Assembly (NCBI RefSeq): GCF_900230225.1
Contig: NZ_OCNH01000001.1
Coordinates: forward strand, 2,232,001-2,296,000
Reading direction: 5' to 3'
DNA from: Spirosoma fluviale
GTDB taxonomy: Bacteria; Bacteroidota; Bacteroidia; Cytophagales; Spirosomataceae
DNA length: 64,000 nucleotides
Positions 1-64,000 of the stretch are shown here, one piece after another. A program made the translations under genes and the position numbers. The first letter of the stretch is position 1. Each line of letters starts with the position of its first letter. Below the pieces are notes generated by a model. The model worked only from the letters and a program-made list of their open reading frames with translations. It was not told where the DNA came from and did not search any database.

Positions 1-1427
1 TTGACCGCCCCCAACCGGAGGTCCAGCCGGAAAATACCGGAGCCCATCGTGCCGATCCAAAGCCGCTGGCGGGCATCTTCCTTGATACTGAACACACGCT
101 GTACGTTGTCACCCCTTTTGTCGACCAGCTTGTTGATGTAGGTACTCTTTCCGGTGCTACGATCAAAGCGGGACAAGCCCGTCAGGTAAGAGCCGAGCCA
201 GAGATTTTGTTGGGAGTCCTCGTGAATCGTCAGAATGTTCGACGGGGTCGTACCGCCTTCCTTATCCGTTGGGTAATGAACACTGGCGTTGCCCGTGGCC
301 GGTAAGGCAAACAGCCCATCGCTGTCGGTGCCTACCCAAACGGTTCCCTGAGCATCCTGCGCCAGGGCCATAACGGCACTCGCCCCAATCGACTTACGAC
401 TCACCGATTTGTAGCCGATGTACCCGAACCGATTGGTGTTGCCCGCCAGGAGCAAAAGGCCTTTCTGGTAAATACCGATCCAGATATTACCGGCCTGATC
501 TTCCAGCATGGTATTTACCTTGGTTCGCGAGAAATCAAAGCTGGTGACGCTGGATTCCAGTTCCAGAATTTTGTTGGACACCGGATCGAAATACTTCAAG
601 CCTTTCCCGCTGGTGGCAACAACGATCTGATTGTTTCGGTTGACGAGCAGATCGGCCACCGGCAGGTCGGTGCGCCCGTTGTACGGAATCGACAAGAAGG
701 TATTCCCCGCCGGGTCGAACCGGTACAGACCACTGCTCATGTTGCCCACAAAAAGCCGTCCATACCGATCCTGACAGATGCTGCTGATGATGTTGTTCTG
801 CGATTTTTTGGATACGAAATACGCGTTCACCGACTGGCCGCTGAATCGATAGAGGCCCTTATCTTCCGTCGATACCCAAAGGTTTTGCTCGTTATCCTCC
901 AGAATCCTGATAATTAATTCGCTGGGTGCATTGGCCAGTACCTTGCGGCCCAGCAGCCGGGTTCCTTTTCGGGTCAGCTTGAAGGTGCCGTGGCCCGACG
1001 TGCCGACCAGTATATCGCCATTTTTTCGCTGGCATATTGTCGACACACTGGCGTTTATCAGCTGACCGTTGGGCAGTTTGAGCGGTACGGTAAGAAAGGC
1101 ATCGGTGGCCGGGTCGTAATACTGGAGTCCTGTCGTAGAGCCGACATACATGCGTCCGCCTTTGTCGGCAAAGAGCACATGGATCTGGTTGTTCAACAGG
1201 CTGGTCGTGTCTTTTTTGTTATGCCGGTAAACGGTGAATTTTATCCCGTCGAATCGGTTCAGTCCGTCTTCAGTGGCTATCCAGATGAAGCCACTCTGGT
1301 CCTGGTGGATGTCCGTGACCAGACTGCCCGACAGGCCTGTCTCGACCGTGAACAGCTTGCCCGACTGGCCTAAAACGACACACGGCCAGCACCACCAAAG
1401 GAGAACTAGTAAACGTTTAAAGAGCAT
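1..1427 (-). CDS. Two-component regulator propeller sensor, N-terminal part (partial)
   Basis: The reading frame starts at an ATG (1425-1427) and runs off the left edge, so only about 475 residues are visible. It opens with a signal peptide (MLFKRLLVLLWWCW...GQ). About ten two-component-propeller repeats follow, each with a core like GFIWIATEDGLNRFD, NIWIGIYQKGLLLL or VWVGTDSDGLFAL. Such repeats form the periplasmic sensor of Bacteroidota hybrid two-component systems, which normally continue into a Y_Y_Y domain, a transmembrane helix, a histidine kinase, a receiver and an AraC output; none of those parts is in the window. It lies downstream of and in the same direction as the xylan locus, behind a terminator, so it is probably its own transcription unit and the local xylan-oligosaccharide regulator (inference). 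It could instead be a plain propeller kinase without the AraC domain. Confidence 0.85.
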   Translation of the reverse strand, partial: MLFKRLLVLLWWCWPCVVLGQSGKLFTVETGLSGSLVTDIHQDQSGFIWIATEDGLNRFDGIKFTVYRHNKKDTTSLLNNQIHVLFADKGGRMYVGSTTGLQYYDPATDAFLTVPLKLPNGQLINASVSTICQRKNGDILVGTSGHGTFKLTRKGTRLLGRKVLANAPSELIIRILEDNEQNLWVSTEDKGLYRFSGQSVNAYFVSKKSQNNIISSICQDRYGRLFVGNMSSGLYRFDPAGNTFLSIPYNGRTDLPVADLLVNRNNQIVVATSGKGLKYFDPVSNKILELESSVTSFDFSRTKVNTMLEDQAGNIWIGIYQKGLLLLAGNTNRFGYIGYKSVSRKSIGASAVMALAQDAQGTVWVGTDSDGLFALPATGNASVHYPTDKEGGTTPSNILTIHEDSQQNLWLGSYLTGLSRFDRSTGKSTYINKLVDKRGDNVQRVFSIKEDARQRLWIGTMGSGIFRLDLRLGAV

Positions 1428-1588
1428 GTATGATACGTTGAGTTTTTACACGGGAGTGGCTTGCATCGGCGTCTGCCGCCCCGAAAGGACGACGCTGATT
1501 ACAGCCACACTGATCATATGCTATTTAGGGGGATTCATACTCTTTCTATAAATCGTACAAGTAAATTTTGACTATCTAAAATGCAGCG

Positions 1589-1625
1589 TTTTCGTCATTC
1601 CACCCTACCGGCAGAATGACGAAAA
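1589..1625. terminator. Hairpin terminator after the xylan operon
   Basis: A perfect 12-bp inverted repeat (TTTTCGTCATTC at 1589-1600 with its complement at 1614-1625) has a 13-nt loop and A/T-rich ends. It lies between the xylanase stop and the sensor gene, and so probably ends the xus-xyn10 transcript. Confidence 0.6.
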
Positions 1626-1661
1626 GCCGTTGATGACCCATTATGTTGTGGGCCGCTGCTC

Positions 1662-3338
1662 TTATTTAAAATCAGCGCTTACATCCCGACCTGCCAGCCC
1701 GTTGGCAAAACCACCGTAAGCCTGTTTTCGGGTATAATCGCGTTTCCAAAGACCGATTGGCTCACCGGCCCGCCACGAGGACCCATCGGGGCTGTCCATC
1801 GGGCTCCACATCGTGATGCCATAGCGTTGTTTGGCCGGTACAAGCTCCATGTATTTTTTGATCGTGTACTCGTACAACTCGGCCTGGGCTTTGTACTGGG
1901 CTGGCGTAGCTGCGGCTGTCTTGATTCCCGTACCAATGCCTATGTCCATTTCCGATATCTTGATCATCTTGCCCGTGGCCGCCAGCAGCCGAAACATCTG
2001 CTCGATATTTTCCCGTTTGGTATCCAGACTCATGTGCATCTGCGTGCCGATGCCGTCTACTTTGGCTCCGTTGGCTTCGATGTACCTAACATAGTCGATC
2101 AGTCCCTGACACTTGTTCAGATCGTATTCCAGGTTATAGTCATTGATAAACAGTACATCGTCTGCATTGCCGGATTGCCGGGCCAGTTTGAAGGCTCGAA
2201 CGCCGTAATCTTTACCCAGGTAATCCTGCCAGAAAAATTCGTCCGTGGCCAGGGAAGCCCGGCCCGCTGCGGTTTTCAGCATACTGGGTTTGGCATCGTC
2301 CATAGGCTCGTTGACCACGTCCCACGCCTTTACATACGGCTTGGTTTGGGTCACCATCTCCGAAATCCATTTGTCCATCGCGCCCCCGATGATCCGCGTT
2401 TTTTCGGCCGCGCTCAGTTGGAGGATAACGGGTTTTTTGTAAAGGGTTGACTTGGGATTCAGCCGAACCTCGTCGAGGTAATACGTACCGGGGGTGGTTC
2501 CCATGTCGTAGCGCAACGCCGAAAGGGTACCCGCCGATTTAATGTCCCACTCCACATACTGCCAGGTCGTGGTCGTAATTACGTCGGGCTGGTACTGCAC
2601 ATCGGCACCGCTACCCACCGTTGAGCAGCGGAATTTGCCGGGCGCATCGGACCGGACAAAGAACGACAGGGTATACTCGCCCACTGGTATTGGCGACGGG
2701 CTGAAGTCGAGGGCAATCTGGGCATCCCAGGGGTTGGCTTTGGACGTATGCGTATAGCGAAGGCTTTTGGTGCCGACCAGCCCCGTGTTGATAATGTCGC
2801 GGGTGCTTGAGCCGCCCCAGGAGTTCCAGCCGGTCTGGTTCTGTTCGAAGGAGCCATTCACATAATTCACACGCTTGTCTGCCGGGTCGAAGTCGACCCC
2901 GGTCAGCAGCAGGCTGTTGAGGTAGGACGCGTTCTGGTTGGCGTGCCAGGCGAGCGTATGCCCATACACGCTAATGCCAGCCGCCTGAGCGGCCTTGAGC
3001 AGGTTGGTCACGTTGGTCAGATCCAGCTTGCCGTCGGCTTTGACAACGGCCCCGTGCTTCATTTCGTAGCCCAGGGTGATGTCGTTGAAATTGCTGTTGA
3101 TCATCCGGTATACCACACCCTTCGCCAGGTAGTCGGATAATCCGACGCCAGCCCCCAGCTTAAAATTGGGATTGTCGCCCGTGTTGAGGTAGGTCTTCAG
3201 GGCGTCATACTTATTGATCGGCTCCAGCGTGGCCACGCTTTCGGGCTTGGCCAGAACAAACTCGCTTTTATCGGTCCGACAGGCTGCCGACAGCGCCGTG
3301 AGGAGCGTCAGCAGGGTTATCGTTTTGAAAGATGTCAT
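1662..3338 (-). CDS. xyn10: Endo-1,4-beta-xylanase, GH10 with inserted carbohydrate-binding module
   Basis: This 558-residue lipoprotein (lipobox ending at Cys20) is predicted to hydrolyse internal beta-1,4-xylosidic bonds at the outer membrane. The GH10 barrel is split. The first half, including GHTLAWH near residue 126, is followed by a beta-rich insert at about 155-300 (NGSFEQNQTGWNSW...YYLDEVRL) that resembles a CBM4/9-type xylan-binding module. The barrel then resumes. The acid/base is Glu344 in WDVVNEP and the nucleophile is Glu463 in IKISEMD. The same insertion is known from Xyn10 enzymes of gut Bacteroidetes xylan loci. It is the last gene of a tight operon, 23 nt after the DUF1735 gene. 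It probably makes xylo-oligosaccharides on the cell surface for the SusCD pairs upstream. Confidence 0.95.
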   Translation of the reverse strand: MTSFKTITLLTLLTALSAACRTDKSEFVLAKPESVATLEPINKYDALKTYLNTGDNPNFKLGAGVGLSDYLAKGVVYRMINSNFNDITLGYEMKHGAVVKADGKLDLTNVTNLLKAAQAAGISVYGHTLAWHANQNASYLNSLLLTGVDFDPADKRVNYVNGSFEQNQTGWNSWGGSSTRDIINTGLVGTKSLRYTHTSKANPWDAQIALDFSPSPIPVGEYTLSFFVRSDAPGKFRCSTVGSGADVQYQPDVITTTTWQYVEWDIKSAGTLSALRYDMGTTPGTYYLDEVRLNPKSTLYKKPVILQLSAAEKTRIIGGAMDKWISEMVTQTKPYVKAWDVVNEPMDDAKPSMLKTAAGRASLATDEFFWQDYLGKDYGVRAFKLARQSGNADDVLFINDYNLEYDLNKCQGLIDYVRYIEANGAKVDGIGTQMHMSLDTKRENIEQMFRLLAATGKMIKISEMDIGIGTGIKTAAATPAQYKAQAELYEYTIKKYMELVPAKQRYGITMWSPMDSPDGSSWRAGEPIGLWKRDYTRKQAYGGFANGLAGRDVSADFK

Positions 3339-3361
3339 CGTTCTAAGTGGTTGAAGGTGGC

Positions 3362-4393
3362 TTACTGATAGACCGGAATAAACGTTTCGGCCACGACGCC
3401 CCGGTTGCGGACAACCAGGGTATCGGTGGTGGTCAGGTGCGCGTCCTTAAAATCAACCTCGTAATTGAGGTGAAGGACATCACGATCCTGATTACCCCAG
3501 CTCTTGAGGTCGCCTTTCTTCACAAACTTCCCGGTTCCTTTCACGGTGTAGTCCGTGGCATCGGTGGTGATGGTGCAGTTGTTGACCTCATCGAAACTCA
3601 GGATGAGCCGGAAAGGCATATCGCGGCCATCGGTGGCTTTGATGGCGTTGGTAAACACGACCTGCTGGAGCGAGCGGGTTGTCAGGTTACAGACTTCGCT
3701 GTTCTCGATGTACGCACCCCGGCGCACCTGCGTCTTGTTGATGGCCGCATTGCCGTCTTTTCCCGTAATAATATCCTTTCCGCGACGCAGATACGTTGCG
3801 TGCCAGGGGTTTACGTATTTTACCGCGTAGAGGATATAATCTTTTGGGGTAATATCCCAGTCGCTGCCTACTGTTCGGCGGGGGGCCGCCAGGGTGGTTT
3901 TACCCCGAAGCAGTGAATCGGCATTCTGAACTTTATTCATGACCACCGGTATCACGTAGGTGTTTCTGATGGCGGCTGGATCGGCGAAGAACGCGTCGGT
4001 CAGCTGGACCTCTACCCCACCCGAAATACTGCCTTTGGGGATGACGATCTGGTTGGCTGCCAGACTGTAGTAGCTGGTCGGCATGGGCAGTACTTTCTGG
4101 CCGTTATTGCCGAATAGTAGTCTGTCGCACAGCGAATTGTCGACAGCGATATCGACGGTAATGTCTGTACTGTTGGTGTAGGCCCCGCCTTTGGTTGCCA
4201 TGATCTTGCACTTGCGCGCATTGTCGAGCGAGGTATCGTAGAGGTCTTCGCCGAGCGTGATCGTACGTACCGGAGACTGATAGGCAAAATAGACCGTGGT
4301 ATATTCGAAGTCCGGGAAAATCCATTCCTCGTTCTTACAGGAACTAAACACCGTCATTCCTGCCAGTAATAAGAGCGTATGTAGCTTCTTCAC
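3362..4393 (-). CDS. xusE: DUF1735/DUF4361 surface lipoprotein (XusE-like)
   Basis: This 343-residue lipoprotein has its lipobox cysteine at residue 19 (VFSSC). The first half (about 25-165, with YTTVYFAYQSPVRTITLG and later NTYVIPVVM) looks like the DUF1735 domain that follows SusD genes. The second half (DWDITPKDYILYAVKYVNPW onward) looks like DUF4361. Proteins of this build sit between SusD and GH10 in xylan loci, where the equivalent is called XusE, and are thought to bind glycan at the cell surface. I see no catalytic signature. Its position, 28 nt after one SusD gene and 23 nt before the xylanase gene, supports that assignment. The function is inferred from synteny. Confidence 0.8.
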   Translation of the reverse strand: MKKLHTLLLLAGMTVFSSCKNEEWIFPDFEYTTVYFAYQSPVRTITLGEDLYDTSLDNARKCKIMATKGGAYTNSTDITVDIAVDNSLCDRLLFGNNGQKVLPMPTSYYSLAANQIVIPKGSISGGVEVQLTDAFFADPAAIRNTYVIPVVMNKVQNADSLLRGKTTLAAPRRTVGSDWDITPKDYILYAVKYVNPWHATYLRRGKDIITGKDGNAAINKTQVRRGAYIENSEVCNLTTRSLQQVVFTNAIKATDGRDMPFRLILSFDEVNNCTITTDATDYTVKGTGKFVKKGDLKSWGNQDRDVLHLNYEVDFKDAHLTTTDTLVVRNRGVVAETFIPVYQ

Positions 4394-4421
4394 CTTCTTG
4401 ATTGATTAGTTGTGGGATACG

Positions 4422-6167
4422 TTACCAGCCTTTGTTTTGAACGAGTGCCTTCCATTTGAGCATTTCGCCGTAGGGAATCGGGCCGTGGTTCATGTGAGCC
4501 GCAAACGCTCTGTTTTCGACCGGGATAACGGCATAGTTTCCGTTCGTGATCTGGATGCCGTTGGCCGTTTCGGTTAGTTTTTCACTCCAGCGACGCAAAT
4601 CCCAGAACCGGAACCCTTCGAAGCAAAGCTCCAGCCGACGTTCATTCCGGATCAGCTGGCGCATCTCGGCCTGGCTCTGCACCGAGGTCAGGTAGGCATC
4701 GTTGTTGGTTGTACCGATGCCCGCCCGTTTGCGAATCGCCCGGATTATGTCGCGCGCCGAGAAACCAAACGTCCCCTGTCCGTCGGGGCCCCAGGCTTCG
4801 TTGGCCGCTTCGGCGTAGATCAGGAAGATTTCCGTGTACCGAATACGGGCCGTGTAATGCCGCTGCTCATTGGCCCCAATGGGGTTCAGGTTCACGTCAG
4901 CCCGAAGCAGTTTTCGCAGGTAATAGCCCGTCCGCGTCGATGTTTCGATCTGATTGACGGCATCGTTACCAGCGCCGGTTTCGGTTCGGATAACGGTGTT
5001 CGACGGCCCCATGGTGCTGCCGTTGGTCACCACATAGCGTTGCAGCCGGGGGTCGCGGTTGGTATAGGGTGCCTGGGCTCGATACTCACTCGCCGAGGCC
5101 GAAATGGGGTATCCGTTGGCCATTGGAAATGCATCGACCAGGTTCTGCGTGGGGTTTACGCGCCCCCGGCCGAAGAGCGAAGGCGGGTAATTGTCTTCTT
5201 CCAGGTTCCGGCTGTTCGACGCGTCGCCCCGCCAGAGAATCTCCGGCGGATTGATACCCGCGCCAAGACTATTGATTTCGGTGCGGTTGTCGTACCAGGT
5301 TCCGCCATTGGCCGCCAGCCGGTCAGGCCCGCCAACGAGTTTCAGCACGTCACCGGCATAGTTGGCGGCATCGGTCCAGGTGGTGGTAGTGCCGGTTTTG
5401 TAAGCCGGGCTTGCCGCCAGCAGGGCTGCCTGCGCCCGGATGGCTTTCGCAATGCGGGCCGTCAGCCGAAGCCGGGAATACTGCCCGAACACACGGGTGT
5501 ATTCTTCCGGGCTAATACCCGCATATTGAGATGGCACCTGACCAGCGGTCGACACGTCTTCGTAATCGAGTGGCAGCAGGGTTTCGGCTTGCTTTATGTC
5601 GCTGTAAAACTGCTGCATACAGGCTTCGAAAGTGGCCCGGGGCTGGTTGAAGTCGGAGTTGGTATCCTGCGGTTTGGTCAGGATCGGAACACCCAGCAAC
5701 TCACCCCCTGCCGACCAGCCACCGTGGGCACGAAGCAGTTGAAACATGTAGAACGCGCGCAGGCCGTAGGCTTCACCCTTGATGCGATCTCTGAACATCT
5801 GGGCGGCTTTTGGGTCAATGGCCCAGGTTACTTTATCGACCTCCGCCAGCATGGTGTTCAGGTACTGAATGGCCGCCATGCTGTTGACCCACTGGTCGGC
5901 GGGGTTGAAGTTGGCCGTCCACTGACCAGTGGCGACTTTCTGGAAGGCGTTGTTCTTGTCATTGCTGACGGCATCGTCGGTCGCCACATCGTTGAACGAC
6001 AGGCCAGGCAGGCGGGTGTACCCATTGAGCAGGAACCCCTGGGCAAAGGTCACCTCTTTATACATGGCCTCCTTGCCCGGAAGGTTTTCAACCTCAGGTT
6101 TCAGCAGATCAGCGCAGCCCGTCAGCGACAGGCTCGTGGCGATCAGGACAGGTAGGAATTTTTTCAT
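4422..6167 (-). CDS. xusD: SusD/RagB-family xylan-binding lipoprotein (second pair)
   Basis: This 581-residue SusD-type lipoprotein has its lipobox at Cys18 (LSLTGC). It carries TPR-like helices in the N-terminal half (RIKGEAYGLRAFYMFQLLRAHGGW) and the family C-terminal signature (YTEIFLIYAEAANEA, then RNERRLELCFEGFRFWDLRRW). SusD proteins cap the SusC barrel and deliver oligosaccharide to it. This gene follows the 966-residue SusC by 26 nt, so the two should form one complex. Substrate assignment to xylan rests on the neighbouring GH10 and the conserved gene order. Large open frames on the opposite strand are shadows of this gene. Confidence 0.93.
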   Translation of the reverse strand: MKKFLPVLIATSLSLTGCADLLKPEVENLPGKEAMYKEVTFAQGFLLNGYTRLPGLSFNDVATDDAVSNDKNNAFQKVATGQWTANFNPADQWVNSMAAIQYLNTMLAEVDKVTWAIDPKAAQMFRDRIKGEAYGLRAFYMFQLLRAHGGWSAGGELLGVPILTKPQDTNSDFNQPRATFEACMQQFYSDIKQAETLLPLDYEDVSTAGQVPSQYAGISPEEYTRVFGQYSRLRLTARIAKAIRAQAALLAASPAYKTGTTTTWTDAANYAGDVLKLVGGPDRLAANGGTWYDNRTEINSLGAGINPPEILWRGDASNSRNLEEDNYPPSLFGRGRVNPTQNLVDAFPMANGYPISASASEYRAQAPYTNRDPRLQRYVVTNGSTMGPSNTVIRTETGAGNDAVNQIETSTRTGYYLRKLLRADVNLNPIGANEQRHYTARIRYTEIFLIYAEAANEAWGPDGQGTFGFSARDIIRAIRKRAGIGTTNNDAYLTSVQSQAEMRQLIRNERRLELCFEGFRFWDLRRWSEKLTETANGIQITNGNYAVIPVENRAFAAHMNHGPIPYGEMLKWKALVQNKGW

Positions 6168-6193
6168 AAGTGTTGGCTAGCCAGTTGAGCTGG

Positions 6194-9094
6194 TTAGAAT
6201 GCTGCGTTTAAGCCCAGGTTGAAAAATCGGGTCTGGGGTGCCCCGCCAATGTTCATTTCCATGATCTGCCGTTCTTTGGCGATGGTCAGCAGGTCGGAGC
6301 CGCTGGCGTAGAGGTTCAGATCCCGAATGAACTTGGCCGGTAGCAACCGGCCCGGAAGCGTGTAGGTCACCTGTACTTTGGCCAGGTTGATCCGGTTGTT
6401 GCGGTAGAGCCAGAAGTCAGACGTGCGAATGTTGTTGTCGTTGTTCAGGCTGGTGAGCCGTGGGTAGGTTGCCGTGGCCGCCGTTTCGGGCGTCCAGCGA
6501 TCCCGAACGGCCGCTGAATACTTATCATCCCCCCGAATCCAGAAATACGAACTGTTCTTCTGCGAATAGGCGCCCTGGTTGCCGGTGGCAATGGCAAAGA
6601 CGGTCAGGTTTTTCCATCGGGCCGTTGCATGCACCCCAAACGAAAACGGCGACCCATTCCAGCCAGCCCGGCCCAGATACACCTCATCGCGGCTGTCGAT
6701 TAGGTTATCGCCGTTCTGATCTATGTACTTGATATCGCCGGGTTTGACCTGACCAAACGATTGCGTTGCATTAGCGGCAATGTCATTCTGGTCGACAAAG
6801 AGACCGTTGCTTTGCAGGCCGAAAATGGCATCCAGTGGCTTACCCACGCGGTTCTGGTAGGCATTTTCATAATTCTCCGCACGTTTGGTGGCTTTCGAAC
6901 TGTAGACAGTTCCTGCCATCCCGACCGTCCAGGCAACCTGTCCGAGCTGCTTGTTCAGGCTTAGGTTGAAGTCGAGACCGGTGCGTTGGTCGTTGTTGTA
7001 GTTCACGTAGGGGATAAACGAACTCTGCGGAAAGCCCGTCACGAAGTAGTTGGGGTAGATGGTAGCGGCCTGCGTTACGATCCCGTTCATCCGGCTGATG
7101 AAGAAATTGGCATTCAGCGAAATAAGCTGCTGAAAGAACGACCCGTCGACCCCGACGCTGATCTCTTTACGCTGGGCGAAGAAAAGATCGTTGTTCTCAC
7201 CACGGCGCGAATCGGTCGTCCGTGTCAGGGTGCCATCGCGCCAACTGTACCAGGTTCCGTCGGCGTGCGTAAAGATGCCTTTGTAGAGATAGTAGCCCGG
7301 AATGTCGAGATCGGTATGCAGAATACCGGCTGATGCCGTTAGTTTCAGGTTGCTGACAATGGACGAACCTGCCAGAAAGGGCTCTTCGCTGATGCGCCAG
7401 CCTGCCGACAGCGTGGGCGAGAATGCCTGCCGGTTGCCCGGAGCGAGTTTGGCCGAATGTAGAACCGCCCCGCTAAAATCCAGGTAATATTTCTGCCGGT
7501 AATTGTAGCCCAGTTGCAGCCCAAGGTTCACATGACTTTGGGTGGCGTGGTAGGCGCTGGTTTCGGAACGCTGGTGACCGGTGCCCACCAGTATGGCGCT
7601 GATGTTGTGCACATCGTTGATTTTGGTCAGGTAATTGAACTGACCCGAGAAGAAGAGCGTCTGCTGCCGCCAGCTATTGCTCACATTCTGCGCCCCGTTT
7701 TTCCGGTCTTCGCCAAACTTCTGCATGCTGCTGATCAGGTCATCGCCCGCGTAGTTGTTCCAGGTCGGGGCATAGATCGCGTACTGGTTATTGAACGCCA
7801 GATTATAAGATGTGGAATAATCGACACCAATGCGGCTGGCAAATGACAAACCGGGCAGCGCCTTGCGCAGGTCTACGTTGATCACGTTGGTGAACTGAAA
7901 CTGCCGCGTGGTACCCTTGTTATACCCGGCCGCATACATGTCGGCAAAGGGGTTCGTCAGGTGCTGCTGCGTACCACCCAGCAGGTATTTACCGTCGATG
8001 AGGTAGTTACTGTTCTGAATCTGCAACTGCGATGGCTGGTCGCTTTCCTCGATCATGCTGACCGGAATCAGGGGTGAGAAGCGGTAGGGCCGTAACGTAG
8101 CGGCATTGGTCCAGTAGTTGCCGTGCGCAAAGCGGTTGTTGCCGAAAATAGCCGATGCATCAATCGAGGTCGTGATGTTATCGTTGAGCCGTACGTCGAT
8201 GTTTCCGCGAACGTTCAGGCGGGTGTTGTTATCGTTTTGCGCTTCGCCAATTTTGAGCAACGAGTTTGAATGAGTAAACCCGATGTTGGTGTAAAACCGG
8301 GCCCGGGAGTTGCCGCCGGATATTTCGGTGATGGCATCCGTCCGGTTGTAGGCTTTCCGGAGGTACTCGGGCGAGTAATAATTAACGTCCGGGTACCGAT
8401 ATGGATTAGTACCGGCATAGTGGTTCCAGATGGTTTCCTGGTTATACAGAGGAGTCAGACCGTCGTTCTGTCGGGCTTCGTTGTACAGCGTCATGTACTC
8501 GGCAGAGCCCAGATAATTTGGGTAGCCTTTGGGTACGTGCAAGCCCGTATTGACCCGGACGTTGATCCGTTTTTCATTGGCGACGCCCCGTTTGGTGGTA
8601 ATCTGGATAACCCCCTTGGCTGCCCGGCTGCCGTAAAGTGCCAGCGCTGCCACCCCTTTCAATACGGTGATCTGCTCAATTTCTGTCGGGTGAATATCCG
8701 TAGTGGCGCTGCGGGGTACCCCGTCGATCAGGACCAGGTACTCACCCATGCCCCAGATGTTGTTGCCGTTGAATCCGCCAACAAACGCACTCAGGTTGTC
8801 CAGTGCGCCGGTGGTGTAGTTCTTTTGCAACAGGGCGGGCAGATTGATCGCCGACACCCCACCCGGTAGGTCTTTTCTGGACACCGTTCGAAAGGCCACA
8901 TTGACCAGGCTGGCCCTATCCTCGATCCCGGCCGGAACGATCTCCTGCCTGTTCGTATCGGCTGCGGCTACGGAGGGCTGATTGCTCTCGGCCGATGACC
9001 TGGCTTCGACATTCGGGTTGGTCTGTGCCATTGCCCCCAGCGTGGACAGGGTCAGAAGGGCACATATTTTAGTAGTAAAAACTATATGTTTCAT
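6194..9094 (-). CDS. xusC: SusC/RagA-family TonB-dependent transporter lacking the N-terminal regulatory-like domain
   Basis: This 966-residue outer-membrane receptor has a signal peptide (MKHIVFTTKICALLTLSTLGAMAQ), a plug domain with LVLIDGVPR, EIEQITVLKG and ALYGSRAAKGVIQITTKRG (about 115-195), and a long beta-barrel ending in Phe (FFNLGLNAAF). It lacks the carboxypeptidase-regulatory-like beta-sandwich seen in the other two SusCs of the window; only a short polar stretch precedes the plug. It is preceded by a 169-bp gap, the only large break inside the operon. It probably imports xylo-oligosaccharides with the SusD downstream. The shorter N-terminus may mean a different TonB interaction or simply a second receptor subtype. 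Confidence 0.93.
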   Translation of the reverse strand: MKHIVFTTKICALLTLSTLGAMAQTNPNVEARSSAESNQPSVAAADTNRQEIVPAGIEDRASLVNVAFRTVSRKDLPGGVSAINLPALLQKNYTTGALDNLSAFVGGFNGNNIWGMGEYLVLIDGVPRSATTDIHPTEIEQITVLKGVAALALYGSRAAKGVIQITTKRGVANEKRINVRVNTGLHVPKGYPNYLGSAEYMTLYNEARQNDGLTPLYNQETIWNHYAGTNPYRYPDVNYYSPEYLRKAYNRTDAITEISGGNSRARFYTNIGFTHSNSLLKIGEAQNDNNTRLNVRGNIDVRLNDNITTSIDASAIFGNNRFAHGNYWTNAATLRPYRFSPLIPVSMIEESDQPSQLQIQNSNYLIDGKYLLGGTQQHLTNPFADMYAAGYNKGTTRQFQFTNVINVDLRKALPGLSFASRIGVDYSTSYNLAFNNQYAIYAPTWNNYAGDDLISSMQKFGEDRKNGAQNVSNSWRQQTLFFSGQFNYLTKINDVHNISAILVGTGHQRSETSAYHATQSHVNLGLQLGYNYRQKYYLDFSGAVLHSAKLAPGNRQAFSPTLSAGWRISEEPFLAGSSIVSNLKLTASAGILHTDLDIPGYYLYKGIFTHADGTWYSWRDGTLTRTTDSRRGENNDLFFAQRKEISVGVDGSFFQQLISLNANFFISRMNGIVTQAATIYPNYFVTGFPQSSFIPYVNYNNDQRTGLDFNLSLNKQLGQVAWTVGMAGTVYSSKATKRAENYENAYQNRVGKPLDAIFGLQSNGLFVDQNDIAANATQSFGQVKPGDIKYIDQNGDNLIDSRDEVYLGRAGWNGSPFSFGVHATARWKNLTVFAIATGNQGAYSQKNSSYFWIRGDDKYSAAVRDRWTPETAATATYPRLTSLNNDNNIRTSDFWLYRNNRINLAKVQVTYTLPGRLLPAKFIRDLNLYASGSDLLTIAKERQIMEMNIGGAPQTRFFNLGLNAAF

Positions 9095-9263
9095 GATTCT
9101 GATTTGATAACCAGACCGAAATCACCTGCTGTTGGGGCCGCCATGCGTGCTTGCAGACATGGCAGGGCCCGGGGTGCTACCGTTTGGGGAGCACGCAGAA
9201 GACATTTGGCGGTTAGGCTCGGCTTAGAAAAGTTTTCGACAATCAGGCGGTCAAGCCCTCGGT

Positions 9264-11117
9264 TTACCAGCCTGGATTTTGTGGAAAAGCCAGATACATG
9301 CTCACGTCGACAACCTTGAGAGGTAGCCAGTAGTGCTTGCTGTTGAAACGACGCTCCAGAATGACGCGCTCTTTCAGGTTGGCGACCTTCCCGCCGGGTG
9401 CCCGATCAAAATCGTGGGCGGTTTTCAGCGTATACGGCCGCTCGGTCAGCAACAACCAGCGACGCAGGTCGTTGAAGCGGTGCCCTTCGAAAGCCAGCTC
9501 TACGGCGCGTTCCCGAATCAGTTCGCCCATGAAAGCGTCCTTCGAGCCCAGGAACTTGGCGTTCACATCGGCCACACCCGCCCGGCGACGGATTTTATTG
9601 ACGGCCTCCTGAGCCGAAATGTAGCCGGGGAAGCCACCCGCTGGCGACCCGTACCCGTGCAGAGCGGCCTCGGCATACATCAGGTACACATCGGCCAGAC
9701 GCATATAGCTCAAGTGGATAAAGTGCGACTGGTTGTGGCCGTTGTCGTCGTAGTTCGTAGTCCGGGGAATGAACTTGCCGTTCAGGTAACCCGTGCGGCT
9801 GCCGTTGTTCTCGTCGCGATAGCTGCCTTTTGTGTACAGGTTGGCATAGCGGTGTGCTTCGCGGGTGGCCGAAATACCCTGAATCATTTTTACGCCATCG
9901 TAGATAATGTCTTTGTAAAAACGGGGATCGCGGCCTTTCCACGGATCGGTAGGATCATAGCCCGACTCCGAATCAGCCTGCTCGGCATTCTTGATGGGGA
10001 GTCCGTTAGCCATGCCGTAATGGTTTACGTAGTTGGCCGTTGGCGAAAAGCAGGTGCTCCCGCCGTTGAACAGCACTCCGGCAACATACTGTTCGTTGAG
10101 GCCCCAGCGGGTAGCACCGCCATCGTAAGCAGGCGACTGCATAATGGCTTCCGGGAATCCGGGAATGCGCATGCCCTGGTTCAGGGTGTAGTAAACGCTC
10201 GACATCTCCGAGAAATTCGCCAGTTTATGGGCCGTCTTGCCCGTCTCGCTCAACTGGAGCAGCGTAGCAAAAGCCTCCGCCGACTTTTTGCTCAGCTCCG
10301 CATCATACGTTTTGCTGCCGGTCGAAGACCAGTTCATTAGTGGACTGGCGGCATAGAGGTAGTTTTTGCCGAGATACCCCAACGCCATGATCTTGTTGAT
10401 GCGCAGTTGGTTTTTGCCCAATGTCCGTTTGCCCGCGTCGGTTTCGTCCCAGTTAATGGGCAGCAGTTCAGCAGCCGCCTTGAAATCTTCGGCCGCCCGA
10501 AGCGCCGTTTCCTGATACGTCAGGCGGGGCAGGTCGAGCTTTTGATCGGCTGGCAGTACCTTGTCGATATAAGGCAGCCCACCGAAGTAGGTCATCAGCT
10601 GGAAGTGAAACCAACCCCGAAAAAAGAGCATCTGCCCTTTGATTAAATTCTTCTCTTCCTGCGTTGCATCCGTGAGCCGGTCTATGTTTTCAAGACCCAT
10701 GTTGGCTTTCCGGATTCCGTACCAGGCCAGCGGCCAGAACCGTTTGTTGAAGCGGTTGCCGCGGTCGAGGGTATTGCCGGGGCCGTCCATCCAGCCCGAG
10801 CCCCAGCCGTCGTTTTCACGCTGCCAGCCCCAGAAATCGCCGTTGTCGATCTTGTAGCCGTAAAACCAGGTAGCACCCGCCACAATGATCTCGTCTTCGC
10901 CCCAGTTGAACGAGCTTTGCCAGTAGAACTTCGACGTTTCCGGAATGCAGTAGTATAGCTCCTCCACGAAGCCCTGAAAATTGACAAAGTTTTTGAAGGC
11001 ATCGGTTGGTGAAACCGTTGACTGATTCTGTCTGTCCAGATATTCGCTGCACGAAGGCAACATAAAGAGCATTGCTGCCAATCCGAACCAGCTAATCGTT
11101 TTTCTAAATAGTTTCAT
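9264..11117 (-). CDS. xusB: SusD/RagB-family xylan-binding lipoprotein (first pair)
   Basis: This 617-residue SusD-type lipoprotein has its lipobox at Cys23 (FMLPSC). It shows the usual SusD layout: an early EYLDRQ segment, the helical region (LIKGQMLFFRGWFHFQLMTYFGGLPYID), and a C-terminal YMRLADVYLMYAEAA followed by RERAVELAFEGHRFNDLRRW. It starts 14 nt after the first SusC gene, so the two are co-translated partners. By synteny with xylan loci it corresponds to XusB. Its role would be to bind xylan fragments at the surface and lid the SusC channel. Confidence 0.93.
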   Translation of the reverse strand: MKLFRKTISWFGLAAMLFMLPSCSEYLDRQNQSTVSPTDAFKNFVNFQGFVEELYYCIPETSKFYWQSSFNWGEDEIIVAGATWFYGYKIDNGDFWGWQRENDGWGSGWMDGPGNTLDRGNRFNKRFWPLAWYGIRKANMGLENIDRLTDATQEEKNLIKGQMLFFRGWFHFQLMTYFGGLPYIDKVLPADQKLDLPRLTYQETALRAAEDFKAAAELLPINWDETDAGKRTLGKNQLRINKIMALGYLGKNYLYAASPLMNWSSTGSKTYDAELSKKSAEAFATLLQLSETGKTAHKLANFSEMSSVYYTLNQGMRIPGFPEAIMQSPAYDGGATRWGLNEQYVAGVLFNGGSTCFSPTANYVNHYGMANGLPIKNAEQADSESGYDPTDPWKGRDPRFYKDIIYDGVKMIQGISATREAHRYANLYTKGSYRDENNGSRTGYLNGKFIPRTTNYDDNGHNQSHFIHLSYMRLADVYLMYAEAALHGYGSPAGGFPGYISAQEAVNKIRRRAGVADVNAKFLGSKDAFMGELIRERAVELAFEGHRFNDLRRWLLLTERPYTLKTAHDFDRAPGGKVANLKERVILERRFNSKHYWLPLKVVDVSMYLAFPQNPGW

Positions 11118-11131
11118 TTGTCAGCTGTGTG

Positions 11132-14100
11132 TTACAGAGTAATGTTAATGCCGAAATTGTACCGCTTCACTGTCGGGTAAGCGCCCTGAGAGGCCCAGCC
11201 CGTACCCGCGAAGTTCGATTCGCGGTCGTCGGGCATCTTGGTCCAGAGCCAGAGGTTGTTCCCGTTGGCGTAGATCCGCAGCGTGCGCAGCCCGAACCGT
11301 TCGATCCAGCCCCGGTTGAAGGTGTAGGCGACCTCGGCGTTTTTCAGGCGCACGTAAGAGCCATCGTACATGTAGAAGTTGCCGTAGGTCGATGGGTCGG
11401 TGGCCGTCATCAAGCGGGGCAGTGGTGAATTCGCCGTTGGGTTGTCTTTCGTCCAGTACTCGCCCTGATTATAAACAGTATTCATCCGGGAGCCAAAGCT
11501 GGTGAACACGACCTGACGGGTTACGTTGTTAACGCCGTAGAACTGCGCGAAGGCGCTGAATCCTTTCCACTCAAAACCAAGCGTTGCGTTGTAGGTATTC
11601 TGCGGCCGCTCGGGAAAGCCGTACGGGATGTTGTCGTAGGTGTCGATCTTGCCATCGCCGTTGTAGTCGACGATCTGGAAATTGCCCGGCAGCTTTTGCC
11701 GGTCGTTGGTGTTCTGCTCGGTGCTGCCATACAGCTCATCCCAGTTGTTGTAGTAGCCGTGGCTAACGTACGAATAGGTCTGTCCGATCTGTTTGCCCTC
11801 GCTCTTGCGGTAGTCAGGCAGCAGGCTCGGGTTGTCCGCTTCGATGATCCGGTCTTTGGCATGGGTCATGTTTGCGTTGGCCCAGAGCCGGATGCCGTTG
11901 GTCAGCTGGTGGTTCACCTTCAGTTCCAGTTCATAGCCTTTCACGCGCACTTTACCCAGGTTGGCAACGGGGGCATTGGTGCCGTAGTACGACGGAATGG
12001 CCCGTGACCCACCGGCAATAAGAATATCCGTGCGGTAGTCGTTGAAGTAATCCGCACTACCCGAAACCGTCCCGTTGAACAGGGAGAAATCGGCTCCCAG
12101 GTTCGTTTTCGTTACCGTTTCCCAGTGTACCGACGGATTACCCACCGATGATTCCCGATACCAGACGTAGGGGCTGACATCCGAGTTGTTCTCACCAATT
12201 TTTGCCTGGCCGTCGTAGCCCCACTGGGTCATATAAAGCCATCGCTGGTTGATGTTGTCATCCCCGATCTTTCCGTAGGATACCCGCAGTTTCAGCAGAT
12301 CCAGAAACTTGGCCTGCTTGAAGAATGTCTCTTCCGACAGCAACCAGCCCACCGCACCCGACGAGAAAAAGTGAAAACGGTTGTCTTTACCAAACTTTTC
12401 GGAACCGTTATACGCCCCGTTGACTTCGGCGAAGTACTTCCCGGCATAGTCGTAGGTGGTACGGAATACCCAGTCTTCCCGATAATTGGGAATCTCGCTG
12501 CCCGACGCCCGGTCTTCGCGGCTGAACAGGCCCATGGCCGATCCCGTATGCTTGTTCCAGGTTCTGTTGTAATTCAGTTTTAGCTGGTAAAATAACCGCC
12601 GGTAAGTAGCCCCGTTGTCCATCGTGCCCGCCTGTGGTGCCCACCGGATAGCCTCCTGGAAGTCGAACATGTTGGCGGCATCGTACGTGAAGCGGTAGCG
12701 CGACTCCCCCGTGGCGGGGTCGATCCATTTCGTCTGTGGATCGTTGTACAGGTCGTTGATACCCCGCTGGCTCTCCACAAAGCTATTATCCCAAGAGATG
12801 GTGCCCGACGTACTCAGGCCTTTGGCAATCGACTTCAAATCCTGATTCAGCGTAAAATCCGTGGTGATCCGGCTGGTGGTTCGCTTCATGATACCACTGC
12901 GGGCCAGGTTCAGAATGGAGTTGGTAGCCGCCACGGGGTCCTGCGCATAATAGCCCCAGGTACCGTCTGAATAGCGGGGCAGCATGGCATCGGGTGCTAC
13001 GCCATAGGCACCCTGCCACATGTCGTATTCGCCACCGGTAGCCCCCCAGGGACTCTTTTTGACGCCGTTTGAGCTGGACAGGTTCGTGACCAGCAAGGTC
13101 GTGGGCGTCAGCTGAAAATCGAGGTTTGTCCGGACGTTGATCCGGTTGAATCCGTAGCCCGCCTGATACCCCCGGTTGTTGTCCCACTCCTTGAAAATAT
13201 CGCCATCCATCAGGAAGTCGGCCGATGCGAAATACTTCACAAACGACGTACCCCCCGACACGTTGAGGTTAGCGCTGTAGGTTTGGGTAACCGGCTTGAA
13301 CATCTCTCTGGCCCAGTTTACATTAGGGTAGCGTTCTGCTTCGGCCAGGTTGGCCGGGTTCCGGTATTTCATCAGAATATCGTAGGGCGTGTAGGTTCCC
13401 CAGCCCGCTGACTCCAGCCCTAATTCGTTCTCGATGACCTGGTTACGGATGCGTCGGGCGTCGTAGGAATCGTACTTGTTGGGTAGGGTCGACGGAGCCT
13501 TCAGGGTATAATCGGCCCGTATGTTGATATTCGCTTTGCCTTCCTTCCCCCGTTTGGTGGTGATCAGAATAACGCCGTTGGCACCCTTCACCCCGAAAAC
13601 GGCCGTTGCCGACGCATCTTTCAACACAGAAATCGTTTCGATCGAGGAAATGTCCACGCTGTTCATGGGGCGCTCAATCCCGTCGACCAGAATGAGCGGA
13701 GAGCTGTTATTCCAGGAACTCAGTCCCCGAATCAGGATGCGGGGATCTTCTTCGCCGGGCATACCGGTGCTGGAGGTGGTAATAACTCCCGGCACGTTAC
13801 CGGTCAGGGCAGACCCTACGCTATATACGCCACCCGCCCGTTCGAGCACTTTGCCGGTGGTTTGCGAGATGGCGCCAACAACACTTTGCTTTTTTTGCTG
13901 CGCATAGCCCACCACGACGGTCTCGCCCAGGGTGATGTCACCTCCCGAGAGTACAACCTTAACGTTGCCTCCCTTTTCCACCGTTATGTCCTGTGGCTTC
14001 GATCCAAGATAAGAGACAGCCAGCGTTTGCTTCCCTGCGGGTACTTTCAGCGTAAATTCGCCATTGACATCCGTTGTCGTGCCGGTTGTGGTATTCTTCA

Positions 14101-14248
14101 GGATCACATAGGCACCAAATAACGGCTTTTGGTTTTCGTCGAGCACTAACCCTTTCACAGTGTGGCTTTCCTGTGCTAAAACTGACTGACTGCTTAATAA
14201 TAAGCATGTCCACACAATCCAAAATCCGATAAATCGGTTAACGTTCAT
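11132..14248 (-). CDS. xusA: SusC/RagA-family TonB-dependent transporter (first pair)
   Basis: From the ATG at 14248 this is a 1038-residue receptor; that start gives a clean signal peptide (MNVNRFIGFWIVWTCLLLSSQ...AQE). A frame extension to 14293 would put 15 polar residues in front and is less likely. The mature protein begins with a carboxypeptidase-regulatory-like domain (VKGLVLDENQKPLFGAYVIL). The plug follows (ETVVVGYAQQKK, PLILVDGIERPM, ISVLKDASATAVFG), then a 22-stranded type barrel ending RYNFGINITL. It is the promoter-proximal gene of the xylan operon, and its product probably imports longer xylo-oligosaccharides. Confidence 0.93.
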   Translation of the reverse strand: MNVNRFIGFWIVWTCLLLSSQSVLAQESHTVKGLVLDENQKPLFGAYVILKNTTTGTTTDVNGEFTLKVPAGKQTLAVSYLGSKPQDITVEKGGNVKVVLSGGDITLGETVVVGYAQQKKQSVVGAISQTTGKVLERAGGVYSVGSALTGNVPGVITTSSTGMPGEEDPRILIRGLSSWNNSSPLILVDGIERPMNSVDISSIETISVLKDASATAVFGVKGANGVILITTKRGKEGKANINIRADYTLKAPSTLPNKYDSYDARRIRNQVIENELGLESAGWGTYTPYDILMKYRNPANLAEAERYPNVNWAREMFKPVTQTYSANLNVSGGTSFVKYFASADFLMDGDIFKEWDNNRGYQAGYGFNRINVRTNLDFQLTPTTLLVTNLSSSNGVKKSPWGATGGEYDMWQGAYGVAPDAMLPRYSDGTWGYYAQDPVAATNSILNLARSGIMKRTTSRITTDFTLNQDLKSIAKGLSTSGTISWDNSFVESQRGINDLYNDPQTKWIDPATGESRYRFTYDAANMFDFQEAIRWAPQAGTMDNGATYRRLFYQLKLNYNRTWNKHTGSAMGLFSREDRASGSEIPNYREDWVFRTTYDYAGKYFAEVNGAYNGSEKFGKDNRFHFFSSGAVGWLLSEETFFKQAKFLDLLKLRVSYGKIGDDNINQRWLYMTQWGYDGQAKIGENNSDVSPYVWYRESSVGNPSVHWETVTKTNLGADFSLFNGTVSGSADYFNDYRTDILIAGGSRAIPSYYGTNAPVANLGKVRVKGYELELKVNHQLTNGIRLWANANMTHAKDRIIEADNPSLLPDYRKSEGKQIGQTYSYVSHGYYNNWDELYGSTEQNTNDRQKLPGNFQIVDYNGDGKIDTYDNIPYGFPERPQNTYNATLGFEWKGFSAFAQFYGVNNVTRQVVFTSFGSRMNTVYNQGEYWTKDNPTANSPLPRLMTATDPSTYGNFYMYDGSYVRLKNAEVAYTFNRGWIERFGLRTLRIYANGNNLWLWTKMPDDRESNFAGTGWASQGAYPTVKRYNFGINITL

Positions 14249-14293
14249 TCCGCTTTTTGTAAATCGGCCTGAGCCAGGTATAGATTTAACCAT

Positions 14294-15438
14294 TTCGCTT
14301 TCGTTGATTCACATTATTGACAAAAACACCTCAACTGGACAGTTGTATTCGTTTTTCTTTTTTTGCACTTCACCTTTCCGATGAATGCATTCTGATCAGT
14401 GGAAATTCTCATGAAGTAGTTAGGGGTTTAGGAGGTTAGTAAATTTAAAATCTTGGGGAATCAGGTCTTTTTTTTATGTGCAGTTAATCGTTTTTGTAGA
14501 TTCTAATTTTCCTTTGTTTTGTTTCATTTTAACCAGCCGCATTTGACAGTCTATTTTCAGCTGAAATTGACTAAACAGGCTATTGGAAATTAGGATTTTC
14601 AAGCCAGACTGAAGTGGTATTATTTAATAATATCTTCTTATTAGCTTATTTAATTCTGTCGGTCGTTTGTTTCATTCGCTAACCGAGGTCAAAAATATAT
14701 TAGCATAGTGCAATAAGTGCTAAAGTCGTGTTACAGATTCAATTGGCTATGTTACATAGTTGTAAAATGAATCACATAAAGTGTCATTCTAAGCCAAATA
14801 AGGGGTTTTTGACAGATTATATGTTGCGTGTAACAATCGATCACGTCTTTGTGATCGTTAACATTCCGCCTACGGTTGGCTCCCGTAAAGCTATTTTTCC
14901 ATTCCTTAAACCAGAATGTATTGAAGCGTATCTTCCATTAAGATGCTCCAATCTGTTGAAATAATACGTGTCTGAGATGAATTGATTGGAGATGCTGCCG
15001 GAGGGACAGGCTATAATTTATTATACATAGCCAAATTTACTGTCTTAATGCACCTGGTCGGGTTCGCTACGTCGCCCAATCGGGCTGCTCCGGCATTGAT
15101 TTTTTGTGTCTCAAAATCGGCATTGTACCGGTTGACGACCCGATTACTCTTATCAAAGAGTGAATAAGAAAATTTGCAATTAAACAGGTAGCGCAAATTA
15201 TACTCGCTCTAAATTTTGATAAAAAGCAGCTAATTCAGGTACGCTCGCTACGCTATTTACCTCTATTTTTAAAGAGATTAGTAAACTATTCGCTGAGAAA
15301 AAATAAGCTATATTATTATGAAATGTATACAGTTAACCCTATTTGAGGATTAATAAATTTCAACCCAAAGGCCTTATTGTAACCGGATTTTTTGTGAAAT
15401 ATTTTACGCCAGGTACTAACTATTTTTATAAAAACTAC
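14294..15438. other. 1.1-kb AT-rich intergenic region upstream of the xylan operon
   Basis: The stretch is clearly AT-richer than the flanking genes. It must hold the xus operon promoter and, if the propeller sensor is a hybrid regulator, its binding site. Small frames at 14728-14964 (+) and about 15011-15196 (either strand) have no recognisable family. The part at 15040-15130 has gene-like composition (more GC, codon-like) and may be the remnant of a lost gene. I see no transposon ends. Confidence 0.5.
14690..14697 (-). promoter_or_regulatory. Possible -7 box (TATTTTTG) for the xus operon
   Basis: On the minus strand the bases read TATTTTTG, a match to the Bacteroidota -7 consensus TAnnTTTG. 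No TTTG lies at the usual 19-20 nt upstream. Use of this box would give a leader of about 430 nt, so the call is weak. Confidence 0.2.
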
Positions 15439-16668
15439 CTAATGCAGGAGTGCTCCCTCCGATTCTGCACGAACATCAACCGGAGCAATTATCTGCTTTC
15501 TTCCAGTTACTAATACCAGCAGGGCAAGGCTGGAAGAGCACGCCATCGCAATCACCATGGGTAGGGCTGAAGGTACTTCGAACAGACTCATGATCACCGA
15601 GATCAACGTACCCATGCCCATTTGCACGGCACCCATCAACGCAGAAGCACTGCCGCCATTTCTGGTAAAGGGAGCCAGCGATAGAGCGGCCGCATTGGGG
15701 TTAGTAAAACCAATGCAACACAAGAAGAGGAATAGGAAGACAAGCGTGAGAAGGAGCGTGAGCCAACCACTTAGCGCCACTGCGAGAAATAGCAAAGCAA
15801 TCAGCACCTGACCAATCAAGGCTGCGAAGACAATTTGCTCACTCTTGTAGTTACGCAACAGCAGGGTGTTAATCTGACTGGAGCCAATGAAGCCAACGGA
15901 AAGAAAGGCGAAGATCCAGCCGTATTCTTTTCCGGTGGTATGAAAGACCTCCATAAACAGAATCGGTGAGCCCGAAACATAGGCAAAGAGTCCCGAAAAA
16001 GCGATCGCCCCCGTGAAGGTATATGTGTAGAATTGGGGTTCCCTCAACACCTGCCAGAAGTTGCGCAAAATGGGACGGGGCTTCAGCGAGATCGACCTAT
16101 CGGGCACATAACTGGCCGGTAGCCAGAAGAAAACAGCTAGTAAAATAGCCACCCCCATTCCCATCAGGATGATAAATACGGCTTGCCATCCCCAGGCAGT
16201 GGTCACATACCCACCAACAGTGGGGGCGATCATGGGCGAAGCGCCCACCACCAGTAATAAAAGTGAGAACACCTTGGCATTGTCCTTCACCGGAAACAAG
16301 TCCCGTACCATGGCCACCGACGCCACTGCGGCTGCACAGCTGCCAATAGCCTGAATAACCCGCATGAGGATTAAGCCGTCAATGCGGGTCGCGAGGGCGC
16401 AACCGGCCGAGGCCAGGATGTACACAATCAGCCCGACGTACAAGGGAGGTTTGCGGCCAAAACGGTCCAGCAAGGGTCCATACAGGAGTTGACCCAGCGA
16501 AATACCAATAAAATAGCCAGATAAGGAGAGAGAAACTTTGGCCGCCGTTGTGTGCAAGTCTTTGGCAATAGCGGGAAAGCCAGGCAAATACATATCAATG
16601 GAGAACGGACCCAGCGCCGTTAGGCTTCCCAAAATCAGGATTAGAAAGAAATAAGTTTTTTTAGACAT
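15439..16668 (-). CDS. Bcr/CflA-family multidrug efflux MFS transporter
   Basis: This 409-residue inner-membrane protein has about twelve hydrophobic helices. The N-terminal helix carries the family pattern ALGPFSIDMYLPGFPAIA. The loop between helices 2 and 3 carries the MFS motif A form GQLLYGPLLDRFGRKPPL, and VIQAIGSCAAAV lies in helix 4. These are typical of the drug:H+ antiporter-1 Bcr/CflA group, which exports bicyclomycin, chloramphenicol-like drugs or sulfonamides in other bacteria. The real substrate cannot be read from sequence. It stands alone, with a long gap downstream and a degraded gene region upstream. Confidence 0.88.
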   Translation of the reverse strand: MSKKTYFFLILILGSLTALGPFSIDMYLPGFPAIAKDLHTTAAKVSLSLSGYFIGISLGQLLYGPLLDRFGRKPPLYVGLIVYILASAGCALATRIDGLILMRVIQAIGSCAAAVASVAMVRDLFPVKDNAKVFSLLLLVVGASPMIAPTVGGYVTTAWGWQAVFIILMGMGVAILLAVFFWLPASYVPDRSISLKPRPILRNFWQVLREPQFYTYTFTGAIAFSGLFAYVSGSPILFMEVFHTTGKEYGWIFAFLSVGFIGSSQINTLLLRNYKSEQIVFAALIGQVLIALLFLAVALSGWLTLLLTLVFLFLFLCCIGFTNPNAAALSLAPFTRNGGSASALMGAVQMGMGTLISVIMSLFEVPSALPMVIAMACSSSLALLVLVTGRKQIIAPVDVRAESEGALLH

Positions 16669-16886
16669 GAGCAGGTAATGCGAGTTGGTCGAGTGTTGTG
16701 AGATCGGCTTTCAACAGCACAAACGGTTTAACGATTTGACCCATGTCGGAAAGATAACTAATTTCATCTGATCATTATTTTGGGAACCACTGGAGCTTCA
16801 GCACCATCAACGATTGAAAACGCAGTAACTGCGACAACCGGTACGGGTTGACACGCTGTCAAAGAAAAAATTTCCTTGTTTACTAA

Positions 16887-17190
16887 ATGTACCTTTATGT
16901 ATATTTTAATCGTAATGAACAGGCCGATGCTGACGAAGGCATAAGAAACCAAACAGTTAATCCTGGAAACGGCCGTTCCCTCTATAATACCAAAGGGATA
17001 GCGGGTGTGAGTATTGACGACGTGCTGATCGACTATAAGACCCAGGATTTTGAAACGATACGACGGGGATACGACGCCGTGCTGACTAGCCATGACAAAC
17101 CGACTCTCGAAAAATCGCATACTGTTTAAAAAAGGGGGCAAAGCCGTTGTAAAGGTCAAGTACCAGCTACTGATCGGTCCGATGTATTTA
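16887..17190 (+). pseudogene. Remnant of a zinc-type medium-chain dehydrogenase/quinone oxidoreductase
   Basis: The plus-strand translation contains DDVLIDYKTQDFETIRRGYD followed by AVLTSHDKPTLEKSHTV. This closely follows the NADPH-binding half of medium-chain oxidoreductases, where GADEVIDY, a YDVVLD strand and TLEKS..VLKPGG occur in that order. A stop interrupts the frame at about 17127. Shifting by one base restores KKGGKAVV directly after it, the expected next motif, so a single-base frameshift is visible. The N-terminal catalytic domain and the C-terminus are missing. It is convergent with the FAD oxidoreductase gene and lies in a 528-bp gap that otherwise holds no gene. Confidence 0.5.
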
Positions 17191-17196
17191 ATAAAT

Positions 17197-18618
17197 TTAA
17201 TACAACCGGCGAAGAATCGCCTTGGCCCAAGCTGGAATCTCTCGTTTGAGTTGGTCAAGTAAGGCCATTTTGCTCACACGTGAAGCCACCGGGTACGGAT
17301 AAATTTTCTGTCGGATGGCGCCAGCGCCCAAGTCGAAGGTATTGGCCATAATCAGATCCTGAATCATCTCTCCGGCCTGCGGAGCCACCACACTGCCACC
17401 CAATAGTTTGCGTTTGCTTAGTAAACTGCGCCCCGGCGACAAATACAGCCAAAGTTTGCCATACGTGTAGTCATCGACCACCGCCCGGTCATCTTCGGTA
17501 AACGCATAAACGATCTTTTCGTAGCGGATTCCCTGTTGCTGCAACTGGGCTTCGGTCAGGCCAAACGTAGCCACTTCCGGATCGGTAAAGGTGACCCAGG
17601 AAAAGTTTCGGTAATCCACTTTCTGCTTGAACGGCGACAGGAAATTATTGATCAGAATCGGGGCCTGCATTTCGGGCGTGTGCGAGAAATATAATTGACC
17701 CGTTACGTCACCGATGGCGTATACGCGCGGATTCGTGGTTCGCAAATGGGCATCCAGCTTGAGCCGCCCCGATTCGGTTTGGATACCAGCCGCTTCGGGC
17801 TGTAGTCCCGTTACGTCGATTTGCCGTCCAATGGCAACCAGCACGGCATCGAAGTCAAGCTGACTTTGCTGACCGGATTTATTTTCCAAAGTGGCTGTGT
17901 GTGCCGACGGAAAGTTGATCAATTTGGTTTGTAGCCGAAAGGCGATGCCCTCCAGCGAAAGGCGCTCCAGCAACAAACGGGACACCTCCGGCGATTCTTT
18001 TTCCAGAATGCCATCACCCGCCTGGACCACCGTTACCTGCGAACCCAGCCGGTGAAACGCCTGACTTAGTTCCACGGCAATCGGGCCGCCACCTACCACC
18101 AGCAATCGGGCCGGTAGTGTGGGCATGGAAAAAATGGTGCGATTATCGTACCACTTAACCTGCTCAACACCCGGAACCTGAAGTTCTATTGGTTGAGAGC
18201 CCGTAGCGATCACGATTCGTTTAGCCGTGTACACCTGTCCGGAAACGGCTACTGAATTTGGGCCGGTAAAATGTGCGGTCCCAATCACGACACCCATTCC
18301 CTGATGGCGGAAATAATCGGCGTTTTCGTGGCTTCGGATGTGTTCAATGCGCTCGTTGATGTACTGCTTAACGCGCTCGAAATCGGGCTTGCCAGATGCA
18401 TGCATTCCAAATGCCTCGGCTCGTCTGGCTTCCTGAATCAGGCGAGTAACGTGAATCAGGGCCTTGCTGGGTACGCAGCCCGTGTTCAGGCATTCGCCCC
18501 CAATGGCCTGCTCTTCTTTTTCGATAAGGAGCACCCGGAAACCCAGCTCATGCATGGATAACCCAATGCTAAGCCCGCCCGAACCAGCACCAATAACAAT
18601 GAGGTCGAAGGCCGTCAT
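17197..18618 (-). CDS. FAD-dependent pyridine nucleotide-disulfide oxidoreductase of the arsenosugar operon
   Basis: This 473-residue flavoprotein has an N-terminal FAD fold (DLIVIGAGSGG), the redox-active pair CLNTGC (Cys43, Cys48), an NAD(P) fold (LLVVGGGPIAVELSQAF) and the second FAD motif (RVYAIGDV). The C-terminal dimer domain has IYPYPVASR where lipoamide dehydrogenases have a His-Pro...Glu catalytic dyad. The base-donating His is therefore absent, as in the mercuric-reductase-like group of unknown substrate. The ATG at 18618 overlaps the arsS stop in an ATGA, so the two are translationally coupled; an upstream frame extension to 18669 would lie inside arsS. It may supply reducing power or reduce an arsenic or sulfur intermediate (inference). 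Confidence 0.85.
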   Translation of the reverse strand: MTAFDLIVIGAGSGGLSIGLSMHELGFRVLLIEKEEQAIGGECLNTGCVPSKALIHVTRLIQEARRAEAFGMHASGKPDFERVKQYINERIEHIRSHENADYFRHQGMGVVIGTAHFTGPNSVAVSGQVYTAKRIVIATGSQPIELQVPGVEQVKWYDNRTIFSMPTLPARLLVVGGGPIAVELSQAFHRLGSQVTVVQAGDGILEKESPEVSRLLLERLSLEGIAFRLQTKLINFPSAHTATLENKSGQQSQLDFDAVLVAIGRQIDVTGLQPEAAGIQTESGRLKLDAHLRTTNPRVYAIGDVTGQLYFSHTPEMQAPILINNFLSPFKQKVDYRNFSWVTFTDPEVATFGLTEAQLQQQGIRYEKIVYAFTEDDRAVVDDYTYGKLWLYLSPGRSLLSKRKLLGGSVVAPQAGEMIQDLIMANTFDLGAGAIRQKIYPYPVASRVSKMALLDQLKREIPAWAKAILRRLY

Positions 18619-19661
18619 GCGGTGGTACCTCCACAGCTCGACCCGGCCCCGGCCGTACAGCCATAACAATGCTCATTGACCACTACTGCCCGTTGACTTA
18701 GGGCTTCTGCATCAAACTCCCGAATGTGCTGCACCGGGCTGGCTACTTTCAGATCCAGCATCTGATTAAAATCGCAGTCGTAGAGGAAGCCGTCCCAGCC
18801 AACCGAAATCGTATTGCGGCACATAACGCCCAAGGCCGCTGCCGGATTGAAGGCGTTAATCAGCTTTTCCATGTATCCATCGTAATTGCCCGACGTAATC
18901 AGGAAATTCAGATAACGGCTGATCGGAACGTTCGTGATGGCATACAAATCGTTGAAGACAATCTCGAACTCATCCTGAAGTACCCGCTTGAACTGGCGCT
19001 TTAACCCTTCCTGCGAACCCGGCAGAAACGCCCCGGCCGGATTATAAACCAAATTTAAAAGCAGCTCCGAATCAGGCTGGCCGTAGCCAACGGCATTTAA
19101 CATGCGTAACGCTTTGATGGAATCATCAAACACCCCTTTCCCGCGCTGACGATCCGTTTTGTCCGCATTATAAAACGGCAGCGAACTGACTACTTCGAGC
19201 TGATGCTGACGATAAAAATCGGGCAGATCGTGGTATTTGGGGTTCGCCAGGATTATTGTCAGGTTACAGCGTACGATCACATGTCGGTTCAGTTTCCGAA
19301 TCTCTTCTACGAACCAGCGAAAATGCGGATTCATTTCAGGGGCTCCTCCGGTTAGGTCGACCGTTGGAATGGACGTTTTAGCCAGGGTATCGAGACATTG
19401 TTGCATCGTTTCCCTGGTCATAATTTCCCGGCGATCTGGTCCGGCATCGACGTGGCAATGGCGACACACCTGATTGCACATTTTGCCCATGTTGACCTGA
19501 AATACAGCCAGTTCAACCGGGCGAAGGGGAAATAAACCGACTGCTTCCAATTTCTGGCTAAACCGGGGAAGTTGCAGCGTTTCGGCCACTTTATCCTGTA
19601 ACGATTGCAGTTGCCGAGCAGAATCGGCTAGGTTGTGCCCACTGGCTTTGAGTGATTTCAT
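18615..19661 (-). CDS. arsS: Arsenosugar biosynthesis radical SAM protein ArsS
   Basis: This is a 348-residue radical SAM enzyme. The cluster motif is CNQVCRHC (Cys62, Cys66, Cys69), preceded by LAVFQVNMGKM and followed by HVDAGPDR, the hallmark of the ArsS group. A C-terminal domain ends in a cysteine-rich tail, EHCYGCTAGAGSSCGG. ArsS joins the adenosyl group of SAM to methylated arsenic during arsenosugar formation. Some homologues are selenoproteins; this one has ordinary cysteines and no in-frame TGA. An ATG at 19715 would begin inside an imperfect inverted repeat, so the ATG at 19661 (MKSLKASGHNLADSARQL) is preferred. Neighbours are the AhpD-like protein upstream and the flavoprotein downstream. 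No arsM methyltransferase is present in the window. Confidence 0.88.
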   Translation of the reverse strand: MKSLKASGHNLADSARQLQSLQDKVAETLQLPRFSQKLEAVGLFPLRPVELAVFQVNMGKMCNQVCRHCHVDAGPDRREIMTRETMQQCLDTLAKTSIPTVDLTGGAPEMNPHFRWFVEEIRKLNRHVIVRCNLTIILANPKYHDLPDFYRQHQLEVVSSLPFYNADKTDRQRGKGVFDDSIKALRMLNAVGYGQPDSELLLNLVYNPAGAFLPGSQEGLKRQFKRVLQDEFEIVFNDLYAITNVPISRYLNFLITSGNYDGYMEKLINAFNPAAALGVMCRNTISVGWDGFLYDCDFNQMLDLKVASPVQHIREFDAEALSQRAVVVNEHCYGCTAGAGSSCGGTTA

Positions 19662-19675
19662 CAAGTAAAAAAGTG

Positions 19676-19724
19676 AAAGAGCGAACGAGTGAATTGTGCT
19701 TTGACTTTCACTCATTCACTCTTT
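19676..19724. repeat. Imperfect inverted repeat between the AhpD-like gene and arsS
   Basis: Two 18-nt arms (19676-19693 and 19707-19724) match at 16 of 18 positions around a 13-nt loop. Both arms are built from GAGTGAA-like units. The repeat fills the gap inside the operon and may be an RNA-processing or attenuation hairpin, or a dispersed intergenic repeat. Confidence 0.55.
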
Positions 19725-19731
19725 GATTACC

Positions 19732-20064
19732 TTACATCGACAGTTCCTTTGCTTTGTTCATCATCTGAACGCCGTGAACCAGCGACGAACCACCCCGAAT
19801 AGCGGCCGCCACGTGAACAGCTTCCATCATTTCCGCTTCCGAACATCCTTTCTCCAGCGTATCGGTTGTATAAGCATCGATGCAATAAGGACATTGCACC
19901 GTATGGGCTACTGCCAGGGCAATCAGTGATTTCTCACGGGCTGTCAGGGCACCTTCTGCAAATACAGACCCATAATACGAGAAAAATTTATCGGCTAGCT
20001 CTTTCTGAAACTCACCGATATTACCAAATTTTTTAAGATCCGCCGGATCATAATACGTGCCCAT
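19732..20064 (-). CDS. AhpD-like arsenosugar biosynthesis-associated protein
   Basis: This is a 110-residue all-helical carboxymuconolactone decarboxylase/AhpD-type protein. It has Glu44 in TAREKSLIALA and the redox pair CPYC (Cys58, Cys61), followed by IDAYTTDTL. Small proteins of this kind regularly precede arsS and are annotated as peroxidase-like arsenosugar partners. The CxxC could reduce peroxide or a thiol-bound arsenical; the exact reaction is unknown. It is the first gene of the three-gene operon. The gap upstream carries a 15-nt perfect palindrome that could be an operator. Confidence 0.85.
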   Translation of the reverse strand: MGTYYDPADLKKFGNIGEFQKELADKFFSYYGSVFAEGALTAREKSLIALAVAHTVQCPYCIDAYTTDTLEKGCSEAEMMEAVHVAAAIRGGSSLVHGVQMMNKAKELSM

Positions 20065-20370
20065 AAGGTTTGGCTTTTTATTGAATACGAATCAACGTGG
20101 GTAAATTAATAAGCTTTGCCGGTTTAACAACTTCCGTACGGCTTTCACCGCTTCGGGAACCGCCAGAACAGCTGACACAACTGTTACTCGTTTGACAAAC
20201 GAATTGTTTCCTTTCCGATCGCTGACGGGTTCTTAAGAACCACTTCGCAGGCAAGCTATCATAAATAGAGTAAGGGGACTTATTGTCACGGAATCATCAT
20301 TACATCCCAGTCCAGGGCTCAAGCCGAACGAACTGCCTCATCAGGAAAGCACGCTGAACAACTTAATCAA
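20065..20370. other. Promoter region of the arsenosugar operon
   Basis: About 300 bp without a gene, read towards the AhpD-like gene on the minus strand. The only structure I can point to is the palindrome at 20188-20202. No good TAnnTTTG box was found. Confidence 0.45.
20188..20202. promoter_or_regulatory. 15-nt perfect palindrome, possible operator
   Basis: TCGTTTGACAAACGA is a 7-bp inverted repeat around a single central base, about 125 bp upstream of the AhpD-like gene. Its size suits a small dimeric repressor, but no regulator gene lies beside it. Confidence 0.3.
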
Positions 20371-20435
20371 ACATGAATCATCCCGAATAGTAAGCGGAGC
20401 TTTTACACTCACTTAACATTCGGGATGATTCATGT
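20371..20435. terminator. 18-bp perfect hairpin downstream of alaA
   Basis: The arms at 20371-20388 and 20418-20435 are exact complements (ACATGAATCATCCCGAAT) around a 29-nt loop. It lies just past the alaA stop and probably ends that transcript. Confidence 0.55.
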
Positions 20436-20460
20436 GTAAGTACTACCAGAATGTATTGTG

Positions 20461-21702
20461 TTATTTCCGTCTGCTTTCGAGGAAGTTTTCAATACGGTCC
20501 ATGGCCACGGTCAATTCATCGAGTGTTGGCAAACAGACAATACGAAAATGGTCATTTTGGCTATAGTTAAACCCATTACCGGCCACAACCAGCACCTTTT
20601 GCTCAATGAGCAAGTTTAGGACAAAATCGTTATCGTCGATAAGGTCGAACTGGGTTAAATCTATTTTCGGAAAAATATACAGTGCTCCTTTGGGCTTTAC
20701 GCAGCTAATACCCGGAATAGCAATCATGCGTTCATAGGCCATCATCATCTGCTTGTGCAGTCGGCCCGTTGGCATGACCAAATCATTGATGCTCTGGTAG
20801 CCACCCAATGCCGTCTGAATCGCGAACTGCGTGGGTACGTTGGCGCACAGGCGCATACTGGCCAGTAATGTTAGCCCTTCGATGTACGATTTGGCCCGGT
20901 GACGTGCCCCGCTCAGGATCATCCAGCCGCCCCGGAAACCGGCCGCCCGGTAGTTTTTCGACAAGCCGCCCATGGTAATACACAGCGTTTCGTGTATCAT
21001 CTTGGCAATGGGGTAATGAATGGCTTCATCGTACAGGATTCGGTCATAAATCTCATCGGAGAAGACAATGAGTTTATGTTTTTCGGCAATCCGGGCAATT
21101 CCCTCCAGTACCGATTTTTCGTACACGGCACCTGTCGGATTGTTCGGGTTTATGACAACGATGGCCCGCGTTCGGGGAGTTATTTTACGTTCCAGGTCTG
21201 CCAGGTCAGGATTCCAGTCGGCCGCTTCGTTGCAGCTGTAGTGTACAGGCTTACCGCCACAGAAAGCCACAGAGGCCGTCCAGAGCGGGTAATCGGGCGA
21301 GGGTACCAGCACTTCATCTCCTTCATTCAGCAATGCCTGCATGGAGAGCATGATCAGTTCGCTTACGCCATTGCCAATGTAAATATCGTTGATGGCAATG
21401 CCGGGTAAACCAATATTCTGGGTGTAGTGCATGACCGCCTTACGGGCCGCAAACAATCCACGCGAATCGGAATACCCCTGTGCATTGCGGATATTCAGAA
21501 TGATATCATGAACAATTTCGTCGGGGGCGTCGAAGCCAAACGTGGCCGGATTGCCAATATTCAGACTGATTATTTTATAACCCTGACTTTCAAGCTCCAG
21601 GGACTTTTCATAAATCGGCCCCCGAATGTCATATTTTAGGTGTGTAAGCCGATCACTTTTAAGTATTTCCATTCCAGGCATTTCCAATTGGAGTAATTCC
21701 AT
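20461..21702 (-). CDS. alaA: Alanine aminotransferase AlaA-type (PLP-dependent)
   Basis: This 413-residue fold-type I aminotransferase should interconvert alanine and pyruvate with glutamate/2-oxoglutarate in the cytoplasm. Its sequence follows E. coli AlaA almost throughout: YDIRGP near the start, LNIGNPATFGFDAPDEIV, DIYIGNGVSELI, DYPLWTASV, INPNNPTGAVY, FSDEIYDRILYD, and GGLSKNYRAAGFRGGWM with Lys249 as the PLP Schiff-base residue. SMRLCANVPTQFAIQTALGGYQS is also shared. Translation could begin at 21702 or at Met11. It is a single gene bounded by a strong hairpin downstream and a 92-bp gap upstream. Confidence 0.92.
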   Translation of the reverse strand: MELLQLEMPGMEILKSDRLTHLKYDIRGPIYEKSLELESQGYKIISLNIGNPATFGFDAPDEIVHDIILNIRNAQGYSDSRGLFAARKAVMHYTQNIGLPGIAINDIYIGNGVSELIMLSMQALLNEGDEVLVPSPDYPLWTASVAFCGGKPVHYSCNEAADWNPDLADLERKITPRTRAIVVINPNNPTGAVYEKSVLEGIARIAEKHKLIVFSDEIYDRILYDEAIHYPIAKMIHETLCITMGGLSKNYRAAGFRGGWMILSGARHRAKSYIEGLTLLASMRLCANVPTQFAIQTALGGYQSINDLVMPTGRLHKQMMMAYERMIAIPGISCVKPKGALYIFPKIDLTQFDLIDDNDFVLNLLIEQKVLVVAGNGFNYSQNDHFRIVCLPTLDELTVAMDRIENFLESRRK

Positions 21703-21794
21703 CGCACAAAAGTACGGAAACGAAGCCGGTTTCGGTAGCTGGCTCTCGACCCTGCTTTACCGGCTCAGTCTGCCTGTTCCGTTATGACTGTCAT

Positions 21795-23333
21795 TTACTT
21801 TTCGACTGGGCTGACACTGCTCTCGGCAGTGTTGCTGATAAACGCCACTCGTTTGCTGTCCGGCGACCACGAAGGGGTGTTGATCGTACCCTGACCGCCG
21901 TAGATGTACGCAAGTACTTTAGGTTGCCCCGCCCCCGAAATCGGCAGCATTCGCAGATACACATGTTTATAAAACGGGTGTTCATCCGGCTTGACTTCCT
22001 CTTTCAGAAAAGACAGGAAGATAATCCATTTGCCATCGGGCGAGATGTGGGGAAACCAATCGTGGAATTCGCCATTGGTAATGGCTTCCTGTTCACTGCC
22101 ATCGGGTTTCATGCGATAAATCTGCATGGTACCGCTGCGGCTGGAGTTAAAATAGATGTATTTTCCGTCGGGCGTATATTCAGGACCGTCATCGAGGCCT
22201 TTTGCTTCGGTTAACCGAACTTCGGGACCACCGGCCGATGGTACGCTGTATATGTCATATTCATTGTTGCGGGAGCCGGTGAAGACCAGCGTTTTTTGGT
22301 CCGGCGACCAGCCGTGCAGGTAAGAAGGTCCTTTAGGCGTTATCTGCTTGGGCGCTCCACCCGTAACAGGCACGGTATAAATGATTGAGCCCCCCAGTTC
22401 TTTTACGCCACTGCTAAGCCCCAGCATTTTTCCGTCGAAAGACAGTACGTGGTCGTTATTGTTGTTCTTTACATCGCCCGTATTGAGCACGGACGGCTTG
22501 CGCTTAGCCAGGTTAAAGGTGTACATCAGCCCATCGCCGTTATAGAGCAGCGTTTTACCATCGGGTGTCCAGTTGGGTGCCTGAATTGACTTGGGTACGT
22601 TATAGATCACCTGCCGATTACCGGTTGTTACATCCAGAATTTCCAGATTACTGGCCAGGTAATCGCGGTAAGGCACCAGCCCATCATGGGCAGGAACACT
22701 GATGCGAACGTCGCGAAAAACACCCCGTTCAAGCACATCTTTGTTGTGCGAGCCCACAAACAACCCAACGTACACGTCATCTCCGAGGGGAAGGTCGGCG
22801 ACCTGTTCGGTTACAAAAGGCTCACCAAATTTAGCCACCCGCATGGTGTAGGTATTGCCTTTTCGTTCCAGTTGAATGACATCGGCACCTGTTAGTTTGG
22901 AGCGTATCTCTTCTGTGTTGGCACCGGCAGTTCGTCTGAACTGTAGGGATGTAAGACCGTCGCCGTGTTCAACGGCGTTGATGTGGGGCGATTTTCCATC
23001 GAGGCTTGTCCGTACCATCCAGCCTACTTTCCGGTGCGGATCAACGCCTTTTCCTACCAGAGCGGCTCGGGTATAGAGGATAAAGTCCCCTTTCATGCGT
23101 TTCCACATAAAATGAAACTCATCGTGGTCAAACCACACATTATAACCAGAGCCGGAAAGCTCATATTCATGCGTTTTCGGATTGTAGGCGGCAGAGCCTG
23201 GTTTTAGAACAGCACCAATATCGCCATGACCGTCGAATACGCCCAGACTTTGTTTTTGGGCCATAACCATACCGCTGGTTAACAACAATGGGCAGATTAG
23301 ACAGAACAGGAGATTAATTTGTAGCTTTTTCAT
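21795..23333 (-). CDS. Secreted protein with DUF1349-like domain and TolB-type beta-propeller
   Basis: This 512-residue protein has a signal peptide (MKKLQINLLFCLICPLLLTSGMVMAQ). Residues about 30-215 look like a concanavalin-type DUF1349 domain (YNVWFDHDEFHFMWKRMKGDF, VGWMVRTSL, YVGLFVGSHN). Residues about 240-505 hold WD40-like propeller blades of the TolB kind (WTPDGKTLLY, HGWSPDQKTLVFTGSR, YTPDGKYIYFNSSRSG, ISPDGKWIIFLS, WSPDSKRVAFIS). The combination suggests binding of a glycan or peptide in the periplasm rather than catalysis; I see no peptidase domain at the C-terminus. It reads away from the alpha-galactoside locus across a shared 0.7-kb region. Confidence 0.8.
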   Translation of the reverse strand: MKKLQINLLFCLICPLLLTSGMVMAQKQSLGVFDGHGDIGAVLKPGSAAYNPKTHEYELSGSGYNVWFDHDEFHFMWKRMKGDFILYTRAALVGKGVDPHRKVGWMVRTSLDGKSPHINAVEHGDGLTSLQFRRTAGANTEEIRSKLTGADVIQLERKGNTYTMRVAKFGEPFVTEQVADLPLGDDVYVGLFVGSHNKDVLERGVFRDVRISVPAHDGLVPYRDYLASNLEILDVTTGNRQVIYNVPKSIQAPNWTPDGKTLLYNGDGLMYTFNLAKRKPSVLNTGDVKNNNNDHVLSFDGKMLGLSSGVKELGGSIIYTVPVTGGAPKQITPKGPSYLHGWSPDQKTLVFTGSRNNEYDIYSVPSAGGPEVRLTEAKGLDDGPEYTPDGKYIYFNSSRSGTMQIYRMKPDGSEQEAITNGEFHDWFPHISPDGKWIIFLSFLKEEVKPDEHPFYKHVYLRMLPISGAGQPKVLAYIYGGQGTINTPSWSPDSKRVAFISNTAESSVSPVEK

Positions 23334-23967
23334 TGGGGAAAATACCGGTTTACGCTTTGTCCGAATGAGGGTCTATTCCTGAAAGCTACACTTTACACAT
23401 TCTACCGTTTAAAGTCACATTAAATATTGTTCATTTTTTAACGTAAAACAGAGCTACACGCCTGGGCCACTACACTTGCTACTCGCTCGCGTGAGAATCT
23501 TTCCATGTGTTAGAAAAGCATTAGCGAACAATAAATTGACTATAGACGCTACTCGTCGTCGGAGAGGGAAAATTTTTTTAAGAATTTGACGAATCTGACT
23601 CCCACATCAACCCCCAATTACGTGTCAAAATGACCCCATAAAAAAAATCTAATTTTTAGTTATCAAACCACTCGATACAATCTATTAATGACGGCTGTTC
23701 ACAACTACTCAAAAAAGTGCAGGCAGTATTAATGATTTGGCAATAAAATTCACACAAGTTAATAAGTGATCAATATAAGACTTGCATGGCATTAGTCTAT
23801 AATGTCGCTTTTTGAGTATTTGTACAATATAGTCAATGATAAGAATGATAAAGGCTCAGCTAGCTTTCTTTAAATATTTATAATTCCTTTAGTATACAAA
23901 ATAATTTTTTAAGGCCTTTTAGCCCCCGAAAAAGGTAACATTTTCATCAAATAATTTTATAATTAAA
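23334..23967. other. AT-rich divergent intergenic region
   Basis: About 0.63 kb lies between the divergent propeller gene and the SusC promoter. It is strongly AT-rich, with A/T runs near 23575 and 23640, and I see no gene in it. It should hold regulatory sites for both directions. Confidence 0.5.
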
Positions 23968-23996
23968 TTTATTTATCCCGAAAGAATTTATTTTTG
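23968..23996 (+). promoter_or_regulatory. Bacteroidota-type promoter for the alpha-galactoside locus
   Basis: TATTTTTG at 23989-23996 is an exact TAnnTTTG -7 box. A TTTA about 17 nt upstream (23968-23971) can serve as a weak -33 element. A start of transcription just after 24000 would exclude a TTG start at 23994 and so supports the SusC ATG at 24042. Confidence 0.5.
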
Positions 23997-24041
23997 CAAA
24001 AGTATCAAACTAACCTTACTAAGTATTTATACTTAAATCGT

Positions 24042-27000
24042 ATGAAGAATCTCTACTATTTACGTAGGGGGTCCATTTTACTATGGATTACCTTATTATT
24101 GATGCACACGGCAGTTTTAGCCCAGGATCGTACTATTACGGGGCGGATCACATCCAAGGGCGAAGGCAGCGCGCTTCCCGGCGTAAACGTTTCAATTAAA
24201 GGCACATCGCGCGGAGTTGTAAGTGATGCCAATGGTGGATACAGCATTGTAGCGCCTGCCAGAACTACCCTCGTTTATTCGTTTATCGGATTTAAAGCAC
24301 AGGAGGTTGTCGTCGGTAATCAGTCCGTAATTAATGTCGCCCTGTCGGAAGATGTCTCCACGCTCAACGAGGTTGTCGTCACGGGCTATAGTGCCCAATC
24401 CAAGCGGGATATTACGGGTGCGGTATCGACGGTGAACACCAAAGAGTTATTGTCTATTCCGGCAACCGACGTTGCGCAGCAATTACAGGGTCGGGTAGCC
24501 GGCGTAACGGTAACGAACGATGCCACACCGGGCGGTTCGGCAACGGTACGGATTCGTGGATTTGGCACCATTGGCAACAACGATCCGCTCTATATTATTG
24601 ACGGCGTACCCACCCAGAACCTGGGAACGATCAACCAGAATGATATTGAGACCATTCAGGTGCTGAAAGACGCTTCGGCATCCTCTATCTATGGCTCCAG
24701 AGCGGCTAACGGGGTAGTTATCGTAACGACCAAAAAAGGCAAAGCCGGTGTATCGAGGATTACGTTCGATGCCTATTATGGTTCGCAGCAATGGGCTAAA
24801 AAAGGCGAGGTTCTGAACGCTACGGAACTGGGTCAGTATTTGTATCTGGCGGATGTTAACGCCGGGAAAACCCCTTCACACGGCCAGTATACCTATGGTG
24901 CTACTGGGCAGGTGACGGTCCCGGCCTATGTGTTTCCGAGCAAAGGTGCCGAGGGCACTGCCGCTGTTGACCCCAGCAAGTATTCGCTCACACCAGACAA
25001 CATCTACGCCATTACCCGTTCGGCCAATACGAACTGGTTCGATGAAGTATCTCGTGTTGCCCCCATTCAAAACTATCAGCTCGGCGCAACGGGGGGTTCA
25101 GAAACCGGCCGTTATGCCCTATCGGTAGGCTATTTCAATCAGCAGGGAACCGTGCGGGATATTGGCTACGACCGTTATTCCATCCGGGCTAACACGGAGT
25201 TCAATGTTAAAAAGCGCATTCGTGTTGGTGAGAACCTGACAGCCGCTTACAGCAGCCGTAAAGGAGGTTTTAACAATAACGAAGAACAGAACGCCGTATC
25301 GGGTTCGTACAAACACCATCCGCTGCTTCCGGTCTATGACATTGCCGGGAACTTTGCCGGTAGCCGGGGACTCAACCTGGGCAACAACTCCAATCCGGTA
25401 GCCACCCTGTTCCGGGAGCGGGACAACCGCTACAATAGCCTTCGCGTATTTGGTAATGCCTATGCCGAAGTCGACATCATAGAAGGGTTGACGGCCCGTA
25501 CCTCAATGGGTCTCGATGCCAACGGAGACCGTGCCAAGTACCTCGGACGGGCTAATCCGGAATACATCGAGGGTAGCTTCAACAATAGCCTGACCGACCA
25601 GAACCGTTATTTTTATCAGTGGGTATGGACCAACACGCTGAACTACTCGAAAACGTTTAAAAACGTTCATAAGGTCGATGCTTTCGTTGGTACCGAAGCC
25701 ATCCGACAGTATCAGGAATTCTTCGGGGCCGCCCGTAGTGGTTACTTCACCGAACAGAAGGACATTCAAAGCTATCTTGATCTCGGCACCCAGTCTTCGG
25801 CAAGTAACGAAGGACGCATTGAGCAGGATTACTCCCTATTCTCGGTTTTCGGTAAGCTGAACTATGCCTATAGCGACAAATACCTGTTCCAGGCCATTAT
25901 TCGGCAGGACAAGTCGTCACGCTTCCTGTCGGCCTCGAACAGTGCTTTGTTCCCGGCTGTTTCGGCAGGCTGGCGTATTTCGCAGGAAGATTTCTTCAAG
26001 AATAACCTGACGTTCGTTAGTGACATGAAACTGCGGGCTGGTTGGGGTAAAACCGGTAACCAGGCCATTGGTGATTACAATGCCTACACCACTTACCGCT
26101 CCAATACATCTACGAATGGATACCCAATTGATGGGAGTATGTCCACGGCCACGGCTGGTTTCAGCCCACAGCGTTTTGGTAACCCCAATGCAAAATGGGA
26201 AGCAACGGCTTCGACCAATTTTGGTTTCGACCTGGCTATGTTGTCGAATAAGTTAGATGTGAGCTTTGATGTGTGGAGCCGAAAAACGACCGACATGCTC
26301 TTCACCTCACCCTTCACGTTTACGGCAGGCGATGCCGACATCCCCGCCTACAACGTGGGTAGTATGCAGAACCGGGGTATCGATTTGGCCATTGGCTACA
26401 AAGACCGCAAGGGAGATTTCCGGTACGGAGCCAGCATCAACTTTGCTACGTACCGCAACAAAGTGCTGAAACTGGACGAAAGCGATAATACCCGTTATTT
26501 CGGTTATGGTTCACGTGTGCCAGCGGTAACCCTGACGCAGGCTGGTCTGCCCATTTCGTCGTTCTTTGGCTATCAGGTACTCGGCATCTTCCAGACGGCC
26601 GAAGAAGCGAAAGCCTGGGCTCCCTATAGTGATTACAATGCCGTCGGTAAATTCAAAATGGCCGATGTCAACGGCGATGGTAAAATCGACGATGCCGACC
26701 GTACCGTTATTGGAAGCCCCCACCCTGATTTCACCTACGGTATCAACCTGAACCTTGGTTATAAAAACTTCGACCTGACCATTTTTGGCAACGGATCGCA
26801 GGGGAACAAAATTTATAACTATACCCGGTATTTCACGGATTTCAATACGTTCCAGGGTAACCGCTCCCGTCGGTCGTTGTACGATGCCTGGTCAAAATCG
26901 AACCCGGGTGGTACGGTACCCATTCCGGATGCCAATGACCAGATCAGTAGCCGTCCTTCCTCCTACTTCATTGAAGATGGTTCGTATTTCCGGATCAAAA

Positions 27001-27236
27001 ACGTCCAGTTGGGCTACACCCTGCCTGCCGGTTTGCTTTCCAAACTGGGCCTGAGCAGCTGCCAGGTTTACGTACAGAGCCAGAACCTGCTCACATTCAC
27101 CAAATACCAGGGGCTTAACCCAGAGATTAGCATTTCGAACAACTTCAACGGCGACAGAAACCGGAATCTCGGTTTCGACGGTGGTTACCTGCCTGCTTCA
27201 CGTACGTTGCTGTTTGGCCTAAGTGTTGGATTCTAA
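24042..27236 (+). CDS. SusC/RagA-family TonB-dependent transporter (alpha-galactoside locus)
   Basis: From the ATG at 24042 this is a 1064-residue receptor with a signal peptide (MKNLYYLRRGSILLWITLLLMHTAVLAQ). A carboxypeptidase-regulatory-like domain follows (ITGRITSKGEGSALPGVNVSIKG), then the plug (DEVVVTGYSAQSKRDITGAV, PLYIIDGVPTQNLG, IQVLKDASASSIYGSRAANG), then a barrel ending in LLFGLSVGF. It should import an oligosaccharide across the outer membrane using TonB energy. It is first in a plus-strand unit with SusD (31 nt later), a secreted protein, a cysteine hydrolase and a GH36 enzyme. The GH36 makes galactose-bearing oligosaccharides the likeliest cargo (inference). Confidence 0.94.
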   Translation: MKNLYYLRRGSILLWITLLLMHTAVLAQDRTITGRITSKGEGSALPGVNVSIKGTSRGVVSDANGGYSIVAPARTTLVYSFIGFKAQEVVVGNQSVINVALSEDVSTLNEVVVTGYSAQSKRDITGAVSTVNTKELLSIPATDVAQQLQGRVAGVTVTNDATPGGSATVRIRGFGTIGNNDPLYIIDGVPTQNLGTINQNDIETIQVLKDASASSIYGSRAANGVVIVTTKKGKAGVSRITFDAYYGSQQWAKKGEVLNATELGQYLYLADVNAGKTPSHGQYTYGATGQVTVPAYVFPSKGAEGTAAVDPSKYSLTPDNIYAITRSANTNWFDEVSRVAPIQNYQLGATGGSETGRYALSVGYFNQQGTVRDIGYDRYSIRANTEFNVKKRIRVGENLTAAYSSRKGGFNNNEEQNAVSGSYKHHPLLPVYDIAGNFAGSRGLNLGNNSNPVATLFRERDNRYNSLRVFGNAYAEVDIIEGLTARTSMGLDANGDRAKYLGRANPEYIEGSFNNSLTDQNRYFYQWVWTNTLNYSKTFKNVHKVDAFVGTEAIRQYQEFFGAARSGYFTEQKDIQSYLDLGTQSSASNEGRIEQDYSLFSVFGKLNYAYSDKYLFQAIIRQDKSSRFLSASNSALFPAVSAGWRISQEDFFKNNLTFVSDMKLRAGWGKTGNQAIGDYNAYTTYRSNTSTNGYPIDGSMSTATAGFSPQRFGNPNAKWEATASTNFGFDLAMLSNKLDVSFDVWSRKTTDMLFTSPFTFTAGDADIPAYNVGSMQNRGIDLAIGYKDRKGDFRYGASINFATYRNKVLKLDESDNTRYFGYGSRVPAVTLTQAGLPISSFFGYQVLGIFQTAEEAKAWAPYSDYNAVGKFKMADVNGDGKIDDADRTVIGSPHPDFTYGINLNLGYKNFDLTIFGNGSQGNKIYNYTRYFTDFNTFQGNRSRRSLYDAWSKSNPGGTVPIPDANDQISSRPSSYFIEDGSYFRIKNVQLGYTLPAGLLSKLGLSSCQVYVQSQNLLTFTKYQGLNPEISISNNFNGDRNRNLGFDGGYLPASRTLLFGLSVGF

Positions 27237-27267
27237 GCTACTCTTCACCTGACAACTTTAAAAAATC

Positions 27268-29052
27268 ATGCATACATTTCATAAAAAGCTTTTACTATCT
27301 GCGTTCACTGTCACGGGCCTTATTGTGCTTGATGGTTGTAACGATTCGTTTTTAACCCGCCCGCCCCAGGGTCAGTATAGCCCGGCGTCGCTATCGAATC
27401 TTAAAGGAATTGAGGGCATTCTGGTTGGTGCCTATGGTATGCTGGATGGCCAGGGAATTGGTGGTCAGGATGCCTGGAACAATGAGGTACAGAACTGGGT
27501 ATTCGGCGGTATTCCCTCCGATGATGCCTATAAAGGTACCGATGCGGGCGACCAGCCCGAGCAGTCCTTCATTGAACGGTACGACTTCCAGCCAACGAAC
27601 AACCACATCCGCAACAAATGGCGTGGGTTGTATGAAGGGGTTGCCCGGACTAACAACGTACTCGATATTCTGCCTACGGTAAAGGATATCACCGATGCCC
27701 GGCGGAAACAGATTGAAGCAGAGGCTAAATTTCTTCGTGGTTATTTCCACTTCGAAGCCCGGAAAATCTTCCGGTACGCGCCTTACATTGATGAGAAGAT
27801 CTACGACATTAGCGACCCGAATTCGACCAAAATCCCCAACGATAAAGAGATTTGGCCGAACATCGAAGCTGATTTTACCGCAGCGGCTGCCGCACTTCCT
27901 GAAACGCAGAGTCAGCCGGGTCGTCCAACCAAATTTGCGGCCTTAGCGCATTTGGCTAAAACGTACATGTTTCAGGGTTTCGATATCTCTACAGGTGCGG
28001 CTAACACGGCGAAATTACAGCAGGCAAAAACGGTATTGGACCAGATCGTGACCAGCGGTAAGTATAAACTGATTGATAATTTCTCGCAGAACTTCGATTC
28101 GGACACCCGCAACAATGCCGAATCCATCTTTGAAGTACAGTACGCCAAATCAGCTTCTGATGACGGAGCCGCCACGGCAGGTATGGGCTTGGCTCACCCC
28201 TATGCTTCACCCTGGGGCTGCTGCGGATTCTACCAGCCTTCTCAGAACCTGGTAAACGCCTACAAAACCGATGCGAACGGCTTGCCACTGCTGGATACGT
28301 TTAACGATGTAGACGTTAAAAACGACCAGGGTATTCCGCTCGAAGCAACTTATACACCCGATGCCGGTCGGCTTGACCCACGCCTTGACTGGACGGTTGG
28401 CCGTCGGGGAATTCTGTATAAAGATTTCAAAATTCACAACAGTGATTTCATCCGGGATCAAACGTATGCTGGCCCTTACTCACCTAAGAAGCACGTTGCC
28501 TCTAAGAAAAACACGTTGCTGGGTGTTGGATGGACGAACCTGACCGGCAACAATTTCCGTCTGATTCGCTACGCACACGTCCTGCTTTGGCTGGCCGAAT
28601 GTGAAGTGGAAATTGGTAGCCTCGAACGGGCCAGAGCCCTCGTCAACCAGGTACGCGCCCGCGCTGCTAACCCGAACGACTGGGTAAAAAAAGCCATTCA
28701 GGGAAGCACTCGGGATGCTTATACGGAAACGAATGAGCCCGCAGCCAATTACGTCATCAAGGAGTATTCGGCCCCCTGGACCGACAAAGTGACCGCCCGC
28801 AAAGCCGTTCGGCACGAAACACGCCTTGAGTTTGCCATGGAAGGTCACCGTTTCTTCGACCTCGTTCGTTGGGGTGTTGCCGCCGACGTGCTAACTGCCT
28901 ACACGGCTACAGAAGGCAATAAGCGGACGTACTTGAAAGGAGCCCGATTTGCTAAAGGGAAGAACGAGTATTTCCCAATCCCACAGGAAGCCATCGACAA
29001 TTCGTCTATTGCGGGCAAACCAACGCTTACTCAAAATCCTGCCTATAAATAA
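27268..29052 (+). CDS. SusD/RagB-family lipoprotein (alpha-galactoside locus)
   Basis: This 594-residue SusD-type lipoprotein has its lipobox cysteine at residue 24 (IVLDGC). An early FLTRPPQGQYSP segment, the helical core (RKQIEAEAKFLRGYFHFEA) and the C-terminal signature (YAHVLLWLAECEVEIGSLERA, RHETRLEFAMEGHRFFDLVRWG) are all present. It is the surface partner of the SusC encoded 31 nt upstream. A GC-rich hairpin with a T run follows the stop, so readthrough to the downstream genes may be partial, or they may have their own start. Confidence 0.94.
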   Translation: MHTFHKKLLLSAFTVTGLIVLDGCNDSFLTRPPQGQYSPASLSNLKGIEGILVGAYGMLDGQGIGGQDAWNNEVQNWVFGGIPSDDAYKGTDAGDQPEQSFIERYDFQPTNNHIRNKWRGLYEGVARTNNVLDILPTVKDITDARRKQIEAEAKFLRGYFHFEARKIFRYAPYIDEKIYDISDPNSTKIPNDKEIWPNIEADFTAAAAALPETQSQPGRPTKFAALAHLAKTYMFQGFDISTGAANTAKLQQAKTVLDQIVTSGKYKLIDNFSQNFDSDTRNNAESIFEVQYAKSASDDGAATAGMGLAHPYASPWGCCGFYQPSQNLVNAYKTDANGLPLLDTFNDVDVKNDQGIPLEATYTPDAGRLDPRLDWTVGRRGILYKDFKIHNSDFIRDQTYAGPYSPKKHVASKKNTLLGVGWTNLTGNNFRLIRYAHVLLWLAECEVEIGSLERARALVNQVRARAANPNDWVKKAIQGSTRDAYTETNEPAANYVIKEYSAPWTDKVTARKAVRHETRLEFAMEGHRFFDLVRWGVAADVLTAYTATEGNKRTYLKGARFAKGKNEYFPIPQEAIDNSSIAGKPTLTQNPAYK

Positions 29053-29073
29053 GCAGACAGTACATTGACCAAC

Positions 29074-29102
29074 AAGAGGCCTGGCATTCTGCCGGGCCTC
29101 TT
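29074..29102 (+). terminator. Rho-independent terminator after susD
   Basis: A 12-bp stem (AAGAGGCCTGGC with a GCCGGGCCTCTT partner, one wobble pair) has a 5-nt loop and is followed by TTTTG. Confidence 0.7.
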
Positions 29103-29228
29103 TTGTATGTCTATATATACGCCATTTAGCTTGGTTAACGCCCGCTGTTCCCGATTCTGTATGCGTTTCACACTGTAGTATATTCTCCCAAAAAGCCCTT
29201 TTTGATTAGATTGCGCTCCTAAAACTCT

Positions 29229-30080
29229 ATGCATAACCAAATTCCGCTCATGCCTTTGCTATCTCGTTTACTCAGAAAACTCATCCTGCTAAGCTTGTTC
29301 ATTCCTGTCCACTATTATGGGCATGCTCAGTCAACCACACCCCAGAAAAAGTACATGTACCTGATTTACCACAAGCTATCGCCGGGACTTACCATTCAGG
29401 ATGCATTACCCGTAGAACGAGAATGGAAAAAGATCAATCAGGCTGCGGTTGATGAAGGTAAGCTGGAAGGCTGGTACATGACGGTCAAACAATTCACATC
29501 GAACCCAAACCAAACTGAATACGACTATGTGACGCGGATCGTTACGCCCGAAATGGCCATTAAAGGGGCATCGCCCGAAGCACTGGCACGCATTTATGGG
29601 GACAGCGTTCAGGCTAAAATGGCCGATTTGCAAAAACGGGACCGGCAGACGGCCCCCGTTGTTAAAATTGAAATCTGGGAGATAAACGATGGCACATTCG
29701 CGCCAAAATTCGCACCCGATGGTACTCAATTCATGATCGTTGATCGTATTCGTCGCCGGACTCCCGGTGCAGATTACGATGGTGTTGTTGGCCAACTTAA
29801 GAAATTAAGCACCGAGCGAATTAAGCGGGGTAACTTATTGGGCTGGGATTTTTCCTCGCTGGTTATTCCCAACGGCAGTGAAAAAGGGTATGAATTCAGT
29901 ATTGCCCATTACGTGACGAGTTTAGGAGCGGTTGGCAACCCGGTACTGGCCGATTCGCCAACGCCCATTATGCCCGCCCAGGCGTACAAGCAACTCCGTA
30001 GTCAAACAGCCCAGGTTTTCGATTTTACCCGGCAGGAAGTTTACCGATTTATGGAATACACCACCAGGCCCACCAACTAA
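29229..30080 (+). CDS. Secreted protein with two similar alpha+beta domains, unknown function
   Basis: This 283-residue protein has a signal peptide ending near GHAQ; Met8 is an alternative start. Two halves resemble each other. About 40-125 reads YMYLIYHKLSPGLTIQDALP...EREWKKINQAAVDEGKLEGWY. About 170-255 reads QFMIVDRIRRRTPGADYDGVV...LKKLSTERIKRGNLLGWDF. Each half gives strand, helix with charged faces, then a Gly-Trp turn and strand, as in dimeric alpha/beta-barrel (NIPSNAP/EthD-like) domains; that fold is an inference. I cannot name a family. It lies between SusD and a cysteine hydrolase, and a hairpin with one bulge overlaps its stop codon. Confidence 0.7.
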   Translation: MHNQIPLMPLLSRLLRKLILLSLFIPVHYYGHAQSTTPQKKYMYLIYHKLSPGLTIQDALPVEREWKKINQAAVDEGKLEGWYMTVKQFTSNPNQTEYDYVTRIVTPEMAIKGASPEALARIYGDSVQAKMADLQKRDRQTAPVVKIEIWEINDGTFAPKFAPDGTQFMIVDRIRRRTPGADYDGVVGQLKKLSTERIKRGNLLGWDFSSLVIPNGSEKGYEFSIAHYVTSLGAVGNPVLADSPTPIMPAQAYKQLRSQTAQVFDFTRQEVYRFMEYTTRPTN

Positions 30081-30169
30081 TAATTGGTGGCCTGGAACGG
30101 GACATTTCAGTACTCCATTCGTTTATCTACAGATAAAGAAACGACTACTAAACTCCTCGACGGACCACC

Positions 30170-30787
30170 ATGAACACCAAAAATAACGACTTACACGGAA
30201 ACGCCCCGGACTCCTCGCCGGTTGCTCTACTGATTATTGACATGATCAACGATCTGGAGTTTCCGGGAGGTGATGAGTTTCTGGAGCCCGCCAAACGGGT
30301 AGCCGAGGCCATTACGACCCTAAAACAGCGCGTTAAAGAACAGAATATACCGGTCATTTATGCCAATGATAACTTTGGGCGATGGCGATCTGATTTTAAC
30401 GAAGTGGTTGAACATGTACTGAACGACGGTGTTCGGGGACATTATCTGGCCCAGGTGCTCAAACCCGATAAAGACGATTATTTCGTACTTAAGCCCAAGA
30501 ACTCCGCCTTCTATGAAACTTCGCTGGATGTGCTGCTCACCTATCTGAAAGTGAAGCACGTGATTCTGACCGGCCTGAGTACGGACTCGTGTATCCTTTT
30601 TTCAGCAAATGACGCTTATATGCGTGACTTAACGCTTTCTATCCCGGTCGATTGCGTGGCCTCCATCAAACCCGCGCATACACATGATGCGCTTGCCTAT
30701 ATGAAGCGGGTGCTACAGGCCGATACGACCCCATCGAATAAAATTGATCTGGAGGCACTGTACCAGGAACTGGAAAGCACCCATTAA
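30170..30787 (+). CDS. Isochorismatase-like cysteine hydrolase
   Basis: This 205-residue cytoplasmic alpha/beta hydrolase belongs to the isochorismatase/nicotinamidase superfamily. The catalytic triad can be placed at Asp24 (ALLIIDMINDLEFPGG), Lys110 (LKPKNSAFYETSLD) and Cys141 (LTGLSTDSCILFSANDAY). The members with closest local motifs act on small amides or are unassigned, so the substrate is open. It sits 90 nt after the two-domain secreted protein and 41 nt before the GH36 gene, likely in one transcript, although nothing obvious links it to galactoside use. Confidence 0.85.
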   Translation: MNTKNNDLHGNAPDSSPVALLIIDMINDLEFPGGDEFLEPAKRVAEAITTLKQRVKEQNIPVIYANDNFGRWRSDFNEVVEHVLNDGVRGHYLAQVLKPDKDDYFVLKPKNSAFYETSLDVLLTYLKVKHVILTGLSTDSCILFSANDAYMRDLTLSIPVDCVASIKPAHTHDALAYMKRVLQADTTPSNKIDLEALYQELESTH

Positions 30788-30828
30788 CAAAATATTAACT
30801 ATTCAATTCACCACTTTTTGTAATTTCG

Positions 30829-33021
30829 ATGAAACAGCTCTGTCTGTCAGTTTTTCTTTTTTTTCTGGTCATCTCACGCATACAGGCGGCACCGGGCGAT
30901 ACCCATATTGCCATTGAAACCCGGCAAACAGCCCTTGTTATTCGGGTCGACAAAGACCAGCTCCCTACCCTTGTTCATCTTGGACCAAAGCTCCGTAACG
31001 CGGCAGAATATGCATCGATCCCGGCCAGAGGTAAGCGGGGTGAAGATTACACGGACATCTATAATTCAGTCTATACACCCGCTGGCAGCCGCAATCTGCT
31101 GGAACCCGCCATCCAGGTTACCCATGCCGATGGCAATCCTTCCCTCGACCTGAAGTACGTTCGGCATGAAAGCCAGTCGGTGGCCGACGGCGTCGTGCTA
31201 ACCAAAGTATACCTGAAAGATCCACAGTACCCGTTTGAAGTTACGCTTTATTACAAAGCCTACCAGAACGAAGATGTAATTGAGCAGTGGAGCACCATTC
31301 GGCATACGGAGAAGAAACCCGTAACGCTCCTGAAGTACGCTTCGGCAAACCTGTACATCCCGGCGCAGAATTACTACCTGACCCATTTTCACGGCGACTG
31401 GGCCAACGAAATGAATCCCAGCGAAATACCGCTTACCGAAGGAATCAAAATACTGGACTCGAAGCTCGGCACCCGCGCCGATCTGTTCCAGCCGCCTTCG
31501 TTTCTGGTATCGCTGAACAAACCCGCCGAAGAAGAGCAGGGCGAAGTGATTGCTGGTACGCTGTCCTGGTCGGGGAACTACCAGCTGGCGTTTGAGGTCG
31601 ACCCGCTGCATAACCTCCGGATCATACCGGGCATCAATCCGTATGCCTCGGCCTATTCCCTCGCACCCGGCACCGAATTTACCACACCCGCTTTCCTGTT
31701 TACCTATTCCGATAAAGGTAAGGGCGGAGCAAGCCGGAGTCTTCATCGCTGGGCTCGTAAACACCGAATCCCGCAGGGAGAAGGCAACCGTCTGACACTC
31801 CTGAACAACTGGGAAGCTACCTATTTCGACTTTAACGAGGAGAAATTAAGTGCTCTGTTTAAGGATGGCAAAAAACTTGGCGTCGATCTGTTTCTGCTTG
31901 ACGATGGCTGGTTCGGCAACAAATACCCCCGCAATAATGACCGGGCCGGGCTGGGCGACTGGCAGGAAAATGTGAAGAAGCTACCGCATGGCCTCGGCTA
32001 TCTGGTGAAGGACGCCGAAAGTGCGGGCGTTAAATTCGGCATCTGGCTGGAGCCGGAAATGGTGAGTCCCAAAAGCGAGTTGTACGAAAAGCACCCCGAC
32101 TGGGTCATTAAACTGCCCAATCGGTCGGAGTATTACTTCCGAAATCAGCTGGTTCTCGATTTGTCGAATCCCAAAGTGCAGGATTTTGTGTACGATCTTG
32201 TAAACGGCTTGTTGACCAAAAACCCAACGCTGGGCTTCATCAAGTGGGATTGCAACGCCGTGATCTACAATGCGTTTTCGGCCACTATCCAGAACCAGTC
32301 AAACCTGTACGTAGATTATGTGCAGGGACTTTATAAAGTGCTGGACCGGCTGCGGGCTAAGTACCCTACCCTGCCCATGATGCTATGCTCGGGTGGCGGT
32401 GGCCGGGTCGATTACGGTGCCCTGAAATACTTCACCGAATACTGGCCGAGTGATAATACCGATGCCCAGGAACGGATATTCATCCAGTGGAATTATTCTT
32501 ATTTCTTCCCGTCCATTGCCAGTTGTAACCACGTGACCGACTGGGGCAAACAACCCATCAAGTTCCGTACCGACGTGGCCATGATGGGAAAAATCGGGTA
32601 CGATATTGTAGTAAGTAAACTGACGGAGGAAGAATTAGCCTTCAGCCAGCAGGCGCTGAAAACCTATGAGCGCATCAAAAACGTAATCTGGAAAGGTGAT
32701 TTGTACCGACTTGCTTCTCCGTATACGAATGATGTTGCGGCCTCCATGTATGTCAGCGAGTCCCGCGACCGGGCGGTCTGGTTCACGTATTTAGTCAATT
32801 CAAGATACAAAGCGGGTAGCCAGGCACCCGTAAAACTAAATGGCCTCGACCCCGCCAAAAACTACCGCATTCAGGAGCTGAATGTTTATCCCGGCACAAC
32901 CTCCCGAATCAATTCCAATACGGCAACTTATTCAGGCAACTACTTGATGACCATCGGCTTCAATCCCCAGGTAGACACCCGCCGAACCAGCGTGGTGTTG
33001 GAAGTGAGTGAAGTGAAATAA
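30829..33021 (+). CDS. Alpha-galactosidase, GH36
   Basis: This 730-residue GH36 enzyme has a signal peptide (MKQLCLSVFLFFLVISRIQA), so it is periplasmic or surface-exposed. An N-terminal beta-supersandwich precedes the barrel, which shows FLLDDGWFGNKYPRNND, GIWLEPEMVSPKSELYEKHP, FIKWDCN with nucleophile Asp474, CSGGGGRVDYG, and WPSDNTDAQER with acid/base Asp542. Length and motifs match family-I GH36 alpha-galactosidases, which release terminal alpha-galactose from melibiose, raffinose-type sugars or galactomannan. It closes the plus-strand locus, followed by an exceptional 32-bp hairpin, and defines the substrate theme of the SusCD pair upstream. Confidence 0.94.
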   Translation: MKQLCLSVFLFFLVISRIQAAPGDTHIAIETRQTALVIRVDKDQLPTLVHLGPKLRNAAEYASIPARGKRGEDYTDIYNSVYTPAGSRNLLEPAIQVTHADGNPSLDLKYVRHESQSVADGVVLTKVYLKDPQYPFEVTLYYKAYQNEDVIEQWSTIRHTEKKPVTLLKYASANLYIPAQNYYLTHFHGDWANEMNPSEIPLTEGIKILDSKLGTRADLFQPPSFLVSLNKPAEEEQGEVIAGTLSWSGNYQLAFEVDPLHNLRIIPGINPYASAYSLAPGTEFTTPAFLFTYSDKGKGGASRSLHRWARKHRIPQGEGNRLTLLNNWEATYFDFNEEKLSALFKDGKKLGVDLFLLDDGWFGNKYPRNNDRAGLGDWQENVKKLPHGLGYLVKDAESAGVKFGIWLEPEMVSPKSELYEKHPDWVIKLPNRSEYYFRNQLVLDLSNPKVQDFVYDLVNGLLTKNPTLGFIKWDCNAVIYNAFSATIQNQSNLYVDYVQGLYKVLDRLRAKYPTLPMMLCSGGGGRVDYGALKYFTEYWPSDNTDAQERIFIQWNYSYFFPSIASCNHVTDWGKQPIKFRTDVAMMGKIGYDIVVSKLTEEELAFSQQALKTYERIKNVIWKGDLYRLASPYTNDVAASMYVSESRDRAVWFTYLVNSRYKAGSQAPVKLNGLDPAKNYRIQELNVYPGTTSRINSNTATYSGNYLMTIGFNPQVDTRRTSVVLEVSEVK

Positions 33022-33035
33022 GAAACCTTAGCGGC

Positions 33036-33111
33036 TTATAATTGAACTGTCCGTTGGCGGTTTCGTAGACCGTAACGTTTACGAAACCGCCAACGGACAG
33101 TTCAATTATAA
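33036..33111. terminator. 32-bp perfect hairpin, bidirectional terminator
   Basis: The arms at 33036-33067 and 33080-33111 are exact complements with a 12-nt loop. The outer ends are A/T-rich (TTATAATTG) and the core is GC-rich, so it can act in both directions between the convergent GH36 gene and the small gene at 33106. The right arm covers the stop codon of the latter. Confidence 0.65.
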
Positions 33112-33432
33112 CTCAATTTCAGCGATAAAATCGGTCGCTTTTTGCCCAAGCTTCACTTGCATGGCGTCACGAATGGCACCGTATACCTGTTCGTTAAGCA
33201 CCCCTTTTCGGGAGCAGTAATCCAGATTCGTTTTGTCTTTTGTGGACTTAAAGAACAGGATTTTCTTGATCTCATTTGAAGACGTTAGCAGGAAGGTGCC
33301 TATTTGCAACGATACTGATCCATTCTCTTCCGTTGCCACCCCAATCTGGAAAGCTCCTTTAGACCTGTAGTGGGTATTCTTTTCAAACGCGGGGATTCGG
33401 CCATTATATGTCGCCTTTAGGCGAAATGTCAA
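33106..33432 (-). CDS. Hypothetical protein, 108 residues
   Basis: I do not recognise this protein. The frame has no ATG; the only plausible start is a TTG at 33432, since an in-frame stop lies just upstream, so the true 5' end is uncertain. The product is soluble, with a strand-rich N-terminal half (GAFQIGVATEENGSVSLQIGTFLL) and a charged helical end (VYGAIRDAMQVKLGQKATDFIAEIEL). It has no signal peptide. It is convergent with the GH36 gene and divergent from the response-regulator kinase. Codon use looks gene-like, so I keep it. Confidence 0.5.
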   Translation of the reverse strand: MTFRLKATYNGRIPAFEKNTHYRSKGAFQIGVATEENGSVSLQIGTFLLTSSNEIKKILFFKSTKDKTNLDYCSRKGVLNEQVYGAIRDAMQVKLGQKATDFIAEIEL

Positions 33433-33538
33433 CTTTTATTTCAAATAATACTGCCCTCAAATGCCAAAAAAGTATATAAACGCCACTTTTATGTATATAT
33501 TTACCTACCTACCCTACGAAACTTCCTAAACACCTTAC

Positions 33539-35548
33539 ATGATAACCACTATTCTTGTCGTCGATGATGAAGAAGATATACAGCCCATCTTTCTGGGGAA
33601 GTTTCGATCAAAGATTCAGCAAGGCGTTTATCAATTTCGATTTGCCCACAATGGCCGTGAGGCACTAGCGAAAATTGAACAGGAACCCGATATTGATCTG
33701 GTTCTGCTGGATATTAACATGCCAGAACTTGACGGACTATCCGTCCTGGCGCAACTTCCTTCCTTAAATCCTCTACTGGGCACCGTCATTGTATCCGCCT
33801 ACGACGACATGAGTAATATCCGGCAGGCCATGAACCGGGGAGCCTTCGATTTTGTCTGTAAACCCATTGACTTTGCAGATATGGAACTCACGATCGAAAA
33901 AACGGTACACCATATACGGCAATTGCGGGAAACTGATCATTTAAAACTAATCGATGCTCTCAAGACGCGTTTTTTCGACAACATCACGCACGAGTTACGC
34001 ACCCCGCTTACGCTGATTTTATCCCCCATGCAGCAACTGATCCAGCGGTATCCTACCCCGCCGGACTTATCCAATGGATTGCGTAACGTTGAACGGCATG
34101 GCCAGCAACTGCTTCAACTGATTAACCAGCTGCTCGATTTGGCCAAGCTGGAATCAGGACACCTTACCCTGTTACAAACCGTTGGAGATCTGGGTGATTT
34201 TATTGAGCAGATTGTCATGGCCTTTGAGCCGATAGCCAACCAGAAACGACTGACCCTGTCGTATGAATGTCAATTAACCAGCCTATATTCGTTTGACACG
34301 GGTAAGCTGGAGCGGATTGTCCATAATCTGCTTTCCAATGCCATTAAGTTTACACCGGAAGGCAACATACACATCCAGGTTACCGAGCATAACAACGGGG
34401 TGCGTCTAGCCGTAACGGATACGGGTATCGGTATTGTACCCGAAAAGCTGACGTATATATTTAACCGTTTCTATCAGGTAGAGCCGGGCAACCCAGTCCA
34501 TAAAGCGGTTTATGTGTCTAATCCCGGTACGGGCATTGGCCTGTCGCTGGTAAAAGAACTGACCGAATTAATGGGCGGACAAGTGCATGTACAAAGCGTT
34601 CCACATGGCATAGATCAGCCATCGGGCACTACGTTCACCGTTGACCTGCCACTTTCTCCCGCTCTGAATGATACAACTGAAAGCATCACACTGGAACCGG
34701 GTCTGCTGGTGGGAAGCGCTTATAACGTCCCTTTGGAAGTCCCTGTTTATAATTCATCGGATCAAGATAAACCGTTGGTACTGGTGGTTGAGGACAATCA
34801 GGAATTAGGCACATTTGTATCTGGCGAGTTGGCAGACACTTACCGGATCATTACAGCCAACAATGGTATCGAAGGCTGGGAGATTGCCAGAAATGAACTC
34901 CCGGATATCGTCCTGACCGATATTATGATGCCCGGCCTGGATGGCTACGAATTAACCCGGCGACTAAAGTCCAATCCCGATACCGATCATATCGCCATAC
35001 TGATACTTACAGCAAAAACTGCGCAATCAAGCCGTATAGAAGGATTTCAGACCGGTGCTGATGACTATATTAACAAGCCATTTCATGTTGACGAACTCAA
35101 ACTGAAACTGCATAACATCCTGGACAGGCAACGAAAGCTGCGGGAACATTATCATAGAGAACTTATCCAGTCGGAGAACACGGTAGCTGCCGAGTCCGTA
35201 AAAGACAGTTTTGTACACACCTTGAATAAGCTGATCGAAGCACAACTCGACGATACGACGTTTGGGGTCGATGAGCTGGCTAAAGAAGCCGGTATGAGCC
35301 GCCGAACACTGCACCGGAAGTTGACGGCTCTTATCAATATGCCCGTAAATGCATTTATCCGGCAATACCGGCTGAAACGAGCGTTGCATTTTATGCGGCA
35401 GGGAAACAATGTATCTCAAGCGGCTTACATGGTCGGTTACGAAAGCCCGGCGCATTTTAGTACGGCTTTCAAAGAGTTTTTCGGAAAGACTCCATCGGAT
35501 TATCTGGCAAATCAAAATCCAGTACGGGCTGTCTCAAATACCAACTAA
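33539..35548 (+). CDS. Soluble hybrid regulator: receiver-histidine kinase-receiver-AraC
   Basis: This 669-residue cytoplasmic protein has no membrane segment. An N-terminal receiver (phospho-acceptor Asp58 in LVLLDINMPELDG) is followed by a HisKA domain (His151 in FFDNITHELRTPLTLIL). An HATPase domain (NLLSNAIKFTPEG, DTGIG, NPGTGIGLSLVKEL) and a second receiver (Asp461 in IVLTDIMMPGLDGY) come next. A C-terminal AraC helix-turn-helix (DELAKEAGMSRRTLHRKL, AAYMVGYESPAHFSTAFKEFFG) ends the protein. It is an HTCS-like protein whose periplasmic sensor is replaced by a receiver, so it probably takes its signal from another kinase. The 7TM-DISM kinase encoded 180 nt downstream is the obvious candidate donor (inference). 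Confidence 0.92.
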   Translation: MITTILVVDDEEDIQPIFLGKFRSKIQQGVYQFRFAHNGREALAKIEQEPDIDLVLLDINMPELDGLSVLAQLPSLNPLLGTVIVSAYDDMSNIRQAMNRGAFDFVCKPIDFADMELTIEKTVHHIRQLRETDHLKLIDALKTRFFDNITHELRTPLTLILSPMQQLIQRYPTPPDLSNGLRNVERHGQQLLQLINQLLDLAKLESGHLTLLQTVGDLGDFIEQIVMAFEPIANQKRLTLSYECQLTSLYSFDTGKLERIVHNLLSNAIKFTPEGNIHIQVTEHNNGVRLAVTDTGIGIVPEKLTYIFNRFYQVEPGNPVHKAVYVSNPGTGIGLSLVKELTELMGGQVHVQSVPHGIDQPSGTTFTVDLPLSPALNDTTESITLEPGLLVGSAYNVPLEVPVYNSSDQDKPLVLVVEDNQELGTFVSGELADTYRIITANNGIEGWEIARNELPDIVLTDIMMPGLDGYELTRRLKSNPDTDHIAILILTAKTAQSSRIEGFQTGADDYINKPFHVDELKLKLHNILDRQRKLREHYHRELIQSENTVAAESVKDSFVHTLNKLIEAQLDDTTFGVDELAKEAGMSRRTLHRKLTALINMPVNAFIRQYRLKRALHFMRQGNNVSQAAYMVGYESPAHFSTAFKEFFGKTPSDYLANQNPVRAVSNTN

Positions 35549-35728
35549 GTTGGCCGATTACAGAACAGTTGTATTCAGGCGGCAATCTACTTTTACCTTG
35601 ATAAACCCATTCTTCAAAACCAATCAGGTTTTTAGTCAGTCGCTGTTGTGTGAGGTTCGCAGGAAGACCAAGGCAAGTAGCTGGTGAGGTGCATAATAGG
35701 TATAAAGACTTGCAAACAAGATGCCGAT

Positions 35729-37876
35729 ATGGGAGCTATAATTCGATTGGGGGGATTCGTTATCCTATACCTGCTCTTTCTGCAAGGAAAGAGCCAATCT
35801 GTCTTTTTGCGAAACCCACTACAGACCTACGATCTGTTTCGGCAGAGCCTGATCCTTGAAGTTCAGCCCGGCCGGATTACTATCGACTCCCTGTTACAAC
35901 ACCCGAACCGGTATCCGTTTACGCCTACCGAAAATCAGAAAATTCGTCCGGACGATTACCAGCGAGCCTACTGGTTTCGTATCGACCTCACCAACCCAAC
36001 AACCGACCCTTTCTTTCTCCACTTTGTGTATTCGGGTACGGAGCGGATTGACGTGTATGAAGTAGCCAATAACCGAATTATCAACCGGCAACATTTAGGG
36101 CGGCTTGTTGCCGAGCCACAGGAACCGTTTCGATACAGTAAGCTGATATATCCGCTGCAAATTCAAAATGGGCAGACGCACACCCTGTACATCTACATGC
36201 AGGGTATCTACACGACCTGCCTGTATTTCAACGCCCGGTCGACGATTAACCTGCTGGGCACCATTCATAGGGAAGATCTTTTTTACGGACTTTATTACGG
36301 ATTTATTCTCATTATTATCGTGTACAGTTTGTTGCTGTTCATTCGACTGGGAGACCGGGACACCCTGCTTTATGCCATCTGGGTGTTGAGTGTAGGCGTT
36401 CAATTGGGTTTGTACAGGGGCTTCACGGCTGAGTTTTTGTGGTCAGCCAACCCATCGCTCGAACGCTACGGCAGTGCAGTAGCCGGTTTGACGGGTTTTC
36501 TTCATGTGCTTTTTACCCTATACTTCCTTCGTTTACGACAGCGGGCCAGACGCTTTTATCTGGTGGGGCTGGTGGCTATTGGCGCCTACTTGCTGAGTAC
36601 CATCCTCTTTGTTTTTTCCGTTTACTGGGGTAACGGCACCGGCCGAACCATTGACCTGATTCCACTAATGGCATTGGCAGAAGGCATTTTCAGTATCGTA
36701 ACTGCTTTTGTCATTTACCGACAGGGGTTCAAACCAGCCTTGTTTTATCTGGTCGGTAACCTGGTCTTTTTTGTGTCAATTTTTGTTTTTCTACAGTACG
36801 CCTACGGCTTCTTGCCCCACTTGTTCTGGACCTACAACAGCATTCATATTGGCTCCGGATTTGAGATTATTCTGTTTACCCTTGCCCTTTCTTACAAGGT
36901 AAACCTGCTCAAGAAAAAACAGGACGAAGCCATACGGGAGCAGCTTCGGCTGTCGGAAGACAACCGCCAACTGGTAGAAACGCAGAATGTCGTCCTCGAA
37001 CAAAAGGTACAGGAGCGAACGCAGCAACTTAATGCCCGGCAGGAGGAGTTAAAAACAACCCTGAAGGAATTACAGTCAACACAAACCCAGCTCATACAAA
37101 AAGAAAAGCTGGCTAGTCTGGGGCAATTAATGACAGGCATCGCGCATGAAATTCAAAACCCCCTTAATCTGGTCAATAATTTTTCAGAATTAGGCGAAGA
37201 GATCGTTTTGGAACTTCAGGCGGAGCTAAAAAACGACCAGTCGGCTCCCGCCCAGGAGCTATTCGGCCAGTTGGAATTGTACCTGCAAAAGATTACCCAT
37301 CATGGCAAACGGGCTTCATCAATTGTCCGGTCTATGCTTGAGCATTCACGTAGCAGCTCCGGGGCGAAACAGAATATAGACCTGAATGCACTTGTCCAGG
37401 ATTACTTTAACCTTACTTATAGAAGCACAAAAGCCAATACATCTGGTACACCCATTCAACTACATACTGATTTCGACCCAACAATTGTGACCGTCAGTGT
37501 TATGCATCAAGAGTTATCCAGGGTTCTCATAAACCTGTTCACAAACGCTTTTTATACCGTGTTGGAAAAGGCAGAGAGAGTTGGGAAGACCTATGAACCC
37601 CAAGTTTGGGTAAGTACCCAACGGTTCGCCAATTCCATACAGTTGGTGATCAAAGACAATGGCAGGGGTATTCCTCCCGCCATCATTGAAAAGATTTACC
37701 AGCCATTTTTCACGACCAAGCCAACCGGCCAGGGAATTGGACTGGGCCTTTCGCTTAGCTATGATATCATCACCAAAGGTCATGATGGGACCATTACGGT
37801 GAATTCGGAAGTAGATACGGGAACTGAGTTTATCATTGATCTGCCATTGTTTAAACCGGATCAGGCAAAAAAATAG
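35729..37876 (+). CDS. 7TM-DISM membrane histidine kinase
   Basis: From the ATG at 35729 this is a 715-residue kinase with a signal peptide (MGAIIRLGGFVILYLLFLQGKSQS). An earlier in-frame GTG at 35684 gives a poorer N-terminus. The extracytoplasmic domain (about 25-175, with PDDYQRAYWFRIDLTN) is of the 7TMR-DISMED2 kind, which resembles carbohydrate-binding folds. Seven transmembrane helices follow at about 185-395, then a coiled coil (400-465). A HisKA-type domain has His473 in GIAHEIQNPLN, and the HATPase shows DNGRGIP and GQGIGLGLSLSYDI. There is no receiver of its own, so it needs a partner; the preceding gene with two receivers fits. Confidence 0.9.
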   Translation: MGAIIRLGGFVILYLLFLQGKSQSVFLRNPLQTYDLFRQSLILEVQPGRITIDSLLQHPNRYPFTPTENQKIRPDDYQRAYWFRIDLTNPTTDPFFLHFVYSGTERIDVYEVANNRIINRQHLGRLVAEPQEPFRYSKLIYPLQIQNGQTHTLYIYMQGIYTTCLYFNARSTINLLGTIHREDLFYGLYYGFILIIIVYSLLLFIRLGDRDTLLYAIWVLSVGVQLGLYRGFTAEFLWSANPSLERYGSAVAGLTGFLHVLFTLYFLRLRQRARRFYLVGLVAIGAYLLSTILFVFSVYWGNGTGRTIDLIPLMALAEGIFSIVTAFVIYRQGFKPALFYLVGNLVFFVSIFVFLQYAYGFLPHLFWTYNSIHIGSGFEIILFTLALSYKVNLLKKKQDEAIREQLRLSEDNRQLVETQNVVLEQKVQERTQQLNARQEELKTTLKELQSTQTQLIQKEKLASLGQLMTGIAHEIQNPLNLVNNFSELGEEIVLELQAELKNDQSAPAQELFGQLELYLQKITHHGKRASSIVRSMLEHSRSSSGAKQNIDLNALVQDYFNLTYRSTKANTSGTPIQLHTDFDPTIVTVSVMHQELSRVLINLFTNAFYTVLEKAERVGKTYEPQVWVSTQRFANSIQLVIKDNGRGIPPAIIEKIYQPFFTTKPTGQGIGLGLSLSYDIITKGHDGTITVNSEVDTGTEFIIDLPLFKPDQAKK

Positions 37877-37895
37877 CCCCGACTAGCGGGGCTAT
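37873..37895. terminator. Bidirectional terminator
   Basis: A 9-bp GC-rich stem (ATAGCCCCG with CGGGGCTAT) and a 5-nt loop are flanked by an A run on the left and TATA on the right. It lies between the convergent kinase and sugar-dehydrogenase-like genes and overlaps the kinase stop codon. Confidence 0.75.
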
Positions 37896-37927
37896 ATAAG
37901 ATTTGTCCATGGTGGTGGCATTAGACT

Positions 37928-39241
37928 TTATTTCTTCGACGAAGCCGTTGCTTTCGCATTCGACGCCTGGTAGCTGATCTTAAACAGCGTTCCATTCAGG
38001 TCATCGGTCACGTACAGCGAACCGTCCGGTCCCTGCGCCAGTCCACAGGGGCGGTGCTGAACCGGACCCGTTGGCTTCACCAAATCCGTACCGGCAAAAT
38101 TATCGGCGAAGATTTCCCACTGACCCGATGGCTTGCCGTTCTTGAACGGAACAAACCCGATCAAATACCCTTTGTGTAACTCCTGCGACTGCGCATGGAA
38201 GGCAATAAAAGCCCCGTTACGGTACTTCTCCGGGAAAGCCGTTCCCGTGTAGAACAACAGGCCATTAGGCCCCATATGCGCCGGGAAAGCCGCTACTGGA
38301 TTAATGGTTTTGGCCGTTCCGGTTTTCTTGCCATCGCCACCGTACTCCGGAGCCAGAATTTTCTTTTTCTGAAAATGGTCGTAATACACGTAAGGCCAGC
38401 CCGCATCGTCGCCCTGATGCACTTCGTACATCGTTTCGGCGGGTAGCTCGGCGCTTTGTTTGGGGGTGTAATACTGCGGGTAGAAATCATCGAACTTGCC
38501 CCGACCGTGCTGTAGCACAAACAGCGAGTTGGTTTTGCTGTTCCAGTCCAGGCCAACCACGTTTTTCAGGCCGGTAGCAAAACGAACCCCGCTGGAGAAA
38601 GGCTGGTCCAGAACATCGGCTTTGAAGCGCCAGATACCGGCGGCCGAGTCGAGCAGCGGGCAGGGCATCAGGCCTTTGCCCGTTCCGGCTTCCCGGCAGG
38701 CGTCGTTATCTGAAGCAATGTTAACATACACGTTTCCCTGATTGTCGACGGCAATGGATTTCGACTTATCGCGGTCTTTTTCACGCAAGCCGGATACGAG
38801 TTTCTCGGGCGCATCCGGGTTGATCACTTCCTGATTTTCGTTCAGCTTATACCGGAAAATGCTGTTATTGGACGAGGTGTACAAATAGCCATTCCGGATA
38901 AAAATACCCGTACCGGGATAATCGCCGAAGCCAACCCGTTCATCGACTACACCGTCTTTGTTGGTGTCGCGTAAGCGGTAAATACCCTTACCATCTTTCA
39001 GTTTGGCCAGTTTCACATAAATATCGCCGGTTTTATTCACAACGATGTGCCGGGCTGCCCCCACTTCTTCCGCCACAACAGTAGCCGAAAAACCAGCGGG
39101 CAGCTTCACTTCCGCTCCGGTAATGGATTTCTTCGCATTGGCAGCAGCCTTTACGGGTGGCTTGGCAGGCAACCCAGACGCACCGTTCAGCGAGAACAAG
39201 GACGTAGCCAGACAGGTAATTACTACAAAAGATTTGTTCAT
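37928..39241 (-). CDS. Secreted PQQ-type sugar (sorbosone-like) dehydrogenase
   Basis: This is a 437-residue protein with a signal peptide (MNKSFVVITCLATSLFSLNGASG). The rest looks like the six-bladed propeller of soluble glucose/L-sorbosone dehydrogenases: KLPAGFSATVVAEEVGAARHI, YRLRDTNKDGVVDE, SIAVDNQGNVYVNI, FATGLKNVVGLDWN, GDDAGWPYVYYDH, HRPCGLAQGPDGSLYVTDD. These enzymes oxidise aldoses or sorbosone with PQQ and pass electrons to a cytochrome. It starts 40 nt after the larger dehydrogenase-cytochrome protein, so the two are one operon, and the fused cytochrome upstream may accept its electrons (inference). Confidence 0.82.
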   Translation of the reverse strand: MNKSFVVITCLATSLFSLNGASGLPAKPPVKAAANAKKSITGAEVKLPAGFSATVVAEEVGAARHIVVNKTGDIYVKLAKLKDGKGIYRLRDTNKDGVVDERVGFGDYPGTGIFIRNGYLYTSSNNSIFRYKLNENQEVINPDAPEKLVSGLREKDRDKSKSIAVDNQGNVYVNIASDNDACREAGTGKGLMPCPLLDSAAGIWRFKADVLDQPFSSGVRFATGLKNVVGLDWNSKTNSLFVLQHGRGKFDDFYPQYYTPKQSAELPAETMYEVHQGDDAGWPYVYYDHFQKKKILAPEYGGDGKKTGTAKTINPVAAFPAHMGPNGLLFYTGTAFPEKYRNGAFIAFHAQSQELHKGYLIGFVPFKNGKPSGQWEIFADNFAGTDLVKPTGPVQHRPCGLAQGPDGSLYVTDDLNGTLFKISYQASNAKATASSKK

Positions 39242-39280
39242 GGATTGGGGATAATCGTACTTGACTTGGTTTAATTAGGT

Positions 39281-42037
39281 TTACTTTCCAGTAGGTTTAT
39301 TGAGCTCACTCGTGGCCGTTGCTTTTCGCTTGAATTGGAGCCATTCGAGCGAAATCAGGGGTTTATCGGGACTACCGGGCTTGTCGAACACAAAATAAAG
39401 ATCCTGCTTACCGCCCACACTCTGAATAGGAGCGCTCGCATCCGAATAGTTTTTCCACTCGCCGGTGGGCGTGTAGTTCAGCGTACTGATAACCGGCCCG
39501 GTGGGCGAACCGGTATGAACGTTGATCGTGGCCGCTTCATCCTTCGACGAATAATGATACATGAGTTGATCAATATCCTTCAGGTCAATGCCCTTCAATA
39601 CGAAGAACGACGCATGTTTGGCGTTCCCCAGGCGTCGCCCCTGCTTCGACATTTTATAAACGGAGTCGGCTTCGGCACCGAGTACTTTAGCCGGACGCAG
39701 CACGAGGACATCGTTTTTTGTGAGCGCCAGTTTGGGCATGGGTGCGCCAACGCTACCCTTGTCGGTGTACGATGCAGTCAGGATGTACCGGCTCTGGGCG
39801 TCGTTGCCGACATGGTCTTTCAGCACCAGACTTCCCTGCTGCGGAAGCCGATTGTCGGTGGGCTGATTGGCCAGGGAGAAAATGTACTTGACCATTTCGG
39901 TTGTTTCTTCCCGCGAGAGCTGCGGGTGAGCACTCATGGCGTGTTCGCCCCAAACGCCCCCGCCCCCAATAATGATCTTGTTGGCCAGTTTGGCCGTTGC
40001 GGTCTTATCACCCTGGTACTTTTTGGCGACTTCCGTAAAAGACGGCCCCACCGACTTAGCGGCTACCTGATGGCAGGCTTTGCAATCGCTGCCAGCAATC
40101 AGGGATTTACCCAGGTTGTACGAAGCCGAAATCTGCTGGTGACCTACCGGCTGGTCGTTACCGGCTAGTTTGGGAATGTAGGTCAGCGCCACATTTACCT
40201 TTTTCTTGTCGATCACCTTATCTTCCTGATCGGTCACGGCTACGGAATACCGCAGTGGGGTTTGATCCGGGAAGAAAAACGTGCTGTTGTCCGTAGTGGC
40301 AATGGCGACCTGCGGCATCCGGTTTCCTACTTTAATCGTCAGGGTATCGGTACTTGTTTTGCCGGACGGGTCCGTAACGGTCAGCAGGGCGTTGTAAATC
40401 CCATTTTTGCGAAAGGTATAGGTCGGGTTGGCCTCGGTCGAGGCTACTTTGTTGCCCTCAAACCGCCACTGGTAGCGTAGATTGTCCGTTTTATCGTAAT
40501 CGTAACTTTTGCTTTTGAACGCGACCGTCAACGGAGCCAGGCCAATGGTATCTTTGGCGGCAGCTTTGGCCACGGGTGCCCGGTTGCCGGGGTTGAAATC
40601 AATTCGTACCAGCCGCGCATCGTCGTTGTCGATGCCGTAAACCGAGCCATATTCCAACATGTAGAACGAGCCTTCGGGGCCAATTTCCATGTCGACCGGC
40701 CGCCGGAAATCGCCCGTTGCGGGCATAAACGGCTCCATCGACTGAAAATTCTGCTGATCGTCGAGTCGCACGGCAAAGACCCAGTTGCGCATCCAGTCGT
40801 ACATGAACAGGGCTTTATCGTAATAAACCGGTATTTTCGTCTTCGACTGGAGGGCCGCATTGTAGTGATATACAGGGCCACCCATCGCACAACGACCGCC
40901 AACCCCCAGTTCGGGAAACTCATCCGATTTGTTGTACGGATACCACACCATCGCTTTGGTTGTTGGGGGGAGCTGTTTGGCACCGGTATTATTCGGGGAG
41001 TTGTTAACAGGTGCCGATGGATCGAACAGCGACCCGGCGTTTTTACTGGCGAAATCGTACTGATGATAGGCCTTGCTATCGCCCACAAAATACGGCCAGC
41101 CGTAGTTACCGGCCTTTTTCGCCTGGTTGAACTCATCATAGCCCCGTGGTCCCTGCGGCCCGTCGGTACCGGAATCCGGCCCGATTTCGCCCCAGTAGAC
41201 AATAGACGTAGCCGGATCGACCGAAATACGGTACGGATTTCGGCAACCCATCACATAAATTTCAGGGCGCGTTCCTGTTGTACCTTTCGGAAAAAGATTG
41301 CCATCCGGAATGGTGTAAGACCCATCGGCTTCGACATGAATTCTGAGAATTTTACCCCGCAGATCGTTCGGGTTCCCCGCCGACCGCTGGGCATCGAACG
41401 TTAACCGACCGGCCCGCTCGTCGATGGGCGCAAACCCGTTCGATTCGAAGGGTACGGTGTTGTCGCCGGTCGAAATAAACAGGTTGCCGTGGGTATCCCA
41501 GGCCATCGAGCCCCCCGTGTGGGCACTCACTTCGAGGTCGATCGGAAATTCGATGATGGACTTTTCACTGGCAATATCGAGCGTATTGTCATTGTTCATC
41601 ACGAACCGGGCAATCCGCTGCCTTGTCTGTTCCTTATCCTGAATAGTGTAAAAGAAATACAGGTAGTGGTTTTTGCTGAAATTCGGGTCGATGGTCATAC
41701 CGAGCAGCCCGTTCAGGTATTTATCGACGGCTTTTACCGGGAAATCATACAGCAAACGGGTTTTTCGCTGCACCGGATCGTACATGTAGAATTTACCACC
41801 CCGTTCAACGAAGAACACGCGGCCATCGGGAGCTACGGCCAGTTCCATAGGCTCGTTCAGGTCGTTGGACAGCACCGTTTTGGTGAAGCGGTTTTCTTCC
41901 GGCCGCTTTGTGGTATCGACCTGCGCCACCATTGGTTTAGGTAGCGACTTATTTCGTTTACCAGACTCACCAGTCAGCAAACCTAAGACACTGACCAATG
42001 CGCCACCCAGGGTAAAATAATTTAGTAGTGGAAACAT
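39281..42037 (-). CDS. Modular sugar dehydrogenase-PKD-cytochrome c-CBM6-like protein
   Basis: This 918-residue exported protein has an N-terminal hydrophobic segment. Residues about 50-480 are a glucose/sorbosone-dehydrogenase propeller (EPMELAVAPDGRVFFVERGGK, MAWDTHGNLFISTGDN, GCRNPYRISVDP). About 485-570 is a PKD domain (KTDNLRYQWRFEGN, TYTFRKNGIYNALLTVTDPSG). About 640-735 is a c-type cytochrome with heme motif CKACH (Cys652, Cys655, His656) and a likely axial Met in EHAMSAHP. About 740-918 resembles a CBM6-type carbohydrate-binding module. Joining oxidase, heme and glycan binding in one chain suggests surface oxidation of polysaccharide-linked or released sugar feeding the respiratory chain. 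It is the first gene of a two-gene operon. Confidence 0.85.
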   Translation of the reverse strand: MFPLLNYFTLGGALVSVLGLLTGESGKRNKSLPKPMVAQVDTTKRPEENRFTKTVLSNDLNEPMELAVAPDGRVFFVERGGKFYMYDPVQRKTRLLYDFPVKAVDKYLNGLLGMTIDPNFSKNHYLYFFYTIQDKEQTRQRIARFVMNNDNTLDIASEKSIIEFPIDLEVSAHTGGSMAWDTHGNLFISTGDNTVPFESNGFAPIDERAGRLTFDAQRSAGNPNDLRGKILRIHVEADGSYTIPDGNLFPKGTTGTRPEIYVMGCRNPYRISVDPATSIVYWGEIGPDSGTDGPQGPRGYDEFNQAKKAGNYGWPYFVGDSKAYHQYDFASKNAGSLFDPSAPVNNSPNNTGAKQLPPTTKAMVWYPYNKSDEFPELGVGGRCAMGGPVYHYNAALQSKTKIPVYYDKALFMYDWMRNWVFAVRLDDQQNFQSMEPFMPATGDFRRPVDMEIGPEGSFYMLEYGSVYGIDNDDARLVRIDFNPGNRAPVAKAAAKDTIGLAPLTVAFKSKSYDYDKTDNLRYQWRFEGNKVASTEANPTYTFRKNGIYNALLTVTDPSGKTSTDTLTIKVGNRMPQVAIATTDNSTFFFPDQTPLRYSVAVTDQEDKVIDKKKVNVALTYIPKLAGNDQPVGHQQISASYNLGKSLIAGSDCKACHQVAAKSVGPSFTEVAKKYQGDKTATAKLANKIIIGGGGVWGEHAMSAHPQLSREETTEMVKYIFSLANQPTDNRLPQQGSLVLKDHVGNDAQSRYILTASYTDKGSVGAPMPKLALTKNDVLVLRPAKVLGAEADSVYKMSKQGRRLGNAKHASFFVLKGIDLKDIDQLMYHYSSKDEAATINVHTGSPTGPVISTLNYTPTGEWKNYSDASAPIQSVGGKQDLYFVFDKPGSPDKPLISLEWLQFKRKATATSELNKPTGK

Positions 42038-42266
42038 GAAAATAGAGGATTGTTCGAATGCATTTTACACCTACATGGTTGGCCAAAGCCCACACTAGCT
42101 AAAGCAGGATGGGGGGCCGGTCTAACCGCCTATCCGAAAATTTGGCAAAGCGGTAATCTTTTCGTTAACCGAAGCCGTTATAGAAGTAATCCCTGAAGCG
42201 CTGAGTCAATTTTATCAGAAACAGACAAACGAATTAAATTTAATTCATAGATCTCTTTACAACACC

Positions 42267-42614
42267 ATGCAAACCCATGACGAGTTAGTGGAGGCCGTAT
42301 TCAACAACCCAAGTTACCGGAGTGAAGTATTGTGCATTATCAAACTTCGGGCGACGCTTGAATCGGCGTTAGAGGAACTGTCAGAACCTGCCAAACCAGA
42401 GAAGCCTATACGCAGGATGCTTCGTTACGATGATTTGATCGGGAAGTCGCCGATAATACAGTTCGCCGATTCACCCGAAATAAACCGGTGCCGCCATGGA
42501 ATTACCCTATTGTATTCTGCTCTGGCGAAAGGGATTATGCACACCCATTCCTTGTCGACGCAACAAGCCAATAAGGTTTTACTCGATGTCGTGACGCGCT
42601 ATACGAACAGGTAA
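42267..42614 (+). CDS. Hypothetical protein, 115 residues
   Basis: I do not recognise a family. The product is a soluble, helix-rich protein without a signal peptide. It has an acidic N-terminal helix (THDELVEAVFNNPSYRSEVL), a charged linker (LSEPAKPEKPIRRML) and a C-terminal helical part (SLSTQQANKVLLDVVTRYTNR). It begins with an ATG and is divergent from the modular dehydrogenase across 229 bp, with its own short gap before the SBF transporter gene. Composition is compatible with a real gene. Confidence 0.55.
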   Translation: MQTHDELVEAVFNNPSYRSEVLCIIKLRATLESALEELSEPAKPEKPIRRMLRYDDLIGKSPIIQFADSPEINRCRHGITLLYSALAKGIMHTHSLSTQQANKVLLDVVTRYTNR

Positions 42615-42752
42615 ATGGCATATACTTCAGGATGTAGACTTGCCGGTTAACAACACGGCTTCGTTTTGTTTTATAAATCGGACGGGATTTAGGCCCGATC
42701 AGTCAGGACTGAGCAATTATTTGATAGGTTTACGGATACGTTTCCGGATTGT

Positions 42753-43769
42753 ATGGCAAAAAATTCATTAGGCACTCTTATGGCCCGCGTTGGGCTCGAT
42801 TGGTTTATTCTCGCTTTGCTGGCCATGATTGGACTGGCGAAAGTCTGGCCCGAACCCGGTATTCAGGAAGGAATCCTTTCCCCGTCCTCGCTGGCCAACT
42901 ACGGGGTCACCCTGATTTTCTTTTTTTATGGCCTTCGCCTGAATTTCGACCAGCTAAAGGCAGGACTGCGTAACTACCGGTTACATCTACTCATTCATAC
43001 AACCACCTTTATTGTTTTTCCGGCCGTTGTGCTGGCCGCCCGTTCGTTTCTCCTTACGCCCGATACCGAATTACTCTGGCTGGGCATTTTCTACGTGGCT
43101 GCGCTACCCTCTACCGTCTCCTCATCCATTGTGATGGTCTCCATTGCCGGTGGCAACATTCCTGCCGCCATTTTCAACGCCAGTATCTCCAGTCTGATTG
43201 GCGTGTTCATTACCCCCCTCTGGATGAGTTATTTACTGAGCAGCACCAATGGCCAGTACGATCTCAATAGCGTCATCGGAAAATTGACCATTCAGGTTAT
43301 TGTGCCCGTAGTGCTGGGCTTGCTGCTGAATCGGAGGCTGGGCTGGTTTGCCGAACGATATAAATCCTATCTACGCTACTTCGACCAGTTAACGATTCTG
43401 CTGATCGTTTACACGGCGTTCTGCGAATCGTTCTCGCTTAACTTATTCGCCAGCTACTCGGCGGGCGATTTAGCCGAACTGGCGGGTATGATGCTGGGCT
43501 TATTCTTCCTTATCTTTGGCTTTGTTCACCTCATCAGCCGTCTTTTCAACTTTAACCGCGAAGACCGCATTACGGCGCTGTTCTGTGGGTCCAAAAAATC
43601 GCTGGTGCAGGGCAGTGTCATGGCCAAGGTGCTCTTCCCGGGCACTATTGCCGGGGTTGTGCTGCTGCCCATTATGGTTTACCATGCGCTTCAATTAATT
43701 GTTGCCAGTATCATCGCCCAGGGCATGGCCCATCGGCAGGAAGAAAAAGAAAAGGCCATTCAGGCGTAA
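42753..43769 (+). CDS. SBF-like (bile acid:sodium symporter superfamily) transporter
   Basis: This 338-residue membrane protein has about ten hydrophobic helices. Features of the SBF-like/SLC10A7 group include LILFFFYGLRL-type sequence after the first two helices (TLIFFFYGLRLNFDQLKAGL), the polar crossover AALPSTVSSSIVMVSIAGGN, and the late ALFCGSKKSLVQGSVMAKVLF segment. Members carry sodium-coupled organic acids or are linked to calcium and envelope traits; the substrate here is unknown. It stands as a single gene between two small genes. Confidence 0.87.
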   Translation: MAKNSLGTLMARVGLDWFILALLAMIGLAKVWPEPGIQEGILSPSSLANYGVTLIFFFYGLRLNFDQLKAGLRNYRLHLLIHTTTFIVFPAVVLAARSFLLTPDTELLWLGIFYVAALPSTVSSSIVMVSIAGGNIPAAIFNASISSLIGVFITPLWMSYLLSSTNGQYDLNSVIGKLTIQVIVPVVLGLLLNRRLGWFAERYKSYLRYFDQLTILLIVYTAFCESFSLNLFASYSAGDLAELAGMMLGLFFLIFGFVHLISRLFNFNREDRITALFCGSKKSLVQGSVMAKVLFPGTIAGVVLLPIMVYHALQLIVASIIAQGMAHRQEEKEKAIQA

Positions 43770-43890
43770 TTTAGGCCAATTCAGAGCGCGCAAACGGGCA
43801 TTCGGCGAGTATGCCCTGCTGCTTCGTTAAACGTTGCACACCGTTTTACCTCTAACGATCAAGAAACCCATAAAAACAAACAACTTGATC

Positions 43891-44286
43891 ATGAAAAAGA
43901 CAATCGCAGCCGCCCTTACTTTCTTTGCCCTTACCACCGCTACCAGCTTTGCCCAGGGTGTTTATTCAAGACCTTTTGACAATCGCGCTCCACAGGCACA
44001 GGGTCGTTACAACAACGACCAGGTTCAGGACGAACTCAAGATTGACCGGATCGACGCCATCGTAGGGCTGTCCCGCAGGCAGGAAAAGCAGCTTCGTAAG
44101 ATCGAAAATAACTACGACCAGCTTTTTGCCAGTGCCCGCATGACACCCGATGGCTTCCGTCAGCTTCAGCTTCGTAAACGGCAGGATGTGCTGGCGGTGC
44201 TGACCTCTTCGCAACGGGATCGACTGTTCGCTTACCAGCAAAATAATCGACCCGGTCGCCCAATGCCCTACGGTCGTCGCGGCTAA
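43891..44286 (+). CDS. Small secreted Spy/CpxP-like helical protein
   Basis: From the ATG at 43891 the product is 131 residues with a clear signal peptide (MKKTIAAALTFFALTTATSFAQG). The earlier in-frame TTG at 43834 would bury it and is rejected. The mature part is a charged helical hairpin (IDAIVGLSRRQEKQLRKIENNYDQLF, then DGFRQLQLRKRQDVLAVLTSSQRDRLFAYQ) with a Pro/Arg/Gly-rich tail. The repeated L-(S/T)-xx-Q pattern (LSRRQEKQL, LTSSQRDRL) recalls the LTxxQ motif of periplasmic Spy/CpxP chaperones. That link is inferred. It is followed at once by a bidirectional terminator. Confidence 0.75.
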   Translation: MKKTIAAALTFFALTTATSFAQGVYSRPFDNRAPQAQGRYNNDQVQDELKIDRIDAIVGLSRRQEKQLRKIENNYDQLFASARMTPDGFRQLQLRKRQDVLAVLTSSQRDRLFAYQQNNRPGRPMPYGRRG

Positions 44287-44311
44287 TCAGCCCAGCGCTT
44301 TATCTATCCTA

Positions 44312-44366
44312 CCGTAACGATCAACGGCCCCACCCTGCTAAGGATTGGGGCCGTTGATCGTTACGG
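44312..44366. terminator. 21-bp perfect hairpin, bidirectional terminator
   Basis: The arms at 44312-44332 and 44346-44366 are exact complements (CCGTAACGATCAACGGCCCC plus one base), with a 13-nt loop. It sits between the convergent Spy-like and kinase-fold genes and ends 1 nt before the latter's stop codon. Confidence 0.65.
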
Positions 44367-44367
44367 G

Positions 44368-45390
44368 CTAATGGGCAGATACGACCTCCAGACTTTGCCA
44401 GACGATATCGCCCATTGTGCGGCATTTGGTAAAGTTTCGGGTGTGGTAATGTCGGTTCAGGGCTTCGCGAAGCTGCTCTACGTTGGCTATCGGGGCAATT
44501 GAATCCTGACGCATGGCAGTCATCAGTTCGCGAATCCGAATCTGCTCGACCCGCAACCGCCCCGCCACCAGCGACCGCTCTTCAACCTGATACTGGTGTA
44601 CACTTTCGGGCGTCAGGCAGGCCCGGCCCAGGTCGATGATGGATTGATTCTGTCGGTAATACTGCGGCATGTACACCGATTTTCGGCCTTCGTAGGATTG
44701 CTGATCGAAGTCGATGGCCCGGATTCGGTAGTAGACTTCATCAAAATCCGGCGTGATATCCACCACAAAATTGCTGGAGTGCATATCCCCCAACAGCCGC
44801 AGGAAGCACCGTTCATTAAACTTCACAAATTCTTTACATAACCGAACCGGGTTCCGATCAGGGTCCTGCATCTGCTGCTCAAAAAACATATCCCCCGGTA
44901 TTCCCGCAATATGTTCTTCGATCAGCGTCTTCCCACTGGTCAGATAACTGATCCGATTAGGGGACAAAATGTGCTCCAGTTCCAGTCCATACACCCTGGA
45001 GGCATCGGCGTTTTTGATGTAGAAATAATCGAAATTATCGTTTACCAGGTTTCGGACCCGGACGCGAAAGGGCACTGTGTTGCCGTAGGAGCACAAATCG
45101 ACCCGGTCGATGGTTAAATGCCCGGTTACCGACATGTCGCCGTCGGCTTTCAGAATGGCGTAGATCGTTTTGAGCGCCAGCAAAATCTCGTCGACTTCGG
45201 AGGCCGGATAAAAAACTGTTTCCCAAAGCGTGTCCCGGTCGCGTTTGTCGAAGAGCGCAATTGAATTATCGTACCGGAGCAGATCGGTATACTGAATGGG
45301 CAGCGGGTGTTCGCGATTGTACTGAACCAGGTAGTCCCTCAACCGGTTACCTATCGAATAAATTTGCTTTTTTCGGGTAATAATGGGCAT
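44368..45390 (-). CDS. Orphan protein with aminoglycoside-phosphotransferase/kinase-like fold
   Basis: From the ATG at 45390 the protein is 340 residues (a GTG two codons earlier is the alternative). It is soluble and has no signal peptide. Residues 203-209 read GDMHSSN, the layout of the catalytic loop of APH/choline-kinase-like enzymes (HGDxHxxN). Some 20 residues later comes IDFD (229-231), matching the metal-binding Asp after that loop. Upstream, YIKNAD (Lys128) could be the ATP lysine and TLIEEHIAGIPGDM the hinge. The N-terminal 100 residues do not resemble anything I know. The function is therefore a predicted small-molecule or protein kinase of unknown substrate. It shares a 120-bp promoter region with the divergent GH1 gene. 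Confidence 0.7.
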   Translation of the reverse strand: MPIITRKKQIYSIGNRLRDYLVQYNREHPLPIQYTDLLRYDNSIALFDKRDRDTLWETVFYPASEVDEILLALKTIYAILKADGDMSVTGHLTIDRVDLCSYGNTVPFRVRVRNLVNDNFDYFYIKNADASRVYGLELEHILSPNRISYLTSGKTLIEEHIAGIPGDMFFEQQMQDPDRNPVRLCKEFVKFNERCFLRLLGDMHSSNFVVDITPDFDEVYYRIRAIDFDQQSYEGRKSVYMPQYYRQNQSIIDLGRACLTPESVHQYQVEERSLVAGRLRVEQIRIRELMTAMRQDSIAPIANVEQLREALNRHYHTRNFTKCRTMGDIVWQSLEVVSAH

Positions 45391-45510
45391 AACCACTTAA
45401 CGCCTTAGTTTTGCCTTAAATGTACGCAGAGTATGGCATTGCTGACCAACGGCTAACGCCAATCTTAACGTCTGGATGGCAGGCCGAAAAATGTCGATTG
45501 TAAACGATCT

Positions 45511-46872
45511 ATGAAGCACGATTTCGGACCCGATTTCGTCTGGGGAACGGCCACAGCCGCCTACCAGATTGAAGGGGCAGTTGACCGCGACGGGCGGGGG
45601 CCGTCCATCTGGGATACCTTTAGCCATCAGAAAGGTAAAATTAAAACCGGCGAGCACGGCGACATCGCCTGCGAGTTCTACGACCGCTATGAATCAGACC
45701 TGCGGCTGCATAAAGAACTGGGCTTCGATGCCTTTCGGTTTTCGCTCTCCTGGTCACGCATCCTGCCCGATGGCGTCGGACCAAAACACGGGGGGCGCAT
45801 CAACGAAGCGGGACTTCTCTTTTACGACCGGCTTATCGATCACTGCCTATCCTTGGGAATAATCCCCTGGATTACGCTCTACCATTGGGATTTGCCGCAG
45901 GCGCTCGAAAACAAAGGGGGCTGGCCCAATCGGCAAATTGTTGACTGGTTCGCCGATTTCACCGATGTGTGTACAAAAGCGTTTGGGCATAAAGTCAAGC
46001 ACTGGCTCATTCTCAACGAACCGCTGGCCTCGTCTATTCTTGGGTATTTCACCGGCCAGCACGCGCCGGGCCGACGCAGCTTCCGGAATTTATTACCAGC
46101 CATTCACCATACCGCTCTGGCGCAGGCCGAAGGAGGCCGGGTCGTACGGCAGAATATCCCCGATGCGCAGGTAGGCACCACCTTTTCCTGCTCCCCTATT
46201 GATCCCTTTACCCCCGGCGACCGGACAGCCGCTAGCCGGGTGGATGCCTTGCTCAACCGACTTTTTCTGGAACCCACCCTCGGACTGGGTTACCCGACAA
46301 AGGAACTGCCGTTTCTGGCTGGTATAGCCAAAAAAGTAGCCAAACCCGGTGATCTGGAGCGGCTAGCCTTTGATTTTGACTTCATTGGGTTGCAGCACTA
46401 CTTCAGGGCCGTAGTCGAGCAGTCGTATTTTATACCTTATTTATGGGCGAAGGAAGTTTCGCCCCTCCGCCGAAACGTACAGACCATTACCGAAATGGGC
46501 TGGGAAGTGTACCCCGAAAGTATGTACCGAATTATCAATCAGTTTGCGCAGTACGACGGCGTCAAAAAAATATACATTACCGAAAGTGGAGCCGCCTTCT
46601 ACGACCGGGTTGAGCAGGGCCGGGTAAATGACATTGCCCGGATGGAGTATCATCAAAACTACCTGCGTAACGTTCTTCGGGCCAAACAGGAAGGTGTTCC
46701 GGTAGCGGGGTATTTTGCCTGGACCTTCCTCGACAACTTCGAATGGGCCGAAGGCTACCGTCCCCGATTCGGCCTGGTGTATGTCGACTTCCGGACGCAG
46801 CAACGAATTGTGAAGGCCTCGGGACGCTGGTTTCAGCAGATGTTAGCCCATCCTGTACTAAAGACTCACTAA
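45511..46872 (+). CDS. Beta-glucosidase, GH1
   Basis: This 453-residue cytoplasmic GH1 enzyme of typical length has the N-terminal signature FVWGTATAAYQIEGA, then FRFSLSWSRILP and YHWDLPQAL. The acid/base is Glu170 in LILNEP and the nucleophile is Glu358 in YITESGA; most relatives have ITENGA, so the Ser is a mild variation. The C-terminal aglycone-site pattern GYFAWTFLDNFEWAEGY is intact. It should hydrolyse beta-linked gluco- or galacto-disaccharides after uptake. The -7-like box TAGTTTTG (45406-45413) lies about 100 nt upstream, without a clear -33 partner. Confidence 0.95.
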   Translation: MKHDFGPDFVWGTATAAYQIEGAVDRDGRGPSIWDTFSHQKGKIKTGEHGDIACEFYDRYESDLRLHKELGFDAFRFSLSWSRILPDGVGPKHGGRINEAGLLFYDRLIDHCLSLGIIPWITLYHWDLPQALENKGGWPNRQIVDWFADFTDVCTKAFGHKVKHWLILNEPLASSILGYFTGQHAPGRRSFRNLLPAIHHTALAQAEGGRVVRQNIPDAQVGTTFSCSPIDPFTPGDRTAASRVDALLNRLFLEPTLGLGYPTKELPFLAGIAKKVAKPGDLERLAFDFDFIGLQHYFRAVVEQSYFIPYLWAKEVSPLRRNVQTITEMGWEVYPESMYRIINQFAQYDGVKKIYITESGAAFYDRVEQGRVNDIARMEYHQNYLRNVLRAKQEGVPVAGYFAWTFLDNFEWAEGYRPRFGLVYVDFRTQQRIVKASGRWFQQMLAHPVLKTH

Positions 46873-47009
46873 TAGTAGTGTTCTATAAACCTCCTTCTTC
46901 ATCCCAGCGTTGTGTATATAGGCCGCTAAGAGCCGAAACAGGCTCAGGCTGTTTCAGTACCATTTTTCAGTAGAACAAAACAGCCGAAGCCTGTTTTAAG
47001 TCAGCTATT

Positions 47010-48296
47010 ATGCCATCCATCCTTCCTATTACAACTCCCGAGCAGGCCGTTTCGGCCATCCAGTCCGGCAATCGTGTTTTCATTCACAGCGTCGCTCAAA
47101 CACCCCATGTGCTCATAAAGGCCATGGTGGACCGGGCCAGTGAATTAACCAATGTAGAAGTATGCCATATGCATACAGAAGGTCCCCTGCCTTATCTGGA
47201 CAGTAACCTACAGGCATCATTCCGTCCTAATTCATTCTTCATCGGCGCCAATATGCGAAAGCAGCTCAATCAGGGAATAGGCGATTACGTACCTGTTTTT
47301 CTGAGTGAGATCCCCCTCCTGTTCCGTCGGAATATATTACCCATCGACGTGGCTCTTATTCAGGTATCACCGCCGGATGCACACGGGTACTGTTCCTTAG
47401 GCCCATCAGTCGATATTTCGCTGTCGGCCATCCACGCGGCTAAATACGTGATTGCCCAGATCAACCCACGTGTGCCGCGCACCCACGGCGACGGCCTGAT
47501 TCCGATGTCGATGTTACACGCGGCTGTGGAAGTCGATGAACCCATTTATGAAGTACTGCCCGGAGAAATCAGTGCCGATGATCGAAAAATCGGGCAGTAC
47601 GTAGCTAGTCTGGTGGAAGATGGCGCTACGCTTCAACTAGGGATCGGCGGGATTCCCAACGCAACCCTGGCCGAGTTGATTCACCACAAAGGGCTGGGTA
47701 TTCATACCGAAATGTTCTCGGACGGGGTCATTGATCTGGTAGAGCGGGGTGTCATTACCGGCGAACATAAAACGGTACTGCCTTACCGAATCGTTTCGGC
47801 CTTTGTGATGGGCAGCCAGCGCGTGTATGATTTCATCGACGATAATCCGGGGGTGGCCATGAAGCAGGCCAGTTTTACCAACGACACGGCCATTATCCGA
47901 CGGAACCCCAAAGTTACGGCCATCAATTCGGCCATTGAAATTGACCTGACCGGTCAGGTTTGTGCCGATACCATTGGTACTTATCAGTATTCGGGTGTTG
48001 GCGGACAAATGGACTTTGTGCGGGGCGCATCGCTTTCAGAAGGCGGAAAACCCATAATTGCTCTACCTTCAACGACCAGTAAAGGCCTCAGCAAAATTGT
48101 GCCCTTCCTGAAAGAAGGCGCTGGCGTGACGACCACCCGCGCCCACGTTCATTACATCGTTACGGAATACGGCATTGCTGACCTCTATGGACAGAACCTG
48201 CGCCAGCGTGCCAGGGCACTCATTAACATTGCCCACCCCGACCACCGGGAAGAGCTGGACCGTCAGGCGTTCGAGCGCTTTGGCCGGTTATCTTAA
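47010..48296 (+). CDS. Acetyl-CoA hydrolase/4-hydroxybutyrate CoA-transferase family protein
   Basis: This 428-residue cytoplasmic CoA transferase has the family pattern LQLGIGGIPNATLAEL followed by HTEMFSDGVIDL, in which Glu234 aligns with the catalytic glutamate that forms the CoA thioester. It also has EHKTVLPYRIVSAFVMGSQRVYDFI and VGGQMDFVRGASLSEGGKPIIALPST. Members move CoA between acetate and 4-hydroxybutyrate, succinate or propionate, or hydrolyse acetyl-CoA; sequence alone does not decide. It is a single gene with a hairpin terminator 50 nt downstream. Confidence 0.88.
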   Translation: MPSILPITTPEQAVSAIQSGNRVFIHSVAQTPHVLIKAMVDRASELTNVEVCHMHTEGPLPYLDSNLQASFRPNSFFIGANMRKQLNQGIGDYVPVFLSEIPLLFRRNILPIDVALIQVSPPDAHGYCSLGPSVDISLSAIHAAKYVIAQINPRVPRTHGDGLIPMSMLHAAVEVDEPIYEVLPGEISADDRKIGQYVASLVEDGATLQLGIGGIPNATLAELIHHKGLGIHTEMFSDGVIDLVERGVITGEHKTVLPYRIVSAFVMGSQRVYDFIDDNPGVAMKQASFTNDTAIIRRNPKVTAINSAIEIDLTGQVCADTIGTYQYSGVGGQMDFVRGASLSEGGKPIIALPSTTSKGLSKIVPFLKEGAGVTTTRAHVHYIVTEYGIADLYGQNLRQRARALINIAHPDHREELDRQAFERFGRLS

Positions 48297-48347
48297 AGCT
48301 GGAGTCCCTTAAGGAGAAGACACCAGCCAGCGACGGATAAAAACAAA

Positions 48348-48393
48348 ACCTTCCAAAGGGCAGACGTTTTACAGCGTTAATCCTTTGGAAGGT
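48348..48393 (+). terminator. Hairpin terminator after the CoA transferase
   Basis: A 12-bp perfect stem (ACCTTCCAAAGG with its complement at 48382-48393) around a 22-nt loop, about 50 nt after the stop codon. Confidence 0.55.
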
Positions 48394-48449
48394 GTTACAC
48401 TACAACCGATTTCATAAATATATACCCATATTTATAAACCCATTCATGG

Positions 48450-48479
48450 TTTGTTTACACTAATAGCTTGAATAGTTTG
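48450..48479 (+). promoter_or_regulatory. Candidate Bacteroidota promoter for the PAS kinase
   Basis: TTTG at 48450-48453 is followed after 19 nt by TAGTTTG (48473-48479), one base shorter than the TAnnTTTG consensus. Spacing and position about 100 nt before the start codon fit. Confidence 0.35.
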
Positions 48480-48585
48480 ATTATTTACCTATTTCACTAC
48501 ATTTAACTATCCGTATCCTGCCTCATACAGTAATCCTCTTACATTATCAAAGTCCGCTATTCTTTTTCTCTACACCGTGCATAAC

Positions 48586-50520
48586 ATGGAAACCAGATTA
48601 TTGCTTCAAGGAATTCTGGATGCTTCGCCCGACGCTATTAGTGTTTTTGAAACTGTTTACGATGAATTGGGCGCTCCTATAGACTTCCGGTTAATAATGA
48701 CCAATAAGCTGTCTTCTCAAATCCTATCTTTTTCCACCGATCATGTTATCGGCCAATTATTCAGCGAGTTGATTCCTGGAGGAGTCCATGACGAACGATT
48801 CAAAGCACTTAAACTGATCAGTGAAACCGGTCAACCGCTCGATCGGGAAGTGTTCACCTACCGAACGGATGGCGTTTACATTTGGCTAAAAGCGTCTCTC
48901 CGTCAATTTGAGGAGTTTATTGTCGTTACCTATACCGATATATCTCAACGAAAAGAAGCTGAAGTTCAACGTGAGAAGCAAGACACCCTGCTGGAGCGTG
49001 TATTTTCGACAACCTTACTGGGCATTATCGTTTATCAGGCGGTTCGAAACCATACGGGTGATATAACGGACTTCCGCATTGTACAGATCAATCGAGTCGG
49101 TCAGGAGTTGATTAGCGGTTCAACCAATGTAACCGGTCAACTGCTTACGCATGTTTTTCCGGAGTCAGTAACTCCTGCAACCATGACCCGCTTCACGAAT
49201 GTTTGCGAAAAGGGTATCCCGTTTGAAATTGAGTATTTTTATTTGCCGTTGAATAAATGGTACAACATCGTAGGCGTACCACTCGGCGACGGGTTAATGC
49301 TTACGTATGTAGACATAACTGCCCGAAAACTGGCCGAAGAAGCCAGTCTGCAACAGAGCAATCTTTTGCTACGCATCAGCGAGTCGGTGAAGATCGGTAT
49401 CCTGACAACCGAGCCCGTTCGCGATGAAACAGGACGAATAACTGATTTTCGGTATACTTATTTTAACGAGCAGGCAAAAAGTTCGCTACCTGCATCGTGG
49501 TACCAGATTCCAGACCAGACAGTACGTTCCATTAACCATTTGGGAAATGCGGACCAGATGATCGAGCTTTTGAACAGGGTCGTAGGAACCGGCGAGACGG
49601 TTCGGCGTGATACAAAAAGTCCCGACGGCAAGGTCATCTTTTCAGTCATTTCAAAATTAGGTACGGGTGCAATCATTACGTTTGTTGACGTTACTCAGCA
49701 ACGGCGGGCTGAAGAACAGGCTCGCTACAGCGCTGAACTGGAACAGGAAGTAGCCGACCGGACACAAGCGCTCTCCCGAACGCTTAGTGAATTGGAGCAG
49801 TCAAGAAATGAACTGGAACGGGCACTGGCTGTTGAACGGGAATTGAGCGAGTTAAAAGTCCGGTTTGTCTCTATGGCCTCCCATGAATTTAGGACCCCTT
49901 TAACCACAATTCTGACCTCTACGTCGCTCCTTGAGAAGTATGCCGAAATTGACAACCAGCAGGACAGGCAGGTAAAACATATCGAACGGATAAAAACTGC
50001 CGTCAAACACCTCAACGATATTCTGGAAGAGTTTTTGTCGCTGGAAAAACTTCAGGAAGGGCAGATCAACGCACATCCTGTTGCCGTCGATCTGTCGCAG
50101 CTGGTCGGTGAAACCGTAAACTACATTCAGGATGCACTGGAGCCCAGGCAAACGATTGAGGTGGCTCTCTCATGCGTGGGTACTATTCTACTGGACCCAT
50201 CCCTATTCCGAAAAATCCTCATCAACCTGCTCTCCAATGCCGTAAAATATTCGGGCGGAGGCACTGTCATCACGATACGGATCTCCTGTACGGATAAACT
50301 ATTGACAATGATCGTTCAGGATCAGGGAATTGGTATATCCCCGGAAGACCAGAAACATCTGTTTGAGCGATTTTTCCGGGCCAAAAACGTATCGACTATT
50401 CAGGGGACCGGTCTGGGTCTTCATATCGTAAATCGATACGTCGGGCTTATGGGGGGCCAAATAGACCTATCTAGTGAGCTCAACGTGGGCACAACACTAA
50501 CCGTAACGCTCCCAATCTGA
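48586..50520 (+). CDS. Soluble multi-PAS sensor histidine kinase
   Basis: From the ATG at 48586 the protein is 644 residues; a GTG three codons earlier is possible. It has no membrane segment. Three PAS-type domains follow one another (about 5-125, 135-250, 260-375), each ending in the typical TYTDISQRKEAE, TYVDITARKLAEE and TFVDVTQQRRAEE. A short coiled coil leads to HisKA (MASHEFRTPLTTIL, His433 from this start). The HATPase domain has NLLSNAVKYSGGG, DQGIGI and GTGLGLHIVNRY. It detects an intracellular or diffusible signal and must phosphorylate a separate receiver, none of which is adjacent. It is convergent with the isomerase gene. Confidence 0.92.
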   Translation: METRLLLQGILDASPDAISVFETVYDELGAPIDFRLIMTNKLSSQILSFSTDHVIGQLFSELIPGGVHDERFKALKLISETGQPLDREVFTYRTDGVYIWLKASLRQFEEFIVVTYTDISQRKEAEVQREKQDTLLERVFSTTLLGIIVYQAVRNHTGDITDFRIVQINRVGQELISGSTNVTGQLLTHVFPESVTPATMTRFTNVCEKGIPFEIEYFYLPLNKWYNIVGVPLGDGLMLTYVDITARKLAEEASLQQSNLLLRISESVKIGILTTEPVRDETGRITDFRYTYFNEQAKSSLPASWYQIPDQTVRSINHLGNADQMIELLNRVVGTGETVRRDTKSPDGKVIFSVISKLGTGAIITFVDVTQQRRAEEQARYSAELEQEVADRTQALSRTLSELEQSRNELERALAVERELSELKVRFVSMASHEFRTPLTTILTSTSLLEKYAEIDNQQDRQVKHIERIKTAVKHLNDILEEFLSLEKLQEGQINAHPVAVDLSQLVGETVNYIQDALEPRQTIEVALSCVGTILLDPSLFRKILINLLSNAVKYSGGGTVITIRISCTDKLLTMIVQDQGIGISPEDQKHLFERFFRAKNVSTIQGTGLGLHIVNRYVGLMGGQIDLSSELNVGTTLTVTLPI

Positions 50521-50555
50521 TCAGAACAACTTTGGCTCGATCTTTCAGAACTATC

Positions 50556-50594
50556 TGGCCCGTATTCTGTGGTCTGGAACCTGAACACGGGCCA
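50556..50594. terminator. Bidirectional hairpin terminator
   Basis: A 12-bp stem with one mismatch (TGGCCCGTATTC and GAACACGGGCCA, 15-nt loop) lies between the convergent PAS kinase and TIM-barrel genes. Confidence 0.55.
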
Positions 50595-50616
50595 AACGGT
50601 CCTGCCAACAAGCGTC

Positions 50617-51507
50617 TTATACTTTCAGCTTATCAATATTTTTGATACTGATGGCAATTGACTCCAAAGGTGGCAGTTTGCAAACATCCTGCTCCACAAA
50701 GTAGTGAGTCATACCTGCCGTTTTCTTTGCATCGAAAATGCGCTGAAAATCAATAGAGCCGGTACCCACCGGTGCAAACGCCTTCTCGGGTGTTTTCTCC
50801 ATATCTTTCACGTGCCAAAGCGGGAACCGTCCGGGGTGCTTTTTGAATAACGCGACGGGGTCCTGATTGGCCCGGGTTGCCCAGTATAGATCGAGTTCGA
50901 GTTTAACCAGATTTTTATCGGTACCACTCGTTATGACGTCGTAGGGAATTTTTCCACCAAGTTCCTGGAATTCAAAGTCGTGGTTGTGGTAGCAAAACTG
51001 AATTCCGGCCGCTTTACACACCTCAGCCGATTTATTGAAGAGATCAGCAAAGGCTTTGTATTCGTCCAGTTTGGTCCGCTCTTCAGGAAAAAGATACGCA
51101 CAAACCATGTACTTCTGACCAATGGCAGCCGCATCGTCAACGGCCCGCTTCCAGTCGTTCGTCAGTGTTCCTTTCATTTTGGGCATCGTTTTGCCCGTCA
51201 TGTAGTGACCGCTGGGTACTGTCATGCCCAACTCTTTTATCAGGGCAGCAAACTCTTTGGGTGTTTTACCGAAGAATTTCCCATCCGAATACCCAAACGG
51301 TTCAACTTCTTTATAGCCGATCTGGGCAACTTTTCGCAGGGTTCCTTCAGGATCTTTAGCCATCAGGTCACGCAGGGTGTACAACTGCAAACCAACTTTT
51401 TTGGACGAGGCTGCAAACGCATCCAGTTGCGGCAGAAAAACAGCCGATGTTGCTAAAGCACCAAGCTTAAGAAACTGCTGGCGGGTAATTTTAGTGGACT
51501 GATTCAT
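50617..51507 (-). CDS. Exported sugar phosphate isomerase/epimerase-like TIM-barrel protein
   Basis: From the ATG at 51507 the protein is 296 residues with an export signal (QQFLKLGALATSAVFLPQLDAFA). A longer frame to 51555 has no better start. The rest is an AP-endonuclease-2/xylose-isomerase-like barrel: LQLYTLRDLM, IGYKEVEPFGY, YHNHDFEFQE and LELDLYWATRANQDP, plus LWHVKDM and VGTGSIDF, which together supply the usual His/Glu/Asp metal ligands. Exported members commonly act on 3-keto-sugars or their epimers. The next gene upstream is a GMC oxidoreductase with a gluconate-dehydrogenase subunit 3, which would make such substrates, although a hairpin separates the two units. Confidence 0.85.
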   Translation of the reverse strand: MNQSTKITRQQFLKLGALATSAVFLPQLDAFAASSKKVGLQLYTLRDLMAKDPEGTLRKVAQIGYKEVEPFGYSDGKFFGKTPKEFAALIKELGMTVPSGHYMTGKTMPKMKGTLTNDWKRAVDDAAAIGQKYMVCAYLFPEERTKLDEYKAFADLFNKSAEVCKAAGIQFCYHNHDFEFQELGGKIPYDVITSGTDKNLVKLELDLYWATRANQDPVALFKKHPGRFPLWHVKDMEKTPEKAFAPVGTGSIDFQRIFDAKKTAGMTHYFVEQDVCKLPPLESIAISIKNIDKLKV

Positions 51508-51607
51508 GTAGAGAAATCGATTAACGGGCAACGGGCCAAGTACCCGTGCTTTCAATAGCTAAAGGTACGGAAGCAGTCGTTTTATGTAATAAAAAATCCA
51601 TTAAAAA

Positions 51608-51643
51608 CACAACGCCATACGTACATATACGTATGGCGTTGTG
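51608..51643. terminator. 16-bp perfect hairpin after the GMC oxidoreductase gene
   Basis: The arms at 51608-51623 and 51628-51643 (CACAACGCCATACGTA and complement) form a tight stem with a 4-nt loop, just past the stop of the minus-strand GMC gene. Confidence 0.65.
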
Positions 51644-51664
51644 CGTCTCAAAGAATAAGTTACT

Positions 51665-53377
51665 CTACACCAGACCTTTCTTCATGGCCTTCACGGCATA
51701 GTCGGCCGCACGAGCGGTGAGTGCCATGTAGGTGAGAGACGGATTTTGCGTAGAAGTGGAGGTCATGCAGGAGCCGTCCGTTACGAAAACGTTTTTAACG
51801 GCGTGCAGTTGGTTCCACTTGTTGAGCATCGACGTTTTAGGGTCTTTTCCCATCCGAACGCCACCCATTTCGTGAATGTCGAGGCCGGGGCTGGCGTGGC
51901 TATCCCGAACGCGGATATTCTTGAAGCCCGCTTCGGTAAACATCTCCGTAAGCTGCTCCTGATAATCCTTCACCATCTTATCGTCGTTGTCGTCGTAGGC
52001 AATGGCTATCTTCAGTTGCGGAATCCCGAACGGGTCTTTCAATGACGAATCGAGCGCTACGTAGTTGCTTTCTTTCGGAATGGTTTCGCCCATCATGTGC
52101 GAACCCACATACCAGCCGCCCAGTTTTGGGTTGAGCAGGCTCTGCTTTAGATCAGCGCCCACGGCGTTCTGATCCGAATACGAACTACGCCCGGCCGAGA
52201 AACCGGCGGCATACCCCCGCAGGAAGTTTGTTTCCTGCTTCAGTACATTGCGGAAACGGGGAATGTATGGGCTGTTGGGCCGACGTCCGTCGGTTGTTGA
52301 ATCGAGTTCACCGTCGTATTCCGCCGAAATACCCGCCCGGTAGTTGTGGAAGGCAGCGTATTTACCCAGCACACCGCTATCGTTGCCCAGGCCATTGGGG
52401 AACCGGGTGGAGGTTGAGTTCAGCAACACCAGATTCGAGTTCAGCGCGGCTGCATTCAGGAAAATAATCCGGGCATAATACTCGGTCATCTTCTTGGTTT
52501 GGGAATCGACCACCCGCACCCCGGTTGCCCGGCCTTTTTTCTCATCATAGATGATCGAATGCACGACCGAGTTAGGCCGAAGGGTCATTTTACCCGTTTT
52601 TGCCGCCCAGGGAATGGTCGATGAGTTACTGCTGAAATAGCCACCAAACGGGCAACCCCGCTCACAAATGGTGCGGTGCTGGCACTGCGCCCGGCCCTGG
52701 TCGTAGTGCACCTGCTGCGGCTTGGTGATGTGAGCCGCCCGCCCCATAATAACGTGCCGGTCTTTGTACTTCCCGGCTACTTTTTTCTGAAAATGCTTTT
52801 CCACACAGTTCCACTCGTGCGGGGGCAGAAACTCGCCATCGGGCAGCGTCGCCAGTCCGTCTTTATTACCCGAAATGCCGGCAAAGCGTTCTACGTAACT
52901 GTACCAGGGAGCAATATCGGCGTAGCGAATGGGCCAATCGACGGCAAAGCCATCGCGGGCGGGGCCTTCAAAATCGAAGTCGCTCCACCGCTGCGTTTGC
53001 CGCGCCCACATCAGCGACTTGCCGCCCACCTGATAGCCCCGAATCCAGTCGAACGGTTTCTCCTGAATGTACGGGTGCTCGGCATCCTTCACGAAAAACT
53101 GCTCGGTACCTTCGTAAAACGCGTAGCATTTGCTGATGATCGGGTTGGCTTCTTTGACCTCCCGCCGGAGTTGATTGCGGTGTTCGAATTCCCAGGGCTG
53201 GGTGTTGGTTGTTGGGTAGTCGGTAATATGCCGGACATCACGACCGCGTTCGAGAACGAGCGTCCGTAATCCTTTTCCGGTCAATTCTTTGGCGGCCCAT
53301 CCTCCACTTATGCCCGAGCCAATGACAATGGCGTCGTAGGTGTTGAGAGCCTGAGCATCTATATTAAAATAAGACAT
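51665..53377 (-). CDS. GMC-family FAD oxidoreductase (sugar dehydrogenase large subunit type)
   Basis: This 570-residue flavoprotein has the dinucleotide motif YDAIVIGSGISGGWAAKEL, followed by LVLERGRD, and the cysteine-rich segment CQHRTICERGCPFGG found in gluconate/glucoside dehydrogenase large subunits. C-terminal active-site parts are HEMGGVRMG and TSTQNPSLTYMALTARAADY. It lacks its own signal peptide; partners of this type are carried out with the small subunit. That subunit (subunit 3 family) is encoded just upstream. The pair probably oxidises a sugar or glycoside at C3 or C1 in the periplasm, handing electrons to a cytochrome (inference). Confidence 0.9.
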   Translation of the reverse strand: MSYFNIDAQALNTYDAIVIGSGISGGWAAKELTGKGLRTLVLERGRDVRHITDYPTTNTQPWEFEHRNQLRREVKEANPIISKCYAFYEGTEQFFVKDAEHPYIQEKPFDWIRGYQVGGKSLMWARQTQRWSDFDFEGPARDGFAVDWPIRYADIAPWYSYVERFAGISGNKDGLATLPDGEFLPPHEWNCVEKHFQKKVAGKYKDRHVIMGRAAHITKPQQVHYDQGRAQCQHRTICERGCPFGGYFSSNSSTIPWAAKTGKMTLRPNSVVHSIIYDEKKGRATGVRVVDSQTKKMTEYYARIIFLNAAALNSNLVLLNSTSTRFPNGLGNDSGVLGKYAAFHNYRAGISAEYDGELDSTTDGRRPNSPYIPRFRNVLKQETNFLRGYAAGFSAGRSSYSDQNAVGADLKQSLLNPKLGGWYVGSHMMGETIPKESNYVALDSSLKDPFGIPQLKIAIAYDDNDDKMVKDYQEQLTEMFTEAGFKNIRVRDSHASPGLDIHEMGGVRMGKDPKTSMLNKWNQLHAVKNVFVTDGSCMTSTSTQNPSLTYMALTARAADYAVKAMKKGLV

Positions 53378-53446
53378 GTTTATCGTGGTTTGTTAGTCGT
53401 TGAGCGTTGCCAGCCGATTAAGGTAAAGAAAGCTGGCAAAGTCAAC

Positions 53447-53989
53447 TTATTTGGTCTGTGAAACAGCCTTGGGTTGAACAGGAACGCACCCGTAATAATG
53501 GCCGGGAATAAACTGGTAATGGGTCAGGTTGGTCATGACGTATTCCGATGTCATGTAGCCCCGAACGGTTAGACCCTTCACCAGCGAGTAAAAGTCTTTC
53601 TGAGCGGTATCCGACGATTTTGATAACTGAGTGAGCAGGGCGGTGCGCTGAGCGGTGTTTCCGTCTGCAAAGGGCTTGCCAAACGAGGTTTTAGCCAGGC
53701 CATCCAGCGAATCGAGCCCTTTTTGAAGCGTCTCCTGCGATGGTTTCGGGTAGCAGTCGGCCACCATTTTCTGCACGAACTGATGTACATTGAGGGCCTT
53801 TGCTCCCGGCGTATCCGTTGTCGGAATGATCGTTTCGACAAATTCAGCCAGCAGGTCGGTCTGGCTTCGGGAGAGGATCTGTTGGGGTGAATGGACAGTT
53901 TCGGCCGTCCAGCCATTTGCCCAGGCAGGTAGGCTTACAAGCCCGCCAAGGGCACCCGCCATTGTTTTTAACGCATTACGTCTTTCCAC
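53447..53989 (-). CDS. Gluconate 2-dehydrogenase subunit 3 family protein
   Basis: This 180-residue protein has a Tat-like export signal (MERRNALKTMAGALGGLVSLPAWA), with a GTG start at 53989 and no ATG nearby that keeps the signal. The body is the helical subunit-3 domain: LLAEFVETIIPTTDTPGAKALNVHQFVQKMVADCY, then DFYSLVKGLTVRGYMTSEYVM and the C-terminal FIPGHYYGCVPV. Such proteins are the export-competent small subunits of GMC-type sugar dehydrogenases. It starts the transcription unit, 69 nt before the GMC gene. Confidence 0.9.
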   Translation of the reverse strand: MERRNALKTMAGALGGLVSLPAWANGWTAETVHSPQQILSRSQTDLLAEFVETIIPTTDTPGAKALNVHQFVQKMVADCYPKPSQETLQKGLDSLDGLAKTSFGKPFADGNTAQRTALLTQLSKSSDTAQKDFYSLVKGLTVRGYMTSEYVMTNLTHYQFIPGHYYGCVPVQPKAVSQTK

Positions 53990-54355
53990 AGGAATAGTTA
54001 CTACAATCGTTGATTAGTCTGTCAAAGATATAAAACAAACATGGACGAATTATACCCTTTAAACGATATAAATGAGCGAATTGTATAGCAACTTTTTTTA
54101 TAAATCCCTGATTTAAAGCCAATCTTAGGGTATCCCCTAGCCTATAGTCTTATCTTCATACACTAAACATGCCCTGCCCACAACCGAAAAGACTACCACA
54201 TCACTATACTAGTAAATACAATCACAACTAGTATTTATCAAAGGGGTTAAATGCCAATTAAATCATGTTTCTTTTGTATACTTCTGCAACATTTAGCATT
54301 TGTGATACGTAAACTAGAGTAGGCAGGTAGTTCTTTCAGCTCGCCTAAAAACTCT
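53990..54355. other. AT-rich divergent promoter region
   Basis: 366 bp between the divergent dehydrogenase-subunit and S41 peptidase genes. It holds a TTTTG (54272-54276) spaced 17 nt from TAGCATTTG (54294-54302), a possible promoter for the peptidase. It also has an 8-bp inverted repeat, ATACTAGT/ACTAGTAT (54206-54213 and 54227-54234), that could be an operator. No gene is visible. Confidence 0.4.
54297..54310 (+). repeat. 14-nt motif shared by two upstream regions (copy 1)
   Basis: CATTTGTGATACGT occurs here, 46 nt before the S41 peptidase start, and again at 56041-56054 before the Kelch operon. It overlaps the possible -7 box, so it may be a common promoter or operator element. Confidence 0.4.
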
Positions 54356-55834
54356 ATGAAACAACACGTTGTGAACAAAGCCCGGCGGGCTTCCTTAAAT
54401 CAGGTTTTCAAGCAAAACAAATCATTTGTGGCAGTAGCGCTGCTTGGTTTTATCGGGTCTTTGTCGGGATGTAAAAAAACAACCGATGACGTAACTCCAA
54501 AAACGACCACAACCGCAGCCAGCGAGAACAGTACGGTAGACAACTGGATACTGGCCAATATGCGGGATTTATATTACTGGAATGACAAAATCCCGGCTAA
54601 CCCCGACACGACCCTGTCGCCCGATGTATTCTTCGACTCGATCCTGAACAAATTCAACGCGACCACGAACCCGGATGGCGACCGTTTTTCGTGGATAGAA
54701 AACGATGCCAACACGCTAACGGCGGAACTGAGTGGCGAATCGGTCACGACCGGCATGGATTTTAACCTGTATTTGCGGGGGTCAAGCGGGGTCATTGCCC
54801 AGGTGTTGTACGTACTGCCCGGCTCTCCGGCCGAAAAAGCAAACCTGAAACGGGGCGACATTATTACGAAAGTGAACGGTCAGTTAATGACCACCACAAA
54901 TTACTCGGACCTGTTGTTCACTGGCACGACCTTTACGTATGGTCTGGGTACAGTGAGTGGTACAACGATCGCAGACTCCGACCAAACCCGTAATGTTACG
55001 GCAACGGTGTTTCAGGAAAATCCGGTGTTCCTGGATTCTATTTATACCGTTGGCACCAAAAAAGTCGGCTATCTGGTGTACAACCAGTTTGTTCGCGGTG
55101 CCAATGGCAGTAATGCCAACGAATATGACGCGCAGGTCGATGCCATATTCAGTAACTTCAAAGCCCAGGGCGTAAATGAGTTAGTGTTGGATCTGCGCTA
55201 TAACCCAGGCGGTTATACGTCGTCTTCCGCCAATCTGGCCAGCCTGATCGGGAAGGGTGTCAGTTCCAATAAACTTTACTTCCGCGAAGAGTGGAACAGC
55301 ACCGTCACGCCCTATTTAAAACAGGAGTGGGGCAGTAATTTCAACATTCAGAACTTCCTCGACAAACCCCAGAACATCGGCAATAACTTGTCGCGGGTAT
55401 TTGTGCTCACAACAGATTTAACTGCTTCGGCCAGTGAATTGATCATTAACGGTCTGCGTCCGTACATGCCCGTCACGACGATAGGAACAACCACCCATGG
55501 CAAAAACGTTGGGTCAATTACCATTGCCGACGAGACGGGCAAGATTAAATGGGGAATGCAGCCCATTGTGTTCAAGTCGTACAACAGTCTGGGCCAGTCC
55601 GATTACGCAACTGGATTTACGCCCAACGTTGAGGTAGATGAAACGTCGCCACTGTTGCCCCTGGGCGATACGAACGAACCGATGCTCAACGAAGCACTGA
55701 ATCAGATTTCGGGCAATGTAGCGGGCGGACGCCGGGCAGCTGTGCGGAACCCATTCATCCAGATGGGTTCGTCGATTCAACGGAAAGCCGGTGGTCAATC
55801 CATGATACGGGACATCAAGAGTCTGAAATTATAA
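54356..55834 (+). CDS. S41-family (C-terminal processing type) peptidase lipoprotein
   Basis: This 492-residue lipoprotein has its lipobox at Cys39 (FIGSLSGC) after a long basic N-region. A Thr-rich linker precedes a helical cap (NWILANMRDLYYWNDKIP). A PDZ-like domain (VLYVLPGSPAEKANLKRGDIITKVNG) spans about 145-215, and the S41 core is at about 235-440. The catalytic Ser358 lies in LTASASELI and Lys383, exactly 25 residues on, in THGKNVGSI; this is the Ser/Lys dyad spacing of CtpA. LVLDLRYNPGG is the substrate-strand motif. It probably trims or degrades envelope proteins at the outer membrane. It stands alone, with a hairpin terminator downstream. Confidence 0.92.
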   Translation: MKQHVVNKARRASLNQVFKQNKSFVAVALLGFIGSLSGCKKTTDDVTPKTTTTAASENSTVDNWILANMRDLYYWNDKIPANPDTTLSPDVFFDSILNKFNATTNPDGDRFSWIENDANTLTAELSGESVTTGMDFNLYLRGSSGVIAQVLYVLPGSPAEKANLKRGDIITKVNGQLMTTTNYSDLLFTGTTFTYGLGTVSGTTIADSDQTRNVTATVFQENPVFLDSIYTVGTKKVGYLVYNQFVRGANGSNANEYDAQVDAIFSNFKAQGVNELVLDLRYNPGGYTSSSANLASLIGKGVSSNKLYFREEWNSTVTPYLKQEWGSNFNIQNFLDKPQNIGNNLSRVFVLTTDLTASASELIINGLRPYMPVTTIGTTTHGKNVGSITIADETGKIKWGMQPIVFKSYNSLGQSDYATGFTPNVEVDETSPLLPLGDTNEPMLNEALNQISGNVAGGRRAAVRNPFIQMGSSIQRKAGGQSMIRDIKSLKL

Positions 55835-55858
55835 TTGCTTTTTTTTAGCACGATTCCA

Positions 55859-55897
55859 ACGACTACCACATCAGGCGGGTCCTTGTGTGGTAGTCGT
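55859..55897 (+). terminator. Hairpin terminator after the S41 peptidase
   Basis: A 12-bp perfect stem (ACGACTACCACA and complement, 15-nt loop) is preceded by a run of eight T and followed by CTTACTT. It lies 25 nt after the stop codon. Confidence 0.65.
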
Positions 55898-56163
55898 CTT
55901 ACTTATTTGTTTGCTTCGTCTATTCGCCAATAATTAAGAATTTTTATGAAAGTAGCTCGTTGGTATGTAAGGGCTGTTTGACGTAATTTTGCAGAACGCT
56001 TTTGAGTCCCCATTCACGCTGAAGGTTGTCCAGTTTACCTCATTTGTGATACGTTTAGGCTTCTTTCCGGGCTAACTCATCCCCGCCGGGATGGCAAAAT
56101 CATCGTTCTTAACTCAAATTGGTATAACTTTACGTTTTAGTTCGTTCGTTTACGCTCTTGTTC
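55898..56163. other. Leader region of the Kelch-DUF4907-DUF4270 operon
   Basis: With the terminator before it, this gap spans about 330 bp. It holds the second CATTTGTGATACGT copy and a TACGTTTA (56050-56057) that is one base off the -7 consensus. A small frame at 56091-56333 overlaps the Kelch gene in another frame and is not supported. Confidence 0.4.
56041..56054 (+). repeat. 14-nt motif shared by two upstream regions (copy 2)
   Basis: CATTTGTGATACGT, identical to 54297-54310, lies here about 110 nt before the Kelch lipoprotein start. Confidence 0.4.
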
Positions 56164-57240
56164 ATGATTCATTTACCATTTCGATTTCTTTCGGCTACCA
56201 ACTCCCAGCCGCAATCTGTACTCCAGGAGGCATCGCTCTCTCCCGTAACCAAGACAGGCAAAAAACAGCAACGGATAAACTGGGTGCTGGGTGCCCTTTC
56301 CATCGGCTGGGCGGGACTGCTGATCGGCTGTAATAGTTCTACTACAGTGTCGACTCTGGGCGACTGGACAAAACGATCTGCATTCGAAGGCGTAGGCCGT
56401 TCCGGTGCCTCCAGTTTTGTCATTAATAATATTGCGTACATGGGTACCGGCCTCGATGGCAGCAACCAGCGGCTTCAGGATTTCTGGGCTTATGATCCGG
56501 CCAAAAACGCCTGGACCCAAAAAGCTAACTACGGTGGCTTAGCCCGTTATTCGGGCGTAGGTTTTTCCATTGGTAACAAAGGCTATATCGGCACTGGCAT
56601 CAATTTGAACAGCGATAGGCTGAAGGATTTCTGGAGCTATGATCCAACCACTAACCTCTGGGTTAAGGTGGCTGATTTTGGTGGAACCGCCCGCTATGGT
56701 TCGCTTGCTTTCGGGATTGGCAACAAAGGATATGTAGCTACCGGCAATGATGGCAACTACCTGAAAGACATGTGGGCCTTTGATCCAACGGCCAATACCT
56801 GGACCAAAGTAGCCAGCTACGGTGGTGAAAAACGCATTGGCGGTGTTGCTTTTGTGATTGAGGGTAAGGCCTATGCGGGCACCGGAAACAACAATGGCAT
56901 TGCCCAGCGCGACTGGTACGTATATGACCCTGCTACGGATACGTGGACGCAGAAGCTTGACTTCCTAACCGACCAGGCCGTTCAGCGGAGCTATGGCATT
57001 GGGTTTGCCATCAACGGAAAAGGGTATGTAACCCTTGGCGATAACGTAGCCGTTTGGGAGTACAATCCAGCCACTGATATCTGGGCACAACTCGGCTCGT
57101 TTGAAGGCTCACCCCGCCAGAACGCGGTTGGTTTCGCCATTGGCAACAAAGGATACGTAACTACCGGTAGCGCCAGCGGTACGAGCCGTTTCGACGATCT
57201 GTGGGATTTCGATCCAACCATTGAACAGGTTATTAACTAA
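56164..57240 (+). CDS. Kelch-repeat beta-propeller lipoprotein
   Basis: From the ATG at 56164 (a TTG two codons earlier is also possible) the protein is 358 residues. A long basic N-region precedes a lipobox ending at Cys56 (AGLLIGC). Six Kelch/galactose-oxidase-type blades follow, each with a repeated GVGFSIGNKGYIGTG-like strand pair and a DFWAYDPAKNAWTQ-like strand. No oxidase copper site is visible, so it is a binding propeller. It starts a three-gene unit with a DUF4907 protein (41 nt later) and a DUF4270 lipoprotein, a trio I recall recurring in Bacteroidota. A role in outer-membrane or surface assembly is inferred. Confidence 0.85.
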   Translation: MIHLPFRFLSATNSQPQSVLQEASLSPVTKTGKKQQRINWVLGALSIGWAGLLIGCNSSTTVSTLGDWTKRSAFEGVGRSGASSFVINNIAYMGTGLDGSNQRLQDFWAYDPAKNAWTQKANYGGLARYSGVGFSIGNKGYIGTGINLNSDRLKDFWSYDPTTNLWVKVADFGGTARYGSLAFGIGNKGYVATGNDGNYLKDMWAFDPTANTWTKVASYGGEKRIGGVAFVIEGKAYAGTGNNNGIAQRDWYVYDPATDTWTQKLDFLTDQAVQRSYGIGFAINGKGYVTLGDNVAVWEYNPATDIWAQLGSFEGSPRQNAVGFAIGNKGYVTTGSASGTSRFDDLWDFDPTIEQVIN

Positions 57241-57281
57241 GTAAGGTGCAGGATAGCTCATTGAAAAAAGCTGGCCCATCG

Positions 57282-57608
57282 ATGCAGTCAAATCTGGTCC
57301 GGAAAGGATTACTTCTGGTGTTACTGGTACTGGCAATTTTAACGGTCAGGCTCGTTTACCAGCGTCAGAATCCGTATACGGTTGAGGTTTTTGCAACAAC
57401 CGGTGGCTGGGGCTATTCAATCGTAACTAATGGCAAGCTGCTCATTCATCAGCCTACGATTCCGGGTCAGCCCGGAATCGTAGGCTTTGCTTCCGAAGAC
57501 GAAGCAAAGCGCGTTGGCGAACGGGTAGTGGAGAAAATACAAAAGGATAAGGCCCTGCCTACCCTGACGAATGACGAACTACGCCAGTTGGGCGTAAAAA
57601 TTCCCTGA
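57282..57608 (+). CDS. DUF4907 family membrane-anchored protein
   Basis: From the ATG at 57282 the protein is 108 residues; an in-frame GTG at 57246 is an alternative. One N-terminal transmembrane helix (GLLLVLLVLAILTVRLVY) anchors a small domain. It carries the DUF4907 signature GGWGYSIVTNGKLLIHQPTIPG, then GFASEDEAKRVGERVVEKIQ and LTNDELRQLGVKIP. The function of the domain is unknown. It lies between the Kelch and DUF4270 genes, 11 nt before the latter, so all three are very probably one complex or pathway. The DNA for PTIPGQPGIVGF contains a 12-bp inverted repeat (CTACGATTCCGG...CCGGAATCGTAG). Confidence 0.82.
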   Translation: MQSNLVRKGLLLVLLVLAILTVRLVYQRQNPYTVEVFATTGGWGYSIVTNGKLLIHQPTIPGQPGIVGFASEDEAKRVGERVVEKIQKDKALPTLTNDELRQLGVKIP

Positions 57609-57619
57609 ATTATTTGCTT

Positions 57620-58942
57620 ATGCGTATTCTCTGGTACGCCGGTTTGCTTTGGCTAACCGGTATCGTGCTATTTGGTTGTCAGTCGGGCGATCTCAACGTG
57701 GGTCAGTCGGTTATAAATCCGCAGCAGTTGCAGGTTTTTTCCCTTGACTCCATGACGGTGAAAACCTCCACAGTTATGCGGACCGATTCATTCCTGACAT
57801 CAGGCTCTTCTGAGCCGGATATAGCGGTTGGTTATTGGAAGGACGCGCAAACCGGACAGCAAACCGTTCAATCGTTTGCGGCTATTGATTACCCCGCCAA
57901 TTCGTTAGTATCCCAGACAAATTTTCGACTGGATTCACTGGTTCTGGAATTCGGCTACTCCTTTGTCTATGGTGATACAACATCGACTTTTGATCTGAAT
58001 GTCAGTCTGCTGAACAGACCCATGCCGGCCCAGTTCTATTACAACACCAGTTCGGTTGGGTACGCGGCCAAACCAATTGCCAAACGTTCGTTTCTGCCTC
58101 GTCCACTGAGCGGTACTCGTCAACTGCAGGTTCGCATGCCGGATTCTCTGGCGCAGAACCTATTTAACAAACTGATTAGCGGAGAGATTACCAACAACAT
58201 AAACCTGAACGATTTCCTGCCAGGTTTTGCCATGACCTCCACGTCTACGGCCAATACAATGCTCGGTTTATCGACGAACAGCACCGTTAGTGGCTTACGT
58301 ATGTATTACCACGATACAGACCTGAATCGCACGGCCGCTACCCTTCTGTTCCCGATTACATCGCTGCATTTCACCAAGATAATCAATGACCGCAGCGGTA
58401 CACCACTAAGCGCGCTGAAAAGCAAATCCGACGTTGTTAGCAGTACCCTGACCAACAATACGACCTTTGTTTCGGTGGGTGCCGGTTTGCAAACCCGGGT
58501 CGAATTTCCCTACCTGAATGATTTTTTCCGGCCAGAGAACCTTGCCGATTTGAACAGAGCACTTTTAGTCATCAACTCCGTTCGGCTCGACAGACGCGAC
58601 AATAGTCCGCCCTTATCGAGTCTGCAACTGTACCAGACCAATAATCAGAACGAATTTATTGCTTCGATACCGGGTGGTATTTCAGGAGGTGAAGCTGCTA
58701 GTGGCAACTACTTCGTAGATCCGTTAGCTATCCTGTTTACCGATAGTTATACGATCGATCTGACCTATTACATTGGCCAGATCATCAAGAAAAAAGCACT
58801 TACTCAACCGCTCCTGCTTGGAGTTCCAACTCCTCAAGGTGGTTATACAATTCGGACGTTACTTCAGCGGTCTGCGCTTGGGGATCAATTCAAGCAGAAT
58901 GACCAGTTGCAATTAAAACTGTTTGTTACCTCTGGAACCTGA
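57620..58942 (+). CDS. DUF4270 family lipoprotein
   Basis: From the ATG at 57620 (a TTG two codons before is less likely) the protein is 440 residues with a lipobox at Cys20 (GIVLFGC). The mature part starts DLNVGQSVINPQQLQVFSLDS and continues with the beta-rich DUF4270 pattern. This includes VMRTDSFLTS near the N-terminus, FRLDSLVLEFGY, FPITSLHF, LNRALLVINSVRLD and a C-terminal LKLFVTSG. DUF4270 proteins are Bacteroidota surface lipoproteins of unknown function. It ends the three-gene unit and is followed by a 26-bp hairpin. Confidence 0.83.
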   Translation: MRILWYAGLLWLTGIVLFGCQSGDLNVGQSVINPQQLQVFSLDSMTVKTSTVMRTDSFLTSGSSEPDIAVGYWKDAQTGQQTVQSFAAIDYPANSLVSQTNFRLDSLVLEFGYSFVYGDTTSTFDLNVSLLNRPMPAQFYYNTSSVGYAAKPIAKRSFLPRPLSGTRQLQVRMPDSLAQNLFNKLISGEITNNINLNDFLPGFAMTSTSTANTMLGLSTNSTVSGLRMYYHDTDLNRTAATLLFPITSLHFTKIINDRSGTPLSALKSKSDVVSSTLTNNTTFVSVGAGLQTRVEFPYLNDFFRPENLADLNRALLVINSVRLDRRDNSPPLSSLQLYQTNNQNEFIASIPGGISGGEAASGNYFVDPLAILFTDSYTIDLTYYIGQIIKKKALTQPLLLGVPTPQGGYTIRTLLQRSALGDQFKQNDQLQLKLFVTSGT

Positions 58943-58985
58943 GCCGGTCAAGGGTAAGCGTCCGGCTGCTTCATAATATGCGTTT

Positions 58986-59042
58986 TACATCAGCGAGAGC
59001 TGGGTACAAGTTCATCACTTGTACCCAGCTCTCGCTGATGTA
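58986..59042 (+). terminator. 26-bp perfect hairpin terminator
   Basis: The arms at 58986-59011 and 59017-59042 are exact complements with a 5-nt loop. It follows the DUF4270 stop by about 45 nt and separates that operon from the Kai operon. Confidence 0.65.
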
Positions 59043-59383
59043 GTATCGGTCAACACCTAAATTTGTTATGGATTATCTATCTTCATAGATCACTATTCTA
59101 GTTAAAAAATAGTTTAAATATTCTATTCAATTGAAAGTTAAGTTGTAACCACGGCTGACCTGATTAACCCCTGCTTCCAGGCTTCGATCTGGTCAGATCT
59201 TCAAACTATTCAGCATGATTAATAGTATATATACTATCTTGTTTGGCATAAACTTTTAACCCTGTTCGACTAACAAAGACACAATATTGTCAAAACGAAC
59301 AGTTGTAAGCCTGTTATTTGTTAGATTCGGATACTTTTTTTACTAAGTCAACAGTAAAAGTCGTTCCTCCTTTTTGTACGTAA
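59043..59383. other. AT-rich region upstream of the Kai-like operon
   Basis: About 340 bp of AT-rich DNA without a gene. It should contain the Kai operon promoter. I see no clean TTTG-N19-TAnnTTTG pair; TAGTTTAA near 59110 is the nearest -7-like sequence. Confidence 0.45.
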
Positions 59384-61093
59384 ATGAGTTTAGAAACAGC
59401 TAACACGTCAAATTCTTATTTATCATCTCTCCCTAAAACGCTGACCGGCATCACAGGTTTGGATGAAATTACCAAAGGTGGATTACCGAAAGGCCGTCCA
59501 ACCCTAATTTGCGGTAGCGCTGGCTGCGGTAAGACGCTTTTTTCTATTGAATTTATCGTACGGGGTGCCCTCGAATTTAATGAACCGGGGGTCTTTATGG
59601 CTTTTGAAGAAAAATCGGAAGAGTTGGCCCAAAATGTAGCCTCGCTGGGGTTTGACCTGAATCAATTACAACGGGATAAGCTCATCAGGCTGGATCACGT
59701 TCATATCGAACGAAGTGAAATAGAAGAAACTGGCGAGTATGACCTCGATGGGCTGTTTATCCGGCTCGGCTATGCCATTGATCAGATAGGCGCCAAACGG
59801 GTCGTTCTGGACACCATTGAAAACTTGTTTTCCGGTCTGACCAATCAGGGAATTCTCCGGGCAGAATTAAGGCGCCTTTTCGAGTGGCTTAAAGAACGGA
59901 AAGTAACAACCATCATTACCGGCGAACGGGGCGATGGTACATTGACCCGACACGGGTTGGAAGAATACGTGTCGGACTGCGTTATACTCCTGGACCATCG
60001 GGTGAGCAACCAGATTTCGACCCGGCTGCTACGCATCGTCAAATACCGGGGGTCTATGCATGGCACGAACGAGTACCCGTTCCTGATCAATGAGAAAGGC
60101 ATTTCTGTGCTGCCCGTCACCTCCCTGACGCTGGATCATCCGGTATCGTCTGATCGCATATCGTCCGGGATTCCGGCGCTGGATAAAATGCTGGACGGGC
60201 AGGGCTTTTTCAAGGGTAGCAGTATTCTGATTTCGGGCACCGCTGGTACGGGTAAAACAAGTATTGCGGCCAGCTTTGCCAACGAAGCCTGCCTGCAAAA
60301 CAGACGGTGTATCTATTTCGCTTTTGAAGAGTCTTCGCATCAGATCATCCGCAACATGCGCTCCATTGGTTTCGACCTTCAGACGCACATCGATAAAGGC
60401 CTGTTGAAGTTTCAGGCTTCCCGCCCTACCTTGAACGGGCTGGAAATGCACCTGGTAGCGATCCACAGGCAGATAAAAGAATTTAAACCATCGGTCGTTA
60501 TTCTGGACCCGATTACCAATCTGATTACTGTTGGCACGGTGAGTGACGTAAAATCGATGCTGATCCGGTTAATCGACTTTTTGCAGGCCGAGCAAATTAC
60601 GGTTCTATTTACGGCCCTGACGCTCAACAATGTCATCAATGAGCAGACCGACGAAGGCGTTTCGTCGCTGGTCGACGCCTGGTTACTGGTAAAAGACATA
60701 GAGTTCAATGGGGAACGAAACCGGGGCTTGTATGTCATGAAATCGAGGGGAATGAAACACTCCAATCAGGTACGGGAGTTTATCATTACCGACAAAGGGC
60801 TCGACCTGGTTGATGTTTACCTTGGCTCGGAGGGGGTTCTGACCGGTTCGGCGAGGGAAGCCCAGCAACTGCTTGAAGAAACGGGCATTGTCTTACGCGA
60901 ATACGCGACCACCCGGAAAGACCGCGAAATTGAGCGTAAAAAATTGATTCTGGAATCGAAGATTGCCAGCCTGAAAGAGGAATTTGAGTCTGTCCAGGAC
61001 GAATTGAACAAGACCTACATTGAGGATGAGTTACGGAAGGAAGTGATGCAGAAAAATCGGGAGCAGATGACCCGGAGTCGGCACAACGAATAA
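59384..61093 (+). CDS. kaiC: KaiC-like double RecA ATPase/autokinase
   Basis: This 569-residue cytoplasmic protein has two RecA-type domains. CI has Walker A GSAGCGKT (44-51) and catalytic pair Glu75-Glu76. CII has GTAGTGKT (285-292) and Glu315-Glu316. In CII, residues 421-431 align without gaps to the phosphosite loop of cyanobacterial KaiC: Thr422 matches Thr426, and Ser427-Ser428 replace Ser431-Thr432, so autophosphorylation is plausible with a Ser-Ser pair. The C-terminus (about 505-569) is a charged, probably coiled-coil extension and not the KaiA-binding tail of the 519-residue clock protein. No kaiA is present. Two kaiB genes and a kinase gene follow, so it is a KaiBC signalling module, perhaps a timer or stress regulator rather than a true clock. 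Confidence 0.93.
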   Translation: MSLETANTSNSYLSSLPKTLTGITGLDEITKGGLPKGRPTLICGSAGCGKTLFSIEFIVRGALEFNEPGVFMAFEEKSEELAQNVASLGFDLNQLQRDKLIRLDHVHIERSEIEETGEYDLDGLFIRLGYAIDQIGAKRVVLDTIENLFSGLTNQGILRAELRRLFEWLKERKVTTIITGERGDGTLTRHGLEEYVSDCVILLDHRVSNQISTRLLRIVKYRGSMHGTNEYPFLINEKGISVLPVTSLTLDHPVSSDRISSGIPALDKMLDGQGFFKGSSILISGTAGTGKTSIAASFANEACLQNRRCIYFAFEESSHQIIRNMRSIGFDLQTHIDKGLLKFQASRPTLNGLEMHLVAIHRQIKEFKPSVVILDPITNLITVGTVSDVKSMLIRLIDFLQAEQITVLFTALTLNNVINEQTDEGVSSLVDAWLLVKDIEFNGERNRGLYVMKSRGMKHSNQVREFIITDKGLDLVDVYLGSEGVLTGSAREAQQLLEETGIVLREYATTRKDREIERKKLILESKIASLKEEFESVQDELNKTYIEDELRKEVMQKNREQMTRSRHNE

Positions 61094-61226
61094 TTCATTT
61101 CTGGCTCGTTGAATACTGTTTAATAGCGCAAAGGTTAGTTGTCATGGGATGACCCGCTGATCGTCAGCCAATAACCGCTCGGGCGAATAGCCAGCAATCC
61201 AATGCTTATGATTACTTACTTAATGA

Positions 61227-61520
61227 ATGGAAACGAACGATGAAACGTGGGAGCTGCGGCTCTACATTGCTGGTAATACCCCTAAATCCCAACTTGCCCT
61301 CTCGAACTTAAAAAAGTACTGCGAAGAGCATCTAAAAGGTAAATACCTGATTGAGGTCATTGACCTGCTGGTAAAACCACAACTGGCAGAAGGCGACCAG
61401 ATATTTGCGGTACCAACCCTTGTAAAAAAAGTACCTGAACCTATTCGGAAGATTATCGGCGACTTATCGAATGAAGAGAAAGTGCTGGTAGGCTTGAATA
61501 TTCGCCCGGCTATTAAGTAA
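61227..61520 (+). CDS. kaiB: KaiB protein, canonical-like copy
   Basis: This 97-residue thioredoxin-like protein follows KaiB closely: [27 protein letters not shown], then [41 protein letters not shown] and EKVLVGLNI. KaiB changes fold and binds the KaiC CI ring. The product has a short acidic N-terminus and no export signal. It lies 133 nt after kaiC and its TAA directly abuts the ATG of the second kaiB, so the two are translated together. Confidence 0.93.
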
Positions 61521-61841
61521 ATGATCAATCAATCACCAACCCAGGAGAATACTGACCCGGAAGATGAAGGTCAGCATTATGTCTTACAATTATTTGTAAC
61601 CGGCATTTCTCTGAATTCGGTACGGGCGATTGCCAATATCAAGCAAATTTGTGAACAGTATTTGCCGGGTAAATACTCGCTGGAAATTATTGATGTTCAT
61701 CAGCAAAAAACACTCGCCGAGCGAGAGCAGCTCATCGCCCTACCCTTACTGATCAAACGTTTACCCCTCCCGGAACGCAGGTTGATAGGCGACCTGTCCG
61801 ACACAAAAAAAGTTTTATCAGGCTTAGGCATTATTAATTGA
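61521..61841 (+). CDS. kaiB: KaiB-like protein, divergent second copy
   Basis: This 106-residue protein keeps the KaiB frame (LQLFVTGISLNSVRAIANIKQICEQYL, YSLEIIDVHQQKTLAEREQLIALPLLIKRLPLPERRLIGDLS, KKVLSGLGI). It differs from the first copy in key loop positions: the GNTP turn is [11 protein letters not shown] is QQKTLAE, and PTL is PLL. It also has an extra acidic N-terminus (TQENTDPEDEGQH). The differences suggest a separate role, such as binding the downstream kinase, rather than redundancy (inference). Its start abuts the first kaiB stop, and the kinase ATG follows 4 nt after its stop. Confidence 0.92.
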   Translation: MINQSPTQENTDPEDEGQHYVLQLFVTGISLNSVRAIANIKQICEQYLPGKYSLEIIDVHQQKTLAEREQLIALPLLIKRLPLPERRLIGDLSDTKKVLSGLGIIN

Positions 61842-61845
61842 GAGG

Positions 61846-63153
61846 ATGAACGGGGCGAAAACATATGAGCAACTGCTGGCCGAAAATGAAAGCCTGCGCT
61901 GGCAACTTGACGAAGCAACGGAAACAATTCAGGCCATTCGAACTGGCCAGATCGATGCGCTGGTAGTTCAGGGAAGGGAAGGGCATGAACTCTACACGCT
62001 CAAAACGGCCGATCAGACCTATCGTATCTTTATTGAAACAATGAACGAAGGGGCCGTAACCCTTAATCGGTCAGGCCTTATTCTATACAGTAACTCGGCT
62101 TTTGCAGCTATGGTCGATTTACCCCTTACCAAAGTATTTGGCTTATCCTTCCGGCAGTTTGTTGCCGACCACTCTCAGGAAGCATTCGATACTCTTTTTA
62201 AAGTAGGCTGGACTGGAAATCACAAAGCCGAGCTTTTGGTGACTACTACCACTAGTAAACGCGTGCCCTGCCAGTTGTCCGTAACGCCGATGCAGTTGGA
62301 TGGCGGAGATTGCCTGAGTCTTATTCTAACGGACTTAACGGCCCAGAAAGAGACGGAGAAGCTGTTGAAGGTAAAGAACGAGCAACTGGCGCAAACGAAT
62401 ACAGCGCTGGAAATTAGCAACCAGGCATTGAACCGGTCCAATAGTAATCTCCAGCAATTTGCCTATGTAGCCAGCCATGATTTGCAGGAACCTTTGCGGA
62501 AGGTCCAGCAATTCGGTGATCTGCTCAAAAACCGCTATGCCGACCAATTGGGCGATGGCGTTAATTACCTCGAACGAATGCAGTCGGCAGCTAGTCGTAT
62601 GTCGACGCTCATTCGTGATCTGCTGAGCTTCTCTCGTATTTCAACTCAACAGGATACGATTGCGCCGGTTTCGCTGGCGGCTGTATTCAAAAATGTGCTG
62701 AATGATCTGGACCTGCGCATTCAGGAAACAAACGCAATTATCGCAATCGATCCACTACCGGGCCTCCAGGGTGACCAGTCGCAGTTGGAGCAGTTATTTC
62801 AGAACCTGGTGAGTAATGCGTTAAAGTTCCGCCGTCCAGACGTGCGCCCCGTTATTCGCGTATGCGCCGAACGAGTGCCCGCCAGGCAGTTACCCGCATC
62901 CGTCAAACCAACCCAGCAAACGAAAGCCTACCATCGAATCGACGTGGCCGACAATGGGATTGGCTTTGAGGAGAAGTACGTTGACCGGATCTTTCAGGTA
63001 TTCCAGCGGCTCCATGGCAAAAACGAATTTGTTGGAACGGGTATCGGTCTGGCTATTTGTGAGAAAGTAGTGGCTAACCACGGGGGAGCCATCAGTGCCA
63101 GCAGCCAGCTCGGCCAGGGGGCCACCTTCAGCGTATACCTACCGGAGTTTTAG
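61846..63153 (+). CDS. PAS-domain histidine kinase of the Kai-like operon
   Basis: This is a 435-residue soluble kinase. The N-terminal 45 residues form a helix with ENESLRWQLDEATETIQAIR, then GQIDALVV, a segment often seen on kinases linked to kaiC genes. A PAS domain follows at about 55-170, then a coiled coil (170-205). The HisKA domain has His211 in VASHDLQEPLRKVQQF (the phytochrome-type kinase subgroup), and the HATPase has NLVSNALKFRRPD, DNGIGFEEKY and GTGIGLAICEKV. Unlike SasA it has no KaiB-like domain of its own, but it is encoded 4 nt after a KaiB, which may act as its adaptor. Its response regulator is not in the window. Confidence 0.93.
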   Translation: MNGAKTYEQLLAENESLRWQLDEATETIQAIRTGQIDALVVQGREGHELYTLKTADQTYRIFIETMNEGAVTLNRSGLILYSNSAFAAMVDLPLTKVFGLSFRQFVADHSQEAFDTLFKVGWTGNHKAELLVTTTTSKRVPCQLSVTPMQLDGGDCLSLILTDLTAQKETEKLLKVKNEQLAQTNTALEISNQALNRSNSNLQQFAYVASHDLQEPLRKVQQFGDLLKNRYADQLGDGVNYLERMQSAASRMSTLIRDLLSFSRISTQQDTIAPVSLAAVFKNVLNDLDLRIQETNAIIAIDPLPGLQGDQSQLEQLFQNLVSNALKFRRPDVRPVIRVCAERVPARQLPASVKPTQQTKAYHRIDVADNGIGFEEKYVDRIFQVFQRLHGKNEFVGTGIGLAICEKVVANHGGAISASSQLGQGATFSVYLPEF

Positions 63154-63160
63154 TTATTAG

Positions 63161-63255
63161 TTATTGGTTAATGGTCATTAGTTATTCAGTTGATGGAATT
63201 TGACTAGCAGCGTCTTACTCAGTAACTCAATAACTAATAACCATTAACTCAATAA
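63161..63255. repeat. Inverted repeat of GTTATTGGTTAATGG-type units, probable bidirectional terminator
   Basis: The left arm (63161-63191) and right arm (63224-63255) are near-perfect complements of about 31 nt, built from TTATT/TTAATGG units that also occur in tandem on each side. It fills the gap between the convergent kinase and copper-protein genes. Confidence 0.6.
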
Positions 63256-63269
63256 CCATTAACCAGCAA

Positions 63270-64000
63270 CTACTTCACTACTTTCATGGTCCCCTGCATT
63301 ACGTAGAAGTGACCAGGCACGGAACATTCGTATGTGTAGTCGCCGGGTTTATCGGGGGCGATAAAGTAGATCGACTCGTTGGTGTTGGGCTGGAGCAGAT
63401 TCGTGTGATACAGTACTTTATCCGTTTGCGGGACGTAGTTCTTCTCCTGTCCTTCCAGTCCCAGTTTCATAGCCAGTTCGCCCACCTGAATAGCCGAACC
63501 GGGCATTACTACCACGAAGTTATGAAGCATGTCGTCTTCGTTATTAAAGACAACCCGCACCTTGCTACCGGCTTTCACCTGAAACTGCTCGGTCGAGAAT
63601 TTGAGGCCGGGTTTGGTTCCCACATTGATCGTATAGTCCGGCTCACCCCAGGAAGCGGGCATCTCAGTAATTCGCTTGGCCACTGCCTTACCCGAAGCGT
63701 TAACCACACCGGCCGGTTTAGCCGAGGTCGTTTTCAGGCCCGTAGCTTTACGACCCACGGGCGGTGCCGTTGAGGTCGATGCCGTTACCATGCCTGAGTG
63801 GTCATGCCTGGCGGGCAACGGAGCAACGGCAAGCTTTTCGCCATCTGGAACATTATTCAGCGTATAATAGCCCACGTTGTGTAACAGCTTCCTTCCGGTA
63901 GTTGAGCGGATACCGGCGGTGGTAATCTCGTGAATGTAGCCCAGCCGTAAACTGTCCACAACCAGACGGGCTTTCAGGCCATCTTTGGAGACAACGATTC
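63270..64000 (-). CDS. Plastocyanin/azurin-like blue copper domain, C-terminal part of a larger protein (partial)
   Basis: The frame is open at the right edge and continues upstream of the in-frame GTG at 63959 (SKDGLKARLVVDSLRLGYIHEI...), so the 5' end lies outside the window. The first visible part (LRLGYIHEITTAGIRSTTGRKLLHNVGYYTLNNVP) resembles the sequence before the copper domain in large PQQ-propeller or membrane-bound dehydrogenase proteins of this phylum. A low-complexity linker (about 55-95 of the visible part) leads to a cupredoxin domain. Its type 1 copper ligands are visible: His in MLHNFVVVMPG, then Cys, His and Met in YECSVPGHFYVMQGTM. It probably carries electrons in the periplasm. 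Confidence 0.85.
   Translation of the reverse strand, partial: IVVSKDGLKARLVVDSLRLGYIHEITTAGIRSTTGRKLLHNVGYYTLNNVPDGEKLAVAPLPARHDHSGMVTASTSTAPPVGRKATGLKTTSAKPAGVVNASGKAVAKRITEMPASWGEPDYTINVGTKPGLKFSTEQFQVKAGSKVRVVFNNEDDMLHNFVVVMPGSAIQVGELAMKLGLEGQEKNYVPQTDKVLYHTNLLQPNTNESIYFIAPDKPGDYTYECSVPGHFYVMQGTMKVVK

Follow-up and report, generated by a model that had tools for sequence, protein, structure and literature searches.

Analysis of a 64,000-nucleotide window of the Spirosoma fluviale genome points to a KaiA-free timer, built on an R. sphaeroides-type KaiC, whose output would pass through a split SasA, with the second of two KaiB proteins (KaiB2) coupling KaiC-KaiB1 to an effector that bears a short N-terminal module; we give this reading a probability of about 0.5. 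Open reading frames and Pfam matches confirmed an operon of four genes on the forward strand, comprising kaiC (59384..61093; 569 aa, two RecA/KaiC domains and a C-terminal tail), kaiB1 (61227..61520; 97 aa; PF07689, 1.8e-26), kaiB2 (61521..61841; 106 aa; PF07689, 2.5e-23) and the gene for a PAS histidine kinase (61846..63153; 435 aa; HATPase_c 1.1e-22, HisKA 1.2e-10, PAS_9 1.1e-8). A spacing of 133 nt separates kaiC from kaiB1, and the kaiB-kaiB-kinase unit is as tight as the preliminary description had stated, with gaps of 0 nt between kaiB1 and kaiB2 and 4 nt between kaiB2 and the kinase gene. The same description had recorded no kaiA in the window, and a search with PF07688 extended this absence to the entire 7.8-Mb genome (99.98% complete; 0 matches, with a positive Synechococcus elongatus control). 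The whole-genome search recovered kaiB1 and kaiB2 as the only KaiBs, and in the genome scan this kaiC ORF was the only one to match the KaiC domain strongly twice (239 and 131 bits). No response regulator linked to the kinase was found at this locus, a point against the split SasA. The closest KaiB homologues were those of named Spirosoma, the KaiB2 of S. linguale being 93% identical, in agreement with the proposed placement in Bacteroidota.

PF06745 matched KaiC in two stretches (E 4.1e-107 in Pfam), and both ATPase domains, described earlier as intact, indeed retain their P-loops and Glu-Glu pairs: GSAGCGKT in CI (residues 44-51; 59513..59536, + strand) followed by the catalytic Glu75-Glu76, and GTAGTGKT in CII (residues 285-292; 60236..60259, + strand) followed by Glu315-Glu316, all conserved among the 131 KaiCs from kaiC-kaiB-kaiB operons. 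The protein scored 757.6 bits against NF006799 (cut-off 408) and fell below the circ_KaiC equivalog TIGR02655 (362 bits vs a cut-off of 546.25), and its best PDB match was 8dba, the R. sphaeroides KaiC (E 7.8e-193, residues 16-569). Ser427-Ser428 (60662..60667, + strand) align with the phosphorylation sites Ser413-Ser414 of that structure, and serine occupies the equivalent positions in 128 and 129 of the 131 KaiCs. The C-terminal extension (residues 491-569; 60854..61090, + strand) corresponds to the coiled-coil tail of the R. sphaeroides protein, and an extension of at least 50 residues is present in 121 of the 131. This KaiC is closest to the tail-bearing, KaiA-free R. sphaeroides type, for which a dodecamer and a KaiA-independent autokinase would be predicted; predicted hourglass timing fits a KaiC of this kind. 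Alternatively, there may be no timer at all, and KaiC-KaiB may act simply as an ATP/ADP gauge through which falling energy switches the kinase. Many hosts of the kinase module described below are presumably not phototrophs, methanogens included (judged by host names), which would suit a gauge. The R. sphaeroides KaiBC system, which works without KaiA, takes its state from the ATP-to-ADP ratio and behaves as an hourglass rather than an oscillator (PMC10076222). However, slow KaiB fold switching, as treated in parts of PMC11551320, would add a delay if KaiB1 shares this slowness, and we regard a bare gauge as rather unlikely.

In the KaiB tree, all 56 sampled KaiB2 proteins lie on one side of a branch and all 56 KaiB1 proteins on the other (SH-aLRT 93), with the R. 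sphaeroides and cyanobacterial KaiB falling on the KaiB1 side. The AlphaFold2 model of KaiB1 adopts the ground state (Foldseek match 1wwj, TM 0.86, rmsd 1.1), and KaiB1 is predicted to be a metamorphic KaiB, while the KaiB2 model matches fold-switched KaiB (4kun, 8fwj and 5jwr) as well as the SasA N-domain (6x61), and KaiB2 is predicted to take the thioredoxin-like, fold-switched, SasA-like state; the confidence of the two KaiB models is moderate (70.1 and 76.7), and their alignments are unequal in diversity, with a mean column identity of 58% for KaiB2 and 78% for KaiB1. According to PMC10808063, AlphaFold2 shifts to the fold-switched state of T. elongatus KaiB when the alignment is widened. 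KaiB2 of the window retains all three fold-switch prolines, which counts against the split-SasA reading. In S. elongatus KaiB numbering, G88A and D90R lock the fold switch. At these two positions, which are named in PMC5520375, the window's KaiB2 still has the glycine but not the aspartate, and R. sphaeroides KaiB carries N and K. Among 60 operons (51 from the window's order, 8 from other Bacteroidota and 1 from a Pararhizobium plasmid), G88 is missing from KaiB2 in 39 and D90 in 56. In the 73 pairs from the scan of named genomes, G88 is retained in 59 and D90 in 52, so that both residues are mostly kept beyond the mainly Bacteroidota set, and we rejected loss of G88/D90 as a general argument that KaiB2 is fold-locked.

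The module at the N-terminus of the kinase (about residues 8-45; 61867..61980, + strand) is about 40 residues long and follows the pattern E-x-LR-x-x-L-x-EA...AIR-x-G-x-(V/I)DAL-x-V in the alignment. No Pfam match covers it, the six Pfam matches of the kinase beginning at residue 59 or later, and among the 25 NCBIfam matches listed of 74 none starts before residue 52. The kinase itself has the H-box SHDLQEPL with His211; Pfam found no KaiB domain inside it, and the SasA model NF006800 gave 79 bits vs a cut-off of 342. The motif of the module was present in all 69 kinases lying behind kaiB. Among 74 module proteins, the effectors joined to the module include four histidine kinase classes, GGDEF-EAL proteins, one sigma-54 activator and one HD domain, and the module stays constant while the effector varies. 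In the window's order, the module occurs in 84 of 390 genomes, that is, in 84 of the 96 with KaiB and in none of the 294 without; it lies at most 482 nt from a KaiB match in 83 of these 84 genomes and adjoins a KaiB fragment in the remaining one. A second module copy in Methanoperedens had no Kai gene in the preceding 9 kb or the following 6 kb, which speaks against the split-SasA reading.

Within the operons, the kinase module co-varies with KaiB2 and not with KaiB1. With KaiC, PAS and KaiB1 removed, the rank partial correlation of module and KaiB2 distances was 0.43 (0.35 to 0.52) across 128 operons, compared with -0.08 (-0.15 to 0.01) for module and KaiB1; the set held 128 of 133 pairs, since L072, L223, L255 and L272 lacked a full module match or KaiC and L267 (Methanoregula) was also omitted. 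In L267, the 5' half of KaiB is joined to a stretch that we take to be MnmA-like, and this apparent KaiB fusion was taken as an assembly chimera; the locus was left out of the tree and the co-variation, and still counts among the 80 loci of the module-only scan described below and the 71 of them with kaiC-kaiB-kaiB upstream, as its kinase does among the 74 module proteins. A search for KaiB-kinase fusions, using KaiB2 plus kinase as query and scoring the KaiB part, found none among 128 candidates; this is a weak negative, because shared 5-residue words were needed and cyanobacterial SasA was missed too. The module might instead dock on KaiC or on any fold-switched KaiB, with KaiB2 redundant or competing and having no special bond to the kinase. 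In line with this, nine single-KaiB operons, including that of R. sphaeroides, retain the module, and their KaiB belongs to the KaiB1 side, which means that KaiB2 cannot be required for the module in every case; the rank partial correlation of module and KaiC (0.23, 128 operons) points the same way. Nevertheless, the module-KaiB2 signal persists once KaiC, PAS and KaiB1 are removed, the module-KaiB1 signal is nil, and the copy adjoining the effector is KaiB2, and on these grounds we hold a redundant KaiB2 to be improbable. That the kinase is an input, with a PAS domain responsive to redox or some other signal that the module relays to KaiC-KaiB while KaiB2 tunes KaiC on a mixed ring, gains from the PAS_9 match in 71 of the 74 module proteins and from such a role suggested, in portions of PMC5520375 and PMC10931921, for the kinase beside kaiBC in R. 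sphaeroides, but the variable ends are effectors (histidine kinases, GGDEF-EAL, a sigma-54 activator), which fits output better, and PAS-KaiB2 co-variation, itself a point against the split-SasA reading, is weaker than module-KaiB2 (0.23 in all 128 operons, 0.13 in the 78 others), making this reading likewise doubtful.

Under the split-SasA reading, KaiC would autophosphorylate on Ser427/Ser428 at high ATP because its C-terminal tail would replace KaiA. When CI holds ADP, KaiB1, the predicted fold-switching KaiB that resets KaiC, would change fold and bind CI, accelerating hydrolysis as well as dephosphorylation. KaiB2 would keep the KaiC-binding fold and serve as the docking partner of the kinase's N-terminal module; it may compete for or share the CI ring, carrying the kinase to or from KaiC, and kinase activity would thereby report the state of KaiC, the direction of the signal being inferred. 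The preliminary description had suggested that the role of SasA's KaiB-like domain may be taken here by a separate KaiB encoded beside the kinase, a suggestion favored by the position of KaiB2 in the tree, its SasA-like model and its co-variation with the module, and weakened by the nine operons that keep the module with a single KaiB.

Among known systems, KaiBC of R. sphaeroides (Cereibacter) KD131 resembles this operon in a KaiC alike to its end, with the Ser-Ser pair and tail, in the lack of KaiA, in the kaiC-kaiB-kinase order and in a kinase with the same N-terminal module, but it has a single KaiB, and its kinase is of the HWE rather than the HisKA class. Cyanobacterial KaiABC-SasA shares the KaiC and KaiB families, and the KaiB2 model resembles the SasA N-domain in its complex with KaiC CI (6x61), but KaiA is absent here and the KaiB-like part is a separate ORF; SasA starts with a KaiB-like domain, whereas the Spirosoma kinase starts with the short module. 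The kaiC-HK pairs of Ramlibacter similarly have KaiC next to a particular histidine kinase whose N-terminus (RtaNt) is conserved, but, in the passages of PMC3164672 that describe them, they lack kaiB and RtaNt is SasA/KaiB-like, and by that description it is set apart from the module of about 40 residues found here behind two kaiBs. In Thiodictyon syntrophicum Cad16, kaiCBB also has two kaiB genes behind kaiC and a diguanylate cyclase gene beside them; the relevant part of PMC5944118 names it in passing, without analysis of its KaiBs or the effector N-terminus. KaiBC systems without SasA and RpaA must, according to a section of PMC5520375, use a non-cyanobacterial output pathway, and a module nearly confined to the neighborhood of kai genes and borne by exchangeable effectors, together with a co-varying second KaiB, supplies named, binding-testable parts for this question. 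If the split-SasA reading is true, the operon would show how non-cyanobacterial Kai systems send their signal.

The preliminary description had implied that the operon is unusual for Bacteroidota, which did not hold up, since many genomes of the window's order have it and it extends far beyond that order. The kinase module and the wide distribution of the cassette went unmentioned in that description. The order kaiC-kaiB-kaiB was found at 60 of 86 Kai loci, each of the 60 being followed by a kinase, and this gene order recurs across many bacterial and archaeal groups. A module-only scan of named genomes gave 363 confirmed stretches, and the best 80 of these span about a dozen phyla, archaea included; kaiC-kaiB-kaiB lies directly upstream of the module effector in 71 of the best 80, which, for the R. 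sphaeroides model, places a second KaiB absent there in most of these module-found relatives. Tentatively, KaiA-free Kai timers of bacteria and archaea may share a general output plug, made up of KaiB2 and the module and able to recruit any module-bearing effector. If so, KaiB2 would be a constitutively KaiC-binding paralogue serving a sigma-54 activator, a c-di-GMP enzyme or a histidine kinase from any of the four classes. The two-piece device would be the older one, with SasA as its fused cyanobacterial form and the single-KaiB system of R. sphaeroides as its reduced form. In the plasmid collection, the module was present in 13 of 72,556 records (nine of the 13 being strains of one species), every one beside KaiB.

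The preliminary description had proposed a four-gene KaiC-KaiB-KaiB-kinase operon that lacks kaiA. Four ORFs on the same strand, all named by profile searches, confirm it: KaiC (59384-61093), KaiB1, the first KaiB behind KaiC (61227-61520), KaiB2, which adjoins the kinase (61521-61841), and the PAS histidine kinase (61846-63153). When the whole host genome (7.8 Mb in 18 contigs, 99.98% complete) was searched, two strong KaiC-domain matches were found in one ORF only, and KaiB1 and KaiB2, whose nearest named relatives are from Spirosoma, were the sole KaiBs. From these relatives we take the window's order to be Cytophagales. The absence of KaiA extended across the entire genome, with a positive cyanobacterial control. 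No response regulator linked to the operon was found in the window. Upstream of kaiC lies a row of Kelch-repeat, DUF4907 and DUF4270 genes (56158-58942), the last of which ends 441 nt before kaiC, and the kinase gene is convergent with an azurin-like copper protein gene on the minus strand (63270-63998, open at the window end).

The top three solved relatives of the window KaiC were all R. sphaeroides KaiC (8dba, 8fwi and 8db3); the alignment with 8dba (E 7.8e-193) began at residue 16 and ran through the tail to the final residue, and other KaiCs followed from E 2.3e-106. With 757.6 bits the protein cleared the cut-off of the general KaiC model NF006799 (408), and its 362 bits against the equivalog TIGR02655 circ_KaiC fell short of that model's cut-off of 546.25. 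Among 131 KaiCs of kaiC-kaiB-kaiB operons, serine occupied the equivalents of the two R. sphaeroides phosphorylation sites in 128 and 129, respectively, and 121 extended at least 50 residues past window residue 490. According to the accessible text of PMC10076222, R. sphaeroides KaiC autophosphorylates independently of KaiA and is made a dodecamer by its tail, CI in the ADP state is the main KaiB-binding form, and the KaiBC system is an hourglass whose reset depends on the ATP-to-ADP ratio. By homology, the window KaiC may share these properties.

We compared 86 Kai loci, 59 from the window's order, 20 from other Bacteroidota and 7 from annotated plasmid stretches. The kaiC-kaiB-kaiB arrangement was present in 60, the window among them, and was followed by a same-strand kinase in every case; the remainder comprised 10 kaiC-kaiB, 9 kaiC-kaiB-kinase and 7 other loci. 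R. sphaeroides KD131 has kaiC-kaiB-HWE kinase, with one KaiB where the window has two, whereas Pararhizobium has two, as in the window. The accessible parts of earlier papers state that a histidine kinase or GGDEF/EAL gene almost always follows non-cyanobacterial kaiC-kaiB (PMC3164672), note PAS kinases adjoining kaiBC (PMC4794148, PMC10931921), describe one Bacteroidetes group with only KaiB2/KaiC2-like proteins, in that paper's own naming, and the absence of a KaiB domain from SasA homologues outside cyanobacteria (both PMC5520375), and write 'kaiCBB' once (PMC5944118). In the open-access literature, as far as its text was accessible, no description was found of the spread of the kaiC-kaiB-kaiB-effector cassette, of a positional division of paired KaiBs into KaiB1 and KaiB2, or of the kinase module reported below. 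Stand-alone receiver (CheY-like) genes directly adjoin 15 of the 60 kaiC-kaiB-kaiB-kinase operons, seven upstream (L049-L053, L056, L058) and eight downstream (L062, L086, L091, L098, L139, L141, L145, L146), and may be the kinase's partners.

The 69 kinases that directly follow kaiB (60 after two KaiBs and 9 after one) all have in common an N-terminal module, roughly 40 residues long and marked by the signature AIR-x-G-x-VDA; the other two of the 71 ORFs examined were not operon kinases. On the window kinase, none of the six Pfam matches began before residue 59, and the 25 NCBIfam matches listed, of 74, all began at residue 52 or further in. Across 390 genomes from the window's order, with no more than 15 first-look candidates scored in each, the module was present in 84; every one of these belonged to the 96 that carry KaiB, and the module was not detected in any of the 294 KaiB-free genomes. 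It lay at most 482 nt downstream of a KaiB match in 83 of the 84. The exception (G248, of the window's family) has a decayed operon with the module kinase intact (L317, 5191-6642), its upstream KaiB reduced to a 52-residue fragment and no KaiC in the 13 kb examined; it is a natural example of a kinase outliving its timer. Of 296 genomes sampled from the phylum, 19 had the module (three of them also among the order's 84), and each of the 19 belonged to the 27 with KaiB. A class sample of 190 genomes around a Rhizobium genome held the module in three, the same three that have the KaiB pair, and in none of the seven with one KaiB match (two of the seven matches being below cut-off); kaiB precedes kaiC in all three of those single-KaiB genomes examined at the locus.

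Named genomes were then scanned with a five-row module alignment that contained no kai sequence. At least 595 stretches matched and at least 363 were confirmed, and the best 80 of these, which by record titles span about a dozen phyla, were analysed. They include Proteobacteria, Acidobacteria, Verrucomicrobia, Planctomycetes, Chloroflexi, Gemmatimonadetes and Spirochaetes as well as the archaea Methanoregula and Methanoperedens. In 71 of the 80, kaiC-kaiB-kaiB lay directly upstream of the module gene; two had two KaiBs with KaiC undetected, two had KaiC and one detected KaiB, and three, on contigs that were short or cut, had a single KaiB. The last two had no adjacent KaiB: L226, which is cut 288 nt upstream, and L214, a Methanoperedens locus that has kai genes at a distance of a few kb. 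Domain scans of 74 module proteins, the six short ones left out and several matches per protein possible, gave HisKA (50), HisKA_2 (7), HWE_HK (5) and HisKA_3 (5), besides GGDEF (4), EAL (4), a sigma-54 interaction domain (1) and HD_5 (1); PAS_9 was present in 71 and a receiver domain in 37. A constant front end joined to variable effectors and accompanied by constant partners suggests a docking module.

The two KaiBs are of different kinds. A KaiB tree of 141 rows and 113 columns was built from 56 pairs, a thinned set of the 132 available, and 29 further KaiBs that were single or served as references. One of its branches separated every one of the 56 KaiB2, together with 15 single KaiBs, from all of the 56 KaiB1, which were joined by 11 single KaiBs and the references from S. 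elongatus, T. elongatus and R. sphaeroides; the support of 93 for this branch is SH-aLRT from a quick method that left many forks unresolved. KaiB1 is the more conserved paralogue and retained, in 60 of 60 operons, all three fold-switch prolines named in the accessible text of PMC11551320; KaiB2 had lost the third in 14 of 60, the window KaiB2 retaining it. AlphaFold2 models were built from a 41-row alignment per paralogue, the diversity of which qualifies them. Beyond the common half, the KaiB1 model (pLDDT 70.1) continued as helix-helix-strand, which is the ground state, and Foldseek placed ground-state crystals at ranks 1-17 (TM up to 0.86), fold-switched chains reaching 0.39-0.44. The KaiB2 model (pLDDT 76.7) ran strand-strand-helix, the fold-switched state; its ranks 1-11 were KaiBs, fold-switched or KaiC-bound, SasA N-domains (6x61, 1t4y) were among the next ranks with thioredoxins, and ground-state KaiB scored no higher than 0.39.

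For 128 of 133 operons, we set distance matrices against one another, one each for KaiC, KaiB1, KaiB2, the module (36 columns) and the PAS stretch behind it; because related sequences are not independent, the figures are indications, not proof. With KaiC removed, the module co-varied with KaiB2 (0.46, 0.33 to 0.57) and not with KaiB1 (-0.01, -0.12 to 0.08), and KaiB1-KaiB2 stood at 0.08, though their genes also adjoin. On ranks with the three other matrices removed, module-KaiB2 was 0.43, a value reached in none of 200 label shuffles, against -0.08 for module-KaiB1, 0.23 for module-KaiC, 0.23 for PAS-KaiB2 and 0.12 for PAS-KaiB1; when only the 78 operons from beyond the order sample were used, the values were 0.45 for module-KaiB2 and 0.13 for PAS-KaiB2. 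Overall, the parts are consistent with an R. sphaeroides-type KaiC-KaiB1 timer plus an output in two pieces, in which KaiB2 would be a KaiB-like domain remaining in the KaiC-binding fold and the module of the kinase would be its docking site. SasA has both output pieces in one protein, whereas here they are separate. The chief difficulty for a two-piece output is posed by the single-KaiB operons that retain the module, which would there need to dock on KaiC or on the sole KaiB.

Sixteen of the genomes that host the best 80 module stretches were searched whole, with every first-look candidate scored, and the module was single-copy in 15 of them; Methanoperedens (G678) has two copies, one in a kinase (L312, 9260-11284) for which the 18 kb examined around it held no Kai genes, and the genome has a large Kai-kinase cluster elsewhere (L313). 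On a Methanoregula contig (L267, 2831-4687), a half KaiB, a stretch that we take to be MnmA-like and a module kinase share one ORF, which looks like an assembly chimera rather than a true KaiB-kinase fusion. A plasmid of Hymenobacter sp. GOD-10R carries a lone KaiB gene (L152, 6995-7288), and no KaiC is present in the 14 kb examined. The window's order also contains a second Kai type with one kaiB, a kaiC and no kinase (L071, L075, L076, L093-L096); at 316-329 bits, its KaiCs are far weaker matches to the window KaiC, and in the tree its KaiBs lie on the same side as KaiB2.
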